A stretch of 34,810 nt of DNA from Bacteroidota bacterium (GTDB lineage Bacteria > Bacteroidota > Bacteroidia > Palsa-965): assembly GCA_013298545.1 (NCBI GenBank), contig JAAFIA010000025.1, forward strand, positions 17,628 through 52,437. Direction: 5' to 3'. Numbering within the stretch: the stretch's first letter is position 1; each line of letters starts with the position of its first letter. Under the pieces are notes generated by a model. It was not told where the DNA came from. It ran no database searches and saw only the letters and a program-made list of their open reading frames with translations. A program made the position numbers and the translations under genes. Shown here piece after piece: positions 1 through 34,810 of the stretch.

Positions 1-807
1 GTTTATGGAAGTCGCGAGGCCATGCTTGATACCTACCGTCAGTTTATCACACAACGAAGAAACGGCGGTAAATTGATTACGAAGCAAAGTGTCTTGAATG
101 AATTGGGTCTCACAAAGTCAGATTCAACATATACATACGCGCTCACCGATACGCAAGCCGATTTTTACGCCACAAACATTCATGTTGAGTCAGGCTTCTT
201 TTGTTTCGATTTTAATTTTCCACAAGGAAAAATCGAAAAATTGAAATTGGGTTTACCGGGCCGCCACAATGTTGAAAATGCTATTGCTGCAACAGCTGCT
301 GCGATGCAAGTTGGGTTAAAGGTGGAAGATGTGTGTCGTGGTTTGGAATCATTCAAAGGTGTGCAGCGCCGTTTTGATTACCGTATTCGTGATGAGCGTG
401 TTGTATATATTGACGATTATGGTCATCATCCAGAAGAGTTGCGTGCTTGCATTTCTTCTGTGCGCGAATTGTATCCGCAGAAACGCATTACCGGAATTTT
501 TCAACCGCATTTGTTTTCACGGACGCGTGATTTTGCAGATGCGTTCGCAGCGAGCTTGGATTTATTGGATGAAATTGTTTTGCTCGAAATTTATCCTGCT
601 CGCGAATTGCCCATCGAAGGCATTAATGCTGCGATGTTGTTGGCAAAGATGAAAAAGACAAAAAAAGATTTAGTAGCTAAAGATAAATTGGTTAATCACG
701 TTTTACAGCTTAATCCTGAAGTGTTAGTTACCATGGGTGCTGGAGATGTAGATCAATTTGTGCAGCCACTCGAAAGCGCACTTCGTTTAAAACACCAACT
801 TGCATGA
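1..807 (+). CDS. murC: UDP-N-acetylmuramate--L-alanine ligase, C-terminal part
   Basis: MurC adds L-alanine to UDP-N-acetylmuramate with ATP, the first peptide step of peptidoglycan precursor synthesis in the cytoplasm. The frame is open to the first base, so the gene is cut by the window edge. About 268 residues remain of the usual 450 or so, covering the end of the central domain and the C-terminal Mur ligase domain. Visible family signatures are GRHNVENAIAA, the YIDDYGHHPEEL stretch and FQPHLFSRTRDF, typical of MurC rather than MurD/E/F. The stop overlaps the ftsQ start as ATGA, so the two are probably translationally coupled. The gene order murC-ftsQ-ftsA-ftsZ supports the identification. 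Confidence 0.97.
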   Translation, partial: VYGSREAMLDTYRQFITQRRNGGKLITKQSVLNELGLTKSDSTYTYALTDTQADFYATNIHVESGFFCFDFNFPQGKIEKLKLGLPGRHNVENAIAATAAAMQVGLKVEDVCRGLESFKGVQRRFDYRIRDERVVYIDDYGHHPEELRACISSVRELYPQKRITGIFQPHLFSRTRDFADAFAASLDLLDEIVLLEIYPARELPIEGINAAMLLAKMKKTKKDLVAKDKLVNHVLQLNPEVLVTMGAGDVDQFVQPLESALRLKHQLA

Positions 808-1640
808 AACGTATTTTGTACATAGCACTTTGGGTGGTTTTCATCGTCGGTATTTTTACGGCTATGGGTTTTGCGCGGCGTTCGCACAATCGGCAGATTT
901 GTACCAAGCCACAAATTCACATTGACCGGAAGGTTGATCAGGAATTCATTACCGAAAATATGATTCTCGATTTATTGCGCGAGAAAGGCGATACAATCGA
1001 AGGGCAAATGATTCAAGATATAGATGTGTCGAAATTGGAGCAGTTGATGGAAGCGCATGTTGCCGTAGAGAAAGCCGAAGTGTTTATGGCTGTAAACGGA
1101 CAAGTGAGTATTCGTTTGCTTGAACGTCGTCCGATTGCGCGTGTGATCACAGGCGCGGGAGAATCGTATTACATTGACGATCGCGGGTTACTCATGCCTT
1201 GGTCGGCAGAATACACCGCACAAGCGATCCCCGTTACTGGTGCTATTTTTGAAACGTATGGCGGTATGTATAAATCGTCATTAATCGAATGTGCGGCGGA
1301 TACAACGAAAGGTAAGAAAACACAACTCGACGAAGTATGGCAATTGATGTCTTATCTTGATGCGGATACTTTTTTCAGAGCACAAATCGTACAAGTGAAT
1401 ATTACACCCGATCGTGTTTTTGAATTGATTCCACGCATTGGCGACCATAAAATTATTTTAGGAACAATTTCTCCCGGTGAGGAAGGGAAAAAAGAGATTG
1501 ATCTGAAATTGCGTAAATTGTTTTTGTTTTACCGCGAAGGTTTGAACCGAACCGGAAACTGGAACGATTACAGCATCATCGACTTACAATACCTCAATCA
1601 AATCGTTTGTACCAAAAAGATCACGGATCATGGAATCTGA
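804..1640 (+). CDS. ftsQ: Cell division protein FtsQ
   Basis: This is a 278-residue bitopic membrane protein. FtsQ links the cytoplasmic and periplasmic halves of the divisome. The N-terminus has a short basic start and one hydrophobic helix (about residues 4-24), followed by a periplasmic region with a POTRA-like part (around residues 40-115). FtsQ sequences are weakly conserved, so much of the call rests on position: the gene overlaps murC by 4 bases and ftsA by 11 bases. That tight packing indicates one transcript. An FtsQ/DivIB-family protein is the only sensible reading here. Confidence 0.9.
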   Translation: MKRILYIALWVVFIVGIFTAMGFARRSHNRQICTKPQIHIDRKVDQEFITENMILDLLREKGDTIEGQMIQDIDVSKLEQLMEAHVAVEKAEVFMAVNGQVSIRLLERRPIARVITGAGESYYIDDRGLLMPWSAEYTAQAIPVTGAIFETYGGMYKSSLIECAADTTKGKKTQLDEVWQLMSYLDADTFFRAQIVQVNITPDRVFELIPRIGDHKIILGTISPGEEGKKEIDLKLRKLFLFYREGLNRTGNWNDYSIIDLQYLNQIVCTKKITDHGI

Positions 1641-2907
1641 AATCGTAGTCGGCCTCGACATCGGAACTACTAAAATCGCTGCCCTCGTTGGCCGCCGCAC
1701 CGAACATGGAAAAATTGAAATCCTTGGTATCGGTAAAGCCGAATCGCTTGGCGTTGCGCGTGGCGTAGTGCTGAACATCGACGAAACTGTTCGTTCGATC
1801 AAAGATGCTGTTGCCGAAGCAAGCAATAAATCAGGTGTTGACATTAAAGTTGTTAACGTTGGTATTGCCGGTCAACACATCAAAAGTTTGCAACACCGTG
1901 GCATGAAAACCCGTCGCAGCTTGGAAGACGAGATTGGTCAAAAAGATATTGATGAATTGATCGAAGACATGTATCGTTTGGTCATGTCGCCTGGCGAAGA
2001 AATTATTCATGTTATTCCACAAGAATATATCGTAGATAGCGAGACCGGAATTAAAAATCCGATTGGCATGGCGGGCACACGTTTGGAAGCTAATTTTCAC
2101 ATCATCACCGGACAAGTTGCTGCTGCAAAAAATATCTATAAGTGTATTGCGAAAGCGGGATTAGAAGCTGCTGATTTGACCTTGGAACCCTTGGCTTCGG
2201 CTGATGCTGTTTTGAGCGATGAAGAAAAAGAAGCAGGTGTTGTATTGGTTGATATTGGTGGTGGTACAACAGACGTAGCTATTTTTCACGATGGCATTAT
2301 TCGCCACACAGCAGTGATTCCGTTTGGTGGAAATATTATTACAGAAGACATCAAAGAAGGTTGTAGCATCATCAAGACACAGGCCGAATTACTGAAAGTG
2401 AAATTTGGTTCGGCGTTAGCGAGTGAAAATCAGGAAAACGAAATTGTGTCTATTCCGGGATTGCGTGGCCGCCCGCACAAAGAAATTTCGGTCAAAAATC
2501 TGGCGCACATCATTCAGGCGCGCATGGAAGAAATTGTAGAGCACGTTTATTACGAGATTCGCAATTCTGGTTTTGAGAAAAAATTGATTGCGGGAATCGT
2601 TGTTACGGGTGGTGGATCGCAACTGAAACACATTACGCAATTGCTAGAATATGTAACAGGCATGGATACGCGCGTGGGTTATCCCAACGAGCACCTTGCT
2701 GCCAGTTCCGAAGAAATTACGAGTCCAATGTATGCAACGGGTGTTGGTTTGGTAATGCGTGGATTGCAGTTATCGCAACGCCAGAAAGCTAGCGAGGAGA
2801 AAAATACAACACAGGTATTGAACCATTCTAAGAAAACAAAAGGCGGTTGGTTCGATCAGATTTTCAGTAAGGGGAAGCAGTGGTTTGACGAAGATCCGGG
2901 CAACTAG
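1630..2907 (+). CDS. ftsA: Cell division protein FtsA
   Basis: FtsA is an actin-like ATPase that tethers FtsZ to the inner membrane and recruits later division proteins. The protein has 425 residues, normal for the family. The actin-type phosphate 1 loop (GLDIGTTKIAALVG) is at the N-terminus. A phosphate 2 loop (VLVDIGGGTTDVAIF) lies near residue 205, and an adenosine-motif region (VVTGGGSQL) near residue 325. The last 25 residues (GGWFDQIFSKGKQWF) look like the amphipathic membrane-targeting helix. The start overlaps ftsQ. The next gene, ftsZ, begins 136 bases downstream. Confidence 0.97.
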   Translation: MESEIVVGLDIGTTKIAALVGRRTEHGKIEILGIGKAESLGVARGVVLNIDETVRSIKDAVAEASNKSGVDIKVVNVGIAGQHIKSLQHRGMKTRRSLEDEIGQKDIDELIEDMYRLVMSPGEEIIHVIPQEYIVDSETGIKNPIGMAGTRLEANFHIITGQVAAAKNIYKCIAKAGLEAADLTLEPLASADAVLSDEEKEAGVVLVDIGGGTTDVAIFHDGIIRHTAVIPFGGNIITEDIKEGCSIIKTQAELLKVKFGSALASENQENEIVSIPGLRGRPHKEISVKNLAHIIQARMEEIVEHVYYEIRNSGFEKKLIAGIVVTGGGSQLKHITQLLEYVTGMDTRVGYPNEHLAASSEEITSPMYATGVGLVMRGLQLSQRQKASEEKNTTQVLNHSKKTKGGWFDQIFSKGKQWFDEDPGN

Positions 2908-3043
2908 AATTGTTGTTTTTTGAGCTATTCTGAATGTATAAACTGAGGTAATCAACATTTACCCGTTAGTAAGTTAGCTTGAAGTTAAGTTTTGTGTATT
3001 TGCAGACAGGGTAATTTTCCATCGATTTTAATTCAACAGCATC
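2908..3043 (+). promoter_or_regulatory. ftsA-ftsZ intergenic region
   Basis: These 136 bases hold no ORF. A near-consensus -7 box (TGTATTTG, second base differing from TAnnTTTG) lies at 2995-3002, about 40 bases before the ftsZ ATG. It could allow ftsZ transcription independent of ftsA. An in-frame TAA a few codons before 3044 fixes 3044 as the first possible ATG of the long ftsZ frame. No hairpin terminator was seen, so read-through from ftsA is expected. Confidence 0.35.
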
Positions 3044-5647
3044 ATGGAATTCAACCCAATGTTTGACGATCAGCGCGAGGAACAGGAAAACCAGTTCCCT
3101 GGAGAGATGTCTGCACAGCAGTCTGAAAGCCCTGTTGCGCCTATTGAAAATTCCAATCAGGAAGAAAATCTTGTTCTGAAATGGATGATCAATGTTCCTG
3201 AATCGAACGCCCATGTTCCTGCCGAGATTTCTACGGAAGTTGAAATGACATCGGATGATGAAGATGTTGCTGACGCAAATTCAGAAACGTCTTTTGAATG
3301 GGACATGACGGCGGAGAGCACGAATGAATTTTCAGATTTGAATGCTGTTCAAGAATCAGAAGAAGTTGAGTTGAGTTCCGATTTTATCGTAGAAGAACAA
3401 CATATAGAAGAACCCGTTTCCGATTTTGTAGCGGAAACTGAAATAGGCTCGACGGATTTTGATGCTGTCGCCTCGTCGTTCTGGAATGAAACCGAAGTTG
3501 TAAATGAAATCGAATCGAATCAAGAAATTGTAGTTGCAGAAAATGAATTCGGCGATTTTACATCAGAAACAGAACTTGTCGCTGAAGAATCGGAATTGGT
3601 TTTAGAAAATACGACCGAAGAATTTGTTGCATCGTCAACGGAAGAATTTGTTGCTGAATCAGAAGAGCTTTCAGAATTGCCCGAAACACTTACGATTGAG
3701 AGCAAAGACGATTTGGTTGTCAAAATAGAAGAAATAGAATCAATACCTTTTGTTGCTTCTGCTGAATCGGTTACCGGAATTTTTTCGGAAGCCGTAGTCG
3801 CTGAATCAGATATCGTATCTGAAGAAGTAGTGAATGAAATTGCTGCTGGCGTTCATACCACCATTGCGCCCGTCGATTTGAGTTGGATGAATGCTGAAGA
3901 AAACGTAGAACAACCAGTAGCAGAAATACAACTAGAATCGGAAGCAACAGCAACCGATTTGCCTTGGAATGAACCACACCTCACACATAACACTAACACA
4001 CAATCTGAAGAAGCCATGAAATTTGACATTCCCGAACACTCATCCATCATCAAAGTGATTGGTGTTGGCGGCGGCGGAAGCAATGCCGTTAATCACATGT
4101 ATCGCATGGGAATCCGCGGTGTTGACTTTGTAGTTTGCAATACCGACAAACAAGCCTTGGACATGAGTCCGATCCCACACAAAATCACACTCGGTGCAAC
4201 ACTCACCGAAGGTCGTGGTGCTGGTTCTATTCCTGATGTTGGTCGCAATGCGGCTATTGAAAATATCGAAGATATTCGTAGCATTTTGGCAAACAATACC
4301 AAAATGGTTTTCATCACTGCTGGTATGGGCGGTGGTACCGGAACTGGTGCAGCACCTGTCATTGCAGGCATTGCACGCGAGATGGGTATTTTGACCGTTG
4401 CGATTGTTACTGTTCCATTTGGGTTTGAAGGCAAAAAACGTCGTCAGCAAGCTGAAGAAGGCTTGGAGCAATTGAAACAAAGCGTTGATACGTTGCTGGT
4501 CATCTGCAACGATAAATTGCGCGAAATGTATGGCAATCTGAAACTCAGCGATGCGTTTGGACATGCCGACGATGTGTTGAGCACGGCTGCAAAAAGCATT
4601 GCAGAAATTATCAGTTTAACACAACAAATCAACGTTGACTTTGCCGACGTTTGCACCGTTATGCGTGATAGCGGCGTTGCTATCATGGGTTCTGCTACGG
4701 CATCTGGCGAAAATCGCGCGGTACGTGCGGTTGAAGAGTCACTCAATTCGCCTTTGTTGAATGATAACAACATTACGGGTGCACGTTATGTGCTGTTGAA
4801 CATTGTTTCAGGCGCTGAAGAAATCACGATGGATGAACTTGGTGAAATCACCGACTACATCCAGGAAGCGGCTGGCATGACTGCTGAGATTATTAAAGGT
4901 TATGGCGTTGATGAGTCGCTTGGCGATTCTGTTTCTGTAACAATTATCGCAACTGGATTTAACTCAAGCAATCCTGTTTCTTACGAGTATTCAAAAACAC
5001 CTCAAAACGAAAAAGTTGTTCGTCAACTCGATGAGCAGAAAGTCGTTCAGCAATCAACTCCCGTGAAAAATGAATTCAAGCCGGAAGCGGTAAATGAGCT
5101 TGAGCCATTTTTGATTTCGCGTACAGAAGAAACGCCACGCCAATCAACGATTGAGTTTGAAATCACAAACAACACACCCGTTGTTAACGAAGAATCGAAA
5201 TCGGAAGAAATTATTTCGAGTGAGATTTCAAACGAACCTTTTCTCTTGAAAACAGAAGAAGTTGTTGAATCGGTTTCTGAAACGCCTGTTGCACAAGAAG
5301 AAATTGTTGCAGAGGAAGAAGAAATTAAATTGATTACGCATGAGCTTGTAACTCCAATTGCTCAGGTTTCAAATGAAGAGCAAGCAAAGAAAGTTGCTGC
5401 TGAAGAGCAATTGAAAAAAGCGCAGGAACGTATTTCTAAATTGAAAGAAATCAGCTTGAAGTTGAAAACAACGCAAGGTCTTTCTGAAATGGAAAACGAG
5501 CCAGCATACAAGCGCCGCAATATCGAATTGGATAATACACCACATTCTTCAGAGTCGCAAGTTTCACGTTTTACATTGACAGAAACAGAAGACAAGAAGA
5601 TTGAGATTCGTCCAAACAATTCATTCCTTCACGATAACGTAGATTGA
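3044..5647 (+). CDS. ftsZ: Cell division protein FtsZ with a long acidic N-terminal arm
   Basis: FtsZ is the tubulin-like GTPase that forms the division ring. The usual FtsZ start (MKFDIP...) corresponds to Met325 (position 4016). It is followed by the nucleotide-binding core with GVGGGGSNAVNHM, CNTDKQAL, the tubulin signature GGGTGTG at 429-435 and the NVDFADV T7-loop segment. The core ends near residue 640. A linker of more than 200 acidic residues then leads to the C-terminal peptide ending NNSFLHDNVD. Residues 1-324 are an extra Glu/Ser/Val-rich, almost lysine-free region with no predicted fold or membrane segment. At 867 residues the protein is far longer than common FtsZ proteins (roughly 350-650). 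The frame is unbroken across the junction. A second start at 4016 giving a 543-residue form cannot be excluded. Confidence 0.95.
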   Translation: MEFNPMFDDQREEQENQFPGEMSAQQSESPVAPIENSNQEENLVLKWMINVPESNAHVPAEISTEVEMTSDDEDVADANSETSFEWDMTAESTNEFSDLNAVQESEEVELSSDFIVEEQHIEEPVSDFVAETEIGSTDFDAVASSFWNETEVVNEIESNQEIVVAENEFGDFTSETELVAEESELVLENTTEEFVASSTEEFVAESEELSELPETLTIESKDDLVVKIEEIESIPFVASAESVTGIFSEAVVAESDIVSEEVVNEIAAGVHTTIAPVDLSWMNAEENVEQPVAEIQLESEATATDLPWNEPHLTHNTNTQSEEAMKFDIPEHSSIIKVIGVGGGGSNAVNHMYRMGIRGVDFVVCNTDKQALDMSPIPHKITLGATLTEGRGAGSIPDVGRNAAIENIEDIRSILANNTKMVFITAGMGGGTGTGAAPVIAGIAREMGILTVAIVTVPFGFEGKKRRQQAEEGLEQLKQSVDTLLVICNDKLREMYGNLKLSDAFGHADDVLSTAAKSIAEIISLTQQINVDFADVCTVMRDSGVAIMGSATASGENRAVRAVEESLNSPLLNDNNITGARYVLLNIVSGAEEITMDELGEITDYIQEAAGMTAEIIKGYGVDESLGDSVSVTIIATGFNSSNPVSYEYSKTPQNEKVVRQLDEQKVVQQSTPVKNEFKPEAVNELEPFLISRTEETPRQSTIEFEITNNTPVVNEESKSEEIISSEISNEPFLLKTEEVVESVSETPVAQEEIVAEEEEIKLITHELVTPIAQVSNEEQAKKVAAEEQLKKAQERISKLKEISLKLKTTQGLSEMENEPAYKRRNIELDNTPHSSESQVSRFTLTETEDKKIEIRPNNSFLHDNVD

Positions 5648-5648
5648 T

Positions 5649-6095
5649 ATGCAAATCGAAGAACGCTTGCAAGGTGATATGAAAACTGCGATGTTGGCCA
5701 AAGATTCGGCCCGCCTCGAAGCCTTGCGCGCCATGAAATCAGTTCTCTTGTTGCTCAAAACTTCTCCCGAAGGATTGACAGAAGAGTCTGCGGTTAAGGC
5801 GTTTCAGAAGGAAGTGAAAAAGCGTCGGGAATCGGCTGAGATCTATACGGGTCAAGGTCGTGCCGATTTAGCGGAGGTGGAAACGTTTCAAGCGAATGTG
5901 ATTGAAACGTATTTGCCAAAGCAAATGGAAGAAGCCGAAGTTCGTGCCGCTTTGCAAGAAATTATAACAACAACAGGTGCTTCATCGCCAGCCGATATGG
6001 GTAAAGTGATGGGCGCTGCAACAAAACAACTGGCTGGAAAAGCCGATGGAAAAATGATCTCAACATTGGTCAAAGAAATGTTGAGTAAAGGTTAG
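5649..6095 (+). CDS. GatB/YqeY domain protein
   Basis: This 148-residue cytoplasmic protein belongs to the YqeY family, which resembles the helical C-terminal (tRNA-binding) domain of GatB of the aspartyl/glutamyl-tRNA amidotransferase. Family hallmarks are the start (LQGDMKTAMLAKD), the RLEALRAMKS helix, EVETFQANVIETYLPKQM and the end with GKVMGAATKQLAGKADGKMIS. Its own role is not firmly established. It starts one base after the ftsZ stop, so it is the last gene of the division operon, a linkage common in Bacteroidota. A strong terminator follows. Confidence 0.93.
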   Translation: MQIEERLQGDMKTAMLAKDSARLEALRAMKSVLLLLKTSPEGLTEESAVKAFQKEVKKRRESAEIYTGQGRADLAEVETFQANVIETYLPKQMEEAEVRAALQEIITTTGASSPADMGKVMGAATKQLAGKADGKMISTLVKEMLSKG

Positions 6096-6120
6096 TGTGT
6101 GTAAATTGTGTTTGTGTGTA

Positions 6121-6156
6121 AGCGGCAGATCGTGTGTGGATCTGCCGCTTTTTTTA
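6121..6156 (+). terminator. Rho-independent terminator of the ftsZ-yqeY operon
   Basis: A perfect 11-bp stem (AGCGGCAGATC at 6121-6131 with its complement at 6139-6149) has a 7-base loop and a run of seven T at 6150-6156. It lies 25 bases past the yqeY stop and ends the division-gene transcript. Confidence 0.92.
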
Positions 6157-6172
6157 TTTGAATGCATTCGTT

Positions 6173-6197
6173 TGTTTTATCAATTATTGATAAAACA
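6173..6197. repeat. AT-rich perfect hairpin between convergent genes
   Basis: A perfect 11-bp inverted repeat (TGTTTTATCAA at 6173-6183, complement at 6187-6197) has a 3-base loop. It sits 7 bases past the stop of the minus-strand T9SS gene. Neither strand shows a T-run directly after the stem. It may be a 3'-end stabilising hairpin or a weak terminator for that gene. Confidence 0.45.
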
Positions 6198-6204
6198 ACT
6201 AAAA

Positions 6205-6984
6205 TTATCGTTCAATGATTAATTTTTCTCTAGAAACGAAATCGGCTGTTTGAATTTCAATGATGTAATAGCCCATATCAAGACCAGAAAGGTCAAGCGA
6301 ATGGGAAATCATCGAAGTATTGCGGGATAAGACAAGTTGACCAGTCATGGAATAAATAATAAGATTCGTGATTGGTTTCTTTCCGGAAATGGTAACGGTG
6401 TTTGTTGCTGGATTTGGAAAGATGTTCCAAGAAGTATTGTTCTGTTCCGGTATTGAGAGCAAAAGGCACGACAAACTCAGGAAATTTGACATGTTCATGG
6501 TTTGGTAAAACGGTGTATTGATGTCGCCAACAACTTGGCCATTGACAACTTGCAAGGCATAATAGCCACATACAGAAACATGATAATCGGAAGTGCTTTC
6601 TAAATCTGGTGGATAGCTTTGATTCCAGATAAAATTCCCCAGTGTATCGCACTTATTCATGGCCAAAATAAGCGTATCGCCATTGGAGAAACCAGTAACA
6701 CCGATACGGCACAAAGCACCATTATCTCCCCAAACGAGAAATGTATCGGGAACTAAATTGCCTGCAATGAGTGTGAGCCTGCGTACGCGCATACCATAAT
6801 AGTAGTTCCCTATTTTTTCAACCATCACCACATTGTCAATACTTGGGTCGTTTTGTAGCGTTTCGCAAAAATTTTGTCCAATGGGAAAACAAGAACAAGC
6901 CACTGCGGATTGAGCAGTATAAAAAATGACGGAACAGAAGATGAGGAAATATTTCAAGGCCGACGATTTTTTAAATGGAAGCAT
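6205..6984 (-). CDS. T9SS-sorted exported protein with Cys-Ser-Cys mature N-terminus
   Basis: This 259-residue protein has a Sec signal peptide (hydrophobic residues 11-29, cleavage expected after Ala29). Its C-terminal type A sorting domain of about 75 residues runs from NIFPNPATN through the YYIIEIQT segment to KLIIER, typical of substrates of the type IX secretion system. The mature protein would start CSCFPIGQNFC. That Cys-x-Cys start followed by a third Cys is reminiscent of NTR/TIMP-like domains, but this is only a pattern resemblance. The passenger (residues 30-175) is a beta-rich region I do not otherwise recognise. A near-consensus -7 box (TATCTTTT) lies at 7008-7015. The gene stands alone between two terminators. 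Confidence 0.85.
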   Translation of the reverse strand: MLPFKKSSALKYFLIFCSVIFYTAQSAVACSCFPIGQNFCETLQNDPSIDNVVMVEKIGNYYYGMRVRRLTLIAGNLVPDTFLVWGDNGALCRIGVTGFSNGDTLILAMNKCDTLGNFIWNQSYPPDLESTSDYHVSVCGYYALQVVNGQVVGDINTPFYQTMNMSNFLSLSCLLLSIPEQNNTSWNIFPNPATNTVTISGKKPITNLIIYSMTGQLVLSRNTSMISHSLDLSGLDMGYYIIEIQTADFVSREKLIIER

Positions 6985-7018
6985 TAAAATGTGCTAGAAA
7001 TCTAAAGAAAAGATACAT

Positions 7019-7056
7019 AAAAAAACCGCTAGTCAGCGACTAGCGGTTTTTGTTTT
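7019..7056 (-). terminator. Terminator after rpmA (bidirectional form)
   Basis: A 12-bp perfect stem (AAACCGCTAGTC at 7023-7034, complement at 7038-7049) has a 3-base loop. The A-run at 7019-7025 becomes the T-run on the minus strand, ending the rplU-rpmA transcript. The T-rich 7047-7056 would make it work on the plus strand too. Confidence 0.9.
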
Positions 7057-7069
7057 TTGCTGTGAAGGA

Positions 7070-7333
7070 TTACTCAGCAGTGATAGGCTCTACAGAAACA
7101 TAAGAGCGGTTGTCACGTTTCTTCTGGAATTTCACAACACCATCGGTGAGTGCGAAGAGGGTATGATCTTTACCGATACCTACGTTTTTGCCTGGGCTGT
7201 GGCGTGTTCCGCGTTGGCGAACAATGATGTTGCCAGCGATAGCAGCCTGACCGCCATAGATTTTAATGCCGAGTCGTTTACTTTCCGATTCGCGGCCATT
7301 CTTTACTTTACCTTCACCTTTTTTATGTGCCAT
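7070..7333 (-). CDS. rpmA: 50S ribosomal protein L27 (bL27)
   Basis: bL27 sits near the peptidyl-transferase centre of the large subunit. Length is 87 residues, normal. The N-terminus [16 protein letters not shown] and the conserved core [22 protein letters not shown] identify the family. No Firmicutes-type cleavable N-terminal extension is present. It is the second gene of an rplU-rpmA operon, 49 bases after rplU, and is followed by a strong terminator. Confidence 0.98.
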
Positions 7334-7382
7334 GACGTATAGGTGTTAAATTCTGTTGCAGATTCAGTGAATGCGGTTGAAA

Positions 7383-7922
7383 TTATTCTTCCGACTTTTT
7401 CTTTGCTGTTTTCTTAGGAGCAGCTTTCTTTTCTCCTTCAGCTTTTGCTTTTGTTGTAGCTTTCTTTTTTGCTTTTGGTTCTTCAACCTCAGCAGCAGGA
7501 GCTTCAACAGCGCTGTATGTTTTCTTGGTCAATTTGAGGCGTGAGCGCTCTTTCAATTCAAGAATAGAAGCGGCTTCAATTTTAGCATCTTCAGCGCTAA
7601 GTTTTTCGCCTTTTCCTAAAACACCTTGGATCAAAAGTTCAGTCATGTACTGGCGGTGGCCATTCATTTTCTGATAGCCTTTGCGGCGTTTCTTTTTGAA
7701 GACAAGTACTTTGTCTCCTTTGAGGTGGCAAAGTACTTTGGCCGCTACACGAGCGCCGTCAACGACGGGTGCACCTACAGTTACTTTACCATTGTTGTCG
7801 ATGAGCAGCACTTTATCGAGTTCGATGTTGCTGCCTTCGTTAGCCTCTAGGCGGTGAACGAGAACACGTTGTTTCTGTTCAACCTTATACTGAAGCCCGG
7901 CTATTTCTACGATTGCGTACAT
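7383..7922 (-). CDS. rplU: 50S ribosomal protein L21 (bL21) with lysine/alanine-rich tail
   Basis: bL21 binds 23S rRNA. The first 100 or so residues are the standard protein ([16 protein letters not shown], and [24 protein letters not shown] with the RNA-contacting basic loop). About 75 extra residues follow. They include a short helical-looking piece ([22 protein letters not shown]) and a tail of Lys/Ala/Pro repeats ending [10 protein letters not shown]. Typical bL21 is about 103 residues, and basic tails occur in relatives from this phylum. The -7 box TATCTTTG lies at 7961-7968. Confidence 0.97.
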
Positions 7923-7960
7923 GGTTTATTGTTTTTTGTCCTTTTTTAATTATAGGACGG

Positions 7961-7968
7961 CAAAGATA
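7961..7968 (-). promoter_or_regulatory. -7 box of the rplU-rpmA promoter
   Basis: TATCTTTG on the minus strand is an exact TAnnTTTG match, 38 bases before the rplU ATG. No convincing -33 TTTG was found at the usual distance. Confidence 0.6.
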
Positions 7969-8172
7969 GGAAGTTTTCAACAAAAACGGGTAGTTTGGTT
8001 GAAATATTGCCATTTTAGGACATATTCCTTATTTTAAATAGCTGATATTTAGGCGATTATATTAGTCGTTCGGAATGGGCTAGGGCTATAAATAGACCCC
8101 AAAAACAGGCTAGCTTTTACTTTTTGTAAATCCGATGGTTTGCTGACAAACGTTGCGTTGATCGAATTGATT
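7969..8172. other. Gap between kmo and the rplU promoter
   Basis: About 200 AT-rich bases lie between the kmo stop and the rplU promoter. I see no ORF or RNA gene. An imperfect palindrome around 8085-8120 (GGGCTATAAATAGACCCC region) could form a hairpin after kmo, but it lacks a T-run, so no terminator is claimed. Confidence 0.4.
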
Positions 8173-9525
8173 TTACGACAAAGCCCCCAAAATCGCTTTT
8201 TCCACTTCTTCGCTGTCCCAAACTGATTCAATATCGGGGCGGGCCATGATCTTTTGCATGATTTGTTCCTGCTTTTGCCCCTCGCGCAATGCTGTTGAAT
8301 ACCGAATATGCGGCGAATAAGTAACCATCGAGTAAAGCGGAATCCATTTATCAGGATATTTTTCGCTGAAACGTGCTTCGATTTTTTTCTGCAAGAGAAA
8401 TTTCGGATCGCCAGTTTTATCGCGCATTTCTACAAAGTTGGCAATGGCTAAATCGGCAATTGCATCACCATCTGGTTTGCGGAGCGATTCGTAATTTGAA
8501 AAAACAGTTTTCCAATCGTCGCCGTATGTTTCCATGAGTTCATTCAGCACAACACAATCTTCAAAACCGCAATTCATGCCTTGTCCATAAAAAGGAACAA
8601 TGGCATGTGCCGCATCGCCAATCAACGCGAGTTTATCATCAAATGTCCAAGGCGCGCATTTTACGGTTACGAGTGATGCCGTGGGGTTTGTTGCAAAATC
8701 TTCTGTTAAGGTTGGCATTAACGGAACCGCATCAGGAAAAACACGGTTGAAAAACTCGCTTACTTGTTCGGGTGTTTGAACGGTTGCAAACGAATCAGGA
8801 CCTTCAAAAGGAAAAAATAATGTACAGGTGAAACTACCGTCCATATTCGGAAGCGCAATCATCATATAACTGCCGCGTGGCCAGATATGAAGGGCGTTTT
8901 TCTCCATCAAAAACTCGCCGTTTGGTCCGGGCGGAATGTGTAATTCTTTATACCCGTGTTCAATATAATATTGTTGGTAATTGAACCGATCGTTACTCGT
9001 CATCATATTCATGCGTGCAGCAGAAAAAGCACCATCAGAACCAAAAATAAAATCAGACTGAATGGTAATTTCTGCTTGCGAATGTTCGTTGATAAAGCTC
9101 AACGATCCATTTTTTGTGGATGCCGCTGTACACCGTTCGGAAAAGTGTAACGATACATTTTCTTGCTGTTCTGCAAGATCCATCAAACGCATATTGATTC
9201 CGGCGCGAGAAACCGAATAGATTGCCTGATCGTTTTTGCCATAAGGTTGATATACGGTTGACTGATCGACATGATGAATGCGGCGACCGTACATTGGAAT
9301 CGCAATTTTTTTAATCTCATCGGCAATGCCTACACCTTCTAACCCGCGCCATCCGCGATCGCTCAGGGCGAGGTTGATGGAACGTCCTGCGGCTATTTTG
9401 TTTTTACGCATATCGGCGCGGCGTTCATAAACGTTAACCTTATGGCCGCGTTTAGCCAAATAAATAGAAAGAAGCGATCCGACGAGACCAGCACCAACGA
9501 TAGAAATTTGTTTTTGAGTATTCAT
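8173..9525 (-). CDS. kmo: Kynurenine 3-monooxygenase
   Basis: This FAD- and NADPH-dependent enzyme hydroxylates L-kynurenine to 3-hydroxykynurenine in tryptophan catabolism and de novo NAD synthesis. The protein has 450 residues, normal for the family. It shows the N-terminal dinucleotide-binding motif (VGAGLVGSLLSIYLAKRG, residues 10-27), the KMO-typical GRSINLALSDRGW, and the second FAD motif LIGDAAHAIVPFYGQGMNCGFED. The substrate of kynureninase is its product, and kynU lies upstream on the same strand. Between them sit rloA and rloB. No promoter box is visible directly upstream, so kmo probably depends on read-through from the inserted pair. Confidence 0.96.
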   Translation of the reverse strand: MNTQKQISIVGAGLVGSLLSIYLAKRGHKVNVYERRADMRKNKIAAGRSINLALSDRGWRGLEGVGIADEIKKIAIPMYGRRIHHVDQSTVYQPYGKNDQAIYSVSRAGINMRLMDLAEQQENVSLHFSERCTAASTKNGSLSFINEHSQAEITIQSDFIFGSDGAFSAARMNMMTSNDRFNYQQYYIEHGYKELHIPPGPNGEFLMEKNALHIWPRGSYMMIALPNMDGSFTCTLFFPFEGPDSFATVQTPEQVSEFFNRVFPDAVPLMPTLTEDFATNPTASLVTVKCAPWTFDDKLALIGDAAHAIVPFYGQGMNCGFEDCVVLNELMETYGDDWKTVFSNYESLRKPDGDAIADLAIANFVEMRDKTGDPKFLLQKKIEARFSEKYPDKWIPLYSMVTYSPHIRYSTALREGQKQEQIMQKIMARPDIESVWDSEEVEKAILGALS

Positions 9526-9541
9526 TTTAATTTCGACTTAT

Positions 9542-10180
9542 TCAATTGTTCGACCAGAAAAATACAGATGTATGTGGGCATTGACTTTTATTTTCCAATA
9601 ACGAATAGGGAACAGACTCTTTTTCGGCAGGGAAAATGGGATTGATTGCTGTTTTTATTGTTTTTGCTTGTTTATGCAAATGTCGTGCATTCCTGAGTGC
9701 GGTGGTTTGCAATGGTAATAGTTTTTCATAAATATTATCCGCAGACTTCTCGTATTTAAACCCCAATAACCTGTTTAACTTACTGATGTAATCTCTCCGG
9801 CCTAATCCAGTTACAAGTAAGTGAAAATGCAAATAATACCAGAGTTCAAACGATTCGTTTGAATAGGCAAGTAGAATGTTGTTTCTTTCGGCTAAATCAA
9901 ACGCCTGTTCGATTTGATCTAGCTGAAATGAGTCGCGATCGAATACACACCAAACTTGGTCGTAGTGAATTTCTTTTTGAGCATCAGACGCAATACGCTT
10001 AATGGTATATTTGATTAACGATAGCGTGTTAAAACCTTCGCCTTCAACAATTGTTTTAGGTACTCGGAATGCGTCAAAATAATTCGGTTCTGTTTTACTT
10101 CCTTCGCAAACGATTAAGAAATTATTCCGAATTGTTTTAAAACCAGTTCTTCGTTTAAATCGCGCATTGTTTTTTGCCAT
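9542..10180 (-). CDS. rloB: RloB-family TOPRIM-like protein, C-terminus probably frameshifted
   Basis: This 212-residue protein is of the RloB/AbiLii type, found next to RloA-like ATPases in phage-defence or restriction-linked loci. Seen here: a basic N-terminus, the FLIVCEGSKTEPNYFDAFR motif (Glu of a TOPRIM-like site, residues 22-40), the VWCVFDRD acidic motif (near residue 84) and SNESFELWYYLHF (near residue 108). It starts 6 bases after rloA. The present frame ends TSVFFWSNN. Adding one base to the A5/T5 run at 9558-9562 would give TSVFFLVEQLNKSKLK, and its stop would overlap the kmo start as ATGA. Only the last four residues are changed, and the remaining 11 or so are lost, so function might survive. 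Nuclease activity is inference from the TOPRIM fold. Confidence 0.85.
   Translation of the reverse strand: MAKNNARFKRRTGFKTIRNNFLIVCEGSKTEPNYFDAFRVPKTIVEGEGFNTLSLIKYTIKRIASDAQKEIHYDQVWCVFDRDSFQLDQIEQAFDLAERNNILLAYSNESFELWYYLHFHLLVTGLGRRDYISKLNRLLGFKYEKSADNIYEKLLPLQTTALRNARHLHKQAKTIKTAINPIFPAEKESVPYSLLENKSQCPHTSVFFWSNN
9558..9562 (-). other. Homopolymer site of probable one-base deletion in rloB
   Basis: There are five A on the plus strand (five T in the coding strand). Six would keep rloB open to a TGA at 9522-9524 and replace the ending WSNN with LVEQLNKSKLK. This could be a real mutation, a sequencing or assembly error in a homopolymer, or a slippery site. Confidence 0.6.
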
Positions 10181-10186
10181 TCACAC

Positions 10187-11521
10187 TTAATTCAAATTTG
10201 TTTTAATGCGAGAAGATAAAAAAGGAACACCCCCCAAACGGCCTGCCATGTATTCTTTTCGGATGTCTTTGTCATGGCGAAGTTTGAAGTCTGAGATAGA
10301 GAAGAGTCGTGTTTCGCCAAATTCTGTTTTTTCGGTTAGCCAAATCTCGTCGCGGCGAAAATGCTCCGTCGAAAGTTGAGTGATATCGTGCGATGTGGCG
10401 ATCAATTGCCCATTCATGAACTCTTTCTGTTCGTGAATGTATGCCCAGAATTGGCTTACTAGCTTGGGATGCAAACTCCGATCTAACTCATCGACAATAA
10501 AAACCGACCCTTTCATGAGCGACATTAGCATAGGAATAAAATCCATGATGCGTTGTGTGCCGTCAGATTCGTCTGTCAACTCAAAGTGAATCTCAGAGCC
10601 ATCATTAGCGGCATGAACTGTTTTGAGTTTAAAGATGCGTGTTTGCCCTTTTGTAGATTCAAAAACATAACGTATGCCGGAAGGCGAACGCATCGATGCA
10701 AAGGACCGCGCTTCTAAATCTTGAAGAATTTCATTTAAAACAGGCGATGGAATATCTTGAATTTGATCGATTGAAATCTCTGCCAACTCAATGCGCGAAA
10801 TGCCTGTATCAAACGCATGCAAAAAATGTGAAAATTGAGCCTTAAAATTGGTATTCTTCTTTAATTGAACCTCCAGAAAATCGAAACGTGTTTCTGGAAA
10901 TAAAATAACCAACTGGTCATCGAACCAATCATATATTTTTTTAAAAAAATTAAGATTGTTTTCCGATAGTTTGCGTAAGAGCAATTGCTCTGGACGTGTA
11001 GCAATCTCTAATAGCTCGAAAAGCTCTTTTTCTTTGGCTGGTATCGCAGTAAGTTGAGTGTTAAAAACAACACGCACCAATCCTTTGGCCGACGTGGTAC
11101 GAGAAAATACAGATTTCTCTGTTGTTTTGAGAATTAGATTTAGCCATTCTTTGTGAATTCTGTTTTTGTCATATTCAAATCCATAATTATAAATAACATC
11201 ATCAATACGGATGTCAAATTCAAAGCGCGTTGTGTTCTTAGCGTTTTTCCGATCTAACCGAAACGGCATAAATGGTAAACCTTTGCCAATATTGACGGGG
11301 CTTGTAATCATTAGTTTGGCCAGATCAATGGCCTTTACCAAATTTGATTTGCCAGAGGCATTCGCCCCATAAATTACGGCTGTACGCAAAACATCAACAT
11401 CATGTCTTGATTTTCCTTTGACGACATGTTCAGGATGCAATGCTTCTTGCGAAGCACTCATGCTAAAATGCGTTTCCTGATTGAAGGACAAGAAATTTGA
11501 AACACTAAACCGAATAACCAT
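10187..11521 (-). CDS. rloA: RloA/AbiLi-type AAA family ATPase
   Basis: This 444-residue SMC/ABC-like ATPase is of the AAA_15/AAA_21 kind that pairs with RloB. It shows the N-terminal FSVSNFLSFNQ strand, Walker A GANASGKS (52-59), Walker B SVFIVDELD (about 339-347), an H-loop ATSHD (375-379) and a C-terminal RKEYMAGRLGGVPFL typical of the family. A TTG at 11560 would lengthen the protein by 13 residues. The -7 box at 11526-11533 lies inside that extension, so the ATG at 11521 is preferred. The stop is 6 bases from rloB. AbiL pairs are described as abortive-infection or phage-resistance systems, and defence by this pair is inferred from family membership. Confidence 0.88.
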   Translation of the reverse strand: MVIRFSVSNFLSFNQETHFSMSASQEALHPEHVVKGKSRHDVDVLRTAVIYGANASGKSNLVKAIDLAKLMITSPVNIGKGLPFMPFRLDRKNAKNTTRFEFDIRIDDVIYNYGFEYDKNRIHKEWLNLILKTTEKSVFSRTTSAKGLVRVVFNTQLTAIPAKEKELFELLEIATRPEQLLLRKLSENNLNFFKKIYDWFDDQLVILFPETRFDFLEVQLKKNTNFKAQFSHFLHAFDTGISRIELAEISIDQIQDIPSPVLNEILQDLEARSFASMRSPSGIRYVFESTKGQTRIFKLKTVHAANDGSEIHFELTDESDGTQRIMDFIPMLMSLMKGSVFIVDELDRSLHPKLVSQFWAYIHEQKEFMNGQLIATSHDITQLSTEHFRRDEIWLTEKTEFGETRLFSISDFKLRHDKDIRKEYMAGRLGGVPFLSSRIKTNLN

Positions 11522-11525
11522 ACCA

Positions 11526-11533
11526 CAAATATA
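11526..11533 (-). promoter_or_regulatory. -7 box of the rloAB promoter (leaderless)
   Basis: TATATTTG on the minus strand is an exact match to TAnnTTTG. It ends 4 bases before the rloA ATG, so transcription would start at or next to the start codon. A TTTG lies further upstream, but its 24-base spacing is longer than usual. The cassette thus appears to have its own promoter, independent of kynU. Confidence 0.6.
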
Positions 11534-11568
11534 TGCATATAATCCGAAAAAATCACACAAAACGCAAT

Positions 11569-12837
11569 TTATTTCATCGCATCACCCAACTTCACCCCAA
11601 AACGCCATACATCTTCAAACGAATTGTACAACGGCGCAGGAGCCATCCGAATAACATTCGGTTCGCGCCAATCGGCGATGACGCCTGCTTGTGTTAACGC
11701 GTCGAATAAACTTCGACCGCGCCCATGCGCCACCACGCTCAACTGGCATCCGCGCTCGGCACGCGCACGAGGCGTAATAATTTCCAGACTATTGCCATGA
11801 GCCGCACTCAGTTCGTCAATGATAAATTCCAAATAGCCCGTCAACAAGGTTGTTTTCTCATTCAACGCATCCATACCCACTTCATCGAAAATAGCGAGTG
11901 AAGCACGATGTGCCGCCATCGAAAAAACGGGCGCATTACTCAATTGCCAACCTTCTGCACCCGCAATGGGTTGGAATCCTTTCTCCATTTTAAAACGGGT
12001 CGCTTTGTCGTGGCCCCACCAGCCAGCAAGGCGCGGACGTGTTGTGTTTGCATGGCGTTCGTGTACAAATGCCCCCGCCACACTGCCCGGCCCGCTATTT
12101 AAATATTTATAACTGCACCACGCTGCAAAGTCAACACCCCAATCGTGTAGGTTGAGCTTCACATTTCCCGCAGCATGTGCCAAATCAAATCCGGCAAATG
12201 CGCCAACTTGATGTGCCGCTTTGGTAATGGTTGACATATCAAATAACTGACCAGTAAAATAATTGACACCGCCAATCATGACCAGAGCCAATTCATCGCC
12301 AACGCGCTCAATGGCTGCAAGTATATCTTCTATGCGAATGGTGTGCTCGCCAGCGCGCGGGCCTACTTCCACAAGATGCTCATCAGGATTTAATCCATGC
12401 AAACGAATTTGTGTTTCAAGCGCGTATTGGTCAGATGGAAATGCTTTTTGTTCGCAAATAATTTTTGTCCGTTTACCTTCTGGACGATAAAACGTAATCA
12501 TCAACAAATGCACATTCAATGTCAATTGATTCATGACCACCACTTCCGATGGTAAAGCACCAACAAGACGCGCCGTTTGTTCCGTCAAAAATTCGTGGTA
12601 CGAGAACCAAGGATGTTTGGCTTGAAAATGTCCTTCGACACCGTATTTTGCCCAGTCGTCCAATTCTTGTCCGATATATTCACGTACCGTCTTGGGCTGA
12701 AGACCAAGCGAGTTTCCGGTAAGGTAAACAACCGGTTCGCCATTGTGTTGTGGGAAAAGAAACTGATCGCGGTACGAGCGGAGTTTGTCTTGCGCATCCT
12801 GTGCACGCGCAAATTCTAGTGAGTTGATGTAATTCAT
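11569..12837 (-). CDS. kynU: Kynureninase
   Basis: This PLP enzyme splits kynurenine or 3-hydroxykynurenine into (3-hydroxy)anthranilate and alanine. The protein has 422 residues. Visible are [13 protein letters not shown] near the N-terminus, the PLP-phosphate and cofactor region FDLAHAAGN (Asp218) and the Schiff-base lysine in [12 protein letters not shown] (Lys244). An upstream TTG at 12846 is in frame. The ATG at 12837 is preferred because the -7 box at 12844-12851 covers the TTG. The gene diverges from hemL. Its partner kmo lies 2 kb downstream beyond the rloAB pair. Confidence 0.97.
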
Positions 12838-12843
12838 GCGGTA

Positions 12844-12851
12844 CAAAAATA
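12844..12851 (-). promoter_or_regulatory. -7 box of the kynU promoter
   Basis: TATTTTTG on the minus strand ends 6 bases before the kynU ATG, giving a leaderless or nearly leaderless mRNA. It also argues against the upstream TTG start. Confidence 0.6.
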
Positions 12852-12923
12852 ACAGAATAGAACAGAATCCATTTTCAAATGTTTAGATGCTGATAAAAAT
12901 CATATTAATTGACTTGTTCAAAG

Positions 12924-12931
12924 TACCTTTG
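12924..12931 (+). promoter_or_regulatory. -7 box of the hemL promoter
   Basis: TACCTTTG is an exact TAnnTTTG match 20 bases before the hemL ATG. It lies in the 114-base divergent region shared with kynU. Confidence 0.6.
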
Positions 12932-12951
12932 CACAAAATTTAAAAACGGTT

Positions 12952-14244
12952 ATGAATCGATCAAAATCGGAAGCGCTTTTCGAAAAAGCAAAAAACTATT
13001 TCCCTGGTGGTGTAAATTCGCCTGTTCGGGCATTTCGTTCCGTTGGTGGAACACCTTTGTTTATCAAAAAAGGAAAAGGAGCTTATCTCGAAGATGCCGA
13101 TGGCAATTCGTTTATTGACTATTGCTGCTCGTGGGGGCCACTGATTCTTGGTCATGCTAATAACGACGTTGTTGATGCGGTAAAAACGGCGGTTGAAAAC
13201 GGAAGTTCATTCGGTGCGCCAACCGAGTTAGAAAACGACCTGGCCGACTTGATTTTGAGCAATAATGCTTACATCGAGAAAATTCGTTTTGTAAGTTCAG
13301 GTACAGAAGCTGTAATGAGCGCGATTCGGCTGGCGCGAGGTGTTACCGGACGTTCTAAAATATTGAAGTTTGAAGGCTGCTATCACGGCCACGTCGATTC
13401 GTTGCTTGTCAAAGCAGGTTCCGGTTTAGTAACCTTTGGCAATACGTCATCCGCTGGTGTTCCAGAAGCATTTGTAAACGAAACCATTGTTGTCTCGTTG
13501 AATAATCAAGCGGCGGTAGAAGACGCATTTCGTCAATTTGCGGGAGAGATTGCATGTATTATCATTGAGCCGATTCCGGCCAACAATGGTTTGCTTTTAC
13601 AGGATAAATCATTTTTAGAATTTTTACGAGATATAGCCACGCAAAATGGCGCATTATTAATTTTCGATGAAGTGATTTCGGGCTTTCGGGTAAAATTTGA
13701 TGGTGCGGCTGGGTATTACAACATTCGCCCTGACATTATCACGTATGGTAAAATTATTGGCGGTGGATTGCCCGTTGGTGCGTATGGCGCATCGAAAGAA
13801 ATTATGTCCAATATTTCGCCCGAAGGAAATGTCTATCAAGCTGGCACGCTTTCTGGAAATCCAGTAGCCATGAGTGCTGGAATTGCACAATTGCAAAATT
13901 GCTTGCGCCCAGGATTTTATGAAGCCTTGGAAGCAATGACCAACCGCCTGGTTTCAGGCATTCGCAAACATGCAGAAGAAAAAAACTATGCGGTAAAACT
14001 GTGGTCAGTTGGATCAATTTATTGGATTGCGTTTACACAACGCGAACGCATTGCAACAGCCGAAGAAATTGATGCCGCTAGTATGCAAATTTTCAGAAAG
14101 ATGTATCATGAATTGCTCGAACGTGGTATTTATTTAGGCCCGTCTGGTTATGAGGTTGGATTTGTTTCAGCAGCACATACCGAAGCAGATATTGATCGCA
14201 CCATTCAAGCTTTTTGCGAAGCATTGGACATTGCTTTGGCTTAA
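12952..14244 (+). CDS. hemL: Glutamate-1-semialdehyde 2,1-aminomutase
   Basis: HemL converts glutamate-1-semialdehyde to 5-aminolevulinate, the second step of the C5 haem pathway. At 430 residues it has the normal length. Visible are the NSPVRAFRSVGGTP substrate-loop region near the N-terminus, the FVSSGTEAVMSAIRLARG aminotransferase segment, CYHGHVDSLLVKAGSG, FDEVISGFR and the PLP lysine in TYGKIIGGGLPVGAYG (Lys267). It is transcribed alone, divergent from kynU. The stop codon overlaps the stop of the convergent membrane gene by 4 bases in total. Confidence 0.98.
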   Translation: MNRSKSEALFEKAKNYFPGGVNSPVRAFRSVGGTPLFIKKGKGAYLEDADGNSFIDYCCSWGPLILGHANNDVVDAVKTAVENGSSFGAPTELENDLADLILSNNAYIEKIRFVSSGTEAVMSAIRLARGVTGRSKILKFEGCYHGHVDSLLVKAGSGLVTFGNTSSAGVPEAFVNETIVVSLNNQAAVEDAFRQFAGEIACIIIEPIPANNGLLLQDKSFLEFLRDIATQNGALLIFDEVISGFRVKFDGAAGYYNIRPDIITYGKIIGGGLPVGAYGASKEIMSNISPEGNVYQAGTLSGNPVAMSAGIAQLQNCLRPGFYEALEAMTNRLVSGIRKHAEEKNYAVKLWSVGSIYWIAFTQRERIATAEEIDAASMQIFRKMYHELLERGIYLGPSGYEVGFVSAAHTEADIDRTIQAFCEALDIALA

Positions 14245-15179
14245 GCTAAAAGCGATGCGAGCCAAGTAAAAAGCCAGAGCAAAATCAAAAGTCCATCAAC
14301 CCAAAAAGAGAAATAATACTCGTGTCTTTTGGGCGATGCAAAACTCACGACGACAACTGCAATCAAGGCCCAAAGAGACAATCCAATCAACATCGCGAAG
14401 TGTTCTGGATATTCGCGAATAAGACTGCTTTTTACAAGATAGAAAAACCAAATTGCAGGGCAGAGTAGGAGCAAACAAGCTGAAAGCCATTTGGCACCAC
14501 GAACACCAAGCAGAACAGGCAACACTTTTAAATCAGCACCATCAATACGAATATCGCGTATATCAAACGGAATGGTGAGTGCTAGCAAGAAAGAAAAAGA
14601 TGCCCAAAACCAACTGGTATGTTCGGAAAATAAAACTTCTGGTATCGCGATCTGAATTGTTTTTAATGCAAGTCTTTCGGGAATGGTTACCGTTACCCAA
14701 GCCCAGACAAATGCGATCAGAAAAATTTTGATAAAGGGCAAATCGCGCAGACGCAACCAGCGTTTTTTGAATGGAATAAACGGCAATGCATAAGCAAGCG
14801 AAATCAAAGCAGGGATTCCAATGAGGTAAATAAGCTCCGAAAAAAAATATTCACTACCGGCTTGCTGAAACCAAAACAAACAGCCGAGCAAACCTGTAAT
14901 CACACTGCAAATACTAAGCACTGTTAATGCCGTGCGATTTTTGGCAATCCAGAAATGCCTTTCGGTAGTGTGTTTCTCTACCTCAGCTAAATTCCACGAA
15001 GCGTAAAGCCGTTGAATATTGTATAGAAAAAATGTGCCTGAGCCAATGCAGAGGTAAACAAATAAAGGAATGTTTAAGTTAAGCAATAATCCCGTGTTGG
15101 CGGTTAATGCCAATGCACACAAAGTCATGTGCAAATTGCTGTACAGGTAAAAATCAAAGGCGGCACGAAGGCTGCGCAT
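14241..15179 (-). CDS. UbiA-like polytopic membrane protein
   Basis: This 312-residue integral membrane protein has about eight hydrophobic segments. The stretch FDIRDIRIDGADLKVLPVLLGVRGAKWL matches the second Asp-rich motif of the UbiA prenyltransferase superfamily (D-x-x-D followed by the PVxLG turn). The place of the first motif reads FLYNIQRLYAS and lacks the usual Asp residues. It may therefore be a divergent or non-catalytic member, and the substrate cannot be named. It follows the gene at 15186-15818 by 6 bases, so the two form a small operon. It ends overlapping the hemL stop. Confidence 0.75.
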   Translation of the reverse strand: MRSLRAAFDFYLYSNLHMTLCALALTANTGLLLNLNIPLFVYLCIGSGTFFLYNIQRLYASWNLAEVEKHTTERHFWIAKNRTALTVLSICSVITGLLGCLFWFQQAGSEYFFSELIYLIGIPALISLAYALPFIPFKKRWLRLRDLPFIKIFLIAFVWAWVTVTIPERLALKTIQIAIPEVLFSEHTSWFWASFSFLLALTIPFDIRDIRIDGADLKVLPVLLGVRGAKWLSACLLLLCPAIWFFYLVKSSLIREYPEHFAMLIGLSLWALIAVVVVSFASPKRHEYYFSFWVDGLLILLWLFTWLASLLA

Positions 15180-15185
15180 GAGCGA

Positions 15186-15818
15186 TTAGCGACTACCGTT
15201 GATGATGGATTGTGTAGCGTATCCAGCCACCAGCCCAAGTCCGCCCGCAGCAAGGGTGCGGAATAAACGCCGTTTGCGGGCCTCCTTTTCGTAGCCTAGC
15301 AAATAAGTATCGTAACGCAAGTAATCGGGATTAGAAACCGTTCCAGGACGAATTTTAATCCGAAATCCAACCGAGATGGCAGAATAAGCAAAAGGCGGAA
15401 CAAACATGAGAAAATGTTGTGTTGTGCCCATGCCAAAACCTAAAGCAAATGCTCCAGCAACCATATAGGGCGTGCGGAATTTTGCTCGCGCATCGCGCTC
15501 GCCTTGCAAAAAATAACGGACTTCTTGTGGCGTAAAATAATTCCCAAAAAGTGTGTCTTGTTTGTAAAAAACCGATTCTTGTCCGTTTTTATATTTTACC
15601 GAAAATACCAATTCCTGATCCACAAAATCGGCTTTGAAATTGCCGTCTTTTTTAGGAATTAAAATACGCAAACGCTCTTCCGTAGTGTCTTTTACAATGC
15701 CGGTCAATACTTTCCCGCTCATTAAAAAAACAGAATCTTGAACCGGAGCTTGCGCGAATACGCGCTGACTCGCAAAGCATACTAAAATAAAAACAGTGGT
15801 GTATAAAATTCGGATCAT
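15186..15818 (-). CDS. Exported hypothetical protein, possibly membrane-associated
   Basis: The protein has 210 residues. A signal peptide occupies residues 1-23 (MIRILYTTVFIL...RVFAQ), followed by a beta-rich part (VFLMSGKVLTGIVKDTTEERLRILIP). It then has a short charged segment and one or two Gly/Ala-rich hydrophobic stretches (MVAGAFALGFGMGT, TLAAGGLGLVAGYATQSI). I do not recognise a family. The in-frame TTG at 15839 overlaps the -7 box, so the ATG at 15818 is chosen. It is cotranscribed with the UbiA-like gene. Confidence 0.75.
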   Translation of the reverse strand: MIRILYTTVFILVCFASQRVFAQAPVQDSVFLMSGKVLTGIVKDTTEERLRILIPKKDGNFKADFVDQELVFSVKYKNGQESVFYKQDTLFGNYFTPQEVRYFLQGERDARAKFRTPYMVAGAFALGFGMGTTQHFLMFVPPFAYSAISVGFRIKIRPGTVSNPDYLRYDTYLLGYEKEARKRRLFRTLAAGGLGLVAGYATQSIINGSR

Positions 15819-15836
15819 AAAGATTGATTTATCGTT

Positions 15837-15844
15837 CAAATATA
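15837..15844 (-). promoter_or_regulatory. -7 box for the exported protein/UbiA-like operon
   Basis: TATATTTG on the minus strand lies 18 bases before the ATG at 15818. It overlaps an in-frame TTG, which helps to place the start. Confidence 0.6.
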
Positions 15845-15975
15845 ATCAATCCTGCATTTGAGCGAACAGCACGTGGTTTTCAGCTATACCTTGTTTAACG
15901 TTCTACATTTTTACGGGTATTCTACACACTTCTAAAATTCAGGCTTATTTGCGTTCGTTGTGTTTTAGTTGTCCT

Positions 15976-15983
15976 TATCTTTG
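15976..15983 (+). promoter_or_regulatory. -7 box of the gcvP promoter
   Basis: TATCTTTG lies 60 bases before the gcvP ATG. The 5' leader of about 55 bases shows no recognisable glycine riboswitch. Confidence 0.6.
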
Positions 15984-16043
15984 CACACTTATTTCAAGAA
16001 AAGAGAAGTTCACACATTCAACACATATCATACACACAAGATC

Positions 16044-18899
16044 ATGGCAACAGACAATTTCGTCAATCGCCACATTGGCCCATCATCATCTGAAGAAAAT
16101 GAAATGCTTGCTGCCATCGGCGTGAAATCGTTAGATGAGTTAATCGAGCAAACCATTCCATCAGCGATTCGTCTTCAAAAACCACTTCAAGTCGAAGCGG
16201 GTTTAACAGAGTTTGATTACCTCCGCCACCTCAAAGCCATTGGTGCAAAAAATAAAGTCTTCCGATCGTATATTGGTTTAGGATATGCCGAAACGATTGT
16301 ACCGCCAGTTGTTCAACGCAATATTTTAGAAAATCCAGGTTGGTACACTGCCTACACACCCTATCAGGCAGAAATTGCGCAAGGTCGTTTAGAAGCCTTG
16401 TTGAATTTCCAAACCATGGTGATGGACTTAACAGCTATGCCTCTTGCAAACGCATCGCTACTCGACGAAGCAACTGCGGCAGCAGAAGCCATGAGTATGT
16501 TGTTTAGCAACCGTAGCCGCGACGCTGTAAAACGCAATGCCAATAAATTTTTCGCAGCCAATACGTGCTTCCCACAAACACTCGATTTGTTGCGTACCCG
16601 TTCAACACCATTAGGTATTGAATTGGTTATAGGCGATCACCAATCGTTTGTTCCTACAGAAGAATTTTTTGGTGTATTGGTTCAATACCCCGATATGAAC
16701 GGCGAACTGAGTGCTTACAAAACATTGGCCGATCAAACCCATGCGGTTGGTGCAGGAGTTGCCGTTGCCACAGATTTGTTGGCCTTGGCCTTGCTTACAC
16801 CGCCAGGCGAATGGGGAGCAGACGTTGTTTTTGGTAACTCACAACGTTTTGGCGTGCCTATGGGTTATGGTGGTCCTCATGCAGCTTTCTTTGCTGCGAA
16901 AGAAGATTTCAAACGCATTATGCCAGGACGCATTATTGGTGTTTCTGTTGATAGCAATGGAAAACCAGCCCTACGCATGGCACTCCAAACGCGTGAACAG
17001 CATATTAAACGTGATAAAGCAACGTCCAACATCTGTACGGCTCAAGCCTTGCTCGCCATCATGGCTTCTATGTATGCTGCATACCATGGCCCTGCGGGAA
17101 TTAAAGCGATTGCTTCAGAAGTTCATGAAAATGCTTCTATGCTCGCTGAAGCACTAGATGCAACAGGATTTAAACGCATCAATACAGGTTGGTTCGATAC
17201 GTTAACGTATGCATTCCCTGTAGGAGTTTCGTTGAACGATTTTCGTCAGAAAGCCGAAGCGGCGCAGATGAATTTCGGATATGGCGAAAACTCAGTTCGT
17301 ATTAGCCTAAGTCAAGTAACTAGCGCAGCCGATGTGGCTGCTATTGCAGTTCTTTTTGGTGCTTCTGTTGGTGTGGCGGCTTCTTCGCCAATCGTAGGCG
17401 ATTTTAAACGTACAAGTTCCTACCTCACGCATCCTGTTTTTAGCTCGTATCATTCTGAAACAGAAATGATGCGTTACATCAAACGATTGGAGAATAAAGA
17501 TTTATCGTTGACGCATTCCATGATTTCGTTGGGTTCATGTACCATGAAACTCAATGCAGCAGCAGAATTGATGCCCATTACATGGCCCGAATTTGCGAAT
17601 CTTCATCCGTTTGCTCCTGTGGAACAAGCCGAAGGCTACAAAATCGTTATTGATGAATTGAATCGAATTTTGTGTGAAGTAACTGGATTTGCATCCATGT
17701 CATTTCAACCCAATTCAGGTGCGCAGGGCGAATATGCAGGTTTGATGGTTATTCGTGCTTACCACATTAGCCGTGGCGATGCACATCGTAATGTGGCGCT
17801 TATTCCTTCGTCAGCACATGGAACAAACCCAGCTTCTGCTGCCATGGCGGGAATGGAAATTGTTGTGGTGAAATGCGACGAGAAAGGAAATATTGATGTT
17901 GCCGATTTGCGTGCAAAAGCCGAATTACATAGTCAAAAATTATCGTGCTTGATGGTTACATATCCTTCTACGCACGGTGTGTTTGAAGAATCAATCATTG
18001 AAGTTACCAACATCATTCATGCGCATGGCGGACAAGTGTATATGGATGGCGCGAATATGAATGCACAAGTTGGTTTAACTAGTCCGGGAAATATTGGTGC
18101 CGATGTTTGTCACCTCAACTTGCATAAAACATTTGCCATTCCGCATGGCGGTGGTGGTCCTGGCATGGGGCCAATTGGTGTAGCGAAACACCTTGTTCCG
18201 TTCTTGCCTGGTCATCCGGTTATTGCTATCGGTGGAGCGCAATCTATTCCTGCAATTTCTGCTGCACCTTATGGAAGCGCATTGATTCTGCTTATTTCGT
18301 ATGGCTACTGCAAAATGTTGGGCGGCGAAGGCATGACCAGCGCAACGAAAATTGCGATTCTCAATGCCAATTACATTAAAGCAAAACTGGAAAAACACTT
18401 CCCCATTCTATACACCAATGTCAACGGACGTGTTGCCCATGAAATGATTTTGGATTGTGCCGAATTTAAACGCACCGCAAAAGTAGAAGTGGCCGATATG
18501 GCCAAGCGTTTGATGGATTATGGCTTTCACGCGCCAACCGTAGCGTTTCCAGTTCACGATACCTTAATGGTTGAGCCAACAGAAAGCGAAGCGAAATCAG
18601 AGCTGGATCGTTTTTGCGATGCAATGATTATGATCCGTCACGAAATTGCAGAAATTGCAGAGGGTAATGCTGATGGTGCGGATAATGTTTTAAAAAATGC
18701 ACCACATACTGCTGCAACCGTTATTTCGAGCGAATGGAAACATGCATATAGTCGTGAGAAAGCGGTTTATCCGTTGTCATGGGTGCGCGATATGAAATTC
18801 TGGCCAAGCGTTGGTCGTGTCGATAATGCGCATGGCGATCGGAATCTGGTATGTTCTTGTCTGCCTATTGAAGCGTATATGGAAACAGCAACAGCTTAA
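16044..18899 (+). CDS. gcvP: Glycine dehydrogenase (decarboxylating), P-protein
   Basis: GcvP is the PLP subunit of the glycine cleavage system. It decarboxylates glycine and passes the aminomethyl group to the lipoyl H-protein. At 951 residues it is the long homodimeric type, with both halves (the two-subunit GcvPA/GcvPB equivalent) fused. Hallmarks are [17 protein letters not shown] at the start, [57 protein letters not shown] in the second half and the PLP lysine in [21 protein letters not shown] (Lys695). An upstream TTG frame extension contains the promoter, so the ATG at 16044 is used. gcvT and gcvH are not in the window. Confidence 0.98.
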
Positions 18900-18915
18900 T
18901 TCTGTGCAAAATAAT

Positions 18916-18951
18916 AACGCGCCATGCTGCAATTCTGCAGCATGGCGCGTT
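18916..18951 (+). terminator. Hairpin terminator after gcvP
   Basis: A long GC-rich stem of about 15-16 bp (18916-18931 with 18936-18951) has a 4-base loop. Only a short T-rich tail (TTTGTTT) follows. It starts 17 bases past the gcvP stop. Confidence 0.75.
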
Positions 18952-19020
18952 TGTTTGGTGGGTGCGTAAGATTAAAAAGAAAAAAAGTACAGATTGAATC
19001 CGAAAACAAAGAAAACTCGT

Positions 19021-19028
19021 TATATTTG
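19021..19028 (+). promoter_or_regulatory. -7 box of the 19070 gene
   Basis: TATATTTG lies 41 bases before the ATG. A TTG at 18994-18996 is 24 bases upstream, slightly farther than the usual -33 element. Confidence 0.6.
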
Positions 19029-19069
19029 TTACGCTTAAAGATAACTACTAAACCAATCAATCTTAACAG

Positions 19070-20062
19070 ATGAAAAAAATCTACACAATCGTTGCGTTAC
19101 TGGCTCTCGGTATTTCTGCTAACGCACAAAACAAAACCAATGCACAAGCTGCATTCAACGGCCCAGCACAACCAAGCCGCAATACATTAAATCCAAACCT
19201 GCAAGCTAATGGCGACACATTGATGTGGATGCCATTGCTCGGTTATTACATCAACCCAACTGACCAGCCAAACTTTGCTATTCAGATCGAAGACATCGAT
19301 GGTTTGGCTCTTTCACAAAGTACCATTCAATGTTCTGATTGGTGTGCTTTCTTTTCAACCGATGCTGGTGATATCGATCCTAATCAAGGTGATATTGATA
19401 CTGGATTTTTCTGGGGTGCAACCTCATACTTTGCTCCAGTTGCAACTGCTGACAACTGGCTCGAATTTGGACCAATCACCTTGCCTTCTTCTGGTGGCCA
19501 CGTTAAATGGAACTACAAAATGCAAGACAACAGCTACCGTGATGGTTACGAAATCCTTGTAAACACAAACAGCTTAAACTTTAGCGATTTTACAAACCCA
19601 CCAATTTTTGCTGTAGCTGATAATGCAGCTTCTACAAATGGTGATACTACATGGACTGCTGCTCCTGGTGCTGATATGAGCGCTTATGCTGGTCAATCAG
19701 TTTACATTGCATTCCACCACAATGCTGCTGACATGTTCATCCTTTGGATCGACAATATCCTCGTTATCGAAGGACCATTGAGCACAGAAGAAAACAACAG
19801 CGACCTTACAATTGGTCAGAACATGCCAAACCCTGCAACAGGAAACACCGTTATCAATTACAGCCTCAAATCAAACAGCGATGTTGATGTGGTTGTTTAT
19901 GATGTAACTGGTGCTGCTGTAATGACAAGCCATGTTGAAAACCAAGCTGCTGGTGCACACACACAAACCTTGAACGTTGAAAATCTTGCTGCTGGTGTTT
20001 ATTACTACACTGTAACTGCAAACGGCGTTAGCAAAACAAATAAAATGGTTGTTACGAAGTAA
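19070..20062 (+). CDS. T9SS-sorted surface protein, adhesin-like beta-sandwich
   Basis: The protein has 330 residues. A signal peptide (MKKIYTIVALLALGISANAQ) precedes a passenger of about 220 residues. This ends in a C-terminal type A sorting domain (GQNMPNPATGNTVINY ... GVYYYTVTANG ... KMVVTK). The passenger has features of the choice-of-anchor J/cleaved-adhesin beta-sandwich: DNWLEFGPITLPSSGGHVKW, YEILVNT, AYAGQSVYIAFHHN and FILWIDNILVIEG. It is presumably secreted and anchored to the cell surface, and the ligand is unknown. Its C-terminal domain is clearly related to that of the gene at 20399. A terminator follows. Confidence 0.9.
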   Translation: MKKIYTIVALLALGISANAQNKTNAQAAFNGPAQPSRNTLNPNLQANGDTLMWMPLLGYYINPTDQPNFAIQIEDIDGLALSQSTIQCSDWCAFFSTDAGDIDPNQGDIDTGFFWGATSYFAPVATADNWLEFGPITLPSSGGHVKWNYKMQDNSYRDGYEILVNTNSLNFSDFTNPPIFAVADNAASTNGDTTWTAAPGADMSAYAGQSVYIAFHHNAADMFILWIDNILVIEGPLSTEENNSDLTIGQNMPNPATGNTVINYSLKSNSDVDVVVYDVTGAAVMTSHVENQAAGAHTQTLNVENLAAGVYYYTVTANGVSKTNKMVVTK

Positions 20063-20082
20063 TCTCCATTTCAGATTTAAAA

Positions 20083-20116
20083 ATAGCCGGATAGATTTCT
20101 ATCCGGCTATTTTTTT
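20083..20116 (+). terminator. Terminator after the 19070 gene
   Basis: A perfect 12-bp stem (ATAGCCGGATAG at 20083-20094, complement at 20099-20110) has a 4-base loop and a T-run at 20110-20116. Confidence 0.93.
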
Positions 20117-20127
20117 GCCAATTGTTA

Positions 20128-20305
20128 AGAGCCTGTTTAAAATTTGTTTTTGAGAATTGTTATGATGCATTTTTGTGCCAGACGAGGCGCGTTTTGAAGG
20201 CCATAGCGGCGCGCCTACGGTCGAAAAACGCAACGAAGTATGGTGCAAAAAGGCGCATAACAATTCCGAGGCTTCGGAACAAAGGATGAAATTTAAACAG
20301 GCTCT
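20128..20305. mobile_element. MITE-like palindromic repeat element
   Basis: This 178-bp element has perfect 14-bp terminal inverted repeats (AGAGCCTGTTTAAA at 20128-20141 and its complement at 20292-20305). A second inverted block pairs 20154-20180 with 20241-20266, with the first 11 bases exact. The centre contains GC-rich palindromes (AGGCGCG at 20185-20191 with CGCGCCT at 20210-20216). A separate hairpin, TTCCGA-GGCT-TCGGAA, lies at 20264-20279. The whole unit could fold into one branched structure. It encodes no convincing protein; an open frame starting at 20175 is an accident of the repeat. No second copy is in the window, so the mobile nature is inferred from structure. Confidence 0.65.
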
Positions 20306-20332
20306 AAGCCAACAAAACCGTTTAGCAAGAAC

Positions 20333-20364
20333 TTTGTTATTCTATATTGATTTTAGTATATTTG
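20333..20364 (+). promoter_or_regulatory. Promoter of the 20399 gene (-33 and -7 boxes)
   Basis: TTTG at 20333-20336 and TATATTTG at 20357-20364 are separated by 20 bases, a textbook Bacteroidota primary-sigma promoter. The ATG is 34 bases further on. The promoter starts 28 bases after the palindromic element. Confidence 0.8.
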
Positions 20365-20398
20365 TTATTCGCAATAAAAACTAAACAACACAACTGCA

Positions 20399-21580
20399 AT
20401 GAAAAAAATCTACGCTTCACTTTTTCTTGGGCTTCTCGGCATCTCCGTAACTGCTCAGAATTTGAATGTTGTTCCAACTAGCGGACATATCCCGCGCAGT
20501 ATGCCACAACGCAATGCCAATCCTTCGACACAAGCCACCGCTAATTTTTATGTGGATTATGATTTTTCTGATGAGGATTATCAAGTAAACACACTTGGAA
20601 ATACTTATTCGCGCTATATCTGGGATATGAATATGCGCTATGATTATACCTTGGGTGATACCAGTTTGAAATGGGCTGCTGTCGATTTCAATACATTGAT
20701 CGATTCGTATAACGGCTCTACACCTGTTTCTTTCGCTTCGTTTGCAACGTACACCATTGACTCTGTATTCATTCTTTGTGGTCACTCTAATTACTCTGGC
20801 GCAAACGATACCATTTTGATTAAAATCGTTCAATTGTCGTCTGGTGGCTATCCTACTTACCCAGGAACAATTTTACATACTGACACATTGATTACCAATG
20901 CTAGTCTTTTTGGTGCTGCAAGTTGGTTGAATTCTGGTGTTGCATACTCAACGCCAAACTTGACACTCCCAAACTCAACCAAATTTGGTGTTCGTGTGGA
21001 GTATTATGGCGATCGCTTGGATACATTCGGAATCCTTTGCGGGTTTGGTGATCTTGGACCTGGTCAGTGTGCCAGTATTCCACTGCTCAATAATTTCGCT
21101 ATCGAGTCAAACTATACACAAAATAGCTATCGCCACGATATGCGTTTTGCGTTACCTCCAAACAATATTGCGCAATTGCCAACTTCAAGTGGTGCAGATA
21201 CCTATTACGATTGCGATGGTAGCCAAAGCTATCAATCAGGTGTAGATGCTGAAAATTTCTTGCAAAATTTCGGTATTTGGGTGAACCTCACAACGATTAC
21301 CGGAGTTGAAGAGTATGCAGGTATTTTAGGTGTTGGTCAAAACGAACCTAATCCAGTTGCAAACACAACCAATATCCCGTACAGCTTGAAAGAAAACAGC
21401 GATGTTTCTCTTACTGTATATGATGTAACAGGTAAAGTTGTAGCTACGCAAACAGCACAAAATCAAGCTGCCGGCAGTCATAAATTTACAGTTGATGGAT
21501 CTGTTCTTTCATCTGGTGTTTATTACTACACTGTTGATGCTGGTCAAGGACGTGTTACACGCAAAATGATTGTTCAGTAA
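20399..21580 (+). CDS. T9SS-sorted surface protein
   Basis: The protein has 393 residues. It has a signal peptide (MKKIYASLFLGLLGISVTAQ), an aromatic and Asn/Thr-rich beta-type passenger that I cannot assign to a family, and a C-terminal type A sorting domain (GQNEPNPVANTTNIPY ... SSGVYYYTVDAG ... KMIVQ). The start and the sorting domain closely resemble those of the gene at 19070, including an identical 22-base stretch (21513-21534 and 19992-20013). The passengers differ. It is expected on the cell surface or released. Confidence 0.88.
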   Translation: MKKIYASLFLGLLGISVTAQNLNVVPTSGHIPRSMPQRNANPSTQATANFYVDYDFSDEDYQVNTLGNTYSRYIWDMNMRYDYTLGDTSLKWAAVDFNTLIDSYNGSTPVSFASFATYTIDSVFILCGHSNYSGANDTILIKIVQLSSGGYPTYPGTILHTDTLITNASLFGAASWLNSGVAYSTPNLTLPNSTKFGVRVEYYGDRLDTFGILCGFGDLGPGQCASIPLLNNFAIESNYTQNSYRHDMRFALPPNNIAQLPTSSGADTYYDCDGSQSYQSGVDAENFLQNFGIWVNLTTITGVEEYAGILGVGQNEPNPVANTTNIPYSLKENSDVSLTVYDVTGKVVATQTAQNQAAGSHKFTVDGSVLSSGVYYYTVDAGQGRVTRKMIVQ

Positions 21581-21593
21581 TAATCTAAAGCAT

Positions 21594-21633
21594 AAAAAAA
21601 ACCTCGTCTGATATTTTCGGACGAGGTTTTTTT
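21594..21633. terminator. Bidirectional terminator between the 20399 gene and the ABC operon
   Basis: The stem AACCTCGTCTG (21600-21610) pairs with 21618-21628 with one G-T wobble. It is flanked by an A-run at 21594-21601 and a T-run at 21627-21633, so it can end transcripts from both sides. Confidence 0.9.
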
Positions 21634-21645
21634 ATGCTCAAAAAA

Positions 21646-22404
21646 TTAAGCGTTTAGACGGTCGCGGAATTGTTGCAGAAATTTTGTCGCGTAAACAAAT
21701 TTGGAAAGTTCTTCGTTATCTGCACGCAAAATCTCGTGGCGTGTTCCTTCCCAGATTTTTTTCCCTTTATGAAGAAATGCAATGCGGTCGCCAATTTCTA
21801 AAACTGAATTCATATCGTGTGTGATCACAACCGTGGTCATTTGATACTCTTCTGTAATTTCCTTGATTAAATCGTCGATTAAAATAGATGTGCGTGGATC
21901 GAGGCCCGAGTTTGGCTCATCGCAAAAAAGATATTGTGGTTTCATGGCAATGGCGCGGGCAATAGCAACGCGCTTTTTCATTCCGCCACTCAGTTCGGCA
22001 GGAAATAGTTTTCCGGCTTGCGGTAGATTAACCCGTTCTAAGCAAAATTGTGCACGGTCGCGTTTTTCGGCTTCCGACATTTCGGTAAACATCGAAAGGG
22101 GGAATTTTACATTTTCTTCTGAGGTCATTGAGTCATATAACGCAGAGCCTTGAAAGAGCATGCCAATATCTTGCCGTATGTTTTTTTGTGCAGCATAATC
22201 CATAGAGACAAAATCTTCGCCATTGTATAAAATTTCGCCATTGTCAGGCTGAACCAAACCTACCATACATTTGATCAGTACCGATTTTCCGGTTCCAGAT
22301 TCGCCAATGATGAGGTTCGATTTTCCTTTTTCGAAGACAAACGAAAAATCTTTGAGAATGTGTTTTTCTCCAAACGACTTGTTGAGGTTACGAACTTCGA
22401 TCAT
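21646..22404 (-). CDS. mlaF: MlaF-type ABC transporter ATP-binding protein
   Basis: This 252-residue cytoplasmic ATPase belongs to an MCE/Mla-type lipid transporter. It shows Walker A GESGTGKS (34-41), a Q-loop in MLFQGSALYDSMT, signature LSGGMKKRVAIARAIA, Walker B YLFCDEPNSGLDP and an H-loop VITHDM. The SGLDPRTS and EENVKFPL segments fit the Mla/Ttg2A subgroup. The ATG overlaps the permease stop (ATGA), so the two are translated together. An MCE-domain (MlaD-like) partner is not in the window. Confidence 0.92.
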   Translation of the reverse strand: MIEVRNLNKSFGEKHILKDFSFVFEKGKSNLIIGESGTGKSVLIKCMVGLVQPDNGEILYNGEDFVSMDYAAQKNIRQDIGMLFQGSALYDSMTSEENVKFPLSMFTEMSEAEKRDRAQFCLERVNLPQAGKLFPAELSGGMKKRVAIARAIAMKPQYLFCDEPNSGLDPRTSILIDDLIKEITEEYQMTTVVITHDMNSVLEIGDRIAFLHKGKKIWEGTRHEILRADNEELSKFVYATKFLQQFRDRLNA

Positions 22405-23150
22405 GCCAGTAAGAGTTGCGTGAGAATGAAGTTGAACAACAACAATACAATGATGCTGTAAACAACAGCCTTCGTGCTGGATTGACCAACTTCGAGCGAA
22501 CCACCTTTGGTGTAATAGCCATGATAGGCAGATACCGAAGGAATGATGAATCCAAAAAACAACGTTTTGGTCAAGGCGTAGAATACATTGTATGGACGAA
22601 AATCGTACTGAATGCCATAGACAAATTCATACGGTGTTACAACACCTGCGGCCACGCCCAATGCAAAGCCACCCAAGTGTCCAAGAAACATACTGATGGT
22701 AACTACAAAAGGAAAAATAGCTACGGAAGCCAGAATTTTTGGAAGAATTAGAAATCCGGCAGAATTAACGCCCATGACTTCGAGCGCATCAATCTGTTCG
22801 GTTACACGCATATTGCCAATTTCTGATGCAATGCTTGATCCGACTTTACCGGCGAGGATCAGACTTACAATGGTGGGCGAAAATTCGAGGATGATGGAAT
22901 CACGTGCAGCCACACCTACTGCATACAACGGAATCCAAGGACTTTCAAATCCAAAAGCAGATTGAATGGTAATAACGGCACCCATAAAAATAGAAATAAT
23001 GGCTACGATTCCGAGCGAACCAATACCAATGGCATTGACTTCCTCAAAAAAACGCCGCCAAAAGATGGACCATTTTTCAGGTTTGCGGAAAACCTGCCGC
23101 ATGAGCAGCCAATATGCGCCTATGTGCCGGAATAAACTGAGTGGATTCAT
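22401..23150 (-). CDS. mlaE: MlaE-type ABC transporter permease
   Basis: This 249-residue inner-membrane permease is of the MlaE/TrnL family and has about five hydrophobic segments. The family signature EFSPTIVSLILAGKVGSSIASEIGNMRVTEQIDALEVMG is present across residues 89-127. The probable role is phospholipid transport between the inner and outer membranes together with the ATPase encoded next to it. The near-consensus -7 box TATTTTTA lies at 23162-23169 on the minus strand. It diverges from the small lipoprotein gene. Confidence 0.93.
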   Translation of the reverse strand: MNPLSLFRHIGAYWLLMRQVFRKPEKWSIFWRRFFEEVNAIGIGSLGIVAIISIFMGAVITIQSAFGFESPWIPLYAVGVAARDSIILEFSPTIVSLILAGKVGSSIASEIGNMRVTEQIDALEVMGVNSAGFLILPKILASVAIFPFVVTISMFLGHLGGFALGVAAGVVTPYEFVYGIQYDFRPYNVFYALTKTLFFGFIIPSVSAYHGYYTKGGSLEVGQSSTKAVVYSIIVLLLFNFILTQLLLA

Positions 23151-23254
23151 AAATTAAGGCATAAAAATACGCAATTCTTGGGGCAAGTAACTATACGAAA
23201 ACATGACTTGTTACGTTTTATCGTGAAGAAATGCCCGAAGATGCCGATCTTTTG

Positions 23255-23262
23255 TATATTTG
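23255..23262 (+). promoter_or_regulatory. -7 box of the small lipoprotein gene
   Basis: TATATTTG is an exact TAnnTTTG match 15 bases before the ATG at 23277. It lies inside an upstream open extension of the frame and so decides the start. Confidence 0.6.
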
Positions 23263-23276
23263 AAACACATCGGTTT

Positions 23277-23414
23277 ATGAAAATGTATCGCCGCTTACTT
23301 CCCTTTTTCCTTGTTGCTTCCGTATTATCGGTAGCAGCTTCTGGTTGTTTTTTGTTTCGCAAAAAGAACCATTGCAATAGCTGTCCAACGTTTAGCGGTA
23401 AGCCCAAACGGTAA
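23277..23414 (+). CDS. Small lipoprotein (45 aa)
   Basis: The protein is a 45-residue predicted lipoprotein. It has a basic start (MKMYRR), a hydrophobic segment and a lipobox-like ASGC with Cys24. The mature part is only about 22 residues, basic and Cys-containing (FLFRKKNHCNSCPTFSGKPKR). An ATG at 23283 would be two codons shorter. The function is unknown. It precedes feoA by 71 bases but has its own promoter box, as does feoA. Confidence 0.6.
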   Translation: MKMYRRLLPFFLVASVLSVAASGCFLFRKKNHCNSCPTFSGKPKR

Positions 23415-23465
23415 AATACCCTCTTTTAGGTACGCTTCTTTTCCTCTATTTTTCTCTTACTGACG

Positions 23466-23473
23466 TACATTTG
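23466..23473 (+). promoter_or_regulatory. -7 box of the feoAB promoter
   Basis: TACATTTG lies 12 bases before the feoA ATG at 23486. It covers an in-frame TTG at 23471, which is therefore rejected as the start. No clear Fur-type palindrome was recognised. Confidence 0.6.
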
Positions 23474-23485
23474 TGCTCGAAACTT

Positions 23486-23731
23486 ATGTCTAGCACGTTG
23501 TACAACCTAACTGAATTACGTAAAGGCGAATCGGCCATCATCGATTCCTTTACCGACTCCGAGCTTTCAGCAAAATTGCTAGAGATGGGCTGCATTCCTG
23601 GCGAAAAAGTTTTGCTCGAGAAAAAAGCACCAACAGGCGACCCCATTGCCATTAATTTATCGGGCTATGTGTTGAGTTTGCGTCTTTCAGAAGCAAAAAC
23701 AGTACAGATCCGAAAAACAAACCCGCTCTAA
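23486..23731 (+). CDS. feoA: Ferrous iron transport protein A
   Basis: FeoA is a small SH3-like cytoplasmic protein that works with FeoB in Fe(II) uptake. The protein has 81 residues, with the family pattern LTELRKGESAIIDSF, KLLEMGCIPGEKVLLEKKAPTGDPIAINLSGYVLSLR. It lies 17 bases upstream of feoB in the same operon. Confidence 0.95.
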   Translation: MSSTLYNLTELRKGESAIIDSFTDSELSAKLLEMGCIPGEKVLLEKKAPTGDPIAINLSGYVLSLRLSEAKTVQIRKTNPL

Positions 23732-23748
23732 CTAAGTGCCCCGTTTCT

Positions 23749-25890
23749 GTGGATAATCAAACACATTCTTCCTTGCGTCGTGTGGCCATTGTTGGTCGCC
23801 CCAATTGTGGCAAATCCACTTTGTTTAACCTGTTTACGGGACTCAGTCAAAAAACAGCCAATTTTCCTGGTGTAACAGTCGATAAAAAAGTAGGTACAAC
23901 ATCCATTCGTTATAAAGAAACAGAAATGGATGTCCAATTTGTTGATTTGCCGGGGATGTACAGTTTGTACCCACGATCAATGGATGAGGAAGTTGCTGTT
24001 CGTGTTTTGACAGATAATGATAATCCTGATCGTCCAGATCTTACACTGATTGTTGCTGACGCTACAAACTTGCGGCACTGTTTGTTTTTGACCGGACAAA
24101 TTATTGATCTTGGTTCGCCATGTGTACTGGTCTTGAATATGATGGACGAGGCTGATAAGGCGGGTGCAAAAATTAATATTCCTTTGCTTGCGTCACGCCT
24201 TGGAATTCCTGTTGTTGGAATCAGTGCAAAAGAAGAAAGAGGGATTGACGAATTAAAGCAAGTGCTTGTTGCACCGCTGCAACTTCCAGCAGAAATTTTT
24301 GTCGATACGTCAAAAATTTGTCCCGAAGCCGTTGAAATTGTCAAAAAAGTAAACCCCCGTTTGCGTGGTTGGAAAGCCTTGTATCAGGCAACTCGCATGT
24401 ATGCGACAAATCCCGAGATGCAACAAGAGCTTGCTAAAATCGGATTTTCGCCAGCCGCAGCACAAACAGAAGAAAGTTTATTGCGTCAAGGAACCGTTGG
24501 TAAAATTATTGCCGAGTGTACTGGAAAAGCCACACAACGCCCAGAACTAACCACGAAACTCGATCGCATCCTTACACATCGGGTTTGGGGATATGTAGTT
24601 TTTATAGCTATCCTCTTTTTGATCTTTCAATCCATCTTTATTCTTGCCGAATATCCGATGACTTGGATCGAAAGTGGGTTTTTAATGTTGAGCAATTGGT
24701 GTCGTGGTTTGATGCCGGAAGGAATCCTAACCGATTTATTTATCGATGGTATCTTGGCCGGATTAAGTGGCGTTGTTGTATTTGTACCACAAATTGCATT
24801 GCTATTTTTCTTTATCGCCATACTCGAAGATTCTGGCTATATGGCGCGCGTTTCGTTTATCATGGATCGCGTGATGCGTCGCTTTGGATTGCATGGGCGT
24901 TCGCTTATTCCGTTGATTAGCGGTATGGCTTGTGCCGTTCCAGCGATCATGAGTACGCGCACCATTGGCAATTGGAAAGAACGTTTGATTACGATTTTTG
25001 TAACACCGTTGATGAGTTGCTCGGCTCGACTTCCGGTTTATACCTTGCTCATTTCTTTTGCGATTCCCGAAAAAACTGTTCTTGGATTTATGAGTTTGCA
25101 AGGCATTGCCTTTATGGGCTTATATCTACTCGGATTTGCTTTTGCATTGCTCTCCGCATTTGCTTTGCGTTTAATTGTCAAATCAAAAGAGCGGAGTTGG
25201 TTTATGATGGAACTTCCGGTTTACCGTGTTCCCCAATGGCGAAACGTTTTGCTAACGATTATCGAGAAAGTCAGAATATTTTTGTTCGACGCAGGCAAAG
25301 TGATTGTAATTATTTCGATTGTTCTTTGGGTGCTATCATCTTATGGCCCTGGAAGAAAATTTGAAAGCATCGAACTTGATTTGGATCAGATACATGCATC
25401 GCTAGCAGAAAATGAACATTCAGGCAACGATTCACTTTTAGCTCAATTAGAAACACAACGCCAACTGCTCGAATCGCAAAAGCTCGAATCATCGTATGCT
25501 GGGCATTTAGGGAAAATTATTGAACCAGCTATCGAACCACTTGGTTTTGATTGGAAAATTGGTATTTCCCTCATTACCTCATTTGCGGCACGCGAAGTAT
25601 TTGTTGGAACGATGGCCACAATTTATTCTTCAGGAGGTGATGAGGAAAATATGCAGCCAATCCGCGAACGCCTCAAAACAGAGCGTAATATACGAACAGG
25701 AGAATTGGTTTATACACCTGCCACTGGCGCATCGCTTCTCATGTTTTATGTTTTTGCGCTGCAATGCATGAGTACCATCGCGGTTGTGAAACGCGAAACG
25801 CATGGCTGGAAATGGCCGCTCATCCAGTTTTTCTACATGGGAGCCTTGGCTTGGATCATGAGTTTTCTGGTGTATAACTTGATGCGTTAA
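23749..25890 (+). CDS. feoB: Ferrous iron transport protein B
   Basis: FeoB is a G-protein-coupled membrane transporter for Fe(II). The protein has 713 residues and starts with GTG. The cytoplasmic G domain shows G1 GRPNCGKST (about 16-24), G3 DLPGMYSL, G4 NMMDEAD and G5 SAKEERG. The membrane part has the two Gate regions, including the Cys motifs GMACAVPAIMSTRTI and SCSARLPVYTLL, and the FAAREVFVGTMATIYS segment. A charged loop (about 545-590) separates late helices. No ATG exists before the G1 motif, which supports the GTG start. The stop abuts the stop of the convergent lysC with no base between. Confidence 0.97.
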   Translation: MDNQTHSSLRRVAIVGRPNCGKSTLFNLFTGLSQKTANFPGVTVDKKVGTTSIRYKETEMDVQFVDLPGMYSLYPRSMDEEVAVRVLTDNDNPDRPDLTLIVADATNLRHCLFLTGQIIDLGSPCVLVLNMMDEADKAGAKINIPLLASRLGIPVVGISAKEERGIDELKQVLVAPLQLPAEIFVDTSKICPEAVEIVKKVNPRLRGWKALYQATRMYATNPEMQQELAKIGFSPAAAQTEESLLRQGTVGKIIAECTGKATQRPELTTKLDRILTHRVWGYVVFIAILFLIFQSIFILAEYPMTWIESGFLMLSNWCRGLMPEGILTDLFIDGILAGLSGVVVFVPQIALLFFFIAILEDSGYMARVSFIMDRVMRRFGLHGRSLIPLISGMACAVPAIMSTRTIGNWKERLITIFVTPLMSCSARLPVYTLLISFAIPEKTVLGFMSLQGIAFMGLYLLGFAFALLSAFALRLIVKSKERSWFMMELPVYRVPQWRNVLLTIIEKVRIFLFDAGKVIVIISIVLWVLSSYGPGRKFESIELDLDQIHASLAENEHSGNDSLLAQLETQRQLLESQKLESSYAGHLGKIIEPAIEPLGFDWKIGISLITSFAAREVFVGTMATIYSSGGDEENMQPIRERLKTERNIRTGELVYTPATGASLLMFYVFALQCMSTIAVVKRETHGWKWPLIQFFYMGALAWIMSFLVYNLMR

Positions 25891-27162
25891 TTACGCATCT
25901 TTCATCACCATTTGCGCTGTATAACGACTCTTCACTTCCAGTAAAATTTTCTTGTCTTTTGTTACACGATCGATCGTTTGTTGATCGTAATAACGAATGG
26001 TTACCAACTCGATTTTATCGTTGTATAAAACACGGTATTGTTCCTGCAATGCTTTAATTAGCGTAGGCAGTTTTTGTGCGTTCTGATCAACACAAATGGA
26101 GAAACTCAATGCGGAGTTTTGCATGGTATTGATCTTTACACCATGCTTGGAAAACAAGTTGAAAATACTACTCAAGTTTTCTTCAACAATGAATGAAAAA
26201 TCGCGCGGTGAAATGGTTAATAAAACTTGATCGACTTTAAAAATAAAGCACGGAATAGGTAATGGTGTTTGGGTGTGATGGATTTTTGTTCCTTCCTTTT
26301 CAGGATTCAGAAACGAGCGCACATAAAGCGGAATGTTTTTATTCTGCAAGGGTTTAATCGTTTTGGGATGGATGACCGTTGCGCCGTAATAGGTCAACTC
26401 AATCGCATCTTGATACGTCAATTGCGGAATCAATTGCGTTTCGTCAAACCATTTGGGGTCGGCATTGAGTACGCCTGAAACATCTTTCCAAATGGTAACA
26501 CCTTCGGCATCGGTGCAATACGCGAGAATCGCTGCCGTATAATCCGAACCTTCGCGGCCAAGCGTGGTTGTAAAGTTTTCTGAAGTAACACCTAAAAAAC
26601 CTTGGGTAATAATGATTCCCGTTTTGCTGTTTTGTAAGGCCGGTAAAAAATCTTCGCGGATTAATTTTTCAGTCAACGCCCAATCCACTTTTCCTTCGCG
26701 GTAGGTGTTATCCGTTTTGATCACATCGCGGATGTCGCGCCACGTACTTTTGATGCCCACGTGCTGCAAATAAGCCGCAACAATTTTTGTCGAAATCAAT
26801 TCGCCAAGCGAAACAATCTGATCGTACTCGCAATCGTATGTATGTGTAGGCTCATCTTCAATGGCCCATTCCAATTCTACGATGGTGTTGTGCAATTCGT
26901 CAAAAACAGGATGTTGCGGATTGTCAAACAACCCCTGAAGAATACCGATGTGATACTGCCGAATTTCTTCGAGAATCGGAAGCGGATCTTCTTTTTTGTA
27001 AAAGAATGCATTGGTTAATCGTTCCAGCGCATTGGTTGTTTTTCCCATCGCAGAAATGACAACCATCAATTGCTCATCTGGAAAACGTTTCAGGATTTCG
27101 GCAACATTTTTTACCGCTTCGGCATCCTTGACAGACGCACCACCAAATTTGAAGACTTTCAT
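25891..27162 (-). CDS. lysC: Aspartate kinase
   Basis: This enzyme phosphorylates L-aspartate, the first step towards lysine, threonine and methionine. The protein is a monofunctional form of 423 residues. It shows the N-terminal KFGGASVKDAEAV, the TTLGREGSDYTAA active-site motif near residue 205, TYYGATVIHPKTIKPL, and a C-terminal ACT region (SPRDFSFIVEENLSSIFNLFSKHGVKINTMQNSA). There is no homoserine dehydrogenase domain. An in-frame TTG at 27171 overlaps the -7 box, so the ATG at 27162 is chosen. Confidence 0.96.
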   Translation of the reverse strand: MKVFKFGGASVKDAEAVKNVAEILKRFPDEQLMVVISAMGKTTNALERLTNAFFYKKEDPLPILEEIRQYHIGILQGLFDNPQHPVFDELHNTIVELEWAIEDEPTHTYDCEYDQIVSLGELISTKIVAAYLQHVGIKSTWRDIRDVIKTDNTYREGKVDWALTEKLIREDFLPALQNSKTGIIITQGFLGVTSENFTTTLGREGSDYTAAILAYCTDAEGVTIWKDVSGVLNADPKWFDETQLIPQLTYQDAIELTYYGATVIHPKTIKPLQNKNIPLYVRSFLNPEKEGTKIHHTQTPLPIPCFIFKVDQVLLTISPRDFSFIVEENLSSIFNLFSKHGVKINTMQNSALSFSICVDQNAQKLPTLIKALQEQYRVLYNDKIELVTIRYYDQQTIDRVTKDKKILLEVKSRYTAQMVMKDA

Positions 27163-27168
27163 ACGGCG

Positions 27169-27176
27169 CAAAGTTA
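27169..27176 (-). promoter_or_regulatory. -7 box of the lysC promoter
   Basis: TAACTTTG on the minus strand ends 6 bases before the lysC ATG, predicting a leaderless or nearly leaderless transcript. Confidence 0.6.
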
Positions 27177-27217
27177 GCGCATTCTCTCAGAACTGATTCG
27201 CCGTCGAACGCATATCT

Positions 27218-27700
27218 TCACGAGTCTTCGATCAGTATTTGTAAGTCGTTTGCAGATAAACTAACATTGAGCCACTCGCCATCAAAAACGGGATTGTATT
27301 TTTTGTAAAATCGAATGGCGGGTTCGTTCCAATCAAGCACTTGAAACATCATGCCAGAGCACTTTTCGGCAACGGCATGCCGCATGGTATGCTCAAATAA
27401 CACATGGCCGATGCCATGGCCGCGCATACGTTCTGTTACAATTAAATCTTCGAGATAAAGTCGTTTGCCTTTCCATGTCGAATACCGCCAATAAAAAAGG
27501 GAAATGCCCACAATTTCGTTTTCTTGTTCTGCAACAAAACACCCGAAGAGTGGCGCATCTCCAAAACCATCGGCCATTAATTGCGCTGGTGTAACAATAA
27601 CTTCGTTGGGTGCTTTTTCATAAATAGCCAATTCCACAATGAGTTTGTGAACAGCAGGCATATCCTCTTTAACAGCTGTGCGGATTGTAATTTTGTTCAT
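27218..27700 (-). CDS. GNAT family N-acetyltransferase
   Basis: This 160-residue cytoplasmic protein has the GNAT fold. It shows an N-terminal IRTAVKEDMPAVHKLIVELA, the strand LYLEDLIVTERMRGHGIGHVLF with the acetyl-CoA loop RxxGxG, and a C-terminal VLDWNEPAIRFYKKY. The sequence most resembles the diamine/thialysine acetyltransferase (SAT-like) subgroup, but the substrate is inferred only. Its ATG immediately follows the stop of the propeller gene, so the two share a transcript. Confidence 0.9.
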   Translation of the reverse strand: MNKITIRTAVKEDMPAVHKLIVELAIYEKAPNEVIVTPAQLMADGFGDAPLFGCFVAEQENEIVGISLFYWRYSTWKGKRLYLEDLIVTERMRGHGIGHVLFEHTMRHAVAEKCSGMMFQVLDWNEPAIRFYKKYNPVFDGEWLNVSLSANDLQILIEDS

Positions 27701-30379
27701 TTACTGCCGAATAAATTTTCCGAAATAAATATTGTCACCATCAATAATTTCCACGAAATAAATACCTGGTGCATAGTTGGCCGTTTCAATACTTGTTTGG
27801 CCCGATTTGCTCACGGGTTTATTTTCTATCAACTTGCCGCGCACATCATAGATCCGAAATTGCGACGAAGCGTAAGTAGCGTTAAAGGCCAATGTCAGAA
27901 AATTGTTGGTAGGATTGGGGAATAAATTAATTTGCTTTGGCGCGGCTGGCGATTCATTAATTGCATTGTATAAGACAATACACGAAGGCGAAGTTGCTGT
28001 GTAATACCAATTTTGAATTTTATGTACATCGCTGATCGTTTTCTGATAGCTGACGGTAGAGTTCCAAGCCAGACTGGTATCGCGCGAGAAGACGAGTGCG
28101 TAGGTTGAGCGAATGGTGTCATTTGCTGGCAACAAGGCAGAACCACTCGTCAACATCATTTTACGATCAAACGGCATTTGACCAGCAGTTGTTTCGTTCC
28201 AGATGCTTGTGTCGTTTGGAAAGCCCGGATAGAGAAAGCGCGAAGGCGTATTTCCGCCATAACCAAAACCACCAACCGTCATGGGAAGCGAATCTTTCCA
28301 TAAACCACGGAGGTAATTGTAATAGTGTTGCGTCGTGGTTGGATTTCCATAAGCCGCATTGGGCGAATTATCGTAGCTTCTGTAAACCGTCATCAAACAC
28401 GATTCATCTGCTTCGTCAACTGTGCCATTGTTATTGTTGTCAATCAAATCATTCGGTGTGGCTTTTGGTCCTTCTAAAATTAAACCACCAAAAACAGGAG
28501 GTTTGTAACCGTAACCATTTACGCCCGGAATCGAATCGTCGCGCTGGTCACCATTATAGACAAATCCGAAATTAGATTCAGGAAAACAACCCACATAATC
28601 ATCTTGCCAATTTCCCAAATCCACATCCATAAACAAACCTAGCCAAACATCATGATAATCGTTTGTTGAGCGATTGATAAAATCGTATTGATAATAAGTT
28701 GTATGATTGATGACTTGATCGCTATCCCCAATAGTTGGACAATAATAGGCCCAAGCACTAGCATTTACTTGTATGCCGAGTTTATCACCATCAGATTCGG
28801 TGTGTGTGATGAGTTGATCATTAAACACCCAGAAAAGCATTTGATCGCCCTTGATGTTTGGATAGTCGCCGCCCGTTATGGGATTATAAACTCCGTTTTG
28901 ATCCACATCGATAAAAGGGGCGAGTGGTTCTGTTACATTGTAATTACCAAGCGCTGGCCAATCGAGAAAATCTTTTTTGGGAATGAATGTTCCGTTTTGA
29001 ACGTTCCCTTGCGCATAATGCCAAGTAAATTCACTGATTTCGTAGCGCGAAATTTTCCAGATACGATCGAATTGATGAGCGGTTGCCGAATCGGTATTTC
29101 CGGTTTGCGGATCAATTGGCCCAGGTGCAAAATCATACCCATTTTGCCGATAAGTTGCTGCGGCTTGATGCAATTGATTCGAGCTGTCTAAACCACCAAT
29201 CCAAAGAGAAGAAACAAAAAGTGGTGAAGCACCTGTTCCTTTTGGTACTTCGTAAAAAGCTGCCGTTGTTGTATTCCAATGCATATCGCCACGGTTGAGT
29301 AACAACGCATTTACTTCGTTTACATCAAGCGAAGGCGAATTGGCCCAAGTCAAACCAAGTCCAAGACCATTGTATAAACTATCGTTGAAAAACACCAAAT
29401 CAATATAAGGTGAATTCGATGCATTGCTACTCACGATTGCTAACGCATGATCGACCGGATGGTAAGCAAAAAAGAGTGCAGGAATTATTGGCGTTGAAGA
29501 TACTCCCGTTGGGTAATATGTGTAAATGTAAGTATCAACGACTTCATTAATCTGCCCACTTCCCGATGCAAATGCGACACCCCCGCGCGGACCTCTAGAA
29601 ATTGACTTCGTTGCTTTGTGCTCTATAACTGGAGACGGGAAAAGTGTTTCCCAACGCACAAAACCCGCGCTCGTGTTTTTCCAAACCGTTTGATTATCGG
29701 AAGCCCAAATACTTCCATCGTCATGCGCATAAATTGTTTGAATGCGCGAAAACGGATTGCCATCCAATAAAAAACTTGTCCAAACATTATTTACCAATTG
29801 CAACACCCCATTTTGCGAACCAACCCACAACTCTTGCGATGGCGATATAGCTAGTTGATTGAGCGAATCGCTTGGAATGCTTGAATTTCCTGTATTAAAA
29901 ACAGTACAACTATTCCAATTTGGCGAAGTTAATTTTCCCAGCCCCGAATGCGTGGCCAACCAAACATCGTTGCCATCCGTCAAAATAGCATTGACCTTAT
30001 CAGAAGGTAGTCCTGCATTTTGCACCGTGTAATTGCTCCACGTAAATCCATCAAAGCGAACAATTCCAGATTGACTTGTTGCTATCCACGCCACGCCCGA
30101 AGCATCGAAAGTGATGGTTTTGATGTTGTTTTCGGGCAAACCACTATTCATGTTATCGTAATACGTCCACGCATTGCCATCCCAAACACAAATGCCAATA
30201 TCTCGAAATCCAATCCATGTTTTTCCGGCTGGATCGATGGCGAGACAATTTTTGTAGCGCAATAACTGGGCACTAAAAAAACCCGGCATAGGAATAATCG
30301 TCGATCCATTTTGTGCGTGCACAAAAAAAGAAAATAAGAGCAATAGTGTTATTAAAAATAAACGTGGGGAACGGTTCAT
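27701..30379 (-). CDS. Large T9SS-sorted protein with Reg_prop-type propeller
   Basis: The protein has 892 residues. After a signal peptide (MNRSPRLFLITLLLLFSFFVHAQ) come four to five blades like the two-component regulator propeller, about residues 40-270 (repeats of the type LPSDKVNAILTDGNDVWLATHSGLGKL). There is no kinase part. The middle (380-800) is a long domain seen in many large exported Bacteroidota proteins (EVPKGTG, SSLWIGGLDSSNQLHQAA, YRQNGYDFAPGPID). It has Asp-rich probable calcium loops, DVDQNGVYNP and DNNNNGTVDEADE. The end is a type A sorting domain (NLFPNPTNNFLTLAF ... GIYFVEI ... FIRQ). Starts at 30415 and 30448 are possible. The ATG at 30379 gives the best signal peptide and follows a TATCTTAG box by 4 bases. 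Confidence 0.85.
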   Translation of the reverse strand: MNRSPRLFLITLLLLFSFFVHAQNGSTIIPMPGFFSAQLLRYKNCLAIDPAGKTWIGFRDIGICVWDGNAWTYYDNMNSGLPENNIKTITFDASGVAWIATSQSGIVRFDGFTWSNYTVQNAGLPSDKVNAILTDGNDVWLATHSGLGKLTSPNWNSCTVFNTGNSSIPSDSLNQLAISPSQELWVGSQNGVLQLVNNVWTSFLLDGNPFSRIQTIYAHDDGSIWASDNQTVWKNTSAGFVRWETLFPSPVIEHKATKSISRGPRGGVAFASGSGQINEVVDTYIYTYYPTGVSSTPIIPALFFAYHPVDHALAIVSSNASNSPYIDLVFFNDSLYNGLGLGLTWANSPSLDVNEVNALLLNRGDMHWNTTTAAFYEVPKGTGASPLFVSSLWIGGLDSSNQLHQAAATYRQNGYDFAPGPIDPQTGNTDSATAHQFDRIWKISRYEISEFTWHYAQGNVQNGTFIPKKDFLDWPALGNYNVTEPLAPFIDVDQNGVYNPITGGDYPNIKGDQMLFWVFNDQLITHTESDGDKLGIQVNASAWAYYCPTIGDSDQVINHTTYYQYDFINRSTNDYHDVWLGLFMDVDLGNWQDDYVGCFPESNFGFVYNGDQRDDSIPGVNGYGYKPPVFGGLILEGPKATPNDLIDNNNNGTVDEADESCLMTVYRSYDNSPNAAYGNPTTTQHYYNYLRGLWKDSLPMTVGGFGYGGNTPSRFLYPGFPNDTSIWNETTAGQMPFDRKMMLTSGSALLPANDTIRSTYALVFSRDTSLAWNSTVSYQKTISDVHKIQNWYYTATSPSCIVLYNAINESPAAPKQINLFPNPTNNFLTLAFNATYASSQFRIYDVRGKLIENKPVSKSGQTSIETANYAPGIYFVEIIDGDNIYFGKFIRQ

Positions 30380-30430
30380 CTGACTAAGATACGGAAAAAC
30401 AGAAAATCTATTCATTTGAGTTTGCCGTTG

Positions 30431-30438
30431 TATCTTTG
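30431..30438 (+). promoter_or_regulatory. -7 box of the peroxidase gene
   Basis: TATCTTTG lies 12 bases before the ATG at 30451. It overlaps an in-frame TTG at 30436, which is rejected as a start. Confidence 0.6.
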
Positions 30439-30450
30439 TTGCCCTCATTC

Positions 30451-31419
30451 ATGAATCGCAATTCGTATATCGTTCTATTTTTCATTGCAGCACTGACTGT
30501 TTTGTTGGTGGGTTTTGCAAATGAAGAAACGCCTAGGTCAAAAAAAACGCTTCCGAAAACAAAAATTCAGCTCGGGGAGAAATTGTTTTTTGAGCGCATG
30601 CTTTCAAAAGACAACAGCATCAGTTGTGCATCGTGTCATAAGCCAGAATATGCTTTTGCCGATACCGTGAAATTTAGTTTAGGTGTTGGTGGTTCTTTTG
30701 CCCTGCGCAATACGCCATCAGCGATGAATCTGGCTGGGCACTTTCCTTTTTTCTACGACGGACGAGCAGAAACCCTCGAAACGCAAGCACTTGGGCCAAT
30801 TGAGAATCCATTGGAAATGGCTTTACCCATAGATTCTGCGCTTGCTCGCCTGAACCGTAATCCGTATTACAGCAAAGCATTCCGAAAAATATACCACCAG
30901 CAAGCCACTGCCAAAAACCTGGGCGATGCTTTAGCGGCGTATGAAAAATCGCTCTTTACGGTTTCTGCTTTTGATAAATGGGCGCAGGGCGATTCTGCTG
31001 CACTCAGTGCTTCAGCTATTCGTGGGCGTAAGGTCTTTATGGAAAAAGGCGATTGTTTTGTTTGCCACAAAGGCGTCGATTTCTCAAACGATGAGTTTAA
31101 GAATATCGGCCTTTACAATGGGAAAGAATTGAATGATGTAGGCCGTTTTGCGATTACAAAAGACAGCGCCGATTTGGGTAAATTCAAAACACCTGGGCTG
31201 CGTAATGTTGCTGTTACAGGTCCATATATGCACAATGGCATGTTTTCGACACTTCGCGAAGTGATTGATTATTATAATCAACCATCGCAGTTTGTAAACG
31301 GAAGCATAGCTACCGACACGTTAATTCGTCCCTTAAACCTCTCGGCAACCGAAAAAGATGATCTCGAAGCCTTTTTACGGAGTTTGACCGGCCCCGCCTA
31401 CGAAAAAACAATTCGCTGA
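30451..31419 (+). CDS. Di-haem cytochrome c peroxidase (MauG/CcpA family)
   Basis: The protein has 322 residues and is targeted to the periplasm by an N-terminal hydrophobic segment (7-23), with no lipobox Cys. It carries two haem c attachment motifs, CASCH (59-63) and CFVCH (202-206), plus conserved LRNTPSAMNLA, FFYDGRAETLETQALGPIENP, KFKTPGLRNVAVTGPYMHNGMFSTL. These define the bacterial cytochrome c peroxidase/MauG family. The usual reaction is H2O2 reduction with electrons from cytochrome c, but other oxidations are known in the family. It is divergent from the propeller gene. No terminator is visible. Confidence 0.94.
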   Translation: MNRNSYIVLFFIAALTVLLVGFANEETPRSKKTLPKTKIQLGEKLFFERMLSKDNSISCASCHKPEYAFADTVKFSLGVGGSFALRNTPSAMNLAGHFPFFYDGRAETLETQALGPIENPLEMALPIDSALARLNRNPYYSKAFRKIYHQQATAKNLGDALAAYEKSLFTVSAFDKWAQGDSAALSASAIRGRKVFMEKGDCFVCHKGVDFSNDEFKNIGLYNGKELNDVGRFAITKDSADLGKFKTPGLRNVAVTGPYMHNGMFSTLREVIDYYNQPSQFVNGSIATDTLIRPLNLSATEKDDLEAFLRSLTGPAYEKTIR

Positions 31420-31420
31420 T

Positions 31421-31519
31421 TTACTGCATCTTCCATGTTCGCTTTTTGGTAAAACCATTGTTGGGAGAGCGTTGTAGCGGATTACTGACCTGCAATTCAC
31501 GTCTGACGAAGTTTTCCAT
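31421..31519 (-). CDS. Possible small basic protein (32 aa)
   Basis: An ATG-started frame of 32 codons ends TAA one base beyond the stop of the convergent peroxidase gene. The peptide is basic and hydrophilic (MENFVRRELQVSNPLQRS then NNGFTKKRTWKMQ). It fills most of the otherwise empty 31420-31540 stretch. No -7 box is seen upstream and no homologue is recalled, so this is only a candidate. The rest of the interval up to 31617 holds the promoter of the next gene. Confidence 0.25.
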   Translation of the reverse strand: MENFVRRELQVSNPLQRSPNNGFTKKRTWKMQ

Positions 31520-31542
31520 AAGGCTTTGTTAACGAAAAAAAA

Positions 31543-31573
31543 TTTGCAGGTTTGAAATAACTGTTTATTTTAG
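31543..31573 (+). promoter_or_regulatory. Promoter of the M23 peptidase gene
   Basis: TTTG at 31543-31546 and TATTTTAG at 31566-31573 (one mismatch to TAnnTTTG) have a spacing of 19 bases. The TTG start codon is 44 bases further. Confidence 0.55.
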
Positions 31574-31617
31574 CGCAACTTTTTCAGGAAATATGGACAG
31601 TTTTAGTAAAACACGCA

Positions 31618-32844
31618 TTGAAGAAACACTTCTATATCGCTGTTCTTTCCCTGAGCCTATTGGGTTTTGGGGGTGAACTTACTGGTAAAACACCAGTACT
31701 CGGTCTTTTTACGACCCCGATTGCCGATACCACAGAACCTGCACCACTTGTAGTTCTCCCACGTGATACATCCGATCCGGTTATCAAACGCGCTGTTGTT
31801 GATACGGTAGATACCGAAGAGCCTAAAAAAGCTGCGGCTCAACCGATTGTTCCCAAACCAGCACCGGTAACCAATACACTTGAGGCTATTGAGGATGAGG
31901 ATGAGGAGGAAAGCACTTCTGTTTATGGCGATTTTGATACCACGATTGTTCACGTTGGCAAATTCGACGCTTTGCATTTTAACGATACCGTTACACTCGT
32001 TTTGAATGATCCTGCGCATTGTGCTTACGCGCATCCGTTCAATGGCGTTCCTACATCGCAGTTCGGTTTCCGCAAATACCGCTACCATTTTGGCGTTGAC
32101 ATCAACCTCGAAACAGGCGATACCGTTAAAAGTTGTTTTGATGGAAAAGTGCGCATTGCACAATACAGCAAAACGTATGGCTTTGTCGTCGTTGTTCGTC
32201 ACAACAATGGTTTGGAAACCTACTACGCACATTTATCGAAACTCGAAGTAAAACCGAATCAAGATATTGAAGCTGGCCAGATGCTTGGTCTTGGTGGCAA
32301 CACCGGCCACTCACATGGCAGTCACTTACATTTTGAAGTACGTTACGGCGGTATTGCGATTGATCCATCCATGATTATCGACTTCAACAAACGTTGCTTG
32401 CGAGCAGACACATACAACTTGACGAAATCAAATTTTAAGTATTTGTCAGAAACGCATAAAATTGTTCGTCGCTCGCGCAAGAGCAAACGTACACGTGTGA
32501 GTTACTACACACCCGGTGGTGCAACGTATGCAACCGCAGAAGCGAAAGCAATTATGGCCAAAGTTCCTGCACCTGTTGCGGCTGGCGATGTTGCTCCGGC
32601 AAACACAGCAGCACCCGCCAATTGCGAGCCAGAAAAGAAAGAAGTACCGCAAGCCAAAGCACCAAGTCCGACAACCAAGAAACCAGCTACAACTGGCGCA
32701 AAAACCTACCACACCGTTCGCAAAGGCGATACGCTATCGGCCATCGCGGCACGGTATGGTACCAGTGTCAATAAAATATGTCAACTAAACGGCATTAAAT
32801 CAACTACAACACTCCAGATTGGTAAAAAACTGCGAGTCAAGTAA
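31618..32844 (+). CDS. M23 metallopeptidase with C-terminal LysM domain
   Basis: This 408-residue exported cell-wall hydrolase has a signal peptide (about 1-23), a Pro/Asp/Glu-rich linker (35-100) and a peptidase M23 domain (about 138-255). Zinc ligands are visible in HFGVD (His157, Asp161) and HLHFEV (His236, His238). A second low-complexity Ala/Pro/Lys linker (about 310-360) leads to a LysM domain (362-406: YHTVRKGDTLSAIAARYGTS...LQIGKKLRVK) that binds peptidoglycan. The reaction is endopeptidase cleavage of peptidoglycan cross-links. The start is TTG; the ATG at 31593 is in another frame. A terminator follows directly. Confidence 0.93.
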   Translation: MKKHFYIAVLSLSLLGFGGELTGKTPVLGLFTTPIADTTEPAPLVVLPRDTSDPVIKRAVVDTVDTEEPKKAAAQPIVPKPAPVTNTLEAIEDEDEEESTSVYGDFDTTIVHVGKFDALHFNDTVTLVLNDPAHCAYAHPFNGVPTSQFGFRKYRYHFGVDINLETGDTVKSCFDGKVRIAQYSKTYGFVVVVRHNNGLETYYAHLSKLEVKPNQDIEAGQMLGLGGNTGHSHGSHLHFEVRYGGIAIDPSMIIDFNKRCLRADTYNLTKSNFKYLSETHKIVRRSRKSKRTRVSYYTPGGATYATAEAKAIMAKVPAPVAAGDVAPANTAAPANCEPEKKEVPQAKAPSPTTKKPATTGAKTYHTVRKGDTLSAIAARYGTSVNKICQLNGIKSTTTLQIGKKLRVK

Positions 32845-32868
32845 AGCAGATTTAATTCAACAACACAG

Positions 32869-32901
32869 GAGCCGTTTCAATTATGAAACGGCTCTCTTTT
32901 T
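32869..32901 (+). terminator. Terminator after the M23 peptidase gene
   Basis: A perfect 11-bp stem (GAGCCGTTTCA at 32869-32879, complement at 32884-32894) has a 4-base loop and a T-rich tail. An in-frame ATG at 32883 of the next gene lies in the loop, which makes it an unlikely start. Confidence 0.9.
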
Positions 32902-32924
32902 ATGATCTAATCCCTAAAAACAAC

Positions 32925-34025
32925 ATGGCTAGAAAATTAGTAACCGTACAACGCGTCATTGACAAATCTCCAATTGAAGGAGCTGACGCCATTGAAAAAA
33001 TTAAAGTGCTTGGCTGGCAATTGGTGGCCAAGAAAAACGAGTTTCAAGTCGGCGATTTATGCGTTTATTTTGAAATCGACTCTTTTCTTCCGGTGCTTCC
33101 GGCATTTGAATTTTTACGCAAATCATCGTTTCGGAAATCGGATGATGGCAGCGAAGGATTTCGTTTACGCACCATCAAACTTCGTGGTGTGGTATCGCAG
33201 GGCCTTGCACTTCCGTTGACAGAGATCAAAACAGAAAATGGACTTGGTGAGATTCGTCAAAATACGTTGTATCCCTCAAACAACAGCGGTGCGGTTGAGT
33301 TGAGCGAAGGGGTAGAATTGACGCATGCTTTTGGCGTAACGAAATACGAACCACCCATTCCGGCAAATTTGGCGGGTGTAGCCATTGGCAATACGCCCGG
33401 TTGGATCATGACAGACGAAACGCGCGTTCAGGTCTTGCAAGATTTATTGGATGCTTATGCAGGTACAACTTGCTATGTAACTGAAAAGCTCGACGGTAGT
33501 TCGTTTACCGCATTTCTCGATGAAGAAAAAAATGTGCATGTGTGTTCACGCAAACTTGATTTGTTGCGCGATGCCGAAAACAATTCGATGTGGAAATGGG
33601 TGCTTGCAAATGATGTGGAAAATAAATTGCGTTCGCTCGATTTTCGTGCTTGTATTCAAGGCGAAATTTTTGGCGAAGGCATTCAAGGAAATCCATACCA
33701 TCAGCGTGGGCAAACAGTACGTTTTTTCAATGTCTTGGATATGGACAAGCGCGAAGCATTGGGTTTTGCTGATTTTAAACGTGTGCTCGCAACGTTGGGA
33801 TTTGAAACCGTGCCTGTGCTTGATGAAAATTTTACGTTGCAAAATAACATCGAGCATTTAGTAGAAATGGCGCGCGGAAAATCTGTGTTGAACGATAAAC
33901 AACACCGCGAAGGTTTTGTCATTCGTCCGCTTCATGCTACGCTTGATGTGCGTTTTGATGTTCCGCATAGCCGCGTTTCGTTTAAAGTCATCAATCCCGA
34001 TTTTTTGTTGAGCGGTGGCGATTGA
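32925..34025 (+). CDS. ATP-dependent RNA ligase, DraRnl (Rnl5)-like
   Basis: The protein has 366 residues. The N-terminal part (1-155) is the extra module seen in the Deinococcus RNA ligase group (KLVTVQRVIDKSPIEGADAIEKIKVLGWQLV, GDLCVYFEIDSFLP, LRGVVSQGLALPL). The nucleotidyltransferase domain follows, with motif I KLDGS (Lys188 to be adenylated), motif III FFNVLDM, motif IV EGFVIRP and motif V SFKVIN. Such enzymes seal nicks with a 3'-OH and 5'-phosphate in RNA-containing duplexes. The substrate here is unknown, and no kinase, phosphatase or RtcB-like partner lies next to it. The ATG at 32925 is used because the earlier ATG lies inside the preceding terminator. Confidence 0.9.
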   Translation: MARKLVTVQRVIDKSPIEGADAIEKIKVLGWQLVAKKNEFQVGDLCVYFEIDSFLPVLPAFEFLRKSSFRKSDDGSEGFRLRTIKLRGVVSQGLALPLTEIKTENGLGEIRQNTLYPSNNSGAVELSEGVELTHAFGVTKYEPPIPANLAGVAIGNTPGWIMTDETRVQVLQDLLDAYAGTTCYVTEKLDGSSFTAFLDEEKNVHVCSRKLDLLRDAENNSMWKWVLANDVENKLRSLDFRACIQGEIFGEGIQGNPYHQRGQTVRFFNVLDMDKREALGFADFKRVLATLGFETVPVLDENFTLQNNIEHLVEMARGKSVLNDKQHREGFVIRPLHATLDVRFDVPHSRVSFKVINPDFLLSGGD

Positions 34026-34055
34026 TGGAATTTCTTTTTACACTTTTTACACGTT

Positions 34056-34093
34056 ATCGCCATCTCGAAATTTTTCGGGGTGGCGATTTTTTT
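34056..34093 (+). terminator. Terminator after the RNA ligase gene
   Basis: The stem ATCGCCATCTCGAAA (34056-34070) pairs with 34073-34087 using two G-T wobbles. The inner A-T pairs probably open to a larger loop. The T-run is at 34087-34093. Confidence 0.88.
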
Positions 34094-34554
34094 ATCGAGT
34101 GAATGAAATCGCGGCCATCATTTTTCGGATAGTGCTCGCTTCGGGAAATAGCAACTTCATTTACCAAAATTGCTTGCAAGAAAAGCCCATTTAGGACGCA
34201 AAATTTCCTGCAAAAAAGTATGATTTGAAAAGAAACCTCGGAAAGCTCGGAAAAGCCTGAAAATAAAAGAAATCGTTTTTTTGTTTATTTATTATACATA
34301 TTTTATTGATGGTTTGTTATTGTTTTCGTATTCATTTATTACGCAAATAAAAATTCGTATTCACAAAAACTAGATGATGAAAAAGGGTGGGGTCGTCCGG
34401 TGGCGATTGTTGGTTTTCAGTTTGTTACAGCGGTTGACCTGCAAAAAAGCATAGCGAATTTCGACGAAAACATTCCTTGACTTGCGTATGGTTGGTATAG
34501 TATATTACTCCATCATTTTAGCTGTGTTTCACTGTTTTTTTGAACCGCTTTTTT
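34094..34554. other. AT-rich gene-poor region
   Basis: About 460 bases have no ORF of note on either strand and no recognisable RNA gene. They include a T/A-rich block (34270-34370), two copies of CCTGCAAAAAAG (34207-34218 and 34438-34449) and a short tandem CTCGGAAA (34237-34244 and 34246-34253). A sigma70-like pair, TTGACT at 34477-34482 and TATATT at 34501-34506, has 18-base spacing and precedes the next gene, but it does not match the TAnnTTTG form seen elsewhere in the window. Confidence 0.4.
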
Positions 34555-34810
34555 ATGCGAAAAATAACTTTTCTAAATCTGGTTGACGATCACTACAATT
34601 TGGATGTGATGGGTCTCGAAAAATTTATTCATGCCTTGGAAAAAAGCAACCAATTCCGACTCGAAGAAAAACGGGTGCTTGCTGCTGAACTAGCATCTTT
34701 AAAATTGACAGATTATGTTTTTCTCATTCATGAGCCAGAAAAATATGATTTGCTCTTGGATGTGATACGCCCCGAAATGCGCAGTTGGATCATGTTGATC
34801 GGTTGCCATC
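34555..34810 (+). CDS. Unrecognised protein, N-terminal part
   Basis: The ATG at 34555 opens a frame that runs off the window after 85 codons. The start MRKITFLNLVDDHYNLDVMGLEKFI has the shape of a response-regulator receiver (beta strand, then Asp-Asp-His, then helix). The following region lacks a clear phospho-acceptor Asp in the expected place. It may be a degenerate receiver-like regulator or something unrelated. Codon use resembles the neighbours. Confidence 0.5.
   Translation, partial: MRKITFLNLVDDHYNLDVMGLEKFIHALEKSNQFRLEEKRVLAAELASLKLTDYVFLIHEPEKYDLLLDVIRPEMRSWIMLIGCH

Follow-up and report, generated by a model that had tools for sequence, protein, structure and literature searches.

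The palindromic element at 20129–20304 of the window (the whole stretch of DNA analyzed, 34,810 nucleotides) is likely a non-autonomous IS5-type MITE with a conserved, strand-specific hairpin as its cargo, and this cargo probably acts as RNA. The element is present in many copies, is flanked by target duplications, shares its ends with IS5_3 insertion sequences, and is absent from the orthologous gap of two related genomes. The initial annotation had proposed a MITE or a structured repeat. The MITE reading is supported by the dispersed copies, the empty orthologous gap, and IS elements whose ends are of this kind.

Results

Structure and boundaries of the element

The 14-bp perfect terminal inverted repeats described in the initial annotation were confirmed in both arms, AGAGCCTGTTTAAA (20128–20141) and the reverse complement TTTAAACAGGCTCT (20292–20305), as were the second inverted block (GAATTGTTATGATGC / GGCGCATAACAATTC) and the extra side hairpin (16 nt, TTCCGAGGCTTCGGAA, 20264–20279). 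TAA was read directly on either side of the element (20126–20128 and 20305–20307). Since the outermost A and T are part of this 3-bp target duplication, the element proper is 20129–20304 (176 bp). The features are as follows.

20079–20114, + strand: hairpin resembling an intrinsic terminator, assigned to the upstream T9SS gene and not part of the element (perfect 17-bp inverted repeat)
20126–20128, no strand: target-site duplication, left copy, TAA (from the sequence)
20129–20304, + strand: MITE proper, 176 bp; the + strand carries GACGAGGC and has the best fold
20129–20141, + strand: left terminal inverted repeat GAGCCTGTTTAAA (G, a variable 3-nt tip, and CTGTTTAAA)
20181–20188, + strand: conserved internal loop, left side, GACGAGGC
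20232–20238, + strand: conserved internal loop, right side, AACGAAG
20264–20279, + strand: optional side hairpin TTCCGAGGCTTCGGAA, missing in the 163-bp form
20292–20304, − strand: right terminal inverted repeat
20305–20307, no strand: target-site duplication, right copy, TAA (from the sequence)

The palindrome strand folded with an energy of −74.2 kcal/mol (z = −7.4), and none of 200 dinucleotide shuffles was equally stable. The element has no transposase gene; the longest internal ORF among 34 representatives was 53 aa (median 36). Copies in the genome to which the window belongs (the source genome) were mostly 163, 176, or 189 bp (range 163–190), and these steps are 13-nt side hairpins. This side hairpin, approximately 13 nt long, is an accessory: 26 of the 44 aligned source-genome copies were 163 bp and lacked it.

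Locus and the empty gap in relatives

Both genes flanking the element encode a T9SS sorting domain of type A (TIGR04183), in agreement with the initial annotation. The terminator placed before the element corresponds to the terminator-like inverted repeat listed above, which ends just upstream. A promoter-like sequence, TTTG...TATATTTG, is located downstream, and we take it to fit the Bacteroidota promoter consensus. With a terminator-like hairpin on one side and a promoter-like sequence on the other, the element could be read as one local structure that regulates or attenuates the two T9SS genes. However, in two genomes of the same genus, G001 and G002, the element is missing from the short gap between the orthologous T9SS genes. 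This is the empty site in relatives that the initial annotation had anticipated, although the divergence of the gap prevents a base-exact definition. The terminator-like inverted repeat was also read from the sequence of the empty gap in both genomes. Furthermore, the element occurs at at least 39 other places in the source genome, and its orientation to genes is random. A local regulatory element is refuted by the copy number together with the empty gap, and we consider this explanation hardly credible.

Copies, target duplications, and subfamilies of ends

The source genome (4.53 Mb, 154 contigs, 97% complete) was searched. As expected for a dispersed repeat in the initial annotation, copies were found at at least 40 places with 86–100% identity (40 scored of 145 first-look candidates). 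There were 44 matches at these 40 places, and the four extra matches are the same palindromes on the opposite strand. The end motif CTGTTTAAAWTT was found at 153 sites in this genome and at 11 sites for the reversed control. The single-copy structure that the initial annotation had named as its counter-case is excluded by this copy number. Six of the 946 pairs among the 44 aligned copies were identical; therefore, movement has been recent.

Equal flanking 3-mers were found in 61 of 78 copies from the source and related genomes (31 TTA and 24 TAA), a figure that is somewhat optimistic because the choice of boundaries gave a bonus for equal flanks. Only 2 of the 78 copies were inside an ORF according to a crude ORF caller. 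Core-free micro-elements of 52–59 bp that share these ends were also present (L113 756–814, L112 820–878, and L123 648–699). L113 and L123 had equal 3-bp flanks, and the tips of L112 differed between its two ends. The core is dispensable for insertion because core-free micro-elements also carry target duplications.

The three bases after the terminal G varied by subfamily (AGC, AAG, TAA, AAT, and AGG; 20129–20132 and 20301–20304 in the window). These 3-nt tips were nearly always complementary between the two ends of one copy, the exceptions being L112 and L114, which had unlike tips. The listing of terminal repeats comprised 73 rows, including spurious pairings and copies from other genomes. 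In G317, the flanking 3-mers of the elements (L190–L216) look like ATT, TAT, or ACT and not TNA, which perhaps reflects another IS5 subgroup with a different target. In G357, L168 (GAGGCTGTTCAAT) and L302 (GAAGCCATCTCAA) carry the same core with unrelated ends in one genome, as if the ends had been swapped.

Insertion sequences with the ends of the MITE

The initial annotation had suggested recognition by a transposase encoded elsewhere and an IS with the same terminal sequence. Three unrelated types of ends were common to MITEs and IS5-family elements (NCBIfam IS5_3) in relatives. The first, TGTTTAAA, was found in the IS5_3 elements of G004 and G016, which bear out the suggestion with ends of the same kind (GAGACTGTTTAAAATTT in G004 and GAAACTGTTTAAAATTT in G016). 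One of these elements (L130 in G016) had GAAGTTGTTTAAAGTC at both ends and a 250-aa IS5_3 transposase (135 bits), and further IS ends with GARACTGTTTAAAATTTATTC occurred in both genomes. The only IS5_3 match found in the source genome was a remnant with ATAACTGTTTAAAAA.

The other two types, with quite different sequences, provided independent tests. The second type, CATCTTGACTTTTT, was found in the complete genome G317 (IS at 3906769–3907681). MITEs in this genome end in GAACTCATCTTGACTTTTT, and the decayed IS5_3 element there has GAAGTCATCTTGACTTTTT / GAACTCATCTTGACTTTTT. The third type, GCCATCTCAAAATAGTT, was shared between the IS of G131 (11 IS5_3 copies) and the MITEs of the congeneric G019 and G217. 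The MITE ends in the latter two genomes are GAAGCCATCTCAAA, and the fully read G131 copy (L231) has the ends GAAGCCATCTCAAAATAGTT / GAGGCCATCTCAAAAATAGTT. G131 itself has one diverged MITE copy with the same type of ends as its multicopy IS. An IS with MITE ends was, thus, present in the same genome in G317 and, by type of ends, also in G004 and G016. Most of the MITE-bearing genomes tested had no intact IS5_3 element; matches were obtained in 5 of 10 and 4 of 14 genomes, and several of these were remnants. An IS5 element from a Bernardetia plasmid had GAAG-YTGTTTAAGAAT-like ends (ends read in one of H1, H2, and H5).

IS5_3 transposases probably act on the MITE ends and move the element, although the source-genome assembly has only an IS5_3 remnant.

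Two other candidate parents were rejected. The IS at the contig edges of C48 and C21 (GAGCCTGTTTAAAATTTGTCCCGAA followed by a 74-residue frame) had no Pfam or NCBIfam match. It was found in 1 of 99 genomes searched, the source genome itself and thus no relative, and not in genome_contigs or plasmids. In C46, the same IS end is joined to the other half of a MITE; therefore, an unrelated IS has inserted in the CCCGAAGCATCGGG side hairpin. This IS without a family match (N-terminal 74 residues) was located at the CCCGAA side hairpin of MITE-like sequence in C48 (L227), C21 (L228), and C46 (L009). All three contig-edge copies seen share this position, which suggests a target preference for the CCCGAA side hairpin. 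The second candidate (L086 in C122, source genome) has an intact IS1182-family transposase (483 aa, 368 bits). It is not the parent because its ends begin with GAGGTTGCTGAAAAAGTC.

Distribution and covariation of the conserved core

The core alignment consisted of 17 elements from seven genomes, all 161–164 bp and almost gap-free. Changes on both sides were found in 38 of 57 base pairs. There were 153 double-change cells, as compared with 44.8 in shuffles and up to 25 in slid-partner controls. Base-pair covariation exceeds that in the controls, and a single-stranded DNA hairpin would yield the same covariation. A covariance model detected the element, 160–167 bp and nearly always full length, in at least 47 of 395 genomes of the class (27 of 197 genera); 47 is a lower bound because seven matches at most were scored per genome with strict filters. 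The exact core pattern was found in 15 stretches of genome_contigs, all in records with Bacteroidota titles (Saprospiraceae, Lewinella, Chitinophaga, Sphingobacteriaceae, and 'Bacteroidetes bacterium'), and in none of viral_contigs. A distant blastn search gave no match to the element in plasmids or phages. In the region 19900–20500, no Rfam family reached its gathering score; weak matches (E ≤ 1) were on, or reached over from, the upstream terminator or were within the downstream gene. A search of the PMC literature found no description of the family, which is weak evidence of absence as most subscription papers lie outside that search. The report on a Cardinium MITE (PMC9769881) and a review (PMC10969869) deal with other elements.

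The asymmetric internal loop GACGAGGC / AACGAAG was common to all elements, even those with unrelated terminal repeats. Loop sites A57 and G59 and stem site T67 were invariant among 34 representatives with less than 80% identity. In the 126 of 561 pairs with ends less than 50% identical (mean 34%), the loop was 76% and the stem 48% identical. None of 19 IS loci matched the covariance model, and, thus, the core is not an IS remnant. As judged from these comparisons, the interior is a conserved cargo, a hairpin of approximately 160 nt with a fixed asymmetric loop (GACGAGGC / AACGAAG).

An ordinary functionless MITE could have an inert interior derived from one ancestral master, with the hairpin and loop persisting through recent masters. 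According to a review, IS-like ends are frequent among MITEs, and such MITEs fold into long hairpins (PMC10969869). The existence of repeat-only mini-elements with target duplications and the lack of an orientation bias (see below) are also in line with this explanation. However, length, pairing, and the loop nucleotides are kept even in the most divergent pairs, in which identity is down to 48% in the stem and 34% in the terminal inverted repeat. The loop would not be expected to be the best-kept part of inert DNA. The 153 double-change cells against 45 by shuffling, as well as a strand asymmetry that is consistent even for the lower stem alone, also argue against a functionless interior, which we regard as unlikely.

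Strand asymmetry and the question of a transcript

For the comparison of strands, 86 of 91 elements were kept (≥150 nt), and 34 divergent representatives below 80% identity were then taken. The GACGAGGC strand folded better than its complement in 33 of the 34; with the lower stem alone, without the core, it was better in 30, worse in 1, and tied in 3; and 17 of 18 further elements also folded better on this strand (the exception was L290), all of these being sign counts that are less independent than they appear because the elements are related. G-U pairs outnumbered A-C mismatches in the alignment of the representatives (127 vs 30), which was fitted to the model and leans towards structure; fold energies are free of this bias. 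Among the 44 source-genome copies, variant types at paired sites were 19 G-U and 7 A-C (p = 0.03), and singletons at paired sites were 10 G-U and 3 A-C (p = 0.09). A palindrome recognized purely as double-stranded DNA would give no reason for this asymmetry.

No orientation bias relative to genes was detected; between co-directional neighbors, 21 elements were oriented with and 22 against the genes. This result speaks against an element that is read in the mRNA of its neighbors. Six of 34 representatives had the promoter motif TAnnTTTG on the + strand, against a mean of 2.7 in shuffles. Since six is too few, a conserved internal TAnnTTTG promoter is not supported.

The strand bias may also originate from a hairpin that acts as single-stranded DNA, either attC-like or REP-like, and is recognized in replication or recombination. 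A strand-specific fold with conserved extrahelical bases is consistent with this possibility, and the lack of bias relative to genes fits DNA as well as RNA. However, the 3-bp duplications and IS5-type ends indicate double-strand DDE transposition. Moreover, if the origin of G317 is placed at the contig start, a count by eye assigns 12 of its 18 copies to the presumed leading strand, a non-significant excess. We regard single-stranded DNA as an improbable active form, with appreciably less in its favor than even an inert interior.

The structured transcript proposed in the initial annotation holds in part, for the structure, as the + hairpin is conserved strand-specifically, and a transcript from the element is what we infer from this conservation.

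Discussion

We propose that a gene-free element of 160–190 bp is moved in trans by IS5-family DDE transposases (NCBIfam IS5_3). These transposases would recognize the terminal inverted repeats, and insertion would duplicate 3 bp (TNA, mostly TTA/TAA). The GACGAGGC strand would then act in single-stranded form, in all likelihood as hairpin RNA whose loop binds a protein, and selection for the hairpin fold may keep the elements active. The step served by the hairpin may be regulation of the element, stability or protection of RNA, or tolerance by the host. Across many families of the class, the hairpin is, on the alignments, kept in length, pairing, and strand (G-U over A-C mismatches), and the ends are replaced. 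Its conservation on one strand, though the ends changed completely, suggests that the hairpin itself has a function. In terms of sequence relationships, the elements are a class-wide MITE superfamily, and their ends follow those of the IS5 elements resident in the genomes.

We also tentatively speculate, at somewhat less than even chances, that the element is a class-wide mobile non-coding RNA with a protein-binding loop that borrows and repeatedly swaps the ends of resident IS5 elements. With equal reserve, the RNA could then be regarded as the conserved unit and the MITE ends as an interchangeable vehicle.

The IS1031/IS427-like groups duplicate TNA. MITEs with such IS5-family parents resemble the present element in being short and gene-free, with IS5_3 ends, a 3-bp TNA duplication, and dozens of intergenic copies. 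In contrast, the interior sequence, structure, and strand are conserved class-wide in the present element, independent of the sequence of the terminal inverted repeats. The REP/BIME sequences of RAYT transposases are similarly strand-specific imperfect hairpins between genes; the present element differs from them in its 160-bp size, terminal inverted repeats, and 3-bp target duplication. Correia/NEMIS, ERIC, and QMITE2 are restricted to single genera or families, and they are set apart here without a sequence comparison. These elements are also palindromic and intergenic, and the part of the source concerned with them describes transcripts predicted to fold into stem-loops (PMC10969869). MITECca01 of Cardinium (Bacteroidota) is approximately 240 bp, has an IS982 parent, and is described in the relevant part of the report as unique to one strain (PMC9769881). 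It is likewise a high-copy intergenic MITE in a Bacteroidota genome with a parent IS that has matching ends; however, a conserved RNA-like core, as in the present element, is not part of its description in that section (PMC9769881). BrickBuilt of Porphyromonas gingivalis is another intergenic MITE of Bacteroidota and, according to the corresponding part of its report, contains a minisatellite (PMC4596501), whereas none was seen by eye in the present element.

The covariance model is usable to annotate unannotated intergenic palindromes in Bacteroidota. Bacterial MITEs are usually viewed as lineage-specific leftovers of IS elements. In the present case, the interior is strand-specific, exceeds the ends in conservation, and occurs in 27 of 197 sampled genera of the class. 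A hairpin RNA, if it exists, would be a non-coding RNA that parasitizes IS5 transposases for its spread, and the idea that MITEs carry selected RNA cargo could then be tested directly.
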